This document shows, one piece after another, positions 1 through 64,000 of a DNA stretch of 64,000 nucleotides; the first letter of the stretch is position 1, and each line of letters begins with the position of its first letter. Made by a program: the position numbers and the translations under genes. The notes below the pieces were generated by a model. That model worked only from the letters and a program-made list of their open reading frames with translations. It had not been told where the DNA came from and searched no databases. Source of the stretch: Micromonospora sp. WMMA1363 (GTDB lineage Bacteria; Actinomycetota; Actinomycetes; Mycobacteriales; Micromonosporaceae); contig NZ_JAUALB010000001.1 in the NCBI RefSeq assembly GCF_030345795.1, positions 2,165,001 through 2,229,000 of the forward strand. The letters are read 5' to 3'.

Positions 1-695
1 AAGCACATACCCCCGCCGATCAGCAGTCGGTCGACCGTCGGCAGCAGGGCCTCGATCACCGCCAGCTTGTCGGAGACCTTGGAGCCGCCGAGCACCACCA
101 CGTACGGCCGTTCCGGGTTCCCGGTGAGCGTGGACAGCACCTCCACCTCACGCAACACCAGCCGGCCGGCCACGTGCGGCAGCCGCGCCGGCACGTCGTA
201 CACGCTGGCGTGCTTGCGGTGCACGGCCCCGAACGCGTCGTCGACGTACGCGTCGGCGAGCGCGGCGAGCTGGTCGGCGAACGCCCCCCGCTCGGCCTCC
301 TCCTTGCTGGTCTCACCGGCGTTGAAGCGCAGATTCTCGAGGACGGCAACCTGGCCGTCGGCCAAGGCGTCCACGGTGGACCGGGCCGAGTCGCCCACGG
401 TGTCCTCGGCGAACCGGACCTCGGCGCCGAGTAGCTCACCGAGCCGCCCGGCCACCGGGCGGAGGCTGAACGCCGGGTCCGGTGCGCCCTTCGGTCGACC
501 CAGGTGCGAGCAGACGATCACCTTGGCGCCGGCCTCGACCAAGGCGCCGAGGGTCGGCAGGACGGCCCGGATCCGGCCGTCGTCGGTGATGTCACCGGTC
601 TGCTTGTCGAGCGGGACGTTCAGGTCGGCGCGCACCAGCACACGCCGGCCCGACACCCCCTCGACGAGCAGATCGTCGACGGTGCGGATGCTCAC
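1..695 (-). CDS. pgk: phosphoglycerate kinase, N-terminal part (runs off left edge)
   Basis: Phosphoglycerate kinase interconverts 1,3-bisphosphoglycerate and 3-phosphoglycerate, making ATP in lower glycolysis; it is cytosolic. The translation from a GTG at 695 begins [20 protein letters not shown] and continues with RADLNVPLD, a substrate-binding loop of the N-domain, then CSHLGRPKG and [10 protein letters not shown], both diagnostic of the family. About 231 of the usual ~395 residues are present; the C-terminal nucleotide domain lies outside the window. It follows gap by about 50 bp on the same strand, so gap and pgk are probably co-transcribed, as is usual in Actinobacteria, with tpiA expected further left. 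Confidence 0.96.
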
Positions 696-747
696 CGCGC
701 CAGCCCTCCGTTCGTGACTGCGGGGCTCGCAAGCTCACTCCTCGCAC

Positions 748-1845
<1,098 letters not shown>

Positions 1846-2019
1846 TCATCTCGGCCGCCCCGCCGCGGTCTTCACGGACCTGACCGCCCGAGGCGGTGAG
1901 CACGACGAGGAGTGCCGGTGCCGGCCCCCTTGCCGTACGCAGCGACCATATCCGAGCGCGTGGGGTCGTGCTGCGGCGGGTGGTGATCCCGGCCGCGTCG
2001 TGAACCCGCCACCGTCCTA

Positions 2020-3000
2020 TCAGACCACGAGCATGTCCGGCGTGACGGCCGCTTCCGTATCCGGAATGCCCAGGTCACGCGCCCGCTTGTCGGCGAGCGC
2101 GAGCAGCCGTCGGATCCGGCCGGCGATGGCGTCCTTGGTCAGCGGCGGGTCGGCGAGTGCGCCCAGCTCCTCCAGGGAGGCCTGGCGGTGCTCCAAGCGC
2201 AGGCGACCGGCCGAGGTGAGATGGTTCGGCGCGTCGTCGGCGAGGATCTCCAGGGCTCGGGTGACCCGGGCGGCGGCGGCGACCGCGGCGCGCGCCGAGC
2301 GACGCAGGTTCGCGTCGTCGAAGTTGGCCAGCCGGTTGGCGGTGGCCCGCACCTCCCGCCGGACGCGGCGCTCCTCCCAGGCGAGGACGCTTGCGTGGGC
2401 GCCGATGCGGGTGAGCAGGGCGGCGATGGCGTCGCCGTCCTTGACGACCACCCGGTCCACGCCGCGGACCTCCCGGTTCTTCGCGGTGATGCCGATCCGG
2501 CGGGCCGCGCCGACCAGCGCGAGCGCCGACTCGGGGCCGGGACAGGTGATCTCCAGCGCGCTGGAGCGGCCGGGCTCGGTCAGCGAGCCGTGCGCCATGA
2601 ACGCCCCCCGCCACGCCGAGACCGCACAGCAGACGTTGGCGGCCACCACGTGCGGCGGCAGGCCCCGCACCGGGCGGCCCCGAACGTCGAGCAGACCGGT
2701 CTGCCGGGCGAGCGACTCACCGTCCTTGACGACCCGGACGATGAAGTGGCTGCCCTTGCGCAGGCCACCGGAGGCGAGCACATGGATCTCGCTGGAATAG
2801 CCATACACCTCGGCGACCTCGCGCCGCAGCCGCCGGGCCACCGCGCCCGTGTCCAGCTCGGCCTCCACCACCACCCGGCCGGAGACGATGTGCAAGCCGC
2901 CGGCGAAGCGCAGCAGCGCCGCCATCTCCGCCCTCCGACAGCAGGGCTTGGGCACGTCGACCCGACTCAGCTCGTCCTTGACCGCCGCCGTCATCGCCAT
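2020..3000 (-). CDS. whiA: sporulation regulator WhiA
   Basis: WhiA is a DNA-binding regulator required for sporulation septation in filamentous actinomycetes and retained in most Gram-positive bacteria. The 326-residue product has the N-terminal region related to LAGLIDADG homing endonucleases ([36 protein letters not shown]) and a C-terminal helix-turn-helix ([30 protein letters not shown]). The chosen ATG at 3000 has AGGGGG 6 nt upstream; an in-frame GTG at 3015 would include that site in the coding region. It sits 54 bp downstream of yvcK, in the conserved order rapZ-yvcK-whiA. Endonuclease activity is not expected in this family. Confidence 0.97.
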
Positions 3001-3054
3001 TGTGCGCCCCCTCACGGACCGGTTCCGGCGTGTCGCCGGAGATTACGTACGTGT

Positions 3055-4122
3055 CTAACGAGCGGCGCCCAGGACCGGCACCAGAGCGGCGCCGAGGGCG
3101 GTCGGATCATGACGGGGAGTGCCGTCGGTGACCGCGACGGGGGCGAGGACCAGTCGGGCACCCAGCGACTCCGCCGCACGTTCGACCGGTTCCGGGTCAC
3201 CCACCGCCTTGGCATCCCCGAGCACGACGTCCACCTTCAGCTCCGGGAGGTACCACCGCAGCTCGGCCAGGTGGTCGGCGACGGACAATCCAGATGTTTC
3301 CTTCTCCGCGGCGAGGTTCAGCGTGACCAGCCGGCGGGCCGGGCTGGCTACGATCGCGGCGGCCAGCTCCGGGACCAGCAGGTGCGGCAGCACGCTCGTA
3401 TACCAGCTGCCCGGCCCGAAGAGCAACCAGTCGGCCGCCTCGATCGCGGCCAGCGCCTGCGGGCAGGCCTCCGGCGCGTCCGGGTTGAGCCGCAGCGACT
3501 CGACCCGTCCGGTGGTGACGGCCACCTGGTGCTGGCCCGTGACGGTGTCCACCTGGCCGGGGCGGGCCGGGTCGGCACCGCGGACCCGCGCCTCGATCCC
3601 CACCGGCCGGCAGGACATCGGCAGCACCCGACCGACCGCGCCGAGCATGGCCCCGGCGTGATCCAGCGCAGCCACCGGATCGCCGAGCAGCTCCATCAGC
3701 CCACAGAGGACGAGGTTGCCCACCGCATGCCCGCCCAGCCCATCGCGCTGCGGGGCGCCGCCGTCGGCGGAAACGGTCCCGCCGCAACCGGATCGCCCGG
3801 TCGGCGCCGACGACCCGGCGCCGGTGACGCCGGACGTGACGGCGCCGGTCGCCGACACCTCGACGAAGCGGTGCTGGAACAACCCCGCACTACGCCGGGT
3901 CGACGGGTGGTCTCCGGCCAGGGCCACAAGTGCCTGGCGTAGGTCCCCCGGCGGCAGGCCGCCCCGCTCGGCGCGCAGCCGACCGCTCGATCCGCCGTCG
4001 TCGCCGACGGTGACCACCGCGGTGATGTCCAGGTCGAGTTCCGGAGCGCAGCGCCGCAACGCGCGCAACGCCGCGGAGAGACCGTGCCCGCCGCCGAAGG
4101 CGACCATCCGGGTAACCGTCAT
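3055..4122 (-). CDS. yvcK: YvcK/CofD-like gluconeogenesis factor
   Basis: Member of the GAF/YvcK (CofD-like) family; homologues bind UDP-sugars such as UDP-GlcNAc and influence cell-wall synthesis and growth on gluconeogenic carbon. The 355-residue product starts TVTRMVAFGGGHGLSAALRA, with the glycine-rich nucleotide loop, then VTVGDDGGSSGRLR; GDLRQALVAL and LFGPGSWYTSVLPHLLV follow, all typical of the family. The reading frame is open far upstream, but the start at 4122 overlaps the rapZ stop by 4 nt (ATGA), which implies translational coupling and fixes the start. The biochemical role here is inferred from the family. Confidence 0.93.
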   Translation of the reverse strand: MTVTRMVAFGGGHGLSAALRALRRCAPELDLDITAVVTVGDDGGSSGRLRAERGGLPPGDLRQALVALAGDHPSTRRSAGLFQHRFVEVSATGAVTSGVTGAGSSAPTGRSGCGGTVSADGGAPQRDGLGGHAVGNLVLCGLMELLGDPVAALDHAGAMLGAVGRVLPMSCRPVGIEARVRGADPARPGQVDTVTGQHQVAVTTGRVESLRLNPDAPEACPQALAAIEAADWLLFGPGSWYTSVLPHLLVPELAAAIVASPARRLVTLNLAAEKETSGLSVADHLAELRWYLPELKVDVVLGDAKAVGDPEPVERAAESLGARLVLAPVAVTDGTPRHDPTALGAALVPVLGAAR

Positions 4123-5030
4123 TCGCGCCCCAGGTCCCGGTGCTGCGCGTTGGCGGCGATGCCGGACTGCCGCAGCCGCGCGGCCAGCTCCTCGGCGATG
4201 GCGACGCTGCGGTGCTTGCCTCCGGTGCACCCGACGGCCACGGTCAGGTAGCGCTTGCCCTCCCGCTCGAAGCCGGCGGTGGTGGCGTTGACCAGGTCGG
4301 CGTACGTGGCCACGAAGCCGTCCGCCCCCTCCTGGCCCAGCACGTACGAGCTGACCGCCTCCTCCCGCCCGGTGTGCTCCCGCAACTCCGGTACCCAGTA
4401 CGGGTTCGGCAGGAAACGGGCATCGCACACGAAGTCGGCATCCGGCGGCAGCCCGTACTTGAAGCCGAAGGAGAGCACGGTGACCCGCAGCCGGCGGGCG
4501 TCCTCCCCGCCGAACAGCTCCTCGATGCGCCGGCGCAACTGGTTGACGTTCAGGTGACTGGTGTCGATGATCACGTCGGCTTGGTCGCGGGCCTCCTCCA
4601 GCAGCCCGCGCTCGACGGCGATGCCGTCGGCGAGCCGTCCCTCACCCTGCAGCGGGTGCGAGCGCCGGACGCTCTCGAACCGTCGGATCAACACCTCGTC
4701 GTCGGCGTCGACGAAGACCACCCGGGGCGAGAAGCCGCGCTCCCTGAGCTCCCGGATCGCACCGACCAGATCGGTGGAGAACGCCCGGGAGCGCACGTCC
4801 AGCACCATCGCCGTCCGCCGTGCGGCGCCGCCCGCCTTCATCGCCAGCTCGGCCATGTCGAGCATGAGCGCCTGCGGCAGATTGTCCACCACGTAGTAGC
4901 CGACATTCTCCAGGGCCCGGGCGACGGTGCTGCGACCCCCGCCGGAGACGCCGGTCACCACCACGAGCGTGGTATCGGTGTCCGCCGCCGGGTCGGCCCC
5001 GTTGGGCACGCTCGTCCGCCCCTCGCTCAC
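4119..5030 (-). CDS. rapZ: RapZ family nucleotide-binding protein
   Basis: RapZ/YvcJ family P-loop protein. In enterobacteria RapZ is an RNase adaptor that senses glucosamine-6-phosphate; in Actinobacteria the role is less clear, but it is always beside yvcK and whiA. The 303-residue product has the Walker A-like loop GVSGGGRS at residues 27-34, where arginine replaces the usual lysine, as is common in actinobacterial members. VFVDADDEVLIRRFESVRRSHPL and AVGCTGGKHRSVAIAEELA are family signatures. The start is a GTG at 5030 with a G-rich stretch about 7 nt upstream. Its stop overlaps the yvcK start. Confidence 0.94.
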   Translation of the reverse strand: MSEGRTSVPNGADPAADTDTTLVVVTGVSGGGRSTVARALENVGYYVVDNLPQALMLDMAELAMKAGGAARRTAMVLDVRSRAFSTDLVGAIRELRERGFSPRVVFVDADDEVLIRRFESVRRSHPLQGEGRLADGIAVERGLLEEARDQADVIIDTSHLNVNQLRRRIEELFGGEDARRLRVTVLSFGFKYGLPPDADFVCDARFLPNPYWVPELREHTGREEAVSSYVLGQEGADGFVATYADLVNATTAGFEREGKRYLTVAVGCTGGKHRSVAIAEELAARLRQSGIAANAQHRDLGRE

Positions 5031-5455
5031 CTAGTACCCCCAAGACGCGTGACACCGCGGCCGACCGGTGGGCCGCGGGTGGTCGAACAGCGACTCTAAC
5101 CCGCCGACCCGACAGGCTCGCGGCTGCGCCCGCCCGACCGGTCACCACAGGTCACTCCCGTCACACTTCCGACACAGGGAAACCTCGACGACCTTCGGTC
5201 GCCGAACCTGCTTCGAGGCGCACTCGGCCCCGGTCGGAGCCGGTGTTCGGCGACCGGGGTCGGTCCGGACGGTGCGGTCTGCCTGGACGTCACCGGGCAC
5301 CCCGGCACCAGCGCCCCTCAGCTACCGGTGCCGGACCGCCCCGACGGACTCCGAGGTTCGTACGCCGACCCGAGTCGCCGGCGGGATGCCGAAGCCCGGC
5401 CGAAGCCCGCCCGGGCGTGGGCTACCGCGTCGGAGGTCGCTCGTAGACTGCGCCA
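5031..5455. other. 425-bp divergent intergenic region (rapZ / recQ)
   Basis: The region separates the rapZ start (leftward) from the recQ start (rightward) and must hold both promoters. At its right end TAGACT (5444-5449) lies 6 nt before the recQ ATG, an arrangement fitting a -10 element of a leaderless transcript. No protein with recognisable similarity or convincing ribosome binding site was seen in either direction. Confidence 0.6.
5444..5449 (+). promoter_or_regulatory. -10-like box for leaderless recQ
   Basis: TAGACT followed by 6 nt and the ATG of recQ. The geometry (TANNNT then 6-7 nt to the start codon) recurs at five other genes here and fits leaderless initiation. No clear -35 was identified. 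Confidence 0.5.
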
Positions 5456-7288
5456 ATGCCCTCCTCCACCGATCAGCGGGCCGCCGCCGTCGAGACGCTG
5501 CACCGGGTGTTCGGCTACTCCGCCTTCCGCGGCTGCCAACAGGAGGTCGTCGACCACGTGGTGGCCGGCGGCGACGCCCTGGTGCTCATGCCGACCGGCG
5601 GCGGGAAGTCGCTCTGCTACCAGATCCCGGCGCTGGTTCGCGACGGTGCGGCGGTGGTGGTCTCTCCGCTGATCGCCCTCATGCAGGATCAGGTCGACGC
5701 GCTGACCGCGGTCGGTGTCCGGGCCGGGTTCCTCAACTCGACGCAGGATCCACCGGCCCGGCGCCGGGTGGAGGCCGCGTTCCTCGCCGGCGAGCTGGAC
5801 CTGCTCTACCTGGCCCCCGAAGCGCTGGCCGGCCGGGGCACGGTGCAGTTGCTGGAGCGGGGGCGGATCGCGTTGTTCGCGATCGACGAGGCGCACTGCG
5901 TGTCGCAGTGGGGGCACGACTTCCGCCCCGACTACCTCGGTCTTTCGATGGTGCACGAACGCTGGCCGGACGTGCCCCGCATCGCACTGACCGCCACCGC
6001 GACCACCGCCACCCGAGCCGAGATCGCCACCCGGCTGGGGCTGACCGACGCCCGGCACTTCGTCTCCAGCTTCGACCGGCCCAACATCCAGTACCGGATC
6101 GTCCCGAAACGGGAGCCGCGCCGGCAGCTGCTGAGCCTGCTCCGGGACGAGCACCCCGGCGACGCGGGCATCGTCTACTGCCTGTCCCGCGCCTCGGTGG
6201 AGAAGACGGCCGAGTTCCTGGTCGGGAACGGAATCCCCGCCCTGCCGTACCACGCCGGCCTGGACGCGGCCACCCGCGCCACCCACCAGCAGCGGTTCCT
6301 GCGGGAGGACGGGCTGGTCATGGTCGCGACGATCGCCTTCGGCATGGGCATCGACAAGCCGGACGTCCGCTTCGTCGCCCACCTCGACCTGCCAAAGTCC
6401 GTCGAGGGTTACTACCAGGAGACCGGCCGCGCCGGCCGGGACGGCCTGCCGTCGACGGCCTGGCTCGCCTACGGCCTGCAGGATGTGGTGCAGCAGCGCC
6501 GGCTGATCGAGACCTCCGAGGGTGACCTGGCCCACCGCCGCAACCTCGCCGCCCACCTGGACGCGATGCTCGCGCTCTGTGAGACGGTCCGCTGCCGGCG
6601 GGTCCAGCTGCTGGAGTACTTCGGCGAGAGTTCCGCCGCCTGCGGCAACTGCGACACCTGCCTCGACCCGCCGGAGTCGTGGGATGGGACGGTCGCCGCG
6701 CAGAAGCTGCTCTCCACCGTGTTCCGGCTCGACCGGGAACGCAACCAGCGGTTCGGCACCGGGCACTGTGTCGACATCCTGCTCGGCCGCGACACGGAGA
6801 AGATCCGGCAGTATCGTCACGACGCGCTCACGGTCTTCGGCGTCGGCGGCGAGCTCAGCGAGGCGGAGTGGCGGGGCGTGGTCCGCCAGTTGTTGGCCGA
6901 GGGATTGCTGGCGGTCGAGGGTGACTACGGCACCCTCGCCCTCACCGACACCAGCAGCGACGTGCTGGGCCGGCGCCGCACCGTCATGCTGCGCCGCGAG
7001 CCGGTCCGCGCGCCGGCCCGGTCGGTGAAGCCGCGTGGCGCGGCCACCGTCGTCGCCGAGCTGGCACCGGCCGCCGCCAACGCCTTCGAGCGGTTGCGGT
7101 CCTGGCGGGCCGCCACGGCGAAGGAACAGGGCGTGCCGGCATACGTGGTCTTCCACGACGCCACCCTGCGTCAGATCGCCACCGACGCGCCGGCCGCACT
7201 GGCCGATCTGTCCCAGGTCAGTGGGGTGGGCGAGGCCAAGCTCGCGAAGTATGGCGAGCAGATCCTCGCGGTCCTCGCCGAAGGCTGA
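5456..7288 (+). CDS. recQ: ATP-dependent DNA helicase RecQ
   Basis: 3'-5' superfamily 2 helicase acting in recombination and replication-fork repair. The 610-residue protein has, in order, the Q-motif region [14 protein letters not shown], Walker A MPTGGGKS near residue 45, DEAH box in [15 protein letters not shown] near 145, motif VI in [12 protein letters not shown] near 325, a zinc-binding subdomain ([19 protein letters not shown]), an RQC winged helix with the [13 protein letters not shown] stretch, and a C-terminal HRDC domain ending [20 protein letters not shown]. No ribosome binding site precedes the ATG; a -10-like TAGACT ends 7 nt before it, so the mRNA may be leaderless. It sits opposite and between uvrC and rapZ, genes usually adjacent in the phylum, and ends 18 bp from the convergent uvrC. 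Confidence 0.97.
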
Positions 7289-7306
7289 CCGTGGGCAGCG
7301 GGTGCC

Positions 7307-9283
7307 TCAGCCCGCCGGGGTCCTGGTGTCGCCCTCGAGGGCGGCCAGGATCGCCTCGGCGGTCCGCTTGCCGACGCCGGGCACCGCGGTGATCTCCTCG
7401 ACGGTGGCGGCCGAAAGCCGCTTGAGCGAGCCGAAGTGCCGCAGCAGCGCCTTGCGCCGCACCTCACCCAGGCCGGGCACTGTGTCCAGCACCGACTCGG
7501 TCATCCGCTTCGAGCGCCGCTGCCGGTGGAACGTGATGGCGAACCGGTGCGCCTCGTCGCGGATACGTTGCAGCAGGTAGAGTCCCTCGGAGGTGCGCGG
7601 AAGGACGACCGGGAAGTCGTCGTCGGGCAGCCACACCTCCTCCAGCCGCTTCGCCAGCCCGCACAGTGCCACGTCGTCGACCCCCAGCTCCGCGAGCGCC
7701 TGGGCCGCTGCCGCTACCTGTGGCGCGCCGCCGTCCACCACCACCAGTTGCGGGGGGTACGCGAACGTGCGTGGTCGCCCGGTCGTCGGGTCGACCAGGG
7801 TGCCGACCCGCGGCTCGTCGGGAACCGCCTGCCCGGCCGGGACATCCGGGTCGTCGGCCGACTCGACGCCCGCCTCACCGGTCTCCGCGCGGGCGTCGAG
7901 GTAGCGAGCGAAGCGACGGCGAAGTACCTCCGACATCGCCGAGAGGTCGTCGGTGGCGCCCCGGATGATGAACCGCCGATACTCGCTCTTGCGGGGCAGC
8001 CCGTCCTCGAAGACGACCATGCTCGCCACCACGTCGGTACCCTGGATCTGGGAGATGTCGAAGCACTCGATACGCAGCGGCGACGCGCGCAGGCCAAGCG
8101 TCTCGCCGATCTCGTCAAGGGCCCTGCTCCGGGTGGTGAGGTCACCCGCCCGCTTGAGCTTGTGCCGGGCGAGCGCGTCCCTGGCGTTGCGCTCCACCGT
8201 CTCGAGCAGAGCACGCTTGTCGCCGCGTTGCGGCACCCGCAGCGCCACCCGGCTGCCCCGCCGGGTGGACAGCCAGTCGGCGAGCGCGTCGGCGTCGGCG
8301 GGCAGGTCGGGGACGAGCAGTTCCCGGGGGACGTCGGCCTCGCCGTGCTCCCCGCCGTACACCTGCGTGCAGAAGTGATGCACCAGGTCGCCGGTGCTCA
8401 GTTCCTCGGTCTTCTCGACCACCCAACCCCGCTGGCCACGCACCCGGCCGGCACGGACGCGGAACACCTGGACTGCCGCCTCCAGCGGGTCGTCGGCAAA
8501 GGCGACCACGTCGGCGTCGGTGCCGTCGCCGAACACCACCGTCTGCTTCTCCATGGCCCGACGCAGCGCCGCCAGGTCGTCGCGCAGCCGGGCGGCCCGC
8601 TCGAACTCCAGCTCCGCGCTGGCCTCGCCCATCTCACGCTCCAGTCTGCGAACCACCGCGTCCGTCCGACCGGCCATGAAGTCGCAGAAGCCGTCGACGA
8701 TGACCCGGTGTTCCTCGGCGGAGACGCTGCCGACGCACGGCGCGGAGCACTTGCCGATGTAGCCCAGCAGGCACGGCCGGCCGACCTGACCGGCCCGCCG
8801 GAACACGCCGGACGAGCAGGTGCGGGCGGGGAACACGCGTAGCAGCAGGTCCAGCGTCTCGCGGATCGCCCAGGCGTGTGAGTACGGCCCGAAGTAGCGC
8901 ACCCCCTTGCGCTTCCCGCCGCGCATCACCTGCAGGCGCGGGAACTCCTCGTCGAGCGTGACGGCGAGGTACGGGTAGGACTTGTCGTCCCGGTAGCGGA
9001 CGTTGAACTTCGGGTCGTACTGCTTGATCCAGGTGAACTCCTGCTGAAGCGCCTCGACCTCGGTGGCGACCGAGATCCAGTCGACCGATTCGGCGGTGAA
9101 GACCATCTGCCGGGTGCGCTGGTGCAGGTTGATCGGGTCAGCGAAGTACGAGTTGAGCCTGCTGCGCAGGTTCTTCGCCTTGCCGACGTAGATCACCCGA
9201 CCGGTGCCGTCGCGGAAGCGGTAGACCCCCGGCGACTCCGGGATCGTGCCGGGCGCGGGACGGTAGGTCGAGGGGTCAGCCAC
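7307..9283 (-). CDS. uvrC: excinuclease ABC subunit C
   Basis: UvrC makes both incisions in nucleotide excision repair after UvrA2B loads UvrB on damage. The 658-residue product has the N-terminal GIY-YIG nuclease ([21 protein letters not shown]), the [15 protein letters not shown] cysteine region, a UVR motif ([20 protein letters not shown]) that contacts UvrB, the RNase H-like C-terminal nuclease ([11 protein letters not shown]) and tandem helix-hairpin-helix motifs at the end. I chose the GTG at 9283 ([20 protein letters not shown]); the frame stays open upstream, but this start lies 7 nt after a -10-like TAGGCT, implying a leaderless message. uvrA and uvrB are also in the window but not contiguous. 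Confidence 0.96.
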
Positions 9284-9290
9284 GGCAGCA

Positions 9291-9296
9291 AGCCTA
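9291..9296 (-). promoter_or_regulatory. -10-like box for leaderless uvrC
   Basis: On the minus strand TAGGCT is followed by 7 nt and the GTG chosen as the uvrC start. There is no purine-rich ribosome binding site between them. Confidence 0.45.
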
Positions 9297-9389
9297 GTCC
9301 GCGCCCCCGACACGACCGGGCCGCCGCCCGACCGGGACCGTTCGGGCGGCGAGAAGGGGCCTCCCCGGTTCGGCGCTGTCGGGTGTCCG

Positions 9390-9414
9390 GCCCCCGGCAA
9401 CCAGGGCCGGGGGC
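9390..9414 (-). terminator. GC-rich hairpin downstream of the Rieske gene
   Basis: A perfect 9-bp inverted repeat (GCCCCCGGC / GCCGGGGGC) with a 7-nt loop lies 22 bp after the stop of the Rieske gene. There is no T-run, as is common for actinobacterial terminators. Confidence 0.55.
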
Positions 9415-9435
9415 GAAGCCGGAGGACGGTCGGCC

Positions 9436-9918
9436 TCAGGCCAGCGAAATCCGATCGCCGGTGACCTTGACGTCCCGGGGCGCAAGCGGCGTGGTGGCCG
9501 GGCCCGCCTTCACCGAGCCGTCCTCGATCGAGAACCTGCTGCCGTGACAGGTGCAGTTGATCGTGCCACCATCGACGTTGGACACCGGGCAGCCCTGGTG
9601 GGTGCAGATCGGGTCGAATCCCCTGAACTCGCCGGGTGACGGCTGCGTGACCACGACCCCCTGGGCCGCGAAGACCGCGCCACCGCCGAGCGGGACGTCG
9701 GTCGTCCTGGCGAGGGACTGAGCGCCCTGCCGGTCACCGCCACCGGCGTCGCCGGTGTTGGACACCTCCGGGCCCGGGCTGGTCGGCGCCGCGCCGTCGC
9801 CGGAGCCCTCGCTGCCGCAGGCGGCCAGGACGACCGCCGCGCCGGCGGCACCCGCACCAGCCAGCAGTGCCCGCCGGGTCTGCGGGACCCCTCCGGTCAG
9901 CACCTGGTCGTCACTCAT
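9436..9918 (-). CDS. Rieske (2Fe-2S) lipoprotein with Tat-type signal
   Basis: Small exported Rieske iron-sulfur protein, probably an electron carrier on the outer face of the membrane; the partner is unknown. The 160-residue product has an N-terminal signal with [22 protein letters not shown], combining a twin-arginine-type pair with a lipobox whose cysteine would be lipidated. A linker rich in Gly, Ser and Pro follows, then the Rieske domain with cluster motifs CTHQGC and CTCHGS, which supply two cysteines and two histidines. The second motif has Thr where Pro is usual. The ATG at 9918 has GAGAGGG about 6 nt upstream; an earlier in-frame start at 9939 has none. It lies alone between uvrC and uvrA. 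Confidence 0.9.
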
Positions 9919-10048
9919 GCCTCGCCCTCTCACCGACAACGCCGCCTGCCATGATCCGCGGCCTTACCCTGGTACACGGATCGCTCCGACCGACGGTTCA
10001 CCCGATCGGCGACCGAACCGCCGGGTGATCGCGGTCGCCCCGCATGTC

Positions 10049-12991
<2,943 letters not shown>

Positions 12992-13085
12992 TGTCCGTGC
13001 ACTCCCGGGTGAAAGAAGATCAGTATCTGTCCCGCTCCGATCCGGTATGAGCCGCCTGGTCGGTTCGGGGCGATTTTCGGGCTGT

Positions 13086-13145
13086 TGTCAGGGCGGTTGT
13101 CTGGGCGGGCTGCTGGGCGGGCTGCTGAGCGGGCCGCTGGGCGCG
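13086..13145. repeat. five degenerate copies of a 12-bp tandem repeat
   Basis: Between uvrA and rsgA, five consecutive 12-mers run TGTCAGGGCGGT, TGTCTGGGCGGG, CTGCTGGGCGGG, CTGCTGAGCGGG and CCGCTGGGCGCG. The array is about 95 bp upstream of the uvrA start, in a gap with no gene. Confidence 0.8.
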
Positions 13146-13280
13146 GGAATAGCGCCCCGGCAACTCTAGCCGTCGGCAACTCTAGCCCCGCGGTGCGACA
13201 ATTCTCCGTACCCGAACATTTCCCCAGCTCAGCGCGGTTAGCCGCGCCGCGATGGTGACCATACGCCGAGCAGTGGCGGG

Positions 13281-14348
13281 TCAGCACCCCCCGGGCGCCG
13301 GTGGCCGGGACGGCCGGCTCGCCCGTCGGCGCGCACCGTGCCGCTCGGCGGCCAGGCGCACGCCCCGGCGCCGGGTCTCGTACGCCACCTCCCGTTGCAG
13401 TCGCCGCCAGCTCTCGTAGCGACGTGCGGGCAGTTCCCCGGAGTCCAGCGCCTCCCGCACCGCGCACGCCGGTTCCGCGTCATGACCGCAGTCGGCGTAG
13501 CGGCAGCCGGCGGCCAGCTCGGCGATGTCGGCGAACGCCCGGTGGAGGCCGACAACGCCGTCAAGCAGGCCCACCGCCCGGACCCCCGGGGTGTCCAGCA
13601 CCGCACCGCCGCCCGGCACCGGGACCAACGCCCGCCAGGTCGTGGTGTGCCGACCCCTGCCGTCGACCCGGCGGACCCCCTGGGCCGGCATCACCACCGC
13701 TGTCGCCAGTGCGTTCACCAGGCTCGACTTACCCGCCCCCGACGGACCGAGCAGGCCCAGGGTGCGGCCCGACACCACCTCGGCTCGCAGCGGGTCGAGC
13801 CCCGCGCCGCGCGCCGCGCTCACCGGTAGCACGGGCACGCCGGGTGCCACGGCGGCAAGCTGCCGAGCCAGCGCCGCCGGGTCGGGGGCGAGGTCGATCT
13901 TGGTCAGCACCACCAGCGGCCGGGCGCCCGACTCGTGGGCGAGGGCGAGCAGACGCTCGATCCGCCCGGTGTCCGGCTCCGGGTGCACCGGCTCGACCAC
14001 CGCAGCGGCAGTCAGGTTGGCGGCCAGCACCTGTCCACGAGCGTCCTTACCGGCGGTACGCCGGATCAGCGCGGTGCGCCGGGGAAGCACCGCCTCGACC
14101 GTGACGTTCCGGTCCGGCCAGGTGGCGAGCAGCACCCAGTCACCCGCGCAGGGCAGACGGGTCGGATCGTGGGCGGCAGCGGCCAACACGGCCCCGCCAA
14201 GAGTGGCGCGGACCGGGCCGTCCACGCCGAGGACGGTGCACACACCCCGGTCGACCCGGGCCACCCGGCCCGGTCGGTGGTCGGTGCGGTGTCGTACGTC
14301 GTGCGCCCGGTCGGCGTCCCAGCCGAGGGCGGTCAGGTCGATCGTCAT
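13281..14348 (-). CDS. rsgA: ribosome small subunit-dependent GTPase A
   Basis: RsgA (YjeQ) is a circularly permuted GTPase that assists late maturation of the 30S subunit. The 355-residue protein has an N-terminal OB-fold (PGRVARVDRGVCTVLGVDG), then the G motifs in permuted order: G4 LTKIDLA, G1 GPSGAGKSSLVNAL near residue 205, and G3 DTPGVR. A C-terminal zinc region follows (CRYADCGHDAEPAC, two cysteines, a histidine and a further cysteine) with the SWRRLQRE helix. The ATG at 14348 has GAGGA about 5 nt upstream. The last residues are Arg/Pro-rich. It is transcribed in the same direction as uvrA. Confidence 0.94.
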   Translation of the reverse strand: MTIDLTALGWDADRAHDVRHRTDHRPGRVARVDRGVCTVLGVDGPVRATLGGAVLAAAAHDPTRLPCAGDWVLLATWPDRNVTVEAVLPRRTALIRRTAGKDARGQVLAANLTAAAVVEPVHPEPDTGRIERLLALAHESGARPLVVLTKIDLAPDPAALARQLAAVAPGVPVLPVSAARGAGLDPLRAEVVSGRTLGLLGPSGAGKSSLVNALATAVVMPAQGVRRVDGRGRHTTTWRALVPVPGGGAVLDTPGVRAVGLLDGVVGLHRAFADIAELAAGCRYADCGHDAEPACAVREALDSGELPARRYESWRRLQREVAYETRRRGVRLAAERHGARRRASRPSRPPAPGGC

Positions 14349-14508
14349 GGCGTCCTCACGGGCGTGGGTTCGGGTGGCTCGTTGGTGCTCCGACCGGCAC
14401 GATCACCACCCCCTCCGACCTCCGGTGCCGCGGTTCGCCGCCGACGGTAGGACGCGTTGCGACGCGCCGAAAGCGATTTCCCCGGCGACGCGGCAGCCGC
14501 TGGACCGC

Positions 14509-14514
14509 TAGGGT
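14509..14514 (+). promoter_or_regulatory. -10-like box, leaderless start
   Basis: TAGGGT then 6 nt then the GTG at 14521, with no ribosome binding site in between. Same geometry as recQ. Confidence 0.5.
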
Positions 14515-14520
14515 CGAGCC

Positions 14521-15237
14521 GTGACCACGGATCCGCTTCTGCTGACCGGCGAGGTGGGCGAATCCACCGCACGGCTCCTACGCACGGCGGCCACCTTCGA
14601 CGAGGCGGACCTCGCCACCCCGTCCCTGCTGCCCGGCTGGACGCGGGGGCACGTGCTGGCCCACCTCGCCCGCAACGCCGACGGGCTGGTCAACCTGCTG
14701 ACCGCCGCGCGCACCGGAGAGCGGATTCCGATGTACGCGAGCGCGGCCGCCCGGACCGCGGACATCGAGGCGGGGGCGTTCCGCCCGCCGGCCACCCACC
14801 TGGACGACCTGCGGCGCACCGCCGACCGGTTCGCCGCTGCCGTCACGGCGATGCCGGTCGAGGCGTGGGGTGCCACCGTCGAGACCCGGCGTGGGCCCTG
14901 GCCGGCCGCGATGCTCGTCTGGGGTCGGCTGCGGGAGATCGAGGTGCACCACGTGGACCTGGCCGCTGGTTACCGGCCCGCGGACTGGCCGGAGGCCTTC
15001 GGTCACCGGCTCCTGCACGAGGTCGCCACCGGCCTGGCCGGACGCGCCGACGCGCCGCCGATGGTGCTGCGCTTCGACGGCAGCCGGCACGAGCTGGCGA
15101 TCGGCGACCGCTCGGCCGCCCCCACGGTGACCGGCGCCGCCCCGGAACTCGCCGCCTGGCTGATCGGTCGAAACGCCGGCACCGTGCTCACCGTCACCCC
15201 CGACGGTCCCCTGCCGACCCCACCAGATTGGATATAG
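14521..15237 (+). CDS. maleylpyruvate isomerase family mycothiol-dependent enzyme
   Basis: 238-residue member of the DinB-like, mycothiol-dependent maleylpyruvate isomerase family (TIGR03083 type). The N-terminal four-helix bundle carries LPGWTRGHVLAHLARNADGL, where the histidine of HVLAHLARN is one of the usual metal ligands; WGRLREIEVHHVDLAAGY supplies the other histidines. A C-terminal SCP2-like portion follows (LAIGDRSAAPTVTGAAPELAAWLIGR). Mycothiol is the actinobacterial low-molecular-weight thiol, so a thiol-dependent isomerase or transferase is likely; the substrate is unknown. It precedes the MBL-fold gene by 7 bp, so the two form an operon. Confidence 0.88.
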   Translation: MTTDPLLLTGEVGESTARLLRTAATFDEADLATPSLLPGWTRGHVLAHLARNADGLVNLLTAARTGERIPMYASAAARTADIEAGAFRPPATHLDDLRRTADRFAAAVTAMPVEAWGATVETRRGPWPAAMLVWGRLREIEVHHVDLAAGYRPADWPEAFGHRLLHEVATGLAGRADAPPMVLRFDGSRHELAIGDRSAAPTVTGAAPELAAWLIGRNAGTVLTVTPDGPLPTPPDWI

Positions 15238-15244
15238 GCGACCC

Positions 15245-15898
15245 ATGACCTACACCGGAGACGTCACGCCGGGTGGCACGCCGGCCGTCCGCGACCTCGA
15301 CCGGCTCACCGTCACCAAGATGTCGGTGGGCCCGATGGACAACAACGCCTACCTGCTGCGCTGCCGGGCCACCGGCGATCAGGTGCTGATCGACGCGGCG
15401 AACGAGGCGCCCCGGCTACTCGACCTGATCGGTGGCGGAGGGCTGGCAGCCGTGGTCACCACCCACCAGCACATGGACCACTGGATGGCCCTGGAGGAGG
15501 TGGTGGCCACGACCGGCGCCCGTGCCCTGGTGCACATCGAGGACGCCCCGGGGCTGCCGATCGGTGCGGAGACCCTGGCCGACGGCGACACGGTGCCGGT
15601 CGGCGACTGCGCGCTCCAGGTCATCCACCTGCGGGGGCACACGCCCGGCTCGATCGCGCTGCTCTACCGCGACCCCGCCGGCACTCCGCATCTCTTCACC
15701 GGCGACAGCCTGTTCCCGGGCGGCGTCGGCAACACCGACCGGGACCCGGAGCGATTCGGCCAGCTCATCGACAACGTCGAGCACAAGCTCTTCGACCGGC
15801 TACCCGACGAGACGTGGTTCTATCCGGGCCACGGCAAGGACGGCACCCTGGGCGCCGAACGCCCCGCCCTCCCCCAGTGGCGAGCCCGCGGCTGGTGA
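15245..15898 (+). CDS. MBL-fold metallo-hydrolase
   Basis: Glyoxalase II-like metallo-beta-lactamase-fold hydrolase of 217 residues. Metal ligands are visible in THQHMDHW (residues 73-80, the HxHxDH motif), GHTPGSIAL near 135, TGDSLFPGG near 155 and PGHGKDGTLG near 197. Together with the adjacent mycothiol-dependent enzyme this suggests hydrolysis of a thioester or mycothiol conjugate, which is inference. The start ATG at 15245 is 7 bp after the upstream stop. There is no signal peptide, so the protein is cytosolic. Confidence 0.9.
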   Translation: MTYTGDVTPGGTPAVRDLDRLTVTKMSVGPMDNNAYLLRCRATGDQVLIDAANEAPRLLDLIGGGGLAAVVTTHQHMDHWMALEEVVATTGARALVHIEDAPGLPIGAETLADGDTVPVGDCALQVIHLRGHTPGSIALLYRDPAGTPHLFTGDSLFPGGVGNTDRDPERFGQLIDNVEHKLFDRLPDETWFYPGHGKDGTLGAERPALPQWRARGW

Positions 15899-16046
15899 CC
15901 ACGCCCAAGACAGATCCACACTCGCCCCGCCGGCGTCGTGCCGACACCGACCGCCGGCGGGGACCACGTCAGGCTGGACCCGACCGGGACCGGCGGAGGG
16001 AACGAGCCCGAGCTTCCGGCCCGGACTCGGGTCGTCGCTGCTGCCA

Positions 16047-16727
16047 TCAGCCGGGTCGCAGCACCTGCACCCGACGCACCGGCGGTCCGCTGGCGGGTTC
16101 GGTGATCCGCACCGGGTAGTCCGCGACGACCGCCAGCCCGTCCGTCGGCTGGTGGCCCCGGTCGGGGTCACCGACCAGCACGTCGACACCCGCGGACGCG
16201 ACGCGGAACAGGAACGGCAGCATCCGGGCCGCCGTCGCCCGGTCGTAGAGGACGTCGCCGGCGACAACGAGGTCCACTCCGGCCGGCGTGGAGTCGAGCA
16301 GATCCTCCCCGGTGACCTCGACCGTCACATTGTTGGCGCGGGAGTTGACGGTGACGGCCGCCACGGCGTACGGGTCGACGTCGTCGGCGACCACGCGGGC
16401 CGCACCGGCCAGCGCCGCGGCGATGCCGACCACGCCGGAGCCGGCGGCCAGATCGAGCACCCGGCGGCCGACCACCAGGTCGGGGTGGTCCAGCAGATGC
16501 CGGGCGAGGGCCTGCCCACCGGCCCAGACCGACGCCCAGTACGGCGGCGGCAAGGCGTGGCCGGCCCCGGCCTCCATCCGAGCCCACCAGACGATCGGGT
16601 CCTCGGCCAGGTGCAGTCGTACCTCGGGGACGAATGGGGTGGGCGCCAGCCGCAGCCGGTCCAGGCCGCCACCGGGCGTGCCGATCTCCCGTTCCAGGTC
16701 GACCAACGCGGCCTCGGTTCCGCTCAT
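16047..16727 (-). CDS. class I SAM-dependent methyltransferase, protein-lysine type
   Basis: 226-residue methyltransferase resembling the ETFB-lysine/nicotinamide N-methylase-like group. LPPPYWASVWAGGQALARHLL precedes the SAM-binding motif VLDLAAGSGVVGIAAALAGA, followed by VVADDVDPYAVAAVTVNSRANN and VDLVVAGDVLYDRATA. The first group with a conserved tryptophan before motif I is typical of methyltransferases acting on protein lysine; the target is unknown. The ATG at 16727 gives SGTEAALVDLEREI; an upstream in-frame start at 16796 adds an unconserved Pro/Arg-rich stretch. It is followed by a 148-bp gap after the MBL gene on the opposite strand. Confidence 0.85.
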   Translation of the reverse strand: MSGTEAALVDLEREIGTPGGGLDRLRLAPTPFVPEVRLHLAEDPIVWWARMEAGAGHALPPPYWASVWAGGQALARHLLDHPDLVVGRRVLDLAAGSGVVGIAAALAGAARVVADDVDPYAVAAVTVNSRANNVTVEVTGEDLLDSTPAGVDLVVAGDVLYDRATAARMLPFLFRVASAGVDVLVGDPDRGHQPTDGLAVVADYPVRITEPASGPPVRRVQVLRPG

Positions 16728-16911
16728 CGACGCAAGCCTGCCGTAGTCGGCGGATCGGCGCGCCGGGTTCGGCGGGGCCGGCCGAGAGTTCACCACACCG
16801 CCTGCGGCACTTCACCCGGCAGATCGCGGTTTGGCCGGTTACTGTCGAGAAGGCACCGGGCGATCATCGGCCTACGGTCGGCGGTCGCCTGCTTGGAACA
16901 GGGAGAGATGC

Positions 16912-17115
16912 ATGGCAACCGGCACCGTCAAGTGGTTCAACGCGGAAAAGGGCTTCGGCTTCATCGAGCAGGACGGCGGGGGGCCGGACGTCTTCGTCCA
17001 CTACTCCGCGATTCAGACGAGCGGTTACCGGGAGTTGACCGAGGGCCAGAAGGTCGAGTTCGACGTGGTCCAGGGACAGAAGGGCCCGCAGGCGGACAAC
17101 GTCAGCCCGGTGTGA
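16912..17115 (+). CDS. csp: cold-shock domain protein
   Basis: 67-residue single-domain cold-shock protein that binds single-stranded RNA and DNA. RNP1 is KGFGFI (13-18) and RNP2 is [11 protein letters not shown] near the start contributes aromatic contacts. The ATG at 16912 has GGGAGAG about 5 nt upstream. A strong terminator hairpin follows the stop. The ~115-bp leader between it and the divergent methyltransferase holds the promoter; no cold-box element was recognised. Confidence 0.95.
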
Positions 17116-17126
17116 CCCGCGGGCGC

Positions 17127-17155
17127 CGACGGCGGCCGGAGCCCGGCCGCCGTCG
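17127..17155 (+). terminator. 13-bp perfect hairpin after the cold-shock gene
   Basis: CGACGGCGGCCGG and its exact reverse complement are separated by the 3-nt loop AGC, 11 bp after the stop. No T-run follows. Confidence 0.75.
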
Positions 17156-17200
17156 CGGCTGTGGCGGTCCCGCGGCAACCGACGCCCGACCGTCCGGCTT

Positions 17201-18070
17201 TCACTCGGCGAGACGACGAGCCAGCTCGTCAGCCACGTCCCTGGCCAGGGCGGGCGGGATCGCGGCGACGATCTTCTCCGGGGTGAGAGCGGCGAGGATC
17301 CCCGAGACCACCTGCTCCTCGCTCACCAGGTCCTTCGCGGCGAGCGCGGAGAGCACCGGTGCGACGGTCAGCGCCTGCAGGTTGGTCCGGATGGCCTTGC
17401 CAATGGAACCGGGCCCGGTGTAGGTCAGGTCGCGGTAGGGCTCGCCTTGGGCGGCCACCCACAGGGCGTCGTAGATGCCCCTGGCGGTCGCTGACCGCAC
17501 CTTGTCGAGGTCTTCGGCGGACAGGGCCATGTCATCCTCCAGCAGGCCGATGTGGATGAGGTAGCGGCGGAACAGCGGAGTCTGGTCCCGGCCCGCCTTG
17601 ATCGAGTCGCGGAAGAAGCTGACGTGCGTGTGCCACAGGTGCGACAGGTCCCCGGTCGATCGCCGGCGGAGCCGGTCCCAGCGGCGGACGTTCCTGCCGT
17701 CGGGGCTGTAGATGATCTCACGGATGTCCCGGGTGTCCGGGGCGTTGGCGGCACACTGCTGGACGCACCAGGTCGAGAAGGTGTACAGGGTGTGCGTGGC
17801 CGCTCCGGAGCGGACTCGGAAGAGCCCCACGTCGAGCGCCGCGGCGTCGAGAGTCAGACCGGACGAGTCCCGTGGCGACTCCACCACCGAGTAGTCCTCG
17901 TTGACGATCCGGTCCGAGCCGGCGTGGTAGCCGCCCAGATGGTTGGCGTCGCCGACGATGCCGACCTCGGCCGGTTCGAGGTCGGCATCGCGGACGACGT
18001 TCGGGTCGACGTTGAGATGGGAGAGAAGCAGGGCACGGACGGCCAGCAGATTTTCCGGAGCCCGCGTCAT
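17201..18070 (-). CDS. unrecognised 289-aa protein with M15 peptidase-like motifs
   Basis: No firm family assignment. The protein starts TRAPENLLAVRALLLSHLNV; the middle part has NHLGGYHAGSDRI, DYSVVESPRDSSGLTLDAAALDVG, DTRDIREIIYSPDGRNVRRWDR and HLWHTHVSFFRDS. The pairing of an S/D-rich segment followed by an A-x-D motif and then W-H-x-H resembles metal-binding segments of M15-type D,D-peptidases, but a first histidine ligand is not obvious. The C-terminal third is Ala-rich and helical. The ATG at 18070 was chosen because the open frame upstream is unlike coding sequence. No signal peptide is visible. Actinobacterial and phage-like hypothetical proteins with the GYH...SPRDSS...HTHVS pattern are known to me only as uncharacterised. 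Confidence 0.7.
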   Translation of the reverse strand: MTRAPENLLAVRALLLSHLNVDPNVVRDADLEPAEVGIVGDANHLGGYHAGSDRIVNEDYSVVESPRDSSGLTLDAAALDVGLFRVRSGAATHTLYTFSTWCVQQCAANAPDTRDIREIIYSPDGRNVRRWDRLRRRSTGDLSHLWHTHVSFFRDSIKAGRDQTPLFRRYLIHIGLLEDDMALSAEDLDKVRSATARGIYDALWVAAQGEPYRDLTYTGPGSIGKAIRTNLQALTVAPVLSALAAKDLVSEEQVVSGILAALTPEKIVAAIPPALARDVADELARRLAE

Positions 18071-18230
18071 GGGTCCCCCTAGCGGGTGGTGAGGGGCCGG
18101 ACCCGACGGTGACACCACGTGTGCGACTCGAGGCTGCACAAGCGGGCCCGGCCGAGGTATGCACAGCGCCGGGCGTTGCTTCAACAGTAGCCCGTCCAAC
18201 CGGCATATGCACAGCTCAGAGCAGCACCGT

Positions 18231-19892
18231 TTATCGTGGATGCAGCTTGGTACCCGAGTGGACGGCAGGTAGGACCACGGCGGACGGATGCTCGGGATCG
18301 TGCAGGATCTCCCGCCATCCAGCACGAAGAGTAATCGCTGTACCGAGGGGTTCGCCGGTACCGGGGTTGCGCGCGTACCGCGGATGCGCACCGCCGGAGA
18401 CCTGGACCCGCAGCCGGTGACCGGGCCCGAACCGGTGAGCGGTGGGCCACAACTCCACCGGGACCCGCCGCACGTTGCTCGCCGCGCCGGGAAGCCCGTC
18501 CAGGGTCACCCGGACGAGGCCGTCGCACACGTTCCAGGACCGTCCCCGCTGATCCACGTCGCACAGTCGCACGAAGACGTCGAGATAGGGCAGATCACTT
18601 CGGACGAAAATCTCCGCCCGGACCGGCCCGACGACCTCCACCGGCGTCAGCAACGCGGCGCTGGTCCAGATGAGCACGTCGGGGCGAGCCTCGACCGGAC
18701 GGTTGTCCACCGGACCCGCCCGCTGGGCCACGAGCAGCGGACCGCCCAGCGACGGCGTAGGGTCAGCCGGGTCGTACCAGAAGCCGTCGGGCGCCGACGC
18801 CACCGGCTGGGCGGGGCTCAGCTCACCACACGGATGCAGGTGCCAGGCGGTCGGTGTCGTGGGCGGAGGCCAGTCCGGCAGGTCACGCCAGCCCCCGCCG
18901 ACTCCGCCGACGTGCACCCGCACCGGAGCGTGCCGGGGTGCCCGGCCCGCGCCCAGGTGCTCGTCGAGCCAGTCGAGGCCGTCGCGCAGAGCGGCCACGA
19001 AGAGCCCCGGGCTGCCGTGCGTCCAAGGGCCCACGGTGAGCCGGGGCCGGGCGCCGGCGGCGCGTAGTGCCGCGAAGTCGCGCAGCTGCGCGGGCAGGAA
19101 GATGTCGTGCCACCCGCTGATCATGGACACCGGGGCGCGCACCTGGGCGACCCGGTCGCCGAACACCCGGGCACGCCAGTACCCGGCGTCGGGGGTGTGG
19201 TGGCGCAGCCACTCCTGGAAGAAGGGCACGGTGACGCCGGTGGCCACCCGGTCCGCCTCCGCCAGCGGCAGGTGGGCGAGCGCGGCGGCGAGCCGGGGCT
19301 GCCCCCGCTTGAGTTCCCACTGCCGGGCGAGCCACGGCACGGTCTGCGCCTGGAGCAACTCGGCCCAGGTGAGCACGGTGTCCAGCGCGAAGGACTCCCC
19401 CGCGTACGTCGAGTCGCGGGTGCCGGAGGCGGTGACCACGGCGACCATCGCGCGCAGCTCCTCCCCGGCGTCGGCCGCCAGCGCCCACTGGACGAAGCCC
19501 TGGTAGCTGGCGCCGAACATACCGAAGGCACCATTCCACCAGGGCTGACGGCGCAGCCAGTCGAGGGTGTCGAGACCATCGTCGCGCTCATGCACAAGGG
19601 GATCGAATACCCCGCCGGAGTCGTGGGTTCCCCGGCAGGACTGGATCACCACGTGGTAGCCGCGCTCGGCGGCGAGCCGACCGAGTAGGCGCATCGGTCC
19701 GCCCCGGCCGTACGGAGTGCGGATCAGCACGGCGGGCGCGCCGGGCAGGTCCGGCGCGTGGTGGTCGGTACGGAGCGTGACGCCGTCCCGGACCCGGACC
19801 GGGATGTTCCGGGTGAGAGTGACCCGCCGCGTCCGGGGTGGTGGAAGCCGCAGCGCCGCGGTGGCCAGCCGGGTCGCCAACGCCGCCAGCAT
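18231..19892 (-). CDS. CocE/NonD family alpha/beta-hydrolase
   Basis: 553-residue serine hydrolase of the CocE/X-Pro dipeptidyl-peptidase family, acting on esters or N-terminal dipeptides; the substrate is unknown. RDGVTLRTDHHAPD opens the alpha/beta-hydrolase domain; the nucleophile Ser129 is in GASYQG, near RGTHDSGGVFDP. A histidine in VGPWTHGSPGLFVAAL likely completes the triad. The C-terminal jelly-roll domain follows, with GHRLRVQVSGGAHPRYARNPGTGE near the end. Its ATG is 7 bp downstream of the stop of the small upstream gene, so the two are probably co-transcribed. No signal peptide is convincing. Confidence 0.9.
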   Translation of the reverse strand: MLAALATRLATAALRLPPPRTRRVTLTRNIPVRVRDGVTLRTDHHAPDLPGAPAVLIRTPYGRGGPMRLLGRLAAERGYHVVIQSCRGTHDSGGVFDPLVHERDDGLDTLDWLRRQPWWNGAFGMFGASYQGFVQWALAADAGEELRAMVAVVTASGTRDSTYAGESFALDTVLTWAELLQAQTVPWLARQWELKRGQPRLAAALAHLPLAEADRVATGVTVPFFQEWLRHHTPDAGYWRARVFGDRVAQVRAPVSMISGWHDIFLPAQLRDFAALRAAGARPRLTVGPWTHGSPGLFVAALRDGLDWLDEHLGAGRAPRHAPVRVHVGGVGGGWRDLPDWPPPTTPTAWHLHPCGELSPAQPVASAPDGFWYDPADPTPSLGGPLLVAQRAGPVDNRPVEARPDVLIWTSAALLTPVEVVGPVRAEIFVRSDLPYLDVFVRLCDVDQRGRSWNVCDGLVRVTLDGLPGAASNVRRVPVELWPTAHRFGPGHRLRVQVSGGAHPRYARNPGTGEPLGTAITLRAGWREILHDPEHPSAVVLPAVHSGTKLHPR

Positions 19893-19899
19893 GCTCGGC

Positions 19900-20220
19900 T
19901 CAGCCGTTCGTCCGCCGCGGCGGCTCGGCGCCGACGGCCTCGCGGTGCCACCGCAGTGAGGCGCTCGTCGCCGTCGTGAGTCGGTGGACGGCCCTCAGCT
20001 CGCCGTCGGTGACGTCGGTCATCACCGCATCGGTGCTCCGCCCGAGCGGCGGGACGAACACGGCCACCGCGGCACCGTGATCGGCACGGTGCAGGCCGGC
20101 GGAGGCGTGACCGATGTGCTGGCGGGCGTCCGTCGCGTACCGCCGGAGGTTGTTGGTGATCTCCACGATCAGGTGCTCACGTCGCGGTTCGCACCGCCGG
20201 CACATGCCATGACCTGCCAT
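19900..20220 (-). CDS. hypothetical protein (106 aa), upstream of CocE hydrolase
   Basis: Small protein without recognised domains: MAGHGMCRRCEPRREHLI, then IVEITNNLRRYATDARQHIGHASAG, GAAVAVFVPPLGRSTDAVMTDV and RAVHRLTTATSASLRWHREAVG. The CRRC pair at the N-terminus could bind metal. The reading frame is open far upstream across the transglycosylase gene, but that portion is antisense-like; AAGGAG at about 20233 favours an ATG at 20220 or the second ATG at 20205. It ends 7 bp before the hydrolase start. I am moderately sure that it is a gene. Confidence 0.55.
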   Translation of the reverse strand: MAGHGMCRRCEPRREHLIVEITNNLRRYATDARQHIGHASAGLHRADHGAAVAVFVPPLGRSTDAVMTDVTDGELRAVHRLTTATSASLRWHREAVGAEPPRRTNG

Positions 20221-20351
20221 GTGTCCCGCCGCATCTCCTTGTCCGCTCTCGGTTACCGCACAGCGACCGGCGATCGCGTTGGCCATGCTCTCGGCGTTGC
20301 CCGCGCTCCCGGCGGCCCACCCTCGCCCGCGTGGACCGGACGGGCCACGCC

Positions 20352-21227
20352 CTAGTACGCCAGGCAGGCGCAGTCGGTCATCAGGGCGCGGACGTTCCGC
20401 ACGTACTGCGGGTTGGGAATGCTGAGCGGCTCGCCCTCGCGGGCGACCGCCCCATGCCCGTAGTTGTAGCCGGCGATCACCGCGTTGAGCAGACATGAGT
20501 CCAGCTCGCGGGTGCACAGTGCGGCGTCCAGCCGGTAGTCGGCCTCGAAGTACATGTCGCCGATGTACTTCGTCAGCCAGGCCAGGTAGGTGGCGCCGAG
20601 GTAGGCGTTGCCGCGGTAGTCGTGCACATCGTAGCTCTGCCCGAACCGCTGGTTCATCCAGTCGGCCGTCGCGGGCATCACCTGCATCAGCCCGATGCCG
20701 CCGTCGCAGGCGACGATGTTCGACTGCCAACCGCTCTCCTGCCAGGCGGTGGCCTTCACCAGGTCCGGTGGGATCCGGATGTCCGGCGCGGAGGTCGGCC
20801 AGTACGTCTTCGCCGCGGCGTCGGCGAGCGCCACCTTCACCTGGGGCCGGCCGGTCTGGGTGCCCTCGTAGCGGGGGGTGCAGGCGGTCGACGACGGCTT
20901 CGGTGGCAGCGGCGGCGTCTGGGTCTCCGCCGGCGGCTTCGCCACCGGCCGCGGGGCGGTGGCCCGGGTCGGCTTCGACATCGGTTTGGCGCTGGGGCTG
21001 GGGCTGGAAGACACGCTGCGCCGGGGTGCCGCTCCCATCGACTCCCGTGCGGCCGGTGTCGTGGCGGCGACGGGAATCTCCGTGGCCGCCACGCCGGCCG
21101 TATCGGCGGTCGCCCCGAACGGGGCAGCGGCCTCCGGCGCGGCGGCGCGGTCCCCGGCGCAGCCGGCGAGCGCAGCGAGCACCAGCACCGCCGCGAGCGC
21201 GAGTGCGCCGGCTCGACCTACCCCCAT
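20352..21227 (-). CDS. lytic transglycosylase lipoprotein (SLT domain)
   Basis: 291-residue secreted murein lytic transglycosylase that would cleave the glycan strand with formation of 1,6-anhydro-MurNAc. A signal peptide ends in the lipobox LAGC (Cys23); residues 25-115 are a low-complexity Ala/Pro/Ser/Thr linker to cross the wall. The SLT domain has the catalytic glutamate Glu164 in TAWQESGWQS, GGIGLMQVMPATADW (177-190), YLGATYLAWL and AGYNYGHGAV. Cysteine pairs (CDGG, CTRELDSC, CACLAY) suggest disulfides. GGAGGAG lies 6 nt upstream of the ATG. Confidence 0.92.
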   Translation of the reverse strand: MGVGRAGALALAAVLVLAALAGCAGDRAAAPEAAAPFGATADTAGVAATEIPVAATTPAARESMGAAPRRSVSSSPSPSAKPMSKPTRATAPRPVAKPPAETQTPPLPPKPSSTACTPRYEGTQTGRPQVKVALADAAAKTYWPTSAPDIRIPPDLVKATAWQESGWQSNIVACDGGIGLMQVMPATADWMNQRFGQSYDVHDYRGNAYLGATYLAWLTKYIGDMYFEADYRLDAALCTRELDSCLLNAVIAGYNYGHGAVAREGEPLSIPNPQYVRNVRALMTDCACLAY

Positions 21228-21347
21228 GTCGTCTCCTCCCCTTGATTGACCGCCGCACCGTAACAGGGATCAACGGTCCGGCGCCGCCCCGTGACGGACC
21301 GGTACGTCGGCCCGCGCCGCCCGGCCCGGAACGGGGTCGCGTCGCGT

Positions 21348-22793
21348 TCAGACGTCGTCGGTGTTGGCGCGGGCCGACGGCTCCGGGGCGGCCCGGGCGA
21401 CCGGCAGACCCTCGGTAGGGGCCGCGGGTGACAGGTCGACGGTGGCCGGGTCAGGACCGACCGCCCGGTCCCGGGTCGCCCACGCCACCACGAACACAGC
21501 CGTCCACGCCGCGCCGAGCAGCACCCCGGTCAGGGCGCTGCTGGCGGTGCTCAAACCCAGGTAGAGCCAGGCGCCACCGACCCCGACGACCCCGGCGGCG
21601 GCAACCGTCCACGCCATGACCGCCACCGGCCACCGGGCCCCCCGGGAGAGCAGCCACGCGAGAGTGCACAGGCTGGCGGTGACCACCGCGCTCCGCGTCG
21701 GAAACAGTACCGGCGGGCCGGACCCGGTGGGCCGGACCAGGTCGGCCGCCACCGCCAGCACCACCAGCGGCACGAACGCGCCAGCGGTCCCGAGCACGCT
21801 GAGCAGGTCGGCCCGCCAGGGGCGCTGGCGCCAGGCCACCAGGGCCGCCACCACCGCCACCACCACGATCAGCACCGGGCCGCGCAGCACCGACACCACC
21901 GCGAGGGCCACCTCGACGGCCTCCGGGGTGCGACGGGCGGCGAACCAGTCGGCGATCGCGCCGTCGACCACCGACAGTCCGCTGCGTCGGACGACCGCAC
22001 CGAGCGTCCAGGCGACGACGACCCCGGCCAGCAGGAGCAGCAGCAACCCGGCGACCAGGTTGAGCAGCAGCGTCCACGCCGATCCGATGTGTATGGCGAG
22101 CAGGAAGAACAGCAGGCCGTACCGCCCCGTCAGCCAGCGCACCGGCGGAAGCGCAGCTGCCCGGGCCAGCAGCACCCGCACCGGATCCGGGTTGCGGCCC
22201 AGCCAGCGCCCGGTCAGCAGCACCGCGACCATCGCGCCCAGCAGCACCAGTACCGCGCCGGTGGCCCTGCCGAGCAGGTGCGACACGGTCTCGTAGGACT
22301 CGCCGGCCAGGTTCCCGGCGATCACCGAGCCGGCCACCCAGGTCGCCCCGCCGGTGAGGTTCCACGGCGCGAACCGCCGGTACGGCATGTTCGCCGCGCC
22401 CGCCAGCCGGGGCACGAGGGTGCGGGCGAACGCCACCCACCGGGCGGTGAGCACGCCCCGGCCACCGAGCTTCCCGAGCATCGCGTCGGCGCGACGCCAC
22501 CGATGCGGGCCGATCCGGGCACCAAACCGGCTGGCGCGCAGCCGCGGCCCGTACCGCCGGCCCGCGCGGAACGCCGCCGCGTCGCCCGCCGCCGCTGCGA
22601 TTATCATCACCAGCAGCGTCGGTCCGAGCCGGAGGGTTCCGGTGTAGGTGAGGAAACCGACCAGCAGCAGGGTGGCCTCCCCCGGCATCACCAACCCGAC
22701 GATGAGCGCTGTCTCCGCTGCGACGATCAACGCGGCGACCAGCAGGATCAGCCCGGACGGCAGCTCCTGCAGCGCGCTCAGCAGCTCGTGCAC
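21348..22793 (-). CDS. DedA-PAP2 fusion membrane protein, PAP2 half degenerate
   Basis: 481-residue polytopic membrane protein. The N-terminal ~200 residues are a DedA/SNARE-associated (undecaprenyl-phosphate flippase-like) domain: LVMPGEATLLLVGFL, then RTLVPRLAGAANMPYRRFAPWN. The remainder has the membrane layout of a PAP2 phosphatase, but the expected PSGH reads FPTRSAVV and the SR-x5-H segment reads WLYLGLSTASSALTG, so the catalytic histidines seem lost. The C-terminal tail is soluble and Ala/Pro-rich. The start GTG at 22793 is preceded by a G-run; the reading frame continues upstream antisense to typA, which is not part of the gene. DedA-PAP2 fusions are known; loss of the PAP2 active site is inferred by eye. 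Confidence 0.82.
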   Translation of the reverse strand: MHELLSALQELPSGLILLVAALIVAAETALIVGLVMPGEATLLLVGFLTYTGTLRLGPTLLVMIIAAAAGDAAAFRAGRRYGPRLRASRFGARIGPHRWRRADAMLGKLGGRGVLTARWVAFARTLVPRLAGAANMPYRRFAPWNLTGGATWVAGSVIAGNLAGESYETVSHLLGRATGAVLVLLGAMVAVLLTGRWLGRNPDPVRVLLARAAALPPVRWLTGRYGLLFFLLAIHIGSAWTLLLNLVAGLLLLLLAGVVVAWTLGAVVRRSGLSVVDGAIADWFAARRTPEAVEVALAVVSVLRGPVLIVVVAVVAALVAWRQRPWRADLLSVLGTAGAFVPLVVLAVAADLVRPTGSGPPVLFPTRSAVVTASLCTLAWLLSRGARWPVAVMAWTVAAAGVVGVGGAWLYLGLSTASSALTGVLLGAAWTAVFVVAWATRDRAVGPDPATVDLSPAAPTEGLPVARAAPEPSARANTDDV

Positions 22794-22928
22794 CAAGGCC
22801 CCCGGGTCACAAGGGCCAGCTTGCCAGCGACGGGACGCGAGTGACAGGAGTTTCCGCCCCGATCGGGGGCAACCCCGGGGGTGACCCCGACGCCGCCCCG
22901 GATCGGCGCAGGCGGGAGGATGGAGCCC

Positions 22929-24797
22929 ATGCAGCTGCGCACCGATCTCCGCAACGTCGCCATCATCGCTCACGTCGACCATGGCAAGACCACCCTGGTC
23001 GACGCCATGTTGCGGCAGGCCGGCGCCTACGGCGCCCGGGGTGAGGTGACCGAGCGGGTGATGGACTCGATGGACCTCGAGCGGGAGAAGGGCATCACCA
23101 TCCTCGCCAAGAACACAGGTGTGCGGTACCTGCCGGCAGACGGCTCCGACCCGGTGACGATCAACATCATCGACACCCCCGGGCACGCCGACTTCGGTGG
23201 CGAGGTGGAACGCGGTCTCACCATGGTCGACGGCGTGGTGTTGCTGGTCGACTCCAGCGAGGGACCGCTGCCGCAGACCCGGTTCGTGCTGCGCAAGGCC
23301 CTCAAGGCGCGGATGCCCATCATCCTGGTGATCAACAAGGTGGACCGCCCGGATGCTCGGATCAAGGAGGTCGTGGACGACACCTACGAGCTCTTCCTCG
23401 ACCTGGACGCCGACGAGGAGCAGATCGACTTCCCGATCGTCTACGCCTGCGCCCGCGACGGCATCGCCTCGCTGACCCAGCCGGCGGACGGCTCGGTGCC
23501 CAGTGACAGCCACAACCTCGAGCCACTGTTCCGCACCCTGCTCGACACCATCCCGCCGCCCGCCTACGACGAGAACGCCTCGCTGCAGGCGCACGTCACC
23601 AACCTGGACGCCTCGCCGTTCCTCGGTCGGCTCGCGCTCTGCCGGGTGCGGCAGGGCACCATCAGCAAGGGCCAGACCGTGGCCTGGTGCCGCACCGACG
23701 GCAGCAACCAGCGGGTACGCATCTCCGAGCTGCTGATGACCGAGGGCCTCGAGCGCAAGCCGGCCGAGTCCGCCGGTCCGGGCGACATCATCGCCGTCGC
23801 CGGCATCCCCGAGATCATGATCGGCGAGACGCTCGCCGACGCGGACGATCCGCGGCCACTGCCGTTGATCACCGTCGACGAGCCGGCCATCTCGATGACC
23901 ATCGGCACCAACACCTCGCCACTGGTCGGCCGGGTCAAGGGCGCCAAGGTCACCGCCCGGATGGTCAAGGACCGGCTCGACAAGGAACTGATCGGCAACG
24001 TGTCGCTGCGGGTCCTGCCCACCGAGCGTCCCGACGCCTGGGAGGTGCAGGGCCGTGGCGAACTGGCGCTGGCGATCCTGGTCGAGCAGATGCGCCGCGA
24101 GTCGTACGAGCTGACCGTCGGCAAGCCGCAGGTGGTCACCAGGGAGATCGACGGACGGACCTGCGAGCCGGTGGAGCGGCTGACCATCGACGCGCCCGAG
24201 GAGTACCTGGGCGCGATCACCCAGCTGCTGGCCACCCGCAAGGGCCGGATGGAGCAGTTGGTCAACCACGGCACCGGCTGGATCCGGATGGAGTGGCTGG
24301 TGCCGGCCCGGGGCCTGATCGGATTCCGCACCGAGTTCCTCACCGAGACCCGGGGCACCGGCATCCTGCACCACGTCTTCGAGTCCTACGAGCCGTGGTT
24401 CGGCGAGCTGCGGACGCGCCCCAACGGCTCGCTGGTAGCCGACCGGTCCGGCGCCGCCACCGCGTTCGCGATGACCAACCTCCAGGAGCGCGGCCAGCTC
24501 TTCGTCGAGCCCGGCACCGAGGTTTACGAAGGCATGATCGTCGGGGAGAACTCCCGCTCCGACGACATGGACGTCAATATCACCAAGGAGAAGAAGCTCA
24601 CCAACATGCGCTCCTCCACGGCGGAGGAGACCGAGAAGCTGATCCCGCCACGAAAGCTGTCGCTGGAACAGGCGCTCGAGTTCTGCCGGGAGGACGAGTG
24701 CGTCGAGGTGACCCCGGCCGCGGTTCGTATCCGCAAGGTGCTGCTCGACCAGACGCAGCGGGCCCGCGCCGCCGCCCGCCGCAAGCACACCGGCTGA
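22929..24797 (+). CDS. typA: translational GTPase TypA/BipA
   Basis: 622-residue ribosome-associated GTPase of the elongation factor class, involved in 50S assembly and stress adaptation. G1 is AHVDHGKTT (14-22), G2 lies in EREKGITI, G3 [11 protein letters not shown]4 NKVDRPD. EF-G-like domains III and V and the BipA-specific C-terminus follow ([45 protein letters not shown]). An ATG at 22920 is in frame but directly touches the GGGAGG site; the ATG at 22929 has it 9 nt away and matches the family start ([14 protein letters not shown]). Confidence 0.97.
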
Positions 24798-24829
24798 GCC
24801 GTCGGGCCGGCGATCGCCAGAAGGGGCCT

Positions 24830-24845
24830 CCGCACGCCCGTGCGG
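24830..24845 (+). terminator. short hairpin after typA
   Basis: CCGCAC-GCCC-GTGCGG forms a 6-bp stem with a 4-nt loop, 32 bp after the typA stop, flanked by two AAGGGGCC motifs. Confidence 0.45.
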
Positions 24846-24873
24846 CGTCGCGAAGGGGCCCCTCGTCACCGGC

Positions 24874-24879
24874 TACCCT
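24874..24879 (+). promoter_or_regulatory. -10-like box, leaderless start
   Basis: TACCCT, then 6 nt, then the GTG at 24886. Same geometry as at recQ and 14521. Confidence 0.45.
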
Positions 24880-24885
24880 CGGTGG

Positions 24886-25743
24886 GTGATCTTCGACGAG
24901 CTCGACGCGGAGCTGGACCGGGTGCCCCGCACGGTCTCGGCGTACGTCGGCCGGCTCGACGCTGCCCCCACGTGGACGCGGCACCCGGACGCCACCCACT
25001 ACGCGGCGAGCACGATCAAGGTGGGAGTGCTGGTGGCGCTGCACCGCGCCGCCGAGGCCGGCCACCTCGACCTGGACGCCCCGGTGCCCGTGCGCAACGA
25101 GTTCGACTCCGCGCTGCCCGGCGCGCCCCGCTTCTCCTGCAACCACGACAACGACGAGGCTGTCTGGGCCCGGGTGGGGGGCACGGCCCGCCTGCGGTGG
25201 CTCGCCGAACGCATGATCGTGCGCTCCAGCAACCTCGCCACCAACCTGGTCATCGACCATGTCGGCCTGCCCGCCGTGGCCGACGTGTGGCCCCGCGCCG
25301 GCGCCCGGCACAGCTGCACCGGGCGCGGCATCGAGGACTTCGCGGCCCGCGACGCCGGCATCACCAACCTGGTCACCGCCGCCGACCTGGCCGCCCTACT
25401 CACCCGCCTGGCGCACGGCGCCATCCGGCCGGGCCCGCTGGCCACACCGCGGAGTTGCACCGCGATGCTCGACACCCTTGCCGCCCAGGAACACCGCGAG
25501 GACCTCGCCGCCGGGCTGCCCCGGGGCACCCGCGTCGCGCACAAGAACGGTTGGGTCCGCGGCGTCCGGCACGCGGCCGGCGTCGTCTACCCCGGCGACG
25601 CCGCCCCGTACGCCGTCGTCGTCTGCACCACCACCGACCCCGCCGACGGCGGACCGAGCGGCATGAAGATCGAGGACGACGCCTGCCGCATCATCGTCGA
25701 CATCTCGGCCCGCGTCTGGGCCGCCCGGCACGACCTGCGCTGA
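24886..25743 (+). CDS. class A beta-lactamase-like serine hydrolase, cytosolic
   Basis: 285-residue protein with the serine beta-lactamase/D,D-peptidase fold. Ser42 and Lys45 form the SxxK motif (ASTIKVG), RSSNLATN supplies SxN (114-116), and HKNG near residue 214 replaces KTG. There is no signal peptide, so it is probably cytosolic and not a resistance enzyme; an amidase or esterase role is possible but unproven. FSCNHDNDEAVW and the Glu166 region of true class A enzymes could not be matched. A paralogous fold with a signal peptide is encoded at 39741-40574. Confidence 0.85.
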   Translation: MIFDELDAELDRVPRTVSAYVGRLDAAPTWTRHPDATHYAASTIKVGVLVALHRAAEAGHLDLDAPVPVRNEFDSALPGAPRFSCNHDNDEAVWARVGGTARLRWLAERMIVRSSNLATNLVIDHVGLPAVADVWPRAGARHSCTGRGIEDFAARDAGITNLVTAADLAALLTRLAHGAIRPGPLATPRSCTAMLDTLAAQEHREDLAAGLPRGTRVAHKNGWVRGVRHAAGVVYPGDAAPYAVVVCTTTDPADGGPSGMKIEDDACRIIVDISARVWAARHDLR

Positions 25744-25818
25744 TCCCCGGCCGGGATGGCAGAAGCGGCCGGCGCCGCCTACGCTACTGCCCACCCCCGG
25801 CCGCGAGGAGAGCCACCC

Positions 25819-26508
25819 ATGCCGTCCCGCCGTGCCTTGCTGGTCGCGTTCGCCGTCGTCACCACCGGTAACCTCGTCGCCAACGCCACCGGCGACGCCA
25901 CCGGAGAGCTGCTGACCAAGCCGCTGCTGATGCCACTGCTCGCCGCGTACCTCTGGCGCTGCGGAGCCGACCGCGGCGGCCGACCCGACCGCCTGATCCT
26001 CGCCGCGCTGGCCTTCTCCACCGGCGGCGACGTGGCGCTACTCGGCGACGGCGACGCCTTCCTCGTCGGGATGGCGCTCTTTCTCGCCGCCCACCTCTGC
26101 TACGTCGCCGCCTTCACCCGCGGCGGCGCCGCCAGGCTGCTCCGCCCGCCGCTGGTCGCCGTGTGGGTGGGGTACGCGACGCTGACCGTCGCCGCGCTCG
26201 GCTGGGTGTGGCCGGGGCTCGCCGACGCAGGTCTCGCGCTGCCGGTGGCGGGATACGCGGTGGCGCTGGCCACGATGGCCGGCACCGCAGCCGCACACGG
26301 CTGGCGTGTCGGTCTCGGCGGCGCCCTGTTCCTCGGCTCCGACCTGCTCATCGCCACCGGCATCGCCGGGGTGGGTACCGTGCCCGGCCCACCGATCTGG
26401 GTGATGGCCAGCTACGCCGCCGGTCAGGCCCTGATCGTCACCGGCTGGGCCGCCCGCGGCTCCACCCCGACGGCGTTCACTCCAGCAGCCGCGTCCGCAG
26501 CCCCGTGA
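25819..26508 (+). CDS. YhhN family membrane protein (lysoplasmalogenase-like)
   Basis: 229-residue polytopic membrane protein of the YhhN/TMEM86 family, whose characterised members hydrolyse the vinyl-ether bond of lysoplasmalogens. LLTKPLLMPLLAAYL near the N-terminus, AALAFSTGGDVALLGDGDAFLVGMALFLAAHLCYV and FLGSDLLIA carry the conserved acidic residues of the family. About seven or eight membrane segments are evident. GAGGAG precedes the ATG by about 8 nt. Its end overlaps the convergent phosphatase gene by 32 bp. Actinobacteria mostly lack plasmalogens, so the true substrate is open. Confidence 0.85.
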   Translation: MPSRRALLVAFAVVTTGNLVANATGDATGELLTKPLLMPLLAAYLWRCGADRGGRPDRLILAALAFSTGGDVALLGDGDAFLVGMALFLAAHLCYVAAFTRGGAARLLRPPLVAVWVGYATLTVAALGWVWPGLADAGLALPVAGYAVALATMAGTAAAHGWRVGLGGALFLGSDLLIATGIAGVGTVPGPPIWVMASYAAGQALIVTGWAARGSTPTAFTPAAASAAP

Positions 26509-27274
26509 CGACCTCCTCGTCCAGCCCGAGCCCGTCGCGCAGGTACGCCTCGAACGAGCCGTGTACCCGCCGCACCTCGTCGTACGCGGCGTCGAGGTAC
26601 TCGCCGCGCACCTCCAGCACCGGGCGCACCGCGTCGACGTCCCGCTCCGGCTGTCGCCGACGCATCGCAGTCACGATCACCTCGCGCAGGCTGTCGGTCA
26701 GCGGATTGTTGGCCAGGTAGTCGGCGCGGATCGCCGCCTCATCCACCCCGAGTGCGTGCAGCAGCACCACGGTCAGCCAGCCGGTGCGGTCCTTACCCGC
26801 CGAGCAGTGGTAGAGCAGGGGCAGATTCTCCGCCCGCGCGGCCAGCCGCACGGCCGTGCCGAAGCCGACCCGCGCCGACTCCCCGGTTACGAACCAGCGG
26901 TAGATCGCCGCCATCGCCGCCGGGGTGCCCTGCCCGGCCAGCTCCGCGTACGCCCCGAGGTCGTGGCCCAGCAGCACCGCCGACACGTAGGTGAAGACCG
27001 GGTGCGCCGCGTCGTAGACCGGTAGGTGCACGACCCGCGGTTCCTCCGGCAGCCGGTCCGGCGGTGCGACCGCCTGTTCCGAGCTGTCCCGCAGATCCAC
27101 CACGCAGGCCGGCCCGAGCTTGGCCAGCACCGGCAGGTCCTCGTCGGTCAACCGGCCCAGCGCCGGAGTGCGGAGGAGCACTCCGGGGCGCACCCGCCGT
27201 CCGTCCACCCCCACCAGTCCGCCGAGGTCACGTGCGTTCGGCGCGCCCACCAGCTGCCAGTCACGGGCCCTCAT
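26477..27274 (-). CDS. tyrosine/serine protein phosphatase, PtpB-like
   Basis: 265-residue phosphatase of the family that includes Mycobacterium tuberculosis PtpB (Y_phosphatase3). The P-loop HCSAGKDRTG gives the catalytic cysteine and arginine; NARDLGGLVGVDGRRVRPGVLLRT is the conserved N-terminus, VVDLRDSSEQ the substrate loop, and GVDEAAIRADYLANN follows the P-loop. The ATG at 27274 has GAGGCGG just upstream; an in-frame start at 27337 would add a basic leader. No signal peptide. The last codons overlap the convergent YhhN gene. Confidence 0.9.
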   Translation of the reverse strand: MRARDWQLVGAPNARDLGGLVGVDGRRVRPGVLLRTPALGRLTDEDLPVLAKLGPACVVDLRDSSEQAVAPPDRLPEEPRVVHLPVYDAAHPVFTYVSAVLLGHDLGAYAELAGQGTPAAMAAIYRWFVTGESARVGFGTAVRLAARAENLPLLYHCSAGKDRTGWLTVVLLHALGVDEAAIRADYLANNPLTDSLREVIVTAMRRRQPERDVDAVRPVLEVRGEYLDAAYDEVRRVHGSFEAYLRDGLGLDEEVVTGLRTRLLE

Positions 27275-27555
27275 GCCACCGCCTCGTCGCGCTCGGCGGC
27301 GGGCCGGCCCGGCCGTTCTGGTGACCTGCTCGCTCATTCCGGCCTCCCCATCGCCGACGTGTCACCTTACAGGGTGCCCGACATGACGATCGTCGCGATA
27401 CACGCGTACCGGGCTCTTGACGCCCCGGCACAGCCCGTGAGCCGTGCCCGCGTATCCGACGGCCCGGTACGCTACCCGGCCTCGCTCGGCCCGACCGGCC
27501 ACCGGCCGACCGGGGCGCCGACCGCCCCACCGGCGTGCTCCGCCGCTCGGACGCC

Positions 27556-28554
27556 TCAGCCGCGGGCCCTGACCAGCTCCCGACGGCGGTCCCGGGACGA
27601 CTTGGCCAGACTCGCCGCGGTCGCCAGCAGCAGGGTGCCCAGGATGACGGTCAGCGAGAGCCAGATCGGGATGTGCGGCGCCCAGGCGACGGGCTCGCCG
27701 CCGTTGACGAACGGCAGGCGGTTGTCCGCGAGGGCCTCCAGCACCAGCTTGACACCGATGAAGCCGAGCACCACCGCGAGGCCGTAGCTGAGGTAGATCA
27801 ACCGTTCCAGCAGGCCACCGAGGAGGAAGTAGAGCTGCCGCAGCCCCATCAGCGCGAACACGTTTGCGGTGAAGACCAGATACGGCTCCTGGGTGATGCC
27901 GAAGATGGCCGGGATCGAGTCCAGCGCGAAGATCAGGTCGGTCGTGCCAATCGCGATCATCACGATCAGCATCGGGGTGAAGAGCCGCCGCCCGTTCTCG
28001 TGCGTGGTGAGCCTCGCGCTGTCGTAGTCCTGGGAGATCGGCAGTGCCCGGCGGCTCCACCGGATCAGCACGTTCTCGGTGAACTCATCCTCCTCCGGCT
28101 CGCCCTGCCGAGCGAGGTTGACCGCGGTGTAGATGAGGAACGCGCCGAAGATGTAGAAGACCCAGGAGAACTGCGAGATCAGCGCCGCGCCGGCGGCGAT
28201 GAAGCCGCCGCGCATGACGAGCGCGAGCGCGATGCCGACGAGCAGCACCTTCTGCTGGTACTGCCGGGGCACACCGAAGCGGGCCATGATTATCACGAAG
28301 ACGAAGAGATTGTCGACCGAGAGGCTGTATTCGGTGAGCCAGCCGGTGTAGAACTGCCCCGCCGCGCTCCCCCCGGACACCAGCCAGAGACCGGCGCCGA
28401 AGAGCAGGGCCAGGCCGACGTAGAAGCCGACCCACAGGCTCGACTCGCGCACACTGGGCTCGTGCGGACGCCGACCGATGATCAGCAGGTCCACGACCAG
28501 GATCGCGGTCAGTACGACGAGCGTCCCCGCCCAGACCAGTCCGGACACGTACAC
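27556..28554 (-). CDS. terC: TerC family integral membrane protein (manganese exporter-like)
   Basis: 332-residue membrane protein of the TerC/Alx family. Members export Mn2+ or protect exported proteins from mismetalation. About nine membrane segments are visible, with the conserved acidic residues in VVDLLIIGRRPHEP, EYSLSVDNLFVFVIIM and GTTDLIFALDSIPAIFGIT. The GTG at 28554 has GGAGG about 7 nt upstream. A yybP-ykoY-type Mn2+ riboswitch lies in the leader and gives strong support for a manganese role. The C-terminus is basic (KSSRDRRRELVRARG). Confidence 0.93.
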   Translation of the reverse strand: MYVSGLVWAGTLVVLTAILVVDLLIIGRRPHEPSVRESSLWVGFYVGLALLFGAGLWLVSGGSAAGQFYTGWLTEYSLSVDNLFVFVIIMARFGVPRQYQQKVLLVGIALALVMRGGFIAAGAALISQFSWVFYIFGAFLIYTAVNLARQGEPEEDEFTENVLIRWSRRALPISQDYDSARLTTHENGRRLFTPMLIVMIAIGTTDLIFALDSIPAIFGITQEPYLVFTANVFALMGLRQLYFLLGGLLERLIYLSYGLAVVLGFIGVKLVLEALADNRLPFVNGGEPVAWAPHIPIWLSLTVILGTLLLATAASLAKSSRDRRRELVRARG

Positions 28555-28578
28555 GGTTCATTCCTCCGGCAGACACGC

Positions 28579-28629
28579 AACGTCCGGCACACCGTACGCG
28601 CTCGGTGGGCTCGGCGTGCCGGCGACGTT
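28579..28629 (-). promoter_or_regulatory. hairpin in terC leader, possible riboswitch expression platform
   Basis: On the minus strand AACGTCGCCGGCAC pairs with GTGCCGGACGTT, leaving a 2-nt bulge, between the aptamer and the terC ribosome binding site. It could be a terminator or a switch stem. Confidence 0.5.
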
Positions 28630-28644
28630 GACTCTGGTGGCTGT

Positions 28645-28760
28645 CGGAGGTCTCTTCCGCCACCGTCCCGGATGGGGCGGCGACCGACGGGGCCGGGTCG
28701 TGCCGGCGGGACCGGCGGGACCGTGCTGACGACTCCATCGCGGGGGAGTACTCCCCTCCG
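28645..28760 (-). ncRNA. yybP-ykoY manganese riboswitch upstream of terC
   Basis: Read on the minus strand, the leader holds CGGAGG paired with CCTCCG as the closing helix, the GGGGAGTA L1 element directly inside it, GTCGTCAGCACGG in the middle, and the GAAGAGACC L3 element before the closing strand. These are hallmarks of the yybP-ykoY class, which binds Mn2+ where L1 and L3 dock. The 116-nt size and the position about 90 nt before a terC gene fit. Predicted effect: terC expression rises with manganese. Confidence 0.85.
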
Positions 28761-28975
28761 TCCCGGTATTCTCCCCCACCGCGCGCGGCGACCGCACCTC
28801 GGGCGGCACGTGTCCCTCCCCACCAGTACGGGCGGGAACAGCGTGCCACATCTCCTACGGTGTCCTAGGAGGCTAACTCGGTCACTCGCGGCTCGCCTTC
28901 ATTCGATCAAGCTAGCCCAACGGGAACCGGGCCCCGGGGTGACGGCTGCGCGGAGCACCGTGGGAGGCTGCGCGC

Positions 28976-29269
28976 ATGGTGCTTGAGGTCGCGTTGATCG
29001 ACGTGCTGCCGGGACACGAGGACGAGTTCGCCGCCGCGTACGCGAAGGGGCATCCGGTGCTCGCCGGCACGCCCGGCTGCCGTTCGGTGCGGATGACCCG
29101 GGGCGTGGAATCCCCGTCGCGGTTCGTGCTGCTGGTCGAGTGGGACTCGGTCGAGGCACACGACGAGAACTTCCGCGGCACCGAACGGTTCGCCCGGTGG
29201 CGCGAGCTCATCGGCCCGCACTTCGCCGACCCGCCGCTGGTCGAGCACTTCGTCGACCTGCCGGCCTGA
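28976..29269 (+). CDS. antibiotic biosynthesis monooxygenase (ABM) domain protein
   Basis: 97-residue ferredoxin-like alpha+beta-barrel protein of the ABM/YgiN family. VLEVALIDVLPGHEDEFAAAY starts the fold; GCRSVRMTRGVESPSRFVLLVEWDSVEAHDENFRGTERFARW is the typical second half. Members act as cofactor-free monooxygenases, haem-degrading enzymes or stress proteins; none can be chosen here. GGGAGG is about 7 nt upstream of the ATG. It is a single gene between terC (divergent) and a convergent regulator. Confidence 0.9.
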   Translation: MVLEVALIDVLPGHEDEFAAAYAKGHPVLAGTPGCRSVRMTRGVESPSRFVLLVEWDSVEAHDENFRGTERFARWRELIGPHFADPPLVEHFVDLPA

Positions 29270-29401
29270 ATCTTTGTCGCACCTACCGCCTATGGTCCTG
29301 TCCGTAGCGTGCCGGCGGCCGGTCCCGACGGGCTCGGGGGTGCCGGGCCCGGCCGGCCGCGCGCTGCCCGCCCGTCCGACCGTTGCCGGCCGCGAGTGGC
29401 C

Positions 29402-29436
29402 GGTGCCTGGCTCCGGGGCCCCCGGAGTCAGGCACC
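29402..29436. terminator. 16-bp bidirectional hairpin containing a stop codon
   Basis: A 16-bp inverted repeat with one G/T wobble and the 3-nt loop GCC (arms 29402-29417 and 29421-29436) lies between the convergent ABM and XRE genes. The right arm includes the last codons and stop of the XRE gene. Confidence 0.75.
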
Positions 29437-30288
29437 GATCCGCCGGCCCAGCGCCGCGACCGTCTCGTCCTGGGTCAGCGCGGCCTCCAGCAGCCACCCG
29501 GTGAGCCGCTCGTAGCGGTCCACATCCGCCGGGGCGACCAGCCGGACGTCGGTGGTCAACGCCTCCAGCATCACCGTCCGGGGATCGGCCGGATCCGGGA
29601 ACGAATAGCAGGAGTACGGCGTCAACGGCTGCACCGCGCCGCGCGCGGCGCGGTGCGGGGGCAGCAGGCGGACCGTCACGTTCGGCAACTCGGCCAAGTC
29701 GATGAGGTGACGCAACTGCTCACGCCACACCTCGGGCGGCGTCTCGCCGGGGTCGCAGGCGGCCTCGGCGAGCACCGCCGTATAGCGGGGCGGATCCTCT
29801 CGTCGCAACACGTCGTGCCGGATCAGCCGCGCCCGGACGTCCCCCTCCACATCCACCGTCGGGTCCACGAGGTGGCCGGCCATGATCCGCAGCCGGGCGT
29901 ACGCCGGGGTCTGCAACAGCCCGGGCACGACGGCCGGCTGCCAGTCCACAATGCTCGCCGCACCCGCCTCCAGCTCGGCGTACGTGCGTTGCCGCTCCCC
30001 CATCTCGCCGAGGGCCCGCCACCAGCCCCGGCTGGTCGCAGCGTCCCGGGCGATGACGATGAGCAGGTCCCGCTGGGCCGGTGGCACCTGGTAGACGTCG
30101 AGCAGGTCCAGCACGTCGGCGAGGTCCGGGCGACTCTGGCCCAGCTCGATGCGTGAGAGCTTCGAGGTGGACGCCCACCCCAGCCGGTCGCAGACCTGCT
30201 CCAGGGTGAGCGCCTCCTGTCGGCGTAGTTGACGCAGCTCTGCGCCGAGTCGCGCACGTCGGATGACCGGACTTGTTGGCAACGGCAT
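29428..30288 (-). CDS. XRE-family regulator with DUF5753 domain
   Basis: 286-residue transcription factor of the large streptomycete-type family. The N-terminal Cro/C1 helix-turn-helix runs RRARLGAELRQLRRQEALTLEQVCDRLGWASTSKLSRIELGQ in segments typical of the fold; the rest is the DUF5753 domain (YAELEAGAASIVDWQPAVVPGLLQTPAYARLR, DVLRREDPPRYTAVLAEAA). Such proteins often pair with a small DUF397 gene, but none is adjacent. GGGAGG is 5 nt before the ATG. The target is unknown. Confidence 0.92.
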   Translation of the reverse strand: MPLPTSPVIRRARLGAELRQLRRQEALTLEQVCDRLGWASTSKLSRIELGQSRPDLADVLDLLDVYQVPPAQRDLLIVIARDAATSRGWWRALGEMGERQRTYAELEAGAASIVDWQPAVVPGLLQTPAYARLRIMAGHLVDPTVDVEGDVRARLIRHDVLRREDPPRYTAVLAEAACDPGETPPEVWREQLRHLIDLAELPNVTVRLLPPHRAARGAVQPLTPYSCYSFPDPADPRTVMLEALTTDVRLVAPADVDRYERLTGWLLEAALTQDETVAALGRRIGA

Positions 30289-30558
30289 TCCCGCCTCCCC
30301 ACCGAGGGAGAGTACGCAGGACGATCACCCAGCGCAATACAAACCTTGCGGAAAGCGACGACCCCTCGCCGGTAGCCCCAAACCCGGGACAGGTCGTCAC
30401 CGAATCCATCCGCCCCGTGACAGGTCCACCGTCCCCACGGGACACCCCGTCGCGCAACCACCTGGGTCCCCACCCGAGCCCTCGTCGCCCGCCACACCGG
30501 ACGCACCACCCGCACTTCCGTGGGTGCCACGAATGGTGGCGGGGACGGTCACCGGAGC

Positions 30559-32658
30559 TCACGTCACCCCGGCGGCGTCCATGCCCCGCAGCTCCTTCTT
30601 CAGCTCAGTGATCTCGTCGCGGATCCGGGCCGCGAGCTCGAACTGCAGCTCCCGGGCGGCGGCGAGCATCTGATCGTTGAGCTCCTGGATCAGCTCGGCC
30701 AACTCGGCCCGGGCCATCCCCTGCCGGGCCGGGTCGGCGGCCCGAGCCCGGCTGCGGGTCTCCTTGACCGGCGCCTTGCCCCGCGAGAGTTGCCGCACCG
30801 CACCGCCGACCCGGGTGTCGGTGTCCTCCGCCTCGCGATAGATGTCGTCGAGGATGTCGTGAATCTTCTTGCGCAGTGGCTCCGGGCTGATGCCGTACGC
30901 CTCGTTGTGCGCGATCTGCTTGGCCCGCCGCCGGTTGGTCTCCTCGATCGCCTCGGCCATCGACGGAGTTATCTTGTCCGCGTACATGTGCACCTGGCCA
31001 GAGACGTTCCGTGCCGCGCGACCGATCGTCTGGATCAGCGATCGACCGCTGCGCAGGAAGCCCTCCTTGTCCGCGTCCAGGATGGCCACCAGCGACACCT
31101 CGGGCAGGTCAAGGCCCTCACGCAGCAGATTGATGCCGACCAGCACGTCGTAGTCGCCCTTGCGGAGCTCGCGCAGCAGCTCGACCCGGCGCAGCGTGTC
31201 CACCTCGGAGTGGAGGTAGCGCACGCGGATGCCGTTCTCCAGCAGGTAGTCCGACAGGTCCTCGGCCATCTTCTTGGTCAACGTGGTGACCAGCACCCGC
31301 TCGTCCCGCTCGGTGCGCAGCTTGATTTCGTGCATGAGATCGTCGATTTGGCCCTTGGTCGGCTTGATGACCACCTCGGGATCGACCAGCCCGGTCGGGC
31401 GGATCACCTGCTCGACGTACTCCCCCTGGGCGTGCTCCAGTTCCCACGGGCCGGGGGTGGCCGACAGGAAGACCATCTGGCCGACCCGCTCCAGGAACTC
31501 GTCGAACCGCAGCGGCCGGTTGTCGGCGGCGCTGGGCAGCCGGAAGCCGTGGTCGATGAGCATCCGCTTGCGGGATGCGTCACCCTCGTACATGCCGCCG
31601 ACCTGCGGGATGGTCACGTGCGACTCGTCGACCACGATGAGGAAGTCGTCCGGGAAGTAGTCGAGCAGACAGTGCGGCGGGCTGCCCGGCAGCCGGCCGT
31701 CGATGTGCATGGAGTAGTTCTCGATGCCGGAGCAGAACCCGACCTGCCGCATCATCTCGATGTCGTACGTGGTACGCATCCGCAGCCGCTGTGCCTCCAG
31801 CAGCCTGCCCTGCCGCTCCAGCTCGGCCAGCCGCTCGCCCAGCTCGGCCTCGATGTCGCGGATCGCCCGCTCCATCCGCTCCGGACCGGCCGCGTAGTGT
31901 GTCGCCGGGAAGATCAACAGGTGGTCCACCTCACGGACCACGTCGCCGGTGAGCGGGTTGAGGTAGTAGAGCTTCTCCACCTCGTCGCCGAACAACTCGA
32001 TCCGGACCGCCAGCTCCTCGTAGGCGGGAATGATCTCCAGCGTGTCGCCCCGGACCCGAAACGTGCCCCGTTGGAAGGCCATGTCGTTACGCGTGTACTG
32101 GATGTCGACGAGGCGGCGCAGCAGTTGGTCGCGGTCCAGCTCCTGGCCGACAGCCACCCGGACCGCACGGTCCAGGTACTCCTCGGGAGTGCCCAGGCCG
32201 TAGATGGCCGAGACGGTGGCGACCACCACCACATCCCGGCGGGTGAGCAGCGACATCGTCGCGGAGTGCCGCAGCCGCTCCACCTCCTCGTTGATCGAGG
32301 AGTCCTTCTCGATGTACGTATCGGTCTGCGGAATATACGCCTCGGGCTGGTAGTAGTCGTAGTAGGAGACGAAGTACTCCACCGCGTTGTGCGGCAGCAG
32401 CTCGCTGAACTCCTTCGCCAACTGGGCGCAGAGCGTCTTGTTGGGGGCCAGCACCAGCGTCGGGCGCTGTAACCGCTCGATCAACCACGCCGTGGTGGCG
32501 CTCTTGCCGGTGCCGGTCGCACCGAGCAGCACCGTGTGGCGGTCGCCACGCCGGATCCGCCGTTCCAGGTCGTCGATCGCCGCCGGCTGGTCGCCGGCCG
32601 GCTGGAACTCGCTGACGACCTGGAAACGGCCGTCGAGCCGGGGAATGTCGAGCGCCAT
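30559..32658 (-). CDS. uvrB: excinuclease ABC subunit B
   Basis: 699-residue UvrB, the helicase-like damage-verification subunit of nucleotide excision repair. Walker [10 protein letters not shown] lies near residue 40, the beta-hairpin is in [16 protein letters not shown], with the DESH-type motif [13 protein letters not shown] and motif [13 protein letters not shown]-terminal UVR domain ([31 protein letters not shown]) contacts UvrC. The ATG at 32658 has GGAG 4 nt upstream and starts [17 protein letters not shown] as in the family; the frame is open up to 32745. Confidence 0.97.
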
Positions 32659-32950
32659 GACCTCCACGGTACGCCCGGGGTCCGACACTCCGGGCGGACT
32701 ACCGATGTCCCTGATCAGCTTCGATATTCCCATTGAATGCCCCATCCAAGCGGGCTACGCTTTTTCGCGTAGGCCGCTCGCGGCGGCCGACCGGGCCGGT
32801 GGCCGGGCCGATCGACGGCCGGCCGCCCCCGGCGCAGCGGTAGCAGCACCCGTTTCCGGCGTGCGCACCGTGTGGTCGCGCTGACGCGCTGACCGGCCGC
32901 CGCGAGCGCCCCACTCGTCACCCCAGCCTGATGAATCCGTTCAACCTCGC

Positions 32951-34573
32951 GTGGAGTTCCCCACCCGTCCCCGCCGCACGCCCCCCGAGCGCAGCCGCCG
33001 ACCGGAGACCAACGGCCGCGGTCCGCGCGCGGTCGAGCCCGATCCGGCCGCCCCGGAGCCACCGCCGCCCGGCGCCGGCCGCGCCCCGACGCCCGCCGCC
33101 GCGCCGGCCGCCGACGCCTGCCCGCTCCGGGCACCCGGCAAGCCCCCACCCCCACCCCCACCCCCACCCCCGGCCCCGCACCGCCCGCTGCCCGACGGCA
33201 CCCACACGGGTGCACTGCCCCGGGTGGTCACCGGCCGCCTCCGCACCACCCTGGTGCTGCTCGCGGCGGTGGCGACGGTCTCCGCCACCGCCCTGGTCGT
33301 CGGGCTGTCGAGCCGGGCGCCCGAGCCGCCCCGCGCGCTGACCTCGGAGGAACGCACCCGGCTCGCCGCGGTGCGGGTCACGAACTACCGCGACCTGCGG
33401 GCCGGGGTGCACCTGACAGCCGGCATCGACGCCGAGCGGATCGAGCTGATCGGCTGGGTGGACTGGTCCCGCCCGCTGCTCTATCTGGACGTGGGGGGCC
33501 CGGGCGCGGGCACCAACCGGGGGCTGCTCCAGGCCACGCCGACGGTGGTGGTGCTGCGGCCGGATCCGGCAGCCGCGCCGATCCCGGCGGCTCCGCCCCT
33601 GGTACCGCCCGCCGACCGTTGGCGCCTGGCCACCCTGCCCGCCGACGGCCGCCTCGCCCCGGTGCTCGACCTCCTGTCCGAACTCACGGCCGACCGGCCC
33701 GACCCGCTGGTCGGCGACCGGGCACGCTGGACCGGACGCACCGAGGTGACGGCCGAGCCGGTGGACGTCCTCGAGGCGCCGTTGCCGCCGTTGCGGCCCG
33801 ACGCCGACGCATTGACGGTCGCCGACGGTCTGCCACGCTGGTGGGTGGATCGGGACGCCCGGGTGCACCGGCTCGAACTCCGGCTGCCCGGTGTCGGCCC
33901 GGTCACCGTACGGTTCAACCGCACCGACCGGCCGACGCTACGCCCGGTGGACGCGCTCGGCGGCCGGCCCGGAACGGCCCGGTCGCTCACTGCCGTCGAA
34001 CAGCTTCGGCTGGCGCGGCTTCCCACCCGGCTGCGCGCGGTGGCCGGGGCGAGCGCCACCTTGACCGCTCCGCTCGCGCCGGGCACCAACCTGCGCGGAC
34101 TGGGCTGGCTCAGCTGGCGCCAGCGGGCAGCGTATCTCGCGGTCACCGATTCCGACGCTCCGGGCCGCCGGACGCTCCTGCGGCACGACGACGGCCGGAC
34201 GCACCGGATGGACGTGCCCGCGTCCACCGTGGCCGGAACTGTCGGGGCACCCGCGCGACCACCCCTGCCGGCGCCGGCCCGCGGCTGGCAGGCGTCCCCC
34301 GCCGACGAGCTCACCACGCTGGTGGACGCCGCCGTGCGGGCCGCCGCCGTCGGCCCCACCGGCACGGCCCGGCGGATCCGCGGCGACAGCCTCGCCGGGA
34401 CCGCCGTGGACGTGCTGGAGCTGCGCGCGTCCGGCCCGCCACGGCGTTACTGGATCGACAAGTCGGGCCTGCTGCACCGGCTGGAACTGCGGAGCCGGGC
34501 CGGGACATGGGCGCAGCTGGACCTGACACCTGGGTCGGTGCCCCGGCTGGGCTCCGCACCGGAGGGACGGTGA
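32951..34573 (+). CDS. membrane-anchored protein with two tandem homologous domains
   Basis: 540-residue protein, not recognised. Residues 1-90 are cytosolic and Pro/Arg-rich, including a run of ten prolines; one membrane segment (TTLVLLAAVATVSATALVVG) follows near residue 100. The outer part consists of two units of about 200 residues that align by eye: LTSEERTRLAAVRVTNYR...IELIGWVDWSRPLLYLDV...RWWVDRDARVHRLELRL, and LTAVEQLRLARLPTRLR...LRGLGWLSWRQRAAYLAV...RYWIDKSGLLHRLELRS. The layout is like actinobacterial membrane-anchored lipoprotein-type domains, but I assign no function. The start is a GTG at 32951 without a clear ribosome binding site. Confidence 0.8.
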   Translation: MEFPTRPRRTPPERSRRPETNGRGPRAVEPDPAAPEPPPPGAGRAPTPAAAPAADACPLRAPGKPPPPPPPPPPAPHRPLPDGTHTGALPRVVTGRLRTTLVLLAAVATVSATALVVGLSSRAPEPPRALTSEERTRLAAVRVTNYRDLRAGVHLTAGIDAERIELIGWVDWSRPLLYLDVGGPGAGTNRGLLQATPTVVVLRPDPAAAPIPAAPPLVPPADRWRLATLPADGRLAPVLDLLSELTADRPDPLVGDRARWTGRTEVTAEPVDVLEAPLPPLRPDADALTVADGLPRWWVDRDARVHRLELRLPGVGPVTVRFNRTDRPTLRPVDALGGRPGTARSLTAVEQLRLARLPTRLRAVAGASATLTAPLAPGTNLRGLGWLSWRQRAAYLAVTDSDAPGRRTLLRHDDGRTHRMDVPASTVAGTVGAPARPPLPAPARGWQASPADELTTLVDAAVRAAAVGPTGTARRIRGDSLAGTAVDVLELRASGPPRRYWIDKSGLLHRLELRSRAGTWAQLDLTPGSVPRLGSAPEGR

Positions 34574-34577
34574 CCGG

Positions 34578-35759
34578 TCAGGGACGCCAGCCGGTCCGCG
34601 CCGCCCACCCCTCGGCCCGCAGGTGCGCCTCGTCGAACCACCTGTCCGTCGCGGTCAAAGGCCCCTCGGCGTCCGGCGGCGAAGCAGCCAGCTCCCGCTT
34701 GGACAGCAGGTACGCGGCCCGCTGGTCCGCCTCCGCCCGCAGGTGGTCCCGCAGCAGCAGCGCGTACCGCCAACCGGGCGAAGCGGTCTCGCGGATGTGC
34801 AGACGCACCGGTCGGGCCGGGTCGGCGCCGCCGTGCAGCCGCTTCGCCCACCGGCCGTCCCCGGACGGCCGGTGCGTGTCCCACCACTCGCCGGGCAGGC
34901 GTGGGAAGCCCGCGTCGCCGAGACGCTCGGCGAGGGGCCCGTCGGCGTCGGCGAGCCGCGGCACGGTGAGCTGGATGTCGATCACGTCCCTGGCGGCGAG
35001 GCCGGGGACCGCCGTCGAGCCGATGTGGTCGATCCGCAGGTCGGCCGGCGCGACGGCGTGCCGGATCCGGGCGGCCAGGCGCGCGTACTGCTGCGGCCAC
35101 GTCGGGTCGGCCTCGATCAGCTCGACCCGGGGCGGCGGGACCGAGCGCCGCTCGCGCACGTTCGCCTCGTACGGCAGCAGCCGGTCCGCCCAGAGCGCAT
35201 CGATCGCGGTGTTCAGCTCGTCGAGGGCGCCGTCGTTGGTGAGCACCGCGTCGGCGACCTCCCGACGGCGGACGTCGTCGGCCTGCGCGGCGATCCGCCG
35301 CCGCGCCTCCGCCCGGTTCATCCCCCGATACCGGGCCAGCCGCTGCAACCGGGTGGTCACGGCCGTCTGTACCACGATGACCAGGTGGTAGGTGGGGGCT
35401 AGCCCCACCTCCACCAGCAGCGGCACGTCGTTGACCACGATCGCGTCCGGCGGTGCCGCGGCGACCAGCTCGGCGGTGCGGGCTCGCACCCGCGGATGGA
35501 TGATCGTCTCCAGCGTCCGGCGAGCCGTTTGGTCGGCGAAGACCACGGCCCCCAGCGCCGCCCGGTCAAGGGCGCCATCCGCCCCGAGCACCCGTTCGGA
35601 GAAGGCGGCGACGATCTCGGCGAGCCCCTCGGTGCCGGGTGCGACCACCTCGCGGGAGACCCGGTCGGCGTCGACGAGCACCGCACCACACCGCGCCAGC
35701 CGAGCCGCGACCGCGCTCTTGCCGGAGCCGATCCCGCCGGTCAAACCCACCGTCAGCAC
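34578..35759 (-). CDS. coaE: dephospho-CoA kinase fused to a GrpB (UPF0157) domain
   Basis: 393-residue two-domain protein. Residues 1-195 are CoaE, the last step of coenzyme A synthesis (phosphorylation of the ribose 3'-hydroxyl), with Walker A GGIGSGKS (8-15), DADRVSREVV and VNDVPLLVEVG. Residues 200-393 are a GrpB-like nucleotidyltransferase-fold domain (VELIEADPTWPQQYARLAARI, IDHIGSTAVPGLAARDVIDIQL). The same fusion occurs in mycobacteria; the role of the second domain is uncertain. The GTG at 35759 gives LTVGLTGGIGSGKS. It lies 607 bp downstream of rpsA on the same strand. Confidence 0.94.
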   Translation of the reverse strand: MLTVGLTGGIGSGKSAVAARLARCGAVLVDADRVSREVVAPGTEGLAEIVAAFSERVLGADGALDRAALGAVVFADQTARRTLETIIHPRVRARTAELVAAAPPDAIVVNDVPLLVEVGLAPTYHLVIVVQTAVTTRLQRLARYRGMNRAEARRRIAAQADDVRRREVADAVLTNDGALDELNTAIDALWADRLLPYEANVRERRSVPPPRVELIEADPTWPQQYARLAARIRHAVAPADLRIDHIGSTAVPGLAARDVIDIQLTVPRLADADGPLAERLGDAGFPRLPGEWWDTHRPSGDGRWAKRLHGGADPARPVRLHIRETASPGWRYALLLRDHLRAEADQRAAYLLSKRELAASPPDAEGPLTATDRWFDEAHLRAEGWAARTGWRP

Positions 35760-36018
35760 GGCACCAGTCAACCGGATCACGCGCCGACCCGCCATCCGGC
35801 CCCCGCCCCCGGCCACTCCGAGACGTGATGGAGTGGGCGACGCCGCGGTGGGCCAGCACCACCAGCCACCGGACGAGGTGATCCGAGCCCGATTCACACC
35901 GCCCCCAGCAGGGTCGACGTTTCGCGACGTCGGTTTACGCAACGCCGACCGTCGGGGTTGACCGGATTCTCCCCGCGTCAGCCCGGGAGGATCACCCCAA
36001 GCCGCGGGAGAAGAGATC

Positions 36019-36144
36019 ATGGTGAACGTTGGCTACAGCCTCATGTGCGAGCAGGCTGGCCCGAGGCAACTGGTGACCACGCCGTGCACGCCGAAACGGC
36101 CGGATTCGACCACCTCGTCGTATCGGGCCACTGGCACTCGCCCC
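36019..36144 (+). pseudogene. fragment of an F420-dependent LLM-class oxidoreductase
   Basis: An ATG with GGGAG upstream begins VNVGYSLMCEQAGPRQLV, the typical N-terminus of F420-dependent luciferase-like (TIGR03557-type) oxidoreductases. Near 36074 the frame shifts and similarity continues in another frame as DHAVHAETAGFDHLVVSGHW. Only about 40 codons remain; the rest of a ~320-residue enzyme is missing. The ribosome binding site survives. This reading rests on recall of the family and should be checked by a frameshift-tolerant search. Confidence 0.5.
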
Positions 36145-36282
36145 CGTACCCGCATCCCAACCGCGATCATGCGGTTCCTGCCCTAGAGGTGCACCTCTTG
36201 CGGCTCGCGTCGAGGCCAAAAGTACAAGATCGCGGTGGGGTTGGGGATAGGTATGGGGCTGGGTGGGGTAGGGGAACGAGAA

Positions 36283-36323
36283 GGCCCCGCCCCCGGGATC
36301 AGTGTGATCGCGGGGACGGGGCC
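36283..36323 (-). terminator. rpsA terminator hairpin
   Basis: GGCCCCGCCCCCG pairs with CGGGGACGGGGCC, with one mismatch and a 15-nt loop, 44 bp after the rpsA stop. On the minus strand CTTCTCGTT follows, a weak T-rich tail. Confidence 0.7.
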
Positions 36324-36366
36324 CGTCGTCAGCGACGACTCCAGCTGTCGGGCTGGATACGCAGGG

Positions 36367-37851
36367 TCACTTGCCGCCGGCGAGCTTCTCCCGCAGCGCG
36401 GCGAGCGCCTCGTCGGTGGCGAGGGTGCCGGACGGCTCCTCGGCCTGCCGACTCGGGGCCGGGCTGGTCGAGGTGGTGGTGCCGGTGGCCGGAGCCGGGT
36501 TCGCGGCGGCCTCGGCGTCGGCGGCGCGAGAGGTCTGCACCTGCTTCTGGTGGGCCTCCCAACGCAGGCGCGCCTCGGCGTACTGCTGCTCCCACGTCTC
36601 GCGCTGCTTCTCGTACCCCTCGAGCCACTCGCCCGTCTCCGGGTCGAAGCCCTCCGGGTAGATGTAGTTGCCCTCGGCGTCGTAGGTCGCGGCCATGCCG
36701 TAGAGGGTCGGGTCGAAGTGCTCCTCGCCCTCGACGAAGCCCTCGTTGGCCTGCTTGAGCGAGAGCGAGATCCGGCGGCGCTCCAGGTCGATGTCGATGA
36801 CCTTGACCATGACCTCGGAACCGACCTGCACGACCTGCTCCGGGATCTCCACGTGGCGCTCGGCCAGCTCGGAGATGTGGACCAGGCCCTCGATGCCGTC
36901 GTCGACCCGGACGAACGCACCGAACGGCACCAGCTTGGTGACCTTACCGGGCACGATCTGCTGGATCGCGTGGGTGCGGGCGAACTGCCGCCACGGGTCT
37001 TCCTGGGTCGCCTTCAGCGACAGCGAGACCCGCTCGCGGTCCAGGTCGACGTCCAGGACCTCGACCTCGACCTCCTGGCCCACCTCGACGACCTCGGACG
37101 GGTGGTCGATGTGCTTCCAGGACAGCTCGGAGACGTGTACCAGGCCGTCCACGCCGCCGAGGTCGACGAACGCGCCGAAGTTGACGATCGAGGACACGAC
37201 GCCCTTACGGACCTGGCCCTTCTGCAGCTTGTTGAGGAACTCGGTGCGCACCTCGGACTGCGTCTGCTCGAGCCAGGCCCGGCGGGACAGGACCACGTTG
37301 TTACGGTTCTTGTCCAGCTCGATGATCTTGGCCTCGAGCTCGCGGCCCACGTACGGCTGGAGGTCACGCACCCGCCGCATCTCGACCAGGGAGGCCGGCA
37401 GGAAGCCGCGCAGACCGATGTCGAGGATCAGGCCACCCTTGACCACCTCGATGACCGAACCGCGGACGACGCCGTCCTCGTCCTTGATCTTCTCGATCGT
37501 GCCCCAGGCACGCTCGTACTGGGCGCGCTTCTTCGAGAGGATCAGACGCCCCTCCTTGTCCTCCTTCTGGAGGACAAGGGCCTCGATGTGGTCGCCGACC
37601 GACACCACCTCGGCCGGGTCCACGTCGTGCTTGATCGACAACTCCCGAGAGGGAATGACACCCTCGGTCTTGTAGCCGATGTCGAGCAGGACCTCGTCCC
37701 GATCGACCTTGACGACGGTGCCTTCGACAATGTCGCCGTCGTTGAAGTACTTGATGGTCTCGTCGATCGCGGCGAGGAAAGCCTCCTCGGAACCGAGATC
37801 GTCGACGGTGACCTTGGTGGCGCTCGAGGGGGCCTCGATGCTGCTCGTCAT
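36367..37851 (-). CDS. rpsA: 30S ribosomal protein S1
   Basis: 494-residue S1 with four S1/OB-fold repeats, roughly residues 35-105, 120-190, 207-277 and 292-362 (for example VEGTVVKVDRDEVLLDIGYKTEGVIP and GVVSSIVNFGAFVDLGGVDGLVHVSEL). S1 binds mRNA leaders on the 30S subunit. The C-terminal ~110 residues after the last repeat are acidic, then Ala/Pro/Thr-rich, as in other actinomycetes. The ATG at 37851 (TSSIEAPSSATKV) matches family starts; the open frame continues upstream to 37938. The strongest hairpin in this region follows it. Confidence 0.96.
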   Translation of the reverse strand: MTSSIEAPSSATKVTVDDLGSEEAFLAAIDETIKYFNDGDIVEGTVVKVDRDEVLLDIGYKTEGVIPSRELSIKHDVDPAEVVSVGDHIEALVLQKEDKEGRLILSKKRAQYERAWGTIEKIKDEDGVVRGSVIEVVKGGLILDIGLRGFLPASLVEMRRVRDLQPYVGRELEAKIIELDKNRNNVVLSRRAWLEQTQSEVRTEFLNKLQKGQVRKGVVSSIVNFGAFVDLGGVDGLVHVSELSWKHIDHPSEVVEVGQEVEVEVLDVDLDRERVSLSLKATQEDPWRQFARTHAIQQIVPGKVTKLVPFGAFVRVDDGIEGLVHISELAERHVEIPEQVVQVGSEVMVKVIDIDLERRRISLSLKQANEGFVEGEEHFDPTLYGMAATYDAEGNYIYPEGFDPETGEWLEGYEKQRETWEQQYAEARLRWEAHQKQVQTSRAADAEAAANPAPATGTTTSTSPAPSRQAEEPSGTLATDEALAALREKLAGGK

Positions 37852-37942
37852 GTGGGCGGTTGCTCCGGTCGGATGGGTTGTCATCACGGACGTGGGCCGC
37901 GGTGACCTGTTCGCGCCAGCGGATCCGCCACCGGGCACACCG

Positions 37943-37985
37943 AACGATCACTGACTAGGATCATAACGATCACTGACTGGATCAT
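37943..37985. repeat. two tandem copies of a 21/22-bp repeat in the rpsA promoter region
   Basis: AACGATCACTGACTAGGATCAT (37943-37964, 22 bp; see coordinates) is followed directly by a 21-bp copy lacking one A (37965-37985). On the minus strand the junction reads TATGAT, a plausible -10 for rpsA about 112 bp upstream of its start. Confidence 0.85.
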
Positions 37986-38262
37986 GATGTGGCTCCGTCG
38001 ACCGCGCACCTGCTCCCTGCCGAGGCACACCATCCGCGAGCGCATCGTCTAGCCTACCCGCTGCATTACCACAGCGTGCAAGCCCTCCCACCTCCTCGCC
38101 ACCTCATCAGCTGCGAAAGCGGAGATTTCGACCGGAAGTCCGCCCCTGGTATCACGCAGGTCACAGCCGCCCCACCGGCCAAGGGTAACGCCGGTCGGCC
38201 GGGCATCGAGCCGGGGCGAGGCCCGGGACGGCCCCGCCGGTCGCCGGCACCAGATCGCCACC

Positions 38263-38268
38263 TAGCGT
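38263..38268 (+). promoter_or_regulatory. -10-like box, leaderless start
   Basis: TAGCGT, then 6 nt, then the ATG at 38275. Same arrangement as at recQ. Confidence 0.5.
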
Positions 38269-38274
38269 GGGCGA

Positions 38275-39084
38275 ATGGACGATGACAGCCGGGTCACCCG
38301 CCGCACCGTCGGCAACGCCGAGGCGCGCCGCGCCAATCGCCACTGGTGGGACGCCGACGCCGACGCGTACCAGGCCGAGCACGGGGCGTTCCTGGGTGAC
38401 GTCGACTTCGTCTGGTGCCCGGAAGGGCTACGCGAGTCCGACGCGCGCCTCCTCGGCGACCTGGCCGGACGACGCGTGCTGGAACTGGGCGCCGGGGCCG
38501 CCGCCGCGGCCCGCTGGCTGGCCACCCAGGACGCCTGGCCGGTCGCCCTGGACCTGTCCGCCAGCATGTTGCGGCACGCCGCGCTCACCGCCGACCGCAC
38601 CGGGGTACGCGTCCCGCTGATGCAGGCCGACGCGCTCGCCCTACCGTTCACCGACGCCGCGTTCGACGTGGTGTGCACGGCGTTCGGGGCGGTACCGTTC
38701 GTCGCCGACTCGGCGGCCGTCATGCGAGAGGTCGCCCGGGTGCTGCGTCCCGGGGGCCGCTGGGTGTTCTCGGTGACCCACCCGATGCGCTGGATCTTTC
38801 TCGACGATCCCGGCGAGGCCGGGCTGACCGCCGTGCACTCGTACTTCGACCGCTCTCCGTACGTGGAGCAGGACGAGCACGGCGTCGCCACGTACGTCGA
38901 GCAGCACCGCACGCTCGGTGACCGGATCCGGGAACTGGTGGGCGCGGGCTTTCGGCTGGTCGATCTGGTCGAGCCGGAGTGGCCGGCGGGCCACCAGGGG
39001 ACCTGGGGCCAGTGGGGCCCGCTGCGCGGCCGTCTCTTCCCCGGCACCGCCATCTTCGTCGCCGAGAAGCCGGCGTCCCGGTAA
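38275..39084 (+). CDS. class I SAM-dependent methyltransferase
   Basis: 269-residue small-molecule-type methyltransferase. Motif I is VLELGAGAAAAARWLA (around residue 66), followed by VALDLSASMLRHA, LPFTDAAFDVVCTAFGAVPFV and the post-II motif VLRPGGRWVFSVTHPMRW. WWDADADAYQAEHG near the N-terminus is common in this group. A methyltransferase in this slot beside rpsA and polA is conserved in actinomycetes, which suggests a housekeeping role, but the substrate is unknown. Confidence 0.9.
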   Translation: MDDDSRVTRRTVGNAEARRANRHWWDADADAYQAEHGAFLGDVDFVWCPEGLRESDARLLGDLAGRRVLELGAGAAAAARWLATQDAWPVALDLSASMLRHAALTADRTGVRVPLMQADALALPFTDAAFDVVCTAFGAVPFVADSAAVMREVARVLRPGGRWVFSVTHPMRWIFLDDPGEAGLTAVHSYFDRSPYVEQDEHGVATYVEQHRTLGDRIRELVGAGFRLVDLVEPEWPAGHQGTWGQWGPLRGRLFPGTAIFVAEKPASR

Positions 39085-39123
39085 CGGCCGTTTCTGTCGG
39101 GGCGAGCCGGGTACCCGAACGGC

Positions 39124-39342
39124 ATGGCCAAGCAGGAATTCGACAGGGGCGACCACGTGTCCTGGGCCAGTCACAGCGGCCGGGCCCACGGAGTGGTCAA
39201 GGAGAAGCTCGTCGACCGGACGCACGTACGCGGGCACCCCGTCGACGCGTCACCGGAGGATCCGCAGTACCGGATCCGCAACGACCACTCGGGACGGGAC
39301 GTCGCCCACCGACCGGAGGCGCTCCGCCATGAGCCGCGATGA
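39124..39342 (+). CDS. DUF2945 (hypervirulence-associated TUDOR) protein
   Basis: 72-residue basic protein with the DUF2945 fold: FDRGDHVSWASHSGRAHGVVKEKL then PQYRIRNDHSGRDVAHRPEAL. Proteins of this type are common in soil bacteria and fungi; the function is unknown. Its stop lies inside the start region of the next gene (14-nt overlap), so the two are translationally coupled. Confidence 0.85.
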   Translation: MAKQEFDRGDHVSWASHSGRAHGVVKEKLVDRTHVRGHPVDASPEDPQYRIRNDHSGRDVAHRPEALRHEPR

Positions 39343-39676
39343 CCAGGGACGGGACACATACCACGAGTTCACCGAGGCGGTGAACATGAGGCCCCGCGAG
39401 CTGTCCAGGTGGCTGGAGACCGAGGAGTCCAAGCAGGTCGGCTGGCACAGGGGGGGCCGCACCGGCGGCGGCGAGTCGGTCGGACACGAGTCCGGCCGAA
39501 GGATCGTCGACCTCCTGCGCAGCAAGCGCGGCGACCTCGACGACGCCGACTACCGGCACATGCGCAAAGTGGTCGGCTACGTCCGGCGGCACCTTGCCCA
39601 GCGCCCGAGCGGCGAGATCCGCGACACCAGATGGCGCTGGTCACTCATGAACTGGGGCCACGACCCCCTCAAGTGA
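39329..39676 (+). CDS. DUF3140 protein
   Basis: 115-residue protein of the DUF3140 family: FTEAVNMRPRELSRWLETEESKQVG, GESVGHESGRRIVDLL and the strongly conserved end HMRKVVGYVRRHLAQRP with SLMNWGHDPLK. Often found beside DUF2945 genes, as here. It looks like a small DNA- or RNA-binding protein but no activity is established. The ATG overlaps the end of the DUF2945 gene. Confidence 0.87.
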   Translation: MSRDDQGRDTYHEFTEAVNMRPRELSRWLETEESKQVGWHRGGRTGGGESVGHESGRRIVDLLRSKRGDLDDADYRHMRKVVGYVRRHLAQRPSGEIRDTRWRWSLMNWGHDPLK

Positions 39677-39740
39677 ACGCACCGGTCGGTGCCGGTTCGG
39701 CTGGCCACGACCAGTTGCAGCCACCCCACGAGGACTGTCC

Positions 39741-40574
39741 ATGAAGCAGACCAACACGGTCGTCGCCGCGCTCATCGCCGCTCTTCTCCTGCCCCCGGTC
39801 CTCGCACCCGCCACCGGGGCAGCCCACCGCCCCCCGCAGTATTGCGCGTCCACATCGCATCCCGAGTTGGCGGACCGACTATCCCGCGAATTGACCGCCC
39901 CCGCCCGCGGGCGGGACACCACACTGGCTTTTGCGATCTGGGATGAGCAGACGGGCCTGACCTGCGCTCACCACCCCACCATGCCGTATCAGGCGGCAAG
40001 CATCATCAAGGTGTCGATCATGACCGGCGTACTGCGTCGGGCCCAGGAGGAGAACAGGCGGCCGACCCCGCAGGAAGAGGCGGAGGTCCGGTCCATGATC
40101 GTCGATTCGGACGACCAGGCCACGACAACCTTGTACAACAGCCTCGGGCCGGCCTTCATGAAACGCACTCTCGAAGTCTCGGGTATGGACGACAGCCGCC
40201 TCGGCCCCGACGACAGGTGGGGCCGGACCCAGGTCACCGCGGCCGACGCGATGAAACAGTTGGACGTGTACTCGAACAGGTCGGACGTGCTCTCCCCCGA
40301 ACACCGGGCGGACGGGCTGCGGCTCATGGGCGAGGTGGCTCCCGATCAACGCTGGGGAACCCCGCACGGCGCACCGCACGGGGTGACGGTGTATGTCAAG
40401 AATGGCTGGGCCCAGTTTCCGGACAAGACGTGGCAAATCAACAGTCTCGGCATCTTCACGGCAACGGGCAGGCGATATCAGATGGCTGTGCTGACGGATC
40501 AGAACCCGACCGAAACCGCCGGCATCGCGACTATCGAACAGCTGGCCCAGCACGTACACCACGCCCTGGAATAG
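39741..40574 (+). CDS. secreted class A beta-lactamase-like serine hydrolase
   Basis: 277-residue exported protein. A signal peptide (VVAALIAALLLPPVLAPATGAAH) is followed by the serine hydrolase domain with SIIK (Ser87, Lys90), SDD at 123-125 in place of SDN, and KNG near residue 220 in place of KTG. The loss of the SDN asparagine and of KTG argues against an ordinary beta-lactamase; a peptidoglycan-related or inactive homologue is possible. GAGGA lies about 7 nt before the ATG. It forms, with the DUF2945/DUF3140 pair and the MFS gene, an accessory segment between the methyltransferase and polA. Confidence 0.85.
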   Translation: MKQTNTVVAALIAALLLPPVLAPATGAAHRPPQYCASTSHPELADRLSRELTAPARGRDTTLAFAIWDEQTGLTCAHHPTMPYQAASIIKVSIMTGVLRRAQEENRRPTPQEEAEVRSMIVDSDDQATTTLYNSLGPAFMKRTLEVSGMDDSRLGPDDRWGRTQVTAADAMKQLDVYSNRSDVLSPEHRADGLRLMGEVAPDQRWGTPHGAPHGVTVYVKNGWAQFPDKTWQINSLGIFTATGRRYQMAVLTDQNPTETAGIATIEQLAQHVHHALE

Positions 40575-40869
40575 CGGGTCCGCAACGACGGATGGCAGAT
40601 CCGACGGGAGAAGCCTTCGCCGGCGGAAACGACATCCGAGGGAGCGGCGAGGTCCGGTCTCACGACGCAGGCAACCACCGAGGCCGGTTCCGGCCACCGC
40701 CCGGGAGGATCGATGCCGCACCCCGCGATGAAGAGCCGCACGTTCCAGCAGGCCACCTGGGACAGCCGAGATGGCGGTTTCTCCCGGACGTGGCACTCGA
40801 GATGGCGCTTGCGCCAGTTCCGTGAGAAGTTCCTCGGCGTGGCGTCGATGAATCTCGGGGACTGCGGAT

Positions 40870-42498
40870 CTAACGGTGTTTTCGGCGCGTACCCGGCTCG
40901 CGGAAGCCGCGTAGCAGGAGCAGCAGGACGAGTGCGGCGAGGGTTGCGCCGAGGCCGAGGCTGAGTTGGATGCCCTGGGTGAAGGCCTTGTCGGCGGCGG
41001 CCCGGATCGCGCTTTCCTGTGCTGGGTTGGGGGCGGTGATGGGTCGTCCCGGGCCGACCTCGGCGACGTAGGCGTGGGGGTTGGCCTCGTCGATGATCTG
41101 CTGGACGACGGCGGTCCGCTGGGCGGGGTTGGGGATGGCGGCGGTGAGGTCGGTGTTGAGGGTGCCGCCGATCCAGGTGACCAGTACGGTGCCGAGGACG
41201 GCGTAGCCGATGCTCGATCCGAGGCCCCGCTGCGTGTTCAGCATGCCCGAGGCCATCCCTGCCCGGTCCACCGGAACCGCGTTCATGGCCATACCCGTGA
41301 CCGGTGTGACGATGAGCGCGATGCCGCCGCCCGCCAGTGCCAGGCCCACGACCATCACGGCGACGCTGAAGGACACCCCGGCCAGGATGACGACCAGTCC
41401 GGTGAGGATAAGAAGTTGACCGGCGATGACGGGCCTACGGGGTCCGTGTCGGGCGGCGAGCCGACCGGCCACCGGGGCCATGATCATTTCCGTCGCGGCG
41501 AGTGACAGGAGCAGCAGGCCGGTGTCGAGCGGAGAGAACTGCCTGACGTTCTGGAGATACTGCGTGGTCACCAGCAGCATGCCGTAGATGCTGAAAAAAC
41601 AGAAAAAGATGGCCACGATCCCGAGCCGGTAGACGCGATGACCGAACAGCCGCAGGTCCATCATCGGCGAGGGTGTGTGCAGTTCACGGGCGATGAACCC
41701 CGCGAGTGCCAGGCCGAAAACGGCGAACAGGCCGAGGATCACCGGTGAGGTCCAGCCGAGTCGTTGACCCTCGATCACCGCGTACACGAGGGCGCCAACG
41801 GTGATCACGAACAGCGCCTGCCCCGGTGGGTCCAGACTGCTGCGGGTGGAGGTTTCGCGGGACTCGGCCACGAACCGCAGGCTCAGCCCGATGATCGAGA
41901 CGACCACCGGGATGTTGACGAGGAAGACCGCCCGCCAGCTGACGAGATCGGTGAGCACGCCCCCGACGGTCGGACCGAGCGCCAGGCCCATGGTTCCGAT
42001 GGCCGTCCAGAAGCCGATAGCGCGAACCCGCTGCCGCTGGTCGGGAAACGCCGCCGACACCAAAGCCAGCGAGGCGACGTTCATCACGGCGGCGGCCAGG
42101 CCCTGCGCGCCACGCGCCACCACCAGGATGTCGAGACTGGGCGTCAGCCCGCAGATCGCGGAGGTCAGGCCGAACATGGACACCGCGATCAGGTACAGCC
42201 GCCGCCGCCCGAACCGGTCGACGAGCGTCGCCCCCGCCATCACGATCACGGCCAGACCGAGGCTGTACGTGTCGACGACCCACTGAAGATCCGCCTCGCC
42301 CACCCCGAAGTGGGCCTGGATGTCCGGCAGCGCCACGTTCACGATCAGCACGTCCAGGAAGAGCATGAGCACGCCGAGCCCGGCAGCGACGATCGTCATC
42401 TTCTGTCTGACGGTCCATCCGGGCGCGCCCTCGTGTTCGGCTTCAGGCGTGTCTCCCACCAGCTCACCGTACTGACCGAATGTGGACTTCCGGCACAT
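40870..42498 (-). CDS. MFS drug:H+ antiporter, DHA2 (EmrB/QacA) family
   Basis: 542-residue, 14-helix efflux pump. Motif A appears as GATLVDRFGRRRLYLI after helix 2, motif C as WTAIGTMGLALGPTVGGVLTD, and LDVLIVNVALPDIQ in helix 1 is typical of DHA2. It probably exports a toxic or endogenous compound; the substrate is unknown and no regulator is adjacent. The ATG at 42498 is one of several possible starts; there is no clear ribosome binding site, and a GTG further inside (GDTPEAEHEG) is an alternative. The C-terminus is basic. Confidence 0.9.
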   Translation of the reverse strand: MCRKSTFGQYGELVGDTPEAEHEGAPGWTVRQKMTIVAAGLGVLMLFLDVLIVNVALPDIQAHFGVGEADLQWVVDTYSLGLAVIVMAGATLVDRFGRRRLYLIAVSMFGLTSAICGLTPSLDILVVARGAQGLAAAVMNVASLALVSAAFPDQRQRVRAIGFWTAIGTMGLALGPTVGGVLTDLVSWRAVFLVNIPVVVSIIGLSLRFVAESRETSTRSSLDPPGQALFVITVGALVYAVIEGQRLGWTSPVILGLFAVFGLALAGFIARELHTPSPMMDLRLFGHRVYRLGIVAIFFCFFSIYGMLLVTTQYLQNVRQFSPLDTGLLLLSLAATEMIMAPVAGRLAARHGPRRPVIAGQLLILTGLVVILAGVSFSVAVMVVGLALAGGGIALIVTPVTGMAMNAVPVDRAGMASGMLNTQRGLGSSIGYAVLGTVLVTWIGGTLNTDLTAAIPNPAQRTAVVQQIIDEANPHAYVAEVGPGRPITAPNPAQESAIRAAADKAFTQGIQLSLGLGATLAALVLLLLLRGFREPGTRRKHR

Positions 42499-42847
42499 CA
42501 GGCCGTTTTCTTCACGAACCGGCCCGAAGTCATTCGCTGATCGTGGCGGTGTACACGGTTGGCGGGTGGCGCACGGCGCGTCTGTCGTGGCGGTGGCCAG
42601 GGCGCGGTGGCGGTTGGGCTGGTTGGCGCCGCACTCCACACCGTGGCACCGCCGACAGGTCATCGGTCGAAAGGCGGGTGGCCAGCCCCCTGGGAGCCCT
42701 TCTCACGCCGGTGCGCGGCCCTGGTCAGCCTTGACAGGGACAGTCGCGGTGATGCCTCGACGGCACACCTTCATCGAGAACCTACGCCCCCCGGGCCGCG
42801 AGGCCACTTGGGACGAGGGCCACGTCGCCCGAGAACCTGCACCAGAC
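42499..42847. other. 349-bp gap between polA and the MFS gene
   Basis: It contains the MFS promoter region and the polA 3' flank. No conserved coding sequence, strong hairpin or repeat was seen. Confidence 0.5.
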
Positions 42848-45547
42848 TCAGTGATCCGCGCTGTTCCAGTCCCGCCCCTCGCCGATGGACACCTCGAGCG
42901 GCACCGACAGCGCGTACGCCCCACCCATTTCCCGCCGCACCAGCTCCTCCAGCGCATCCCGCTCGCCGGGGGCCACCTCGAAGACCAACTCGTCGTGCAC
43001 CTGGAGCAGCATCCGAGAGCGCAGCCCGGCGTCGCGCAGCGCCGGGTCGACGTGCAGCATCGCCACCTTGATGATGTCGGCGGCGGACCCCTGGATGGGG
43101 GCGTTGAGCGCCATCCGCTCGGCCATCTCCCGGCGCTGCCGGTTGTCGCTGACCAGGTCGGGCAGGTAGCGGCGGCGACCGAGAATGGTCGACGTGTAGC
43201 CGTCGTGGCGGGCGCGGGCCACCACCTCCTGGAGGTAGTCGCGTACCCCGCCGAACCCGGCGAAGTAGTCCTCCATCAGACCGCGCGACTCCTCGGCGGT
43301 GATGCCCAGCTGCTGGGACAGGCCGAAGGCGCTCAGCCCGTACGCCAGGCCGTAGTTCATCGCCTTGATCTTGCGCCGCTGGTCGGCGGTGACCGCGTCG
43401 ACCGGCACCTGGAACACCGACGAGGCGGTGGCCGCGTGGAAGTCACGGCCCGAGTTGAACGCCTCGATCAACGCGTCGTCCGACGACAGGTGGGCCATGA
43501 TCCGCATCTCGATCTGGCTGTAGTCGGCCGTGAGCAGGCATTCGTACCCCTCGCCGACCACGAAGGCCCGACGGATCCGCCGCCCCTCCTCGGTTCGGAT
43601 CGGGATGTTCTGCAGATTCGGCTCGGTGGACGAGAGTCGCCCGGTCGCCGCCACCGTCTGGTTGAAGGTGGTGTGGATGCGCCCGTCGTCGGAGACCGAC
43701 TTGAGCAGGCCGTCCACGGTGGTCTTCAGCTTGGCCACGTCGCGGTGGCGCAGCAGGTGCGCGAGCACCGGGTGCGGGGTCTGCGCGTAGAGCCACTGCA
43801 GGGCGTCGGCGTCGGTCGTGTAGCCAGTCTTGATCCGCTTGGTCTTCGGCAGGCCCAGCTCGCCGAAGAGGATCTCCTGAAGCTGCTTCGGCGAACCCAG
43901 GTTGAACTCCCGCCCCACCGCCTCGTACGCCCCCTGCGCGGCGGCCTTGACCTCGGCGGCGAAGTGCGCCTCCAGCTCCGACAGGTAGGCGGTGTCGGCG
44001 GCGATGCCGGTGCGCTCCATGGCCGCGAGGACCCGCATCAGCGGCAGCTCCACGCCGGCCATCAGCCGGGCGGACTGTTCCCCGTCCCGGGACAGCTCGG
44101 CGTCGATGGCGTCGGCCAGGTCGAGGGTGGCGCGGGCGCGGAGCATCAGGTTCTGCTCGGCCTCGCCGTCGTTGCCGAGGCCGTCGAAGGTGAGCTGGCC
44201 GGTGTCCGGCGTGTCGACCCGCAACTCGCGGTGCAGATAGCGCAGGGCCAGGTCGGTCAGGTCGTACGACCGTTGGTCCGGACGGGCCAGGTAGGCGGCG
44301 ATCTGAGTGTCGCGGGCGATGCCCGCAAGCTGCCAGCCGTGCGCCGCGGACGCGAGCACCGCCGGCTTGCTGTCGTGCAGCAGCTTGGGCCGGGTCTCGT
44401 CGGCCAGCCACGCGGCCAGCGTGCTCTCGTCGGCGGCGGCCAGCCGGGCTGGGTCGAACCAGGCCGCCGCCCCGGCGGCGGTGGCCAGCGCCATCCCGGT
44501 CACCGCGGCGGTGTGCCGCCGGCTCGGGCCGGTGTCCAGCGTGACGGCGACCCCGACCGGCGCACCGGCCAGCGCGTGGGTGCCCAGCCAGGCGGCGAGC
44601 GCGCCCGGCTCGGTGAGCACCTCACCGGTGAGGTCGAAACCGGCCTCGGCCTCCGGCTCGACCGCCTCCAGGTACTGGTACAGCCGATCGCGGAGGATAC
44701 GGAACTCCAGGGTGTCGAAGACCTGGTGCACCGCCTCCCGGTCCCACCCGGCCCAGCGGGCGTCCGCCGGTCCCAGCGGCAGCTCCAGGTCGGAAACCAG
44801 GAAGTTGATCTCGTAGTTGCGGATCACGTCGGCCAACCGCTCGCGCAGGCTGTCACCGGCCTTGCCCTTGATCTCGTCGGCCCGGGCGACGACCCCGTCC
44901 ACACCACCGTAGGTGGTGATCCACTTGGCGGCGGTCTTCGGCCCGACACCGGGAACGCCGGGCAGGTTGTCGCTGGTCTCGCCGACCAGCGCGGCGAGGT
45001 CCCGGTACCGCTGCGGGGGGACACCGTACTTCGCCTCGACCGCCGCCGGGTCCATCCGGGCCAGGTCGGAGACGCCCTTGCGCGGGTACAGCACGGTGAT
45101 CCCGTCGCCGACCAGCTGGAACGCGTCCCGGTCGCCGGTGGTGATCAGCACCTCCAGGCCCTGGTCGCGGGCCTGGCAGGCGAGTGTGGCGATGACGTCG
45201 TCGGCCTCGTAACCCTCCTTCTCCACCACCGGGACACGCAGCGCCGCGAGGACCTCCTTGACCAGGCTGACCTGGCCCTTGAAGTCGGTCGGGGTCTCAC
45301 TGCGGCCGGCCTTGTACTCCGCGTACAGCTCGGTGCGGAAGGAACGCCGGGACACGTCGAACGCCACCGCGATGTGCGTGGGCCGCTCGTCACGCAGCAC
45401 GTTGATCAACATTGAGGTGAAGCCGTAGACCGCGTTGGTCGGCTGGCCCGTCGTCGTGGAGAAGTTCTCCACCGGCAGGGCGAAGAACGCCCGGTAGGCC
45501 AGGGAGTGTCCGTCGACGAGGAGCAGGCGCGGCGTCGTAGCTGTCAC
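42848..45547 (-). CDS. polA: DNA polymerase I
   Basis: 899-residue PolI. The N-terminal 5'-3' exonuclease (LLLVDGHSLAYRAFFAL, GYEADDVIATLA, TGDRDAFQLV, GVPGVGPKTA) covers about 290 residues. The 3'-5' exonuclease domain is present, but the catalytic acidic motif is absent (VAVTLDTGPSRR), so proofreading is unlikely, as in mycobacteria. Polymerase motifs A (DYSQIEMRI), B (RRKIKAMNYGLAYGLS) and C (QVHDELVFEV) are intact. The GTG at 45547 follows a -10-like TAGAGT by 7 nt; the frame is open slightly upstream, to 45577. Confidence 0.97.
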   Translation of the reverse strand: MTATTPRLLLVDGHSLAYRAFFALPVENFSTTTGQPTNAVYGFTSMLINVLRDERPTHIAVAFDVSRRSFRTELYAEYKAGRSETPTDFKGQVSLVKEVLAALRVPVVEKEGYEADDVIATLACQARDQGLEVLITTGDRDAFQLVGDGITVLYPRKGVSDLARMDPAAVEAKYGVPPQRYRDLAALVGETSDNLPGVPGVGPKTAAKWITTYGGVDGVVARADEIKGKAGDSLRERLADVIRNYEINFLVSDLELPLGPADARWAGWDREAVHQVFDTLEFRILRDRLYQYLEAVEPEAEAGFDLTGEVLTEPGALAAWLGTHALAGAPVGVAVTLDTGPSRRHTAAVTGMALATAAGAAAWFDPARLAAADESTLAAWLADETRPKLLHDSKPAVLASAAHGWQLAGIARDTQIAAYLARPDQRSYDLTDLALRYLHRELRVDTPDTGQLTFDGLGNDGEAEQNLMLRARATLDLADAIDAELSRDGEQSARLMAGVELPLMRVLAAMERTGIAADTAYLSELEAHFAAEVKAAAQGAYEAVGREFNLGSPKQLQEILFGELGLPKTKRIKTGYTTDADALQWLYAQTPHPVLAHLLRHRDVAKLKTTVDGLLKSVSDDGRIHTTFNQTVAATGRLSSTEPNLQNIPIRTEEGRRIRRAFVVGEGYECLLTADYSQIEMRIMAHLSSDDALIEAFNSGRDFHAATASSVFQVPVDAVTADQRRKIKAMNYGLAYGLSAFGLSQQLGITAEESRGLMEDYFAGFGGVRDYLQEVVARARHDGYTSTILGRRRYLPDLVSDNRQRREMAERMALNAPIQGSAADIIKVAMLHVDPALRDAGLRSRMLLQVHDELVFEVAPGERDALEELVRREMGGAYALSVPLEVSIGEGRDWNSADH

Positions 45548-45554
45548 GCAGGCG

Positions 45555-45560
45555 ACTCTA
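45555..45560 (-). promoter_or_regulatory. -10-like box for leaderless polA
   Basis: On the minus strand TAGAGT, 7 nt, then the GTG at 45547; no ribosome binding site in between. Confidence 0.45.
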
Positions 45561-45845
45561 GTCCGTACGCCTGACAAGCTCCGCCCCGACGTGGCGGGCC
45601 CGCGGCCGACGGCCCGGCCGGCCCTCCCGGCGAAACCGCAGCCTGGCAGGAAGGTCGCCCGCCTCCCCGCGTGCTCCCATGTCTCGCGCCCGATGGGCTG
45701 CGGCCGTCAAGCGGTGCGGGTGAACCGTCGCCGTGACCGCTACCCTTGCGCACGCGACATGCGGTGGCGGCGCCCGCTCGGCGGCGGCCCGCACCGGACG
45801 CCGCCGCCGCGCACGTGGCAGGTTATCGGGCGGCGCTTGGCTGGC

Positions 45846-47015
45846 CTACCGTCTTCCGGTGGGTCGCCCGCTGACGCTCCGCCGCCGTGAAAACACGACG
45901 ATCATGACCACCACCGCGGCGGCGGCGGTGAGGCCGAGGCCGGCCAGCAACGCCGAGGGGCTCTTCCTGTCCTCTGGGCCGACGAGGCGGCCGGCGGAAA
46001 CGTCGGCAGGCAGGGTGAAGCCCCAGTCGAGCAGGGCTACCGCCTCTCCCATCCGGCCCAGCGGCTCGGTCTCGGCTCCGAGCAGGGTCACGGCGAGCCG
46101 TCGGCCGTCGCGTTCGGCCACGCCCACGTACGTCTCACGAGCCAGTGCGGTGAAGCCCGTCTTCCCGCCCAGGAAGCCCGTCTTCCCGCCCAGCATTCCC
46201 GGATAGCGGTCGAGCAACGTGTTGTTGTTGGTGATCTCGAAGGCAGGCTTTCCTCGTTGTGCCGGCACCGTCGCCACCCTGGTTTCTACGTAGCGCCGGA
46301 AGTCTTCTCGAGCGAAGGTAGCGCGGGCGATGAGCGCGAGGTCGTAGGCGCTGGTGTACTGGCCGGGAGCATCCAGGCCGGAGGGCGTCACCGCGTGGGT
46401 CTGGTTCGCACGCAGGCGCTGCGCTTCGTCGTTCATCGCGTCGACCCCGCCCTGCCGTCTGCCGTCGCCACCCACACGGGCCAGGACGTTGGCGGCGTCG
46501 TTGCCCGACACGAGGAGAACCCCCTGCCACAGATTCTCGATGGAATACCGGCCACCCTCGACTACCCCCATCAGCGAGCTGTCTGGATCGAGGTCGGCCA
46601 GGTCCTCGCGTTCGACCTCAACGACCTGTTGTGGATCGAGGTCCGGCATCAGGGCGGCTGCCAGGAGCAACTTCTGGACGCTGGCGGGCCTTCGACGCTC
46701 ATGAGGGGCGCATCCACCGAGAACCCCACCACCGTTGAGATCCGCCACCACCCAGGCGGTCGCGGTCACCGCCGGCGGCGTGGGCACATCGGGCGGAACA
46801 GCCAATCCTGCCGTTGCCAGCGCGTCGCCTCCGACTGTGCGCTCCGCGAGGTCCACGGGGGGCGGAGCCGGCGTGGCGGGCGGGGGCACCGGCGGCGCCA
46901 CCCTCGGGCACGGCACCTCCTGCGCGGCTGCCGTGCGCGTCGGCGGCACAACGGCCACGGCGGGCACCACCAATGCCACACCCAATGCCGTGGCCACGAT
47001 ACGAGAGGTGCTCAC
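45846..47015 (-). CDS. D-alanyl-D-alanine carboxypeptidase (PBP5 family) with doubled KTG motif
   Basis: 389-residue penicillin-binding protein that would trim the terminal D-Ala of peptidoglycan stem peptides. It has a signal peptide (residues 1-31), a Pro-rich segment, SVQK (112-115), SGN (170-172) and KTG. The KTG region is duplicated in tandem: LGGKTGF occurs at 275-281 and again at 282-288, because of an exact 21-bp repeat. A C-terminal membrane anchor (AGLGLTAAAAVVVMIVVF) and a basic tail end the protein, so the catalytic domain faces outward. Whether the enzyme is active with the extra seven residues cannot be told. Confidence 0.92.
   Translation of the reverse strand: MSTSRIVATALGVALVVPAVAVVPPTRTAAAQEVPCPRVAPPVPPPATPAPPPVDLAERTVGGDALATAGLAVPPDVPTPPAVTATAWVVADLNGGGVLGGCAPHERRRPASVQKLLLAAALMPDLDPQQVVEVEREDLADLDPDSSLMGVVEGGRYSIENLWQGVLLVSGNDAANVLARVGGDGRRQGGVDAMNDEAQRLRANQTHAVTPSGLDAPGQYTSAYDLALIARATFAREDFRRYVETRVATVPAQRGKPAFEITNNNTLLDRYPGMLGGKTGFLGGKTGFTALARETYVGVAERDGRRLAVTLLGAETEPLGRMGEAVALLDWGFTLPADVSAGRLVGPEDRKSPSALLAGLGLTAAAAVVVMIVVFSRRRSVSGRPTGRR
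46152..46193. repeat. perfect 21-bp tandem duplication inside the carboxypeptidase gene
   Basis: 46152-46172 and 46173-46193 are identical. The repeat keeps the frame and duplicates LGGKTGF, which contains the active-site KTG motif. Confidence 0.95.
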
Positions 47016-47609
47016 TTCCTGGACGATAGTCCTTGGGGCCTGGCGAGTAAGGATTTCAGGTCGGTTGGTGGCAGGCGAATCGGCGGGCCATCACGATGGC
47101 CACGGAACATGGTCGTCGTGGCGAGGCACGCCGACGGAGATGCGCCGGCTGGCATCGACGGCGACGTTGGTGGCGGTTGCCCACCCTGACGCACCGCCCG
47201 TCGCCTCTCGGCGGTGCGGGCAACCGGTCGTGGTACGACGCGGCCAGCCGCTGTGCGGCGACCGGGGTGGTCCCGCGTGATCGGCACGCTCGCGAGCCTG
47301 GGCGCGTCCAGCCTGGGTCGGACGTCACCGGTGTCTGGTTGATGCCTGGTTGACGTGTGATCCGGGACACGGCGATGACCAAATCGGCGAGGGTACAGGG
47401 GACGCCACACTGGGTAAACGACTTGGCTAAGGAAGCGCCCCGCCGAGGAGGGCGCGAGCCCCGACACGATGGTGGGCCGCCGGTCGTTGCCGCACCGCGC
47501 GCCCGGCGTTCGGGTTGTCGATGTTCTTCTCCCCGAGTCTGCGCCGGACGGCGCTCGCGCTGTGCCCCTCCCATCGGTCGTGGCGTCGACCCACCGAACG
47601 GAGCATCCC
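47016..47609. other. 594-bp divergent intergenic region
   Basis: It separates the carboxypeptidase (leftward) from the secreted protein (rightward). A short hairpin GCGCCC/GGGCGC is at 47435-47455. I compared the leader of 47610 with the ydaO-yuaA (c-di-AMP) riboswitch, common before actinobacterial cell-wall hydrolases, and did not find its conserved elements. No gene was recognised. Confidence 0.5.
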
Positions 47610-48194
47610 ATGAACACGATCTTCCGTCGTAGCGTCCTTGGTATCGCTTGTCTGGCCCTGAGCGCCGGTGTGGCCGCGGGTCCGTTGGCCACCCCCACCG
47701 GCACCTCCCCCGCCTCGACCGAGGCTGGCGTGGCCCAAGCCGGCAAGCCGGACATCGGCACGCTGATCCCGCACGGCACACAGGGTGAGCAGTCCCGCAT
47801 CGACCTGGGCGACGAACAGACCGCGAACACGAAGGCGGTCATCGCCGCGACCAAGAAGGCCGGCATGGACGAACGCGCCGCCGTGCTGGCGATCGCGACC
47901 GCCTTACAGGAGTCGAAGCTGAAGAACCAGGGTCACCTGGGTGAACACAACGACGAAGACTCGCAGGGTCTGTTCCAGCAACGTCCGTCCTCGGGTTGGG
48001 GCACGGTGGAGCAGATCACCGACCCGGAACACGCGACCACCGCGTTCCTCGAGGCACTGAAGCAGGTCGACGGTTGGGAGGACATGCCGCTGACCCAGGC
48101 CGCACAGAAGGTGCAAGAGTCGGCCCACCCCGACCGCTACGCGCAGTGGGAGACCCAGGCCGCCGACCTGGTCGCCGAGCACTGGAACAGCTGA
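47610..48194 (+). CDS. secreted lysozyme/transglycosylase-like protein
   Basis: 194-residue exported protein with a signal peptide (FRRSVLGIACLALSAGVAAG). The mature part has AVIAATKKAGMDERAAVLAIATALQESKLKN, with a glutamate placed like the SLT catalytic residue, then DEDSQGLFQQRPSSGWGT, which resembles the GLxQxxP region of transglycosylases, and AAQKVQESAHPDRYAQWETQAADLV. Proteins with this GLFQQRPSxGWG signature are abundant in actinomycetes, often with an M23 or NlpC domain; here it stands alone. Peptidoglycan hydrolysis is likely but unproven. GGAG is 7 nt before the ATG and a terminator follows. Confidence 0.82.
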   Translation: MNTIFRRSVLGIACLALSAGVAAGPLATPTGTSPASTEAGVAQAGKPDIGTLIPHGTQGEQSRIDLGDEQTANTKAVIAATKKAGMDERAAVLAIATALQESKLKNQGHLGEHNDEDSQGLFQQRPSSGWGTVEQITDPEHATTAFLEALKQVDGWEDMPLTQAAQKVQESAHPDRYAQWETQAADLVAEHWNS

Positions 48195-48260
48195 TCACCA
48201 CAGAACCGACCGCAGGGGAACGAGCCGTTGGCCGCGCACCCGCTGGCCCCGAAGTCGAGT

Positions 48261-48287
48261 AGCCGGGAGGGATCGCACCTCCCGGCT
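48261..48287 (+). terminator. 10-bp perfect hairpin after the secreted protein gene
   Basis: AGCCGGGAGG and CCTCCCGGCT flank the 7-nt loop gatcgca, 66 bp after the stop. Confidence 0.65.
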
Positions 48288-48295
48288 CGCACAGG

Positions 48296-48610
48296 CCCGG
48301 GCGCAACAGTCCCCGCCACCCGGTGGCTGGTCGGCTCGAAGGACAGCAGGTCCACCTCGAGATCGAGCGGGTCGGCCCGGTGGTGAGGCCCTTCCCTGCG
48401 CGGGCGGGTTCGATCTACGGCAGCCCGTCGATCGCCCGGGAGCGGGCCGGCCTCGACCGGGGCGAACCGCGGATCGACGCCCGCGTCGCCCGACAGGTCG
48501 GCTACGCCGTTGTGGGCCGGGACAGCGGCCAGCACACCGCCCGCCGTGCCGGCGCCGAGGATGGCCACGCCGTACTGTTCCGCCGCCTGTCTGGTGCCTG
48601 CAGCCTTCAT
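48296..48610 (-). pseudogene. decayed N-terminus of an FAD-dependent oxidoreductase (halogenase-like)
   Basis: An ATG at 48610 with a good GAAGGAG site 5 nt upstream opens a frame beginning KAAGTRQAAEQYGVAILGAG, continuing TAGGVLAAVPAHNGV and DPRFAPVEAG. This matches the FAD-binding GxGxxG start and the HPRFAxGE segment of tryptophan-halogenase-like oxidoreductases; DLLSFEPTSHRVAGT further on resembles the segment near residue 100 of those enzymes. Parts between are missing and the remaining ~400 residues are absent, so it is a remnant. The call rests on eye alignment. Confidence 0.45.
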
Positions 48611-48806
48611 CGCCGCTCCTTCGTGTGGATCCGCCCATCCACGCACCGGCCGGAGGTGCCGGTCGGGGGCACGCGGCACAGCCGAAGACCGGCCCGGTGG
48701 CGAGGTCGGTGGGGTGCGACAGGCCCCGAAGGGCAGGCCCGGCTCGACGCCGACCACAACCGAACGCGGACGCGTCACAGGCCGGCGCACCGGTCCCGGA
48801 CGGCGA

Positions 48807-48840
48807 GGACCGGCCGGTGGTCGTCGCCACCGGCCGGTCC
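48807..48840 (-). terminator. terminator of the liv operon
   Basis: A perfect 14-bp inverted repeat (GGACCGGCCGGTGG and its complement) with a 6-nt loop lies 10 bp after the livF stop. Confidence 0.8.
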
Positions 48841-48850
48841 GTCGCGCGGG

Positions 48851-49561
48851 TTAGGCCACGCCCAGGTACGCCTCCTTGACCGACGGGTCGTGCAGCAGGT
48901 CCTGACCGGTGCCCTCCTTGACGATCCGGCCGGTCTCCAACACGTACGCCCGGTGTGCACGGGAGAGCGCCTGCTGGGCGTTCTGCTCGACCAGCAGGAT
49001 GGTGGTGCCCTGCTGGTTGATCTCCGTGATGATGTCGAAGATCTGCTGGATGATCATCGGGGCGAGCCCCATCGACGGTTCGTCCAGCAACAGCAGCTTG
49101 GGCCGGCTCATCAGGGCCCGGCCTACCGCCAGCATCTGCTGCTCACCGCCGGAGAGCGTGCCGCCGTGCTGCTTGCGCCGCTCTCGCAGGCGTGGAAACA
49201 GCTCCAGCACCCGCTCCAGGTCGGCGGCGATCCCGGCGTGGTCGCGTCGGGTGTACGCGCCCATGTCCAGGTTCTCCAACACCGTCATACCGGGAAAGAT
49301 CTGCCGCCCCTCGGGCGACAGGCACAAGCCCCGGACCACCCGCAGGTCGGCCCGCAGCTTGCTGATGTCCTGCCCGTTGAAGACGATCCGGCCGCCGGAC
49401 AGCGACCGGGTGCCGGAAATGGCCCGCATGGTGGTGGTCTTGCCGGCGCCGTTGGCACCGATCAGCGCCACCACCTCACCCTCGTTCACGGTCAGGCTGA
49501 TGCCGTGCAGGGCCTCGATCCGGCCGTACGACACAGTGACATTGTCCAGCTCAAGCAGCAT
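48851..49561 (-). CDS. livF: branched-chain amino acid ABC transporter ATP-binding protein LivF
   Basis: 236-residue ABC ATPase, one of the two that drive uptake of Leu/Ile/Val-type substrates. Walker A GANGAGKT, Q-loop region LCLSPEGRQIFPGMTVLENL (specific to LivF), signature LSGGEQQ and Walker B LLLLDEPSMGLAP are intact. It is the last gene of livJHMGF and overlaps the livG stop by 11 bp. A strong terminator follows. Confidence 0.95.
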   Translation of the reverse strand: MLLELDNVTVSYGRIEALHGISLTVNEGEVVALIGANGAGKTTTMRAISGTRSLSGGRIVFNGQDISKLRADLRVVRGLCLSPEGRQIFPGMTVLENLDMGAYTRRDHAGIAADLERVLELFPRLRERRKQHGGTLSGGEQQMLAVGRALMSRPKLLLLDEPSMGLAPMIIQQIFDIITEINQQGTTILLVEQNAQQALSRAHRAYVLETGRIVKEGTGQDLLHDPSVKEAYLGVA

Positions 49562-50489
49562 CGGCGGACTCCCCCAGGTACGCGGCGATCACCCGCGGGT
49601 CTCGACTGACCTCGGCCGGCGCGCCATCGGCGATCTTGCTGCCGAACTCCAACACGACGATCCGGTCGGTGACCCCCATGACCAGGCGCATGTCGTGCTC
49701 GATCAACAGCACGGTCACGCCCATGTCGCGAATCTTCCGGATCAGGTCGAGTAGCTCCTCCTTCTCCGCCGGGTTGAAGCCGGCCGCCGGCTCGTCCAGG
49801 CAGATCAGCTTCGGTTCGGTGCCGAGCGCACGGGCGATCTCCAGCCGGCGTTGGTAGCCGTACGGAAGGTTGCGCGCCGCGTCGTTGGCCCGGTCGGCGA
49901 TCCCGACGAAGCGCAGCAGCTCCATCGCCTTCTCCTCGGCCGCCCGCTCCTCCAGCACGTGCCGGGACAGTCCGAACGTGCCGGCGAAGGCTCGCCGGAT
50001 CTGCTGCCAGGTGCGCAGCGGGCCGGACTCGGCAGTGACCTGCGGCAGCTCCGCCGGCCCGGGCCGCCTGCGCGGGATCCGGAACAGCGCGCCGGGTACG
50101 CTGGTCCGGTGCCGGGAGTCCGTGCCGACGATGACGTTCTCCAGTGCCGACATCTCCGGGAAGAGCCGGATGTTCTGGAACGTCCGGGAGATGCCCAGCC
50201 TGCTGATCTGGTGGGGCTTGCGGCCGGTTACCCGCTGATCGCGGAACCGCACCGCACCGGCGGTCGGCTTGTAGACGCCGGTCATCACGTTGAAGCAGGT
50301 CGTCTTGCCGGCACCGTTCGGGCCGATCAGGCCGAGGATCTCCCCCTCGTGGATCTCGAAGCTGATCCCGTCGAGGGCGACCACGCCGCCGAAGCGGAGC
50401 GTGACGTCGTCGATCTGGAGCAGCGGCGTGCGGGGACCGGGCTGCGCCGGAATCTTCGGCGCCGCCGCACCGGTGGTCTCGTCAGACAT
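49551..50489 (-). CDS. livG: branched-chain amino acid ABC transporter ATP-binding protein LivG
   Basis: 312-residue ABC ATPase with Walker A GPNGAGKTT, LivG-type FQNIRLFPEMSALENV, signature region LPYGYQRRLEIARAL and Walker B LICLDEPAAGFNP. Compared with the usual ~255 residues there is an insert of about 45 between LENV and the signature (HRTSVPGALFRIPRRRPG and following), typical of actinobacterial LivG. The ATG at 50489 gives SDETTGAAAPKIPA; it overlaps the livM end by 8 bp. Confidence 0.95.
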   Translation of the reverse strand: MSDETTGAAAPKIPAQPGPRTPLLQIDDVTLRFGGVVALDGISFEIHEGEILGLIGPNGAGKTTCFNVMTGVYKPTAGAVRFRDQRVTGRKPHQISRLGISRTFQNIRLFPEMSALENVIVGTDSRHRTSVPGALFRIPRRRPGPAELPQVTAESGPLRTWQQIRRAFAGTFGLSRHVLEERAAEEKAMELLRFVGIADRANDAARNLPYGYQRRLEIARALGTEPKLICLDEPAAGFNPAEKEELLDLIRKIRDMGVTVLLIEHDMRLVMGVTDRIVVLEFGSKIADGAPAEVSRDPRVIAAYLGESADAA

Positions 50490-51639
50490 GAGCGGGCGCC
50501 TCCTCTGCCTCGGTCGCACGGTCCTTCAGCTCGCGGGTGCGCCGCCGGCTCGGGATCAGACCCTGCGGCCGCAGGATCATCACCATCACCATCGCCAGAC
50601 CGAACGCCAGCCACCGGTAGTCGGCGATCTCCCGGAACCGCTCCGGCAGGTACGCCAGCAGCACCGCGCCCAGCGAAACGCCCACCATGTTGCCCGAGCC
50701 GCCGACGACGACCATCGCGACGAAGAGGATCGACAGATTCACGTTGAACTGGGTCGGGTCGATGAACGCGTACCGGCTGGCGAAGAGCAGACCTGCCAGG
50801 CCACCCAGGGCAGCCCCGATCGCGAACGCCCATAGCTTGTACTTGAACGGGTAGACGCCCATCACCGCCGCGGCGTCCTCGTCCTCGCGGATCGCCAGCC
50901 AGGCCCGACCGACCCGGCTGTGCTCCAGCCGGCGCACCGCGAACACCATCACCAGGACGACGGTGATCGCCAGCCAATACCACGGCTTCACGTCGACCAA
51001 GCCGAAGAGCTCGTTGTCCGCCGACGGTGGCCCCTCCGGACCGGGGATCGCCGAGATGCCCTGCGGGCCGTTGGTGACGTTCTCGGAGTTACGGGCCACG
51101 ATCCGGATGATCTCGCCGAAGCCGAGCGTCACGATGGCCAGGTAGTCGCCGCGCAGCCGCAGCGTCGGCCAGCCGAGCAGGACGCCTGAGATCAGCGTGA
51201 GCACCAGCGCGATGAACGCGCACACCGCCCAGGTCACCGCCCACGTCTCCGGCAGGTCGAACTCCCGCTGGAACCATTTGACCACCGGGGAGTTCACCGA
51301 ACCGAACAGGGCGACGCTGTACGCGCCGATGGCGAAGAAGCCGATGTATCCCAGGTCGAGCAGACCGGCGAGGCCGATCACGACGTTGAGGCCGATCGCC
51401 ACCAGCACGTAGACGGCACAGGTGAAGAGCACGCCGGCCCAGTTGCTGCCGCCCTCGATCGAGTCGGTCCGCAGCCAGGTCAGGCCGGGGATGCCGAGCA
51501 GCGGCAGGTAGTACAGGAAGACCACGAAGGCGGCGAAGCCCAGCGCCCGCTGCCACTTCGGCAGGGCACGCCAACGGTCACCGACAGCACGCAGGGCGTT
51601 GACCCGTCCGCGGTCCAGGTTCCTGATCTTGTCGATCAT
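50482..51639 (-). CDS. livM: branched-chain amino acid ABC transporter permease LivM
   Basis: 385-residue permease with about ten membrane segments. LNVVIGLAGLLDLGYIGFFAIGAY is the conserved family region, and LAIREDEDAAAVMGVYPFKYKLWAF is the EAA-like loop that contacts the ATPases. The N-terminal ~40 residues are cytosolic and basic. The ATG at 51639 overlaps the livH stop by 4 nt, supporting this start over the open frame upstream. Confidence 0.95.
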   Translation of the reverse strand: MIDKIRNLDRGRVNALRAVGDRWRALPKWQRALGFAAFVVFLYYLPLLGIPGLTWLRTDSIEGGSNWAGVLFTCAVYVLVAIGLNVVIGLAGLLDLGYIGFFAIGAYSVALFGSVNSPVVKWFQREFDLPETWAVTWAVCAFIALVLTLISGVLLGWPTLRLRGDYLAIVTLGFGEIIRIVARNSENVTNGPQGISAIPGPEGPPSADNELFGLVDVKPWYWLAITVVLVMVFAVRRLEHSRVGRAWLAIREDEDAAAVMGVYPFKYKLWAFAIGAALGGLAGLLFASRYAFIDPTQFNVNLSILFVAMVVVGGSGNMVGVSLGAVLLAYLPERFREIADYRWLAFGLAMVMVMILRPQGLIPSRRRTRELKDRATEAEEAPAHV

Positions 51640-52619
51640 GCCCGTGCCCTCCCCAGCGACTCGCCCAAGATCCCGGTGGGACGGAACATCAGCACCACGA
51701 CCAGCACGACGAAGGCGATGACGTCCTCCCAGTTGGAGGCGAAGAGGGTCGCGCCGTAGACCTCGACGATGCCGAGCAGCATGCCACCCACCAGCGCGCC
51801 GCGTAGGTTGCCGATGCCGCCGAGCACCGCCGCGGTGAACGCCTTGAGACCGAGCACGAAGCCGACGGTGTTCAGCGTGAAGCCGAACCGCATGCTCCAC
51901 AGCAACGCCGCCGCGCCGGCCATGATGCCGCCGAGCACGAAGATCAGCATGATCACGCGCTCCTGGTTGACGCCCATCAGGGCCGCCGTCTCCGGGTTCT
52001 GCGCCACCGCCCGCACCCCGCGCCCGTACCGGGTCTTGTTGATGAACCAGTCCAGGGCGGCCATCATCCCCACGGCCGCGACGAAGACGATCACCTGGAC
52101 GTTCGTGATGCTGGTGTTCGCGATCGTGAGGAGCGTCTCCTGCTCAATGATCGTCGGCATGCCCACGATCTGCCGGGCCCGCCCGAACATCGACGGCAAC
52201 ACGCCGCCGAGCAGCTTCGGCAACACCAGCCCGAAGACCTCGATCAGCACCAGCGACAGGCCGATGGCGGTGATCAGGAAGATCAGGGGTGGGGCGTTCT
52301 TGCGCCGCAGCGGACGGTATGCGATTCGCTCGATGGCGAGCGCGGTACCGCCGGAGGCAAGGGCCGCGACGATCAGGCCGAGGACCAGGAACAGCACCGC
52401 CTGGCCGATCGGCGGATTGTTCTCCACGCCGAACGCGGTCCACAGGCCGAGCACCGCGAACGTGCCGACCATGAACACCTCAGAATGCGCAAAGTTGATC
52501 AGACGCAGGACGCCGTAGACGAGGGTGTAGCCAAGGGCGATCAGGGCGTAGATCGCCCCCTTTGACAGCCCGTCGACGGTGTGCTGGCCGATGTGGCCGA
52601 AGAGGTCGTCGAAATTCAC
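51636..52619 (-). CDS. livH: branched-chain amino acid ABC transporter permease LivH
   Basis: 327-residue permease with about eight membrane segments. GLSKGAIYALIALGYTLVYGVLRLINFAHSEVFMVG is the LivH signature region and AVAQNPETAALMGVNQERVI the coupling loop. It follows livJ after a 64-bp spacer that contains a strong hairpin, and overlaps livM. Confidence 0.95.
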   Translation of the reverse strand: MNFDDLFGHIGQHTVDGLSKGAIYALIALGYTLVYGVLRLINFAHSEVFMVGTFAVLGLWTAFGVENNPPIGQAVLFLVLGLIVAALASGGTALAIERIAYRPLRRKNAPPLIFLITAIGLSLVLIEVFGLVLPKLLGGVLPSMFGRARQIVGMPTIIEQETLLTIANTSITNVQVIVFVAAVGMMAALDWFINKTRYGRGVRAVAQNPETAALMGVNQERVIMLIFVLGGIMAGAAALLWSMRFGFTLNTVGFVLGLKAFTAAVLGGIGNLRGALVGGMLLGIVEVYGATLFASNWEDVIAFVVLVVVLMFRPTGILGESLGRARA

Positions 52620-52638
52620 CGGGGTCTCCTTGCATCGA

Positions 52639-52668
52639 GTGCGGCCGGGGCGAACACCCCGGCCGCAC
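52639..52668 (-). terminator. intercistronic hairpin between livJ and livH
   Basis: A perfect 12-bp stem (GTGCGGCCGGGG / CCCCGGCCGCAC) with a 6-nt loop lies 15 bp after the livJ stop and about 20 bp before the livH start. It may cut transcription partially or protect the livJ message, giving more binding protein than permease. Confidence 0.7.
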
Positions 52669-52683
52669 TCCCAGTGCTGGTCA

Positions 52684-53835
52684 TCAGCTGAGCTTGAGCT
52701 CCTGCAACGGTTCGAACGTCGTGCCCTTGATCTCGTAGGCCCAGATGACGACCTTCGACGGGTCGACGTCGCCGTTGTCAGCGAACTTGATGTACTTCGA
52801 GACGCCCTGCTTGTCGTACGACTTCACGTACTCCAGGATCTCGGCGCGGCTCTTCTTGCCGTCCTTGAAGGCGTCCGCGAAGACCTGCGCGGCGTCGAAG
52901 CCCTCCGCACCGTAGGCGCCCGGCGCCTGGCCGTACTCCTTCTGGTAGTCGGCCGTGAAGGTGCCGCCGGCCTTGTCCGCCGGGAGGCAGGGGCACGTGA
53001 TGATGGCGCCGTCGGCGCCGCCGGAGGCACCCTGCGGGAAGGCCGGGTCGTAGAGACCGTCCGGGCCGACGAACTTCGCCTGCACGCCGGCGGCCCGCAA
53101 CTGGCGGACCAGCGGAGCGGCCTCCCGGGTGTAGCCGCCGTGGAAGACGTAGTCGGCGTTCGCAGCCTTGATCTTGGAGATGGTCGCGTCGAACTGCGCC
53201 TGCTTCTCCTGGATCTTGTCGCTGCCGACAAGCGCGCCGCCGAGGTTCTTGCCCAGCTCGGCGACGATACCGGCGCCATAGGCGCTGCCGTCGTCGATGG
53301 TGAACACCCGCTGCGCGTTCTGCGACTTCAGGTACGTCGAGACCGCGCCTGCCTGGGTACCGTCGTTGCCGACCACCCGGAAGAACGACTTGTTGCCCTT
53401 CTGGGTCAGGTCGATCCGGGTCGCAGACGGGCTGACCATGGCCAGACCGGCGGCCTCGTAGACCGGCATCGTCGCGTCGGTCTCACCAGAGAAGTGACCA
53501 CCGATGACGCCGAGGAACGACTCGTCGCCGGCAACCTGGTTGGCGACCGGGGTGGCCTGGGCCGGGTCGCCCTGGGTGTCGAACTCCTGCATAGTAATCT
53601 TGCAGTCGGGGTTCGCGTCGTTGTGCTGCTTGATCGCCAGCTTCGCGCCATTCAGCGACGGCAGCACCAGACCGGCGTTGTCACCACTGAACGCGCCGAA
53701 GATCGCGATCTTGCCGCCACAGTCGCCGGACGCGGCACCGCCGTCACCGCCACCGGAGTCCTGGCAACCCGCGGCGGCCACCAGCACCGCGGCGAGCGCG
53801 GCAGTTCCCAGCACTCTTGAATAGCTACGCCTCAC
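52684..53835 (-). CDS. livJ: branched-chain amino acid substrate-binding lipoprotein LivJ
   Basis: 383-residue periplasmic-binding-type lipoprotein. RRSYSRVLGTAALAAVLVAAAGC is the signal peptide with a lipobox cysteine at about 23, then a Gly/Ser/Asp linker. IAIFGAFSGDNAGLV, VIGGHFSGETDATMPVYEAAGLAMVSPSATRIDLT and FFRVVGNDGTQAGAV are typical of the Leu/Ile/Val-binding family. The GTG at 53835 has GGAGG 9 nt upstream. The real ligand could also be another amino acid or urea-like compound. Confidence 0.94.
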   Translation of the reverse strand: MRRSYSRVLGTAALAAVLVAAAGCQDSGGGDGGAASGDCGGKIAIFGAFSGDNAGLVLPSLNGAKLAIKQHNDANPDCKITMQEFDTQGDPAQATPVANQVAGDESFLGVIGGHFSGETDATMPVYEAAGLAMVSPSATRIDLTQKGNKSFFRVVGNDGTQAGAVSTYLKSQNAQRVFTIDDGSAYGAGIVAELGKNLGGALVGSDKIQEKQAQFDATISKIKAANADYVFHGGYTREAAPLVRQLRAAGVQAKFVGPDGLYDPAFPQGASGGADGAIITCPCLPADKAGGTFTADYQKEYGQAPGAYGAEGFDAAQVFADAFKDGKKSRAEILEYVKSYDKQGVSKYIKFADNGDVDPSKVVIWAYEIKGTTFEPLQELKLS

Positions 53836-54749
53836 GGCTATTGACCTCCTCCAGATGCAGGGGCCCGGCGCACCCTGGGCGGCGGCGCGGCGCCAGCTCG
53901 GCACCACCGTCCGGGTGAAAATCCGTACACCTGCGTTACGGCTCGTGATGGCGGAGCGTACCGACACTCATACAGTCTCGGAAGAGCCTCGCGCAGGGTC
54001 TGCGAAACCGTTACGAAGACGTGCACGATTGAGCGGAGGCCGTAACAGGTCAATCCCCTGACCGGTCCTTAGACCAGCGGCCGCCCAACAGGTGAGATGA
54101 TGATCGACGCTTGAATCCCAAACTCCGACACGATCCGGGGTAGTCCGTCGACCCTCCCCGGGGCCCGTGACAACCACCCACCCGCGCCATCACCTATTGT
54201 CACCCATCAGTGGTCACCACCACGTCCCGATCGACGCCGCTGACTGCAGCGAACGACCGTGCCACCTCACTCCGGGACCCGACCGATCCGCCGACAACCC
54301 CAGGCGGTGCCGCGCCCCGTCGTGGACCGCCGCGTCGGACGACACCCACACCCGCACCGCTGGACCGGTCGCCCACCATCCGCGGACACCACCGGCTTCG
54401 GCTCGTACGGCTCGAACGACGGCGCCGTCACCTCCACCAACGCGCCGTCCGGACGCTGTCGCCCGGCGCTCACCCGGCGACCCGCTCACCACGTACCAGG
54501 GCCCACCGCAGGCGACCGCGTCCCGCCGACCCGCAACACCCGACCCGGCACGGCGGACCGCGCGACCGGCGACCACACGGGACGGATTTAGGGCGTCACG
54601 TCCACGGTGGTGGCCCGCTCACCGCCCGGCACAGCGGCACCACGACAACCGCGAGCGCCGCCGTCCACCGCCGTATCCGCACGGGATCCGACGCCATCGA
54701 CCAGACCACGGTTCGCGAGGGCCACATCCGCTCAGGTGGCCGGGCGCGC
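53836..54749. other. 914-bp region between livJ and the ANTAR regulator
   Basis: The livJ leader holds three GTNAC motifs (53935-53939, 54010-54014, 54042-54046). The rest has several short open frames, none with recognised similarity. A minus-strand stretch around 54260-54700 begins like a signal peptide (RRWTAALAVVVVPLCRA) but is soon broken by stops, so a decayed secreted-protein gene is possible. I do not annotate it as a gene. Confidence 0.45.
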
Positions 54750-54765
54750 TCAGGTGGCCGGGCGC
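54730..54765. repeat. 18-bp tandem duplication over the stop of the ANTAR gene
   Basis: GCTCAGGTGGCCGGGCGC occurs at 54730-54747 and again at 54748-54765. The second copy contains the stop codon of the response regulator. Confidence 0.9.
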
Positions 54766-55370
54766 GTCACCTCGCCGCCGGCGGTCTCGGCGAGGATCCG
54801 CTCGGCGACCTCCTTCATGGTCATCCGATGGTCCATCGCGGTGCGCTGGATCCACTTGAAGGCCTGCGGCTCGGTCATCCCGTACGTCGTCATCAGCGCG
54901 CCCTTGGCACGCTCGACGGTCTTGCGGACCTCCAGGCGGTCGGTCAGGCCGGCGACCTCGGACTCCAGCGCGGCGATCTCCGAGTAGCGGGACAGCGCGA
55001 TCTCCACCGCCGGAACCAGGTCAGTCTTCTGGAAGGGCTTGACCAGGTAGGCCATCGCGCCCGCCGCCCGCGCCCGCTCCACCAGGTCCCGCTGGCTGAA
55101 CGCGGTCAGGATGATCACCGGAGCGATCCGGGCACCGGCAATCCGCTCGGCGGCTGCCAGCCCGTCCATGATCGGCATCTTGATGTCGAGGATGACCAGG
55201 TCGGGCTTCAACTCCTCGGCGAGGCGGACCGCGGCCTCCCCGTCGCCGGCCTCGCCGACGACCTCGTAGCCCTCCTCGACGAGCATCTCGGCGAGGTCCA
55301 GCCGGATGAGCGCCTCGTCCTCGGCGATCAGTACCCGCCTGCGCTCGGCATCCGTCTGCGTCTCGGCCAC
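54750..55370 (-). CDS. pdtaR: ANTAR-domain response regulator (PdtaR-like)
   Basis: 206-residue response regulator. The receiver domain has acidic residues in IAEDEALIRLD, phosphoacceptor Asp62 in LDIKMP, TAFSQRD and the VKPF lysine near 112. The C-terminal ANTAR domain (AKGALMTTYGMTEPQAFKWIQRTAMDHRMTMKEVAERIL) binds paired RNA hairpins and causes antitermination. Orthologues pair with a PdtaS-type histidine kinase, which is not in the window. The GTG at 55370 has GGGAG 7 nt upstream. A -10-like TAGGCT lies about 50 bp further up. Confidence 0.93.
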   Translation of the reverse strand: MAETQTDAERRRVLIAEDEALIRLDLAEMLVEEGYEVVGEAGDGEAAVRLAEELKPDLVILDIKMPIMDGLAAAERIAGARIAPVIILTAFSQRDLVERARAAGAMAYLVKPFQKTDLVPAVEIALSRYSEIAALESEVAGLTDRLEVRKTVERAKGALMTTYGMTEPQAFKWIQRTAMDHRMTMKEVAERILAETAGGEVTRPAT

Positions 55371-55474
55371 GAGCCACTCCCACCAGTCCGTACCCGACAC
55401 CCGACCGGCCGGGTGCCACGGCCCTTAGCCTAGTGGGTACTCTATGAGGCGCCACTGAGGCGTTCCGCGAGGAT

Positions 55475-55551
55475 GTCCCCGTATTCCAACCGGTAGAGAA
55501 ACGGAGCTCAAACCTCCGACAGTGTGGGTTCGAATCCCACCGGGGACACCA
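55475..55551 (+). tRNA. tRNA with anticodon CAA (Leu-type) but short variable loop
   Basis: 77-nt cloverleaf including CCA. The acceptor stem GTCCCCG/CGGGGAC, anticodon stem CGGAG/CTCCG and T stem GTGGG/CCCAC (with TTCGAAT) are fully paired; the D stem has three pairs (TTC/GAA). The anticodon loop CTCAAAC gives CAA, which reads the Leu codon UUG; the discriminator is A73 and CCA is encoded. The variable region has only about 5 nt (class I), whereas bacterial tRNA-Leu is normally class II with a long arm. Identity as Leu is therefore by anticodon only. Confidence 0.85.
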
Positions 55552-55613
55552 CCTGCTGCACGACCGCCCGACCTGTTGCCCGAACGCCCGACGAGAAGTC
55601 GGGCGCCGACCGG

Positions 55614-56774
55614 TCAGACCACCGTGGCGAGCGCCACCTCGAGGTCCGCGCGCAGGTCCTCCGGGTCCTCCAGGCCGACGGAGACGCGCAGCAGGCCGCC
55701 GACCGGCTTGGCCTCGCCCGCCACCGGCCGGTGGGTGAGCGACGCGGGGTGCTGGATCAGCGTGTCCACCCCGCCCAACGACACCGCGTGGGTGATCAGT
55801 CGGCAGGCGCCGGCGACGGCGGCCGCGGCGGGCGCGCCGCCGACCACCTCGAAGGCGAGAAGGCTGCCCGGGCCGGACATCTGGCGGCCGACGAGCCCGG
55901 CGGGGTCGTGCAGCGACGGGTGGTGCACACGCGCGACGGCCGGGTGTTCGGCGAGCCAGGCGGCGAGTTTCTCGGCGCCGGCCTGCTGGGCACGCACCCG
56001 CAGCGGCAGGGTCTGCAGGCCGCGGTGGGCGAGGTACGCGCCGAGCGGGTGCAGGATCGCGCCGGTGAGCGCCCGCACCTGCCGCAGCCGGGCAGCCCAG
56101 CCGGTGTCGCAGGCGACGACCCCGGCCAGCACGTCGCCGTGGCCGCCGATGCTCTTGGTGGCGCTGTGCAGGACGAGGGCCGCACCGTGCCGGGCGGGTT
56201 GCTGGAGTACGGGGGTGGCGACGGTGTTGTCGACCAGCAGCGGCACGTGGCCGGCGGCGCGGGCGAGTGCGGCGATGTCGACGAGGTCGAGGGTGGGGTT
56301 GGCGGGCGTCTCGACGATGACGAGCGCGGTGTCCGGCCGGACGGTGGCGGCGACCTCGTCCGGGTGGGCCCAGGTTACCTCGGTGCCGAGCAGGCCGGTG
56401 GCGAGGACGTGGTCGGTGCCGCCGTAGAGCGGGCGGACGGCGACGAGGTGCCGCTTCCCGTCCCGGGTGGCGGCGAGCAGGGCGGCGGTGACGGCGGCCA
56501 TGCCGCTGCCGAAGGCGACAGCGTCGGTCGTGCCCTCGAGGTCGGCGAGGGCGGTCTCGAAGCGGGCCACGGTCGGGTTCCAGAGCCGCTGGTAGACGGC
56601 AGTGCCGCCGGCCGGGAGGGTGCCGCCGGTGGCGAGGGTCTCGTACGCGTCGCCGCCGGCGTCGACCGAGGGCAGCGGATTGGTGGTGGACAGGTCAATG
56701 GGCGGCGCGTGGACGCCGAGGGCGGCGAGGTCGTCGCGGCCGGCGTGCACGGCTCGGGTGTCCACGGTCGTCAT
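55614..56774 (-). CDS. Cys/Met metabolism PLP-dependent enzyme (cystathionine gamma-synthase/lyase type)
   Basis: 386-residue fold-type I PLP enzyme of the trans-sulfuration family. The PLP lysine is Lys207 in HSATKSIGGHGD; YQRLWNPTVARFETALADLEG and FGSGMAAVTAALLA are the conserved N-terminal parts, ETPANPTLDLVDI and VDNTVATPVLQQP the cofactor-binding strands. Whether it is a synthase, cystathionine gamma-lyase or methionine gamma-lyase cannot be told. Divergent from an Lrp-type regulator, with shared operator-like repeats, which suggests amino acid-dependent control. The start is an ATG at 56774 without a strong ribosome binding site. Confidence 0.88.
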   Translation of the reverse strand: MTTVDTRAVHAGRDDLAALGVHAPPIDLSTTNPLPSVDAGGDAYETLATGGTLPAGGTAVYQRLWNPTVARFETALADLEGTTDAVAFGSGMAAVTAALLAATRDGKRHLVAVRPLYGGTDHVLATGLLGTEVTWAHPDEVAATVRPDTALVIVETPANPTLDLVDIAALARAAGHVPLLVDNTVATPVLQQPARHGAALVLHSATKSIGGHGDVLAGVVACDTGWAARLRQVRALTGAILHPLGAYLAHRGLQTLPLRVRAQQAGAEKLAAWLAEHPAVARVHHPSLHDPAGLVGRQMSGPGSLLAFEVVGGAPAAAAVAGACRLITHAVSLGGVDTLIQHPASLTHRPVAGEAKPVGGLLRVSVGLEDPEDLRADLEVALATVV

Positions 56775-56785
56775 GCCGGAAGGAT

Positions 56786-56829
56786 CGAATATCTGGCCCC
56801 ATCGACGCAAGAGTAGCGAATATCATTCG
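56786..56829. promoter_or_regulatory. operator-like repeats between the PLP enzyme and the Lrp regulator
   Basis: CGAATATC occurs at 56786-56793 and 56817-56824, 31 bp apart (three helical turns). The second is part of the palindrome CGAATATCATTCG (56817-56829). A -10-like TACTCT for the PLP enzyme is at 56813-56818 on the minus strand and overlaps it. Confidence 0.55.
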
Positions 56830-56875
56830 GTATAGACGCCTAGCAGGGCAATCCGATTCGGGAGAGGATGTCGGT

Positions 56876-57355
56876 ATGCCCGTCACACCGAACGATCTTC
56901 GGCCGTACGCGAGCCTGGACGACACCGATCGCGCGATCCTGGCGGAGCTGGCCGCGGACGGCCGGCTGCCGAACAACGCCCTCGCCGAGCGGGTGGGGGT
57001 GGCACCGTCGACCTGCCTGGCGCGGACCCGGGCGCTGCGGGAGTGCGGGGCCATCCGCGGGTTCCACGCCGAGGTCGACCCGGCGGCGATGGGCCTGCCG
57101 TTGCAGGCACTGGTGTCGGTCCGGCTCTCGGCGCACGACCGGGCGGTGGTGGACGCGTTCCGGGCCCGGTCGGTACGGCTCCCGGGGGTGGTGTCGGTGT
57201 TCCACGTGGCCGGCGCGGAGGACTATGTGCTGCACCTGCGGGCAGCCTCGGCGGACGCGCTGCGGGACTTCGTGCTCGACCATCTGGCGGTGGACCCGGC
57301 GGTGCAGCACACCCAGACCAGTCTGATCTTCGAGCAGGCACGGGGCGTGGGGTAG
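56876..57355 (+). CDS. Lrp/AsnC family transcriptional regulator
   Basis: 159-residue feast/famine regulator. The N-terminal helix-turn-helix (LDDTDRAILAELAADGRLPNNALAERVGVAPSTCLARTRALRECG) is followed by the RAM/AsnC ligand-binding domain (ALVSVRLSAHDRAVVDAF, VVSVFHVAGAEDYVLHLRA). It probably controls the divergent PLP enzyme in response to an amino acid. The ATG at 56876 has GGGAGAGG about 8 nt upstream; another ATG at 56868 is out of frame. Confidence 0.93.
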   Translation: MPVTPNDLRPYASLDDTDRAILAELAADGRLPNNALAERVGVAPSTCLARTRALRECGAIRGFHAEVDPAAMGLPLQALVSVRLSAHDRAVVDAFRARSVRLPGVVSVFHVAGAEDYVLHLRAASADALRDFVLDHLAVDPAVQHTQTSLIFEQARGVG

Positions 57356-57641
57356 GGCACGAACCGGAACAGACCCGGGCTGCGGCGGGTTGGCCAGAAT
57401 TATGATCGACGTACCGATGTCCGTTCTTGATCTTGCTCCGGTGGCGCGCGACGCCGGCACCGGGGAGGCACTGCGGCACACCACCGAGCTGGCCCGGCGG
57501 GTGGAGGAACTGGGCTACCACCGGTTCTGGGTGGCCGAGCACCACAACATGCCGGCGATCGCGTCGTCGGCGCCGGCGGTACTGCTGGCGCATCTGGCGG
57601 CGCACACCACCACCATCCGGATGGGGATGCTCCTATGGATG

Positions 57642-58712
57642 TCAAGCGGCGAGTTCAAGATCGTTGGCTGTGATGATCTGGTAGAGCTCGCGGGCGATGT
57701 AGCGCTTCAAGCACCGGATGATCTCTTTCTTGGACAGGCCTTCTTTGGTGCGTCGTTCGGTGTAGGCGCGGGTGCGGGGGTCCCAGCGCAGGCGGCAGAG
57801 CACGACGCGGTAGATGGCGGCATTGGCCTGCCGGTCGCCGCCGCGGTTGAGGCGGTGCCGGGTGGTCTTGCCGGACGAGGCGGGGATCGGGGCGACGCCG
57901 CAGAGCATGGCGAACCCGGCCTCGGAGGTGAGCCGGTCGTGGTTCTCGCCGGCGCTGACCAGCAGTTGGCCGGCGGTGTCGGCGCCGAGGCCGTTGGCGG
58001 CCAGTAGGCCGGGGTTGATGGCGGCGACGAGGGGCTGCAGTAGTTCGTCCAGGTCGGCGATCTCGGTGGCGAGCTGCTGGTGGCGGCGAGCGAGGGAGCG
58101 TAGGGCGATCTTGACGGCGGTGGCCGGGGTCGCGGCGTCGGCCCGGTCGGGGCGCAGGTTCGCGCAGGTGGCGATCAGCTGTTTGACGGTCAGGCCGCGC
58201 AGCCGGGCACGCAGCTCGTCGGGGGCGGTGACGATCAGGGACTTGATCTGGCGTTGGGTGTCAGCGCGCTGCTCGACCGCACTGCGCCGGGCCACCCGCA
58301 GGTTACGCAGGGCCTCGACGCGGCCGTCACGCTGCTTGGGGGTGCCGGTGCGTTCTCCGGCCAGGGCCGCCCTGGCGGCTTGGATGGCGTCGATCGGGTC
58401 GGATTTGCCCTGGAACCGGCGGGTCTTGCGGTCCGGGCGGTCGACCTCGATCACGTCGACGTGGTCGTCGCGCAGCACGCGGGCGAGCCCCGCTCCGTAG
58501 GCGCCGGTGCCCTCGACCCCGACCCGGCTCAGCCGGCCGTGTCCGTGCATCCAGGCCAGCAGGGCGGCGTAGCCGGCCCGCGTGGCGGGGAACTGCTGGG
58601 TGCCCAGCACCCGTCCGACCAGGTCGATCACCGCCGCGGTGTGCGTGTCCTGATGGGTGTCGACTCCACCGACGACCTCGATCGCGGCTTCATCGGGTGT
58701 AATGGGAGGCAT
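57642..58712 (-). CDS. IS110-family transposase (DEDD recombinase)
   Basis: 356-residue recombinase. The N-terminal RuvC-like DEDD domain has Asp18 (GGVDTHQDTH), Glu67 (GVEGTGAYG), Asp105 and Asp108 (GKSDPIDAIQAA). The C-terminal Transposase_20 domain has the conserved serine region PASSGKTTRHRLNRGGDRQANAA, whose serine acts as nucleophile in characterised members. All catalytic residues are present and the frame is intact, so it may be active. The ATG at 58712 has AGGA 6 nt upstream; the frame is open to 58754. The gene runs antisense to the interrupted oxidoreductase. Confidence 0.94.
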   Translation of the reverse strand: MPPITPDEAAIEVVGGVDTHQDTHTAAVIDLVGRVLGTQQFPATRAGYAALLAWMHGHGRLSRVGVEGTGAYGAGLARVLRDDHVDVIEVDRPDRKTRRFQGKSDPIDAIQAARAALAGERTGTPKQRDGRVEALRNLRVARRSAVEQRADTQRQIKSLIVTAPDELRARLRGLTVKQLIATCANLRPDRADAATPATAVKIALRSLARRHQQLATEIADLDELLQPLVAAINPGLLAANGLGADTAGQLLVSAGENHDRLTSEAGFAMLCGVAPIPASSGKTTRHRLNRGGDRQANAAIYRVVLCRLRWDPRTRAYTERRTKEGLSKKEIIRCLKRYIARELYQIITANDLELAA

Positions 58713-58759
58713 CGTCGTCCTGTCGTTCGTGACTGGGGGCAGGGCGGCACGCACCAGCC

Positions 58760-58925
58760 GGGCAACGCGGACAAGACAGAGATGGGGCCTCTGGCCAGGC
58801 TCCTATTAGGTCACAACGCCACGTCCAGTGAGTGCACGAGCACCTCCCGACCGAGGCCGACAAATCCCGTTAAGGACCCGAAGTCAGTCAGGTGGTGGGT
58901 CAGACCCCGGGCGGGAGGTGCTCAT
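58760..58925 (-). ncRNA. candidate bridge RNA of the IS110 element
   Basis: Read on the minus strand, 5' to 3': a 12-bp closing stem (58923-58912 with 58849-58838); inside it CCACCTGAC (58895-58887), identical to the left target flank plus one junction base, and a small hairpin GAC-UUCGG-GUC. After the stem comes ATAGGAGC (58806-58799), identical to the right end of the element; then a hairpin GCCU/AGGC; then CATCTCTG (58784-58777), the complement of the left end CAGAGATG. The order target loop, then donor loop, each with left and right guides, is that of known IS110 bridge RNAs. The right target guide is not clear. RNA boundaries are approximate. Confidence 0.7.
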
Positions 58926-60012
58926 GAACATCATCTCTGTCAGGTGGGGTGATGCTGCCCAATCACGCGCCGCTCGTGGTGGCCGAGCAGTTCGGCACCC
59001 TGGAGGCGCTGCACCCGGGCCGGATCGATGTGGGTATCGGGCGGGCGCCCGGCACCGACCAGGTCACCGCGCTGGCGCTGCGGCGGACGGTGGAGGGGTT
59101 GTCGGCTGAGGGCTTCCCCCGGGAACTGGCGGACCTGGTGAACTACTTCACCGGCGAGGACCCGGGGCCGATCACGGCCACCCCGGGCCTGGGCCAACGG
59201 CCGGCGGTCTGGCTGCTGGGGTCCAGCGGGTTCAGCGCGCAGTTGGCCGGGCTGCTCGGCCTGCCGTTCTCGTTCGCGCACCACTTCAGCGCGCAGAACA
59301 CGCTGCCAGCGCTGGCGCTGTACCGGCAGAGCTTCCGGCCGTCGCGGTGGCTGGACCGGCCATACGCGATGGTGGCGGTCAACGCGGGCGTTTCCGATGG
59401 CGGCCCCGATGGCATCTCGGCTGTCGGTTCCGTTGGGTTACGAGTGTGCGCGGAGACCGACGAGCGGGCGGAGTGGCTGGCCGGGCCGGCCGGACTGTCG
59501 TTCCTGAAGCTGCGCTCGGGCCAGCCGGAGCCCCTCGCCACGCCGGCGGAGGCAGCGGCGTACCCGTACACGGACGTGGAGCGGGCGTTCGTCGCGCAGC
59601 GCCGGGAGGGGCAGGCGACGGGCTCGCCGGAGACGGTCCGCCGGCAGCTCGGCGACCTGCTGGCGCGCACCGGCGCGGACGAGCTGATGCTCACCACGCT
59701 GGTGTACGACGTAACCGACCGGGTGCGCTCGTTCGAGCTGATCGCCGAACACGTCGCCGGCGGCCTACGCCGGAGCGTCTGAAACACGATCTTTACGCCG
59801 CCGTCACTCCGGGGACTCGCGGGGCGCATAGCTTTGGTTCCGGTGGTGGTACGGCAACCCCGGTCGGGACGGGTCGGGAGTGCCGCGGTGTGGCGCACCG
59901 GGTCGGAGCTGGCGGATTCCGCGGCCCCGACCCGGTGCCTTCCCCGACACGATCGATCGCCCTCCTTGCCTCCGCCCCGCATTCTTGATCCACTCGCCGG
60001 GTGGCTGCGCAC

Positions 60013-61436
60013 ATGACCCCGGAGGAGTTCCGCCACGCCGGGTACGCCGTGGTGGACTGGATCGCCGACTACTGGACCACGCTCCCGCAGCGGCGTGTCA
60101 CGTCGCCGGCCCCGCCCGGGACGGTGGCCGCCGCCCTGCCGGTCGGCCCGCCGGAGCAGGGCGAGCCGATCGAGGCGGTACTCGCTGACCTCGACACGCT
60201 GGTCACGCCGAACCTGACGCACTGGCAGCACCCGGGCTTCTTCGGCTACTTCCCGGCCAACACGTCCGGCCCCAGCGTTCTCGGCGACCTGGTCAGCTCG
60301 GGGCTGGGGGTGCAGGGGATGCTCTGGGCGACCGGGCCGGCCTGCACCGAGCTGGAGACCGCGGTGCTCGACTGGCTCGCCGACCTGCTGGATCTGCCGA
60401 GGCGGTTCCGGTCGGCCGGCGCCGGCGGCGGGGTCATCCAGGACTCCGCCTCCTCGGCGACGCTGGTCGCCACCCTGGTCGCGGTGCACCGGGCGAGCGG
60501 GGGCCGGTGGCGGGAGGTTGGCGTGGATCGGCGCTACCGCGCGTACAGCTCCACCCAGGGCCACTCTTCGATCGAGAAGGCCGCGCGGATCGTCGGACTG
60601 GGCGCCGAGGGCGTCCGGGCCGTCGAGGTGGACCCGACCACCCTCGCCATGTCGCCGCGGGCGCTGCGGGCGGCGATCCAGGCTGACCTGGCCGCCGGGC
60701 TGGTGCCGGCCATCGTGGTGGCCACCGTGGGGAGCACCTCGACCACGGCGGTCGACCCACTGCCAGAAATCGGTGCGATCTGCGCCGAGTACGGGATCTT
60801 CCTGCACGTCGACGCCGCCTACGCGGGCGCCGCGGCGGTCTGCCCCGAGCTGCGCTCCGGGCACGCCGGGCTGGAGTACGCCGACTCGTACTGTTCGACC
60901 CGCACAAGTGGCTGCTCACCGGGTTCGACTGCGACGCGTTCTGGGTGGCCGACTCCGGGGAGTTGGTCGAGGCGCTGACGGTACTGCCGGAGTACCTGCG
61001 CAACGCCGCCTCCGAGTCCGGCGCGGTGCTCGACTACCGGGATTGGCAGGTGCCGCTGGGCCGTCGGTTCCGGGCGTTGAAGCTGTGGTTCGTGCTGCGC
61101 TGGTACGGCGTGGCGGGCCTGCGCGCGCACATCCGGTCGGGGGTGGCACTCGCCGCCCGCTTCGCCGGCCGGGTAGCCGCCGACGAGCGCTTCGAGCTGG
61201 CCGCGCCGCACCCGTACGCGCTGGTCTGCTTCCGGTTGCGGGCCGACGACACGGTCAACGCCGAGCTGCTGGCCAGGGTGAACGCGACCGGTCGGGTCCA
61301 CCTCACCCACACCCGGGTCGCGGGCCGGTACACGCTTCGGCTGGCGGTCGGCGCGCCGCAGACCACCGAGATCCACGTCGACGAGGCCTGGGCCCTGCTC
61401 ACCGACGCCGCGAACGTCCTCCTTCCGGACCGCTGA
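60013..61436 (+). pseudogene. aromatic-L-amino-acid decarboxylase family protein, frameshifted at the PLP lysine
   Basis: Group II pyridoxal-dependent decarboxylase (DDC/TDC type, ~474 codons). The first frame (MTPEEFRHAGYAVVDWIADY, HPGFFGYFPANTS, IQDSASSATLVA, HVDAAYAGAA) is intact to GLEYADSYC. There, at about 60891-60895, TACTGTTCGACC lacks one base compared with the expected TACTGCTTCGACC. The second frame continues FDPHKWLLTGFDCDAFWVAD to the normal C-terminus at 61436. The PLP-binding lysine is in DPHKW, directly after the shift, so the first-frame product lacks it. Sequencing error, true mutation or recoding cannot be distinguished. The GTG at 60001 is an alternative start. Confidence 0.88.
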
Positions 61437-61453
61437 TCTCCGGACCGCTGATC
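61424..61453. repeat. 15-bp tandem duplication over the decarboxylase stop
   Basis: CCGGACCGCTGATCT occurs at 61424-61438 and 61439-61453. The first copy contains the stop codon. Confidence 0.9.
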
Positions 61454-61602
61454 TCCGGTCCCACGCCGGGCGCCGCTGACCCGAAAGCGCTTCGCGGATG
61501 TCGGTGCCGCCCGGAGCCGTTTTCTCCCAGGATCTCGCGGTGCGCCCAACGGAAGCCGGATCCGTCGGCGCGTTACTGTCGGTGGCTGTCCGGCGGCGCG
61601 GA

Positions 61603-62541
61603 TCACCGGCTCGGCGCGGCGACCGACTCGGCGGTGACGCCGGCCGGGGTGGACGTCGGGGCGCTCAGCGCGGTGGCGGCGACGGCCCGGGCGCGCAGCA
61701 GGGCCCGGACGGCGAACGCGAGGGCGGCGGCCCAGGCGAGCACCAGCAGTGTGTAGGCGGCCGGCCGAATCCCGCCCCCGACCTCGGCGGCACGCATCAG
61801 CGTACGGGCGTTGGTCAGCACGATCACGCCGCCGATCGCCGCGCCGAGCAGTTGGGCGGGGACGACGCGGACCAGCCACGCTGCCAGCGGCGCGGCGACC
61901 AGGCCACCGACCAGCAACGCGGTCACGATCGGCAGCAGGAAGCCCTGTGTGCCCAGACCGACGAGGAACCCGACGCTGGCCGCGCCGGCGACCAGGAACT
62001 CGGCGGTGTCCACCGAGCCGATCACCCTGCGCGGCTCCATCCGGCCACTGGCCAGCAGGGCGGGAGTGGCGACCGGCCCCCAGCCCCCGCCGCCGGTGGC
62101 GTCGACGAAGCCGGCGACCAGACCGAGCGGGCCGAGAAACCGCCCACGCGGGCGGCCGGCCCGCCGCTCGGCGCGCAGCGGCCGGGAGAAGCGCACCAGC
62201 AGGTACACGCCGAGCGTGAACAGGATGGCTGCCATCCAGGGCGCGGCGGCTTCGGTGGAGACGGCGCTGAGGAAGGTCGCGCCGGCGAACGCGCCGAGCG
62301 CACCCGGCAGTGCGATGCGGCCGACCACCCGCCAGTCGACGTTGCCGAACCGCCAGTGCGCCGCCCCCGCGGCCAGCGTGGTGCCCATCTCGGCAAGGTG
62401 CACCGATGCCGAGGCGGCGGCCGGCGCGACGCCGGCGAGCAGCAGCAGTGTCGAGGAGGTGAGCCCGTACGCCATGCCGAGCGCACCGTCGACGAGTTGC
62501 GCGGCGAGTCCGACGAGAGCGAGGACGAGCAGCCTGCGCAC
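61603..62541 (-). CDS. TauE/SafE family anion exporter
   Basis: 312-residue membrane protein with about eight segments, of the sulfite/organosulfonate exporter family. LVDGALGMAYGLTSSTLLLLAG and the repeated VDATGGGGWGPVATPALLASG are the two conserved motifs. GGGAGG is about 5 nt before the GTG at 62541. The upstream gap is AT-rich (TATCTAAATATC) and probably holds the promoter. It lies 99 bp downstream of the Rrf2 gene on the same strand, so Rrf2 may control it; substrates could be sulfite or related sulfur anions. Confidence 0.9.
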   Translation of the reverse strand: MRRLLVLALVGLAAQLVDGALGMAYGLTSSTLLLLAGVAPAAASASVHLAEMGTTLAAGAAHWRFGNVDWRVVGRIALPGALGAFAGATFLSAVSTEAAAPWMAAILFTLGVYLLVRFSRPLRAERRAGRPRGRFLGPLGLVAGFVDATGGGGWGPVATPALLASGRMEPRRVIGSVDTAEFLVAGAASVGFLVGLGTQGFLLPIVTALLVGGLVAAPLAAWLVRVVPAQLLGAAIGGVIVLTNARTLMRAAEVGGGIRPAAYTLLVLAWAAALAFAVRALLRARAVAATALSAPTSTPAGVTAESVAAPSR

Positions 62542-62640
62542 GGCACCCTCCCGATTATCTAAATATCTCCTATCGACTTGGTCGACAATGCGGGACCGGT
62601 GGGCGCCGGGTCAAGTCCCTGTTCGGTCGGTGGGACGCGG

Positions 62641-63111
62641 TCAGGTCCAGGCGCGCGGATCGGCGGCCAGCTCGGTGACCCGCTGCGGAAGCCTCTCATC
62701 GGCCACGTCCGCGATGGTGACCAGTTCGAGGATCTGCCGCTCGCTGGCCCGTAACGCGATCCACACGTCCTGCAGGGCCCGCGCCGCGCCGTGGTAGCCG
62801 AGTTCCTCCGGCCGCCGCCCCCGTACGTGCGCGAGGGGTCCGTCGATCACCCGGATCACCTCGGCGAGGGAGATCTCCTCCGCCGGCCGGGCCAGCCAGT
62901 AGCCGCCCTCCGGGCCCCGTTGGGCGTGCACGATTCCGCCCCGCCGCAGTTGCAGCAGAATGCTCTCCAGGAACTTCGGGGGGATATCCTGGGCGCGGGC
63001 GATCTGGTCCGCGGTGACCGGCCGACTACGCCCGGCGGTGGCGTCACCGGTCACCGACGCGAGTTCGGCGACCGAGCGGAGGGCGTAGTCGACCCGGGCG
63101 GAGAGACGCAT
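62641..63111 (-). CDS. Rrf2 family transcriptional regulator without cysteines
   Basis: 156-residue winged-helix regulator. RLSARVDYALRSVAELA starts the domain; TADQIARAQDIPPKFLESILLQLRRGGIVHAQRGPEGGYWLARPAEEISLAEVI is the recognition region, matching Rrf2 throughout. The protein has no cysteine at all, so it cannot ligate an Fe-S cluster as IscR or NsrR do; it is more like cysteine-metabolism regulators of the CymR type. The neighbouring tauE suggests a sulfur stimulus, which is inference. The ATG at 63111 fits the family N-terminus; the open frame extends to 63174. Confidence 0.92.
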   Translation of the reverse strand: MRLSARVDYALRSVAELASVTGDATAGRSRPVTADQIARAQDIPPKFLESILLQLRRGGIVHAQRGPEGGYWLARPAEEISLAEVIRVIDGPLAHVRGRRPEELGYHGAARALQDVWIALRASERQILELVTIADVADERLPQRVTELAADPRAWT

Positions 63112-63192
63112 GCCGGACAGGCTATCCGCCCGGTCGATCGCCCTGGCCGATCGGGCCGGGCCGCGGTCGCTCACCGGGCAGATCGACGCAGG

Positions 63193-64000
63193 TCAGGTGC
63201 CGACGCGCCGCACCAGCCCCTCCTGAACGGCGCTGGCGATCTGCCGCCCGTCCCGGGTGAACATCCGGCCGGTCGCCAGCCCCCGCGCGCCGGAGGCCGA
63301 CGGGCTCCAGCAGTCGTACAGGAACCACTCGTCGGCGCGGAACGGCCGGTGAAACCACAGTGCGTGGTCGAGGCTCGCGCCCGCCACGCCGCCGGGGCCC
63401 CAGACCTCGCCGTGCACCGACAGCACCGAGTCCAGCAGGGTCAGATCGGAGGCGTACGTCAGTGCGCAGGCGTGCAGCAGCGGATCGTCGGGCAGCTTGC
63501 CGTCGATCCGCATCCACACTCGCTGGTACGGGTCGGCAGGGCGGTCACCAGGGCGAACCCAGCCCGGCTCGCCGACATAGCGGACGTCGATCGGACGCGG
63601 GATCTGCCCCCAGATACCGAGCCGCTCGGGGTAGCGGGCGAGCCGATCGATCATCCTCGGCACCTCCTCCGGCCCTGGCACGTCCGGCGGGGCCGGCGCT
63701 TGGTGGTCCAGCCCCTCCTCCACGCGCTGGAACGACGCGGACATGAAGAAGATCGGCTTGTCGTGCTGGAACGCGACCGAGCGGCGTACCGAGAAGGACA
63801 GTCCGTCGCGCACATTCTCCACCTGGTACTCGATCGACTCGGCCGGGTCGCCGGGACGGACGAAGTAACCGTGCAGCGAGTGCACGACGCGCTCCGGGTC
63901 CACTGTCCGGCCGGCGGCGACCAGGGCCTGACCGGCCACCTGTCCGCCGAACACCCGCTGTAGTCCGATCTGCGGGCTCGTCCCCCGAAAGGCCATCTCG
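63193..64000 (-). CDS. tesB: acyl-CoA thioesterase II (5' end beyond right edge)
   Basis: Double-hotdog thioesterase that hydrolyses medium- and long-chain acyl-CoA. The visible part begins near FRGTSPQIGLQRVFGGQVAGQALVAAGRTV, which in full-length members is preceded by about 20 residues, so the start lies outside the window. HSLHGYFVRPGD, LSFSVRRSVAFQ, ASLDHALWFHRPFRADEWFLYD (catalytic Asp in SLDHAMW-type motif) and GRMFTRDGRQIASAVQEGLVR are typical. It is followed by the Rrf2 gene on the same strand after 81 bp. Confidence 0.93.
   Translation of the reverse strand, partial: EMAFRGTSPQIGLQRVFGGQVAGQALVAAGRTVDPERVVHSLHGYFVRPGDPAESIEYQVENVRDGLSFSVRRSVAFQHDKPIFFMSASFQRVEEGLDHQAPAPPDVPGPEEVPRMIDRLARYPERLGIWGQIPRPIDVRYVGEPGWVRPGDRPADPYQRVWMRIDGKLPDDPLLHACALTYASDLTLLDSVLSVHGEVWGPGGVAGASLDHALWFHRPFRADEWFLYDCWSPSASGARGLATGRMFTRDGRQIASAVQEGLVRRVGT

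Follow-up and report, generated by a model that had tools for sequence, protein, structure and literature searches.

What is encoded in the 227 bp of non-coding DNA that lie between the left end of an IS110-group element and the ATG of its recombinase gene, and does this DNA decide where the element inserts? The element lies in the window (the whole 64,000-nucleotide stretch of Micromonospora sp. WMMA1363 DNA analysed here), where an earlier note had read its left end as a bridge RNA. That reading is supported by the agreement of 35 different guides with their flanks, by a right donor guide that changes with the element end, by a covarying fold and by a recombinase with DEDD and serine residues; the element is a new actinobacterial member of this group, and its bridge RNA is well supported. 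The mechanism is already known, as a kind of system, since 2024. Three things appear worth following here: the possible one-base core, the range of guides found in nature, and the fit of these guides to gene ends and repeats.

The element, its ends and its recombinase

57627-58939, minus strand: intact IS110-group element, 1313 bp, left end at 58939 and right end at 57627
58939 or 57626: core C, common to element and target
58940-58947, minus strand: left target CCACCTGA, within the interrupted LLM gene
57390-57626, plus strand: 5' part of an LLM-class flavin oxidoreductase gene (provisional start), split by the element
58940-59782: 3' part of the LLM-class flavin oxidoreductase gene
57642-58712, minus strand: recombinase, 356 aa, with its ATG at 58712 (370 aa from an alternative upstream GTG)

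The recombinase has the two domains of an IS110-group protein, a RuvC-like DEDD domain (PF01548, 2e-25) and a Tnp domain with the conserved serine (PF02371, 4.6e-14). Its residues D18, E67, D105, D108 and S280 align with the DEDD and serine residues of IS621 (phmmer, 8wt6), and the closest solved structures by sequence are those of IS621 (8wt6) and ISCro4 (9t56). Past its stop codon, the right end of the element adds 15 bp of non-coding DNA.

The right end could be read directly from empty sites. Twenty loci make up the set of LLM homologues, one of them the window's own; in all 14 that could be parsed the motif IRLGSGGVML is present without an extra codon, and hence uninterrupted. The terminal AT at the right end of the element is missing from these uninterrupted sites and from those of a Phytohabitans repeat, and the right end has therefore been placed at 57627 instead of at 57629 (AGGAGC), as had been proposed; a right flank drawn to the earlier boundary starts with ATC in 56 of 57 cases. 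With AT thus assigned to the element by the empty-site comparisons, what remains is 57627-58939 plus a single common C. A core of CA with the target CCACCTGACATCC had also been considered and was ruled out, the LLM homologues and the Phytohabitans repeat being without such extra bases.

Three copies, identical over their full length, are present in the window's own genome and, to judge by that identity, the element has probably been mobile in the recent past. All three show the layout CCACCTGA, element, C, with CCACCTGA directly preceding the left end and the flanks diverging beyond it. The other two copies lie in different sequence, so that the conserved glycine motif of the LLM gene, proposed earlier as the insertion target, is unsupported as a rule. 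There are 88 further CCACCTGACC words elsewhere in this genome.

Target guides and predicted fold of the RNA

58745-58924, minus strand: predicted bridge RNA region with two stem-loops (single-sequence fold and consensus)
58838-58923, minus strand: target-binding stem-loop, closed by 58923-58912 paired with 58849-58838
58887-58895, minus strand: left target guide, CCACCTGA plus core C, which follows its own left flank (72 sites, 35 guides)
58866-58869, minus strand: right target guide CGGG, its last G facing the core C and the preceding bases facing +1, +2 and +3
58864-58865, minus strand: target-loop handshake guide AU, complementary to the element's terminal AT, with a putative role taken from IS621

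The three short matches on which the bridge RNA had been proposed all lie on the minus strand inside the non-coding left end, at the positions first given for them: CCACCTGAC at 58895-58887, ATAGGAGC at 58806-58799 and CATCTCTG at 58784-58777. They had been thought unlikely to arise by chance. When the left end, minus its first 11 bases, was resampled 20,000 times with a first-order Markov model, the three words were found in this order 0 times; singly they were found in 0.77%, 0.04% and 0.37%, respectively.

Relatives were gathered from a scan of genome contigs (24 loci), from 160 genomes of the genus (30 loci taken) and from 12 fetched regions and, more widely, from 354 genomes of the family including the genus, 31 of them with the donor-loop motif, and 394 genomes of the class, 9 of them with it. 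Six of the 105 motif hits were dropped (one with a short flank, five without a recognisable left end), and the 99 that remained correspond to 74 distinct cases. Two of these, L009 and L035, in which the left flank is a second left-end piece, were set aside, leaving 72 sites with 35 distinct guides. Left guides were read by alignment; a regular expression misread the guides ending in CTGACTGAC.

Each guide was compared with its own flank, as the earlier note had suggested. Mean agreement over guides was 7.34 of 8 positions, vs 4.42 with shuffled pairs, and none of 20,000 shufflings reached the observed value; sliding the left guide by a single base lowered it to 1.5-1.6. By site, all 8 places match in 37 of the 72, at least 7 in 64, and 5 or 6 in the other 8. 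The sister copies keep CCACCTGAC and their flanks also keep CCACCTGA, while relatives with other guides have other, matching flanks; the combination that would have spoken against a guide, the same word beside differing flanks, was not what was found.

One possibility is that the recombinase itself reads a fixed DNA motif such as CTGAC, the words in the RNA being relics or due to chance. In favour of this, recombinases of this kind act on DNA, and 20 of the 35 guides end in TGA before the core. Targets such as CCGCTTAA, TCTGACGA, AGCCACCA and CTGTCTTA, however, each match their own guide, and the covariation contradicts a fixed motif: with the three core-adjacent places left out, guides and flanks still agree at 4.37 of the 5 upstream places, vs 2.34 when shuffled. 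Fixed-motif reading by the protein is accordingly considered extremely improbable, and the words are taken here as guides.

Several of the collected loci have features of their own. In L009 and L035 roughly 20 bases from the start of the left end are duplicated directly before the element, as if it had inserted beside its own end or recombined with it. One common target, with CGGCAGA or TGGCAGA before the element and CGGGATG after it, is occupied by seven elements, each in a different genome of the genus (L047, L048, L049, L050, L052, L055 and L056); both their left guide CCGGCAGA and their right guide ATCCCGAT fit it. The flanks of the copy in G097, a genome of the window's genus, match those of L012 from Micromonospora sonchi. 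In the draft genome G666 each of the four motif copies (L109, L112, L115 and L116) is found some 200 bases or less from where a contig stops; since assembly breaks at the element, copies are undercounted.

The left end also folds. The RNA of the window has a predicted folding energy of -89.4 kcal/mol (z = -4.09, single sequence), and the closed 12-bp stem that had been described before was found as 58923-58912 paired with 58849-58838. Folding with covariance against relatives, likewise proposed at the outset, gave a conserved fold of two stem-loops when the window was combined with 39 relatives picked from 61 distinct sequences (40 sequences in all), with 94.8% of cells paired. Cells changed on both sides number 109 in this consensus, vs 35.8 when shuffled and 14-32 with the partners slid; most of this covariation comes from the target stem, where helices 1 and 2 show changes on both sides among relatives in 12 of 17 pairs, and the donor stems vary hardly at all. 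A search of 58700-58960 against Rfam release 15 gave no family at the gathering score, the best match at a low threshold being a snoRNA at chance level (E 0.3). Guides and fold occupy the long non-coding left end upstream of the recombinase, as in the IS110 group, and not the downstream end, where the IS1111 group has its RNA.

The left and right target guides lie on opposite sides of the target loop, with a short hairpin between them. Because the new right end corrects the register, the right guide can now be read. The earlier note had noticed only GGAU, as the complement of ATCC in the flank. Part of this holds, in that the second G lies opposite the core C, with the first G opposite the first target base; the AU does not belong to it, being complementary to the terminal AT of the element and not to the flank. 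At +1 the target base complements the guide in 50 of 55 sites, and each of the four letters occurs there (target/guide C/G 32, G/C 9, A/T 5, T/A 4); the five misses are A/G twice, T/G twice and A/A once. For 25 distinct right guides the mean agreement comes to 91% at +1, 78% at +2 and 46% at +3, and then falls to 40%, 35% and 25%; over +1 to +3 it amounts to 2.15 of 3, vs 0.94 shuffled (0/20,000). At the LLM site the window's guide pairs with the core and with both +1 and +2, and at the other two sites with the core and +1. The target loop therefore carries a left guide for the bottom strand and a right guide for the top strand, both covarying with the target, as is the case in the IS110 group.

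The same alignments bear on the core. Among the 55 sites with a readable right end, the base that follows the core C at the left end is always A; on the right side it is C in 32, G in 9, A in 8 and T in 6; all 47 sites with a target base other than A nevertheless keep A at the left end, which is not the pattern of a CT core of the IS621 type. From these letters, donor and target appear to have only the C in common and not a CT dinucleotide, possibly a core variant of the known system. In three relatives (L103, L104 and L106) the left guide ends in T and not in the core C (TCACGTGAT), and in two of the three the left end starts with TAGTGAGG, suggesting that the core may have changed to T there; their right ends were looked for and not found.

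Donor guides, handshakes and the proposed mechanism

58799-58806, minus strand: putative left donor guide ATAGGAGC, equal to the right element end 57636-57629
58777-58784, minus strand: right donor guide CATCTCTG, complementary to the left element end 58939-58932
58775-58776, minus strand: donor-loop handshake guide UC, complementary to GA, the last two bases of the left target
57640-57645, minus strand: TTGACA, predicted -35 box of a joined-end promoter
58930-58935, minus strand: GATGAT, predicted -10 box of the same promoter, 17 bases from the -35 box

What marks the left donor guide is an 8-base identity that stops two bases before the core; since it is almost invariant among the relatives, it is this identity that speaks for its pairing. 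The right donor guide, on the other hand, is in keeping with IS621 and shifts with the left end of the element: CAGAGATG is accompanied by CATCTCTG in 24 rows and CAGTGATG by CATCACTG in 10. The 74 rows comprise 34 exact matches, 28 with one or two mismatches, 7 misparsed rows that were left uncounted (L040, L043, L045, L046, L051, L058 and L064) and 5 unparsed.

In IS621, each right guide is described as followed by two bases that pair with the other DNA once strands have been exchanged (PMC11208158). Both such handshake guides have candidates here. That of the target loop, AU, and the AT of the donor are both nearly constant among the relatives, and the same letters occur in the same place in IS621, as A81-U82 with dA6-dT7 (PMC11208158). 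That of the donor loop varies with the target, with full complementarity in 29 of 34 parsed guide groups: target AA goes with UU in 3 of 3 parsed groups (Fisher 0.0007) and GA with UC in 26 of 27. The mismatches in the other five groups are (target/guide) TA/UC, GA/UG, CA/UC, CG/UC and CA/UU, and three sites were unparsed in this table, including L079, which has target AA and a degenerate donor half.

These donor-loop results also bear on the length of the working RNA. For the IS110-group element ISEc21, a 74-nt RNA with the target matches is reported as the commoner form and 58 nt as enough (PMC11187229), and the target stem-loop found here, closed by its 12-bp stem, is of similar size; the working RNA might then be a shorter, seekRNA-like product consisting of this stem-loop only (86 nt, about 58923-58838), in which case the donor half would be dispensable or just part of a precursor. 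Such a product is thought unlikely to be the working form, although distinctly less so than the fixed motif above: the right donor guide and the donor-loop handshake guide change with the element end and the target, and the donor half, from position 116 of the alignment on, contains 28 of the 40 invariant columns, which would be unexpected if it were dispensable.

A two-loop bridge RNA that guides the insertion of an intact IS110-group element is accordingly preferred, and the full mechanism set out below is held with high confidence. The ends of the excised element would join at ATAGGAGCAT-CAGAGATG, creating a promoter of TTGACA, 17 bases and GATGAT from which the left end would be transcribed as the bridge RNA. 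A TTGAC box is present in 49 of 57 right ends (TTGACA in 45), and at the 17-base spacing, which had been set in advance, the joined ends carry GATGAT in 36 cases, GAGGAT in 12 and GATGGT in 1. In the target loop, the left guide would read CCACCTGA and the core C on one strand, and the right guide the core C and about two of the next bases on the other, while the donor loop would read both of the joined element ends. The recombinase would then bring the two DNAs together and swap strands at the single common C, assisted by the two 2-base handshake guides. What the sequences show directly are the agreement and covariation of guides with sites, the fold, and the boundaries given by empty sites. 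For circle formation and transcription of the RNA the model draws on the analogy with IS621 and ISEc21, and for its binding and for the order in which strands are exchanged we infer the course described for IS621.

There are clear relationships to the systems already described. As in IS621, the bridge RNA would lie in the left end upstream of a recombinase with DEDD and serine residues, with the target loop first and the donor loop after it (PMC11208160, PMC11208158), the handshake guides in equal places and a hairpin between the target guides (PMC11208158); a promoter at the joined ends is described for IS621 and the same arrangement is predicted here (PMC11208158, PMC11208160). The element differs from IS621 in its targets, in a left donor guide whose match ends two bases before the core, and in having one common core base, C, instead of CT, followed by A in the donor and by any base in the target. 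With the ISEc21 seekRNA it shares membership of the IS110 group, the location in an upstream non-coding region and a bottom-strand match that precedes the top-strand match (PMC11187229); a circle-junction promoter and natural redirection in a relative have been reported for ISEc21, and both probably have counterparts here (PMC11187229). The target of ISEc21 is described as a place in IS3 transposase genes (PMC11187229), whereas the guides of the present element and its relatives come in 35 forms, and donor and handshake guides can be read here as well. The IS1111 group is alike in its protein family and RNA-guided choice of target, but its long non-coding end is usually downstream of the recombinase gene instead of upstream, and its subterminal inverted repeats are longer (PMC11208160, PMC11187229).

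The 35 guide forms with their targets provide a set of bridge RNAs that have been reprogrammed in nature, from high-GC actinobacteria, in which target, right donor and handshake guides are legible letter by letter. The one-base core, if true, would lift one of the constraints of IS621 as a DNA-insertion tool.

Landing sites at stop codons and in repeats

At least 300 bases of upstream sequence were available for 71 sites. TGA or TAA closes the left target in 50 of them, and in 27 of these 50 (27/71 of all) the triplet closes a coding-like frame in the same direction, "coding-like" meaning an open frame of at least 50 codons with a third-position GC excess, so that real gene calls may shift the counts. 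The 27 sites are spread over 14 of the 35 guides. By guide, the share is 7/9 for CCGCCTGAC, 4/6 for GCGACTGAC, 3/4 for GCTACTGAC and 0/3 for the guide of the window. This stricter rule replaced a looser count of gene ends (70-codon frame, third-position GC 0.75), which gave 30/50 vs 72/693 TGAC words.

Are these guides shaped for gene ends? The 27/50 stands against coding-like stops at 17 of the 232 CTGAC words counted on both strands of the upstream flanks and at 4 of the first 30 by position of the 88 CCACCTGACC words in the window's own genome (p 0.0003 for the latter). Smaller flank controls gave 1/53 for TGACA, 0/11 for CTGACA and 0/4 for CTGACAT. Words from the abandoned CA-core model served as extra samples of stop-like words, with CTGACATC at coding-like stops in 2/30 and TACTGACATC plus CGCCTGACATC in 5/19; its word CCACCTGACATCC has one free site. 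The siting may instead reflect the loss of insertions within genes, or be a by-product of the guide words or the handshake, and this is regarded as having slightly better than an even chance. In genome G203, 14 of the first 30 by position of 196 CCGCCTGACC words are at coding-like stops, from which 27/50 does not differ (p 0.64, a comparison with the overall 27/50 in which the 7/9 copies with a CCGCCTGACC-type guide are not separated); for at least one guide, therefore, the gene-end bias lies largely in the guide word itself. The donor-loop handshake guide, too, reads the GA with which such targets end, so that landing at stop codons may be partly a by-product of the handshake also wanting GA, and none of the three copies with the window's guide is at a coding-like stop. 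The difference from the CTGAC and CCACCTGACC words argues the other way, for guides fitted to gene ends. No publication joining the IS110 family, a bridge RNA and the stop codon was found in the open-access library that was searched. With this pattern one can ask, in a testable way, if guides of mobile elements evolve so as to spare the host.

A second kind of landing site is the Phytohabitans repeat, which, like the REP elements that serve IS621, is abundant in the genome. The words CGGANN{0,4}ATCGCGGYAGC number 176 in the genome with five copies of the element (G319), 133 in G324, 127 in G320, 36 in G321 and 13 in G322; among the matches listed, nearly all read CGGACATCGCGG. One tentative reading, given rather less than an even chance, is that in this actinobacterial lineage, with its single-base core and a freely programmed next target base, guides have repeatedly settled on harmless places, namely the stop codons of genes (14 of 35 guides have one or more copies there) and the REP-like Phytohabitans repeat, which can be present more than 100 times in a genome.

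The five occupied Phytohabitans sites (L005, L006, L016, L018 and L015) have the form CGGA-element-ATCATCGCGG, with one further ATC in L016; some of these copies are oppositely oriented and lie a few hundred bases apart.
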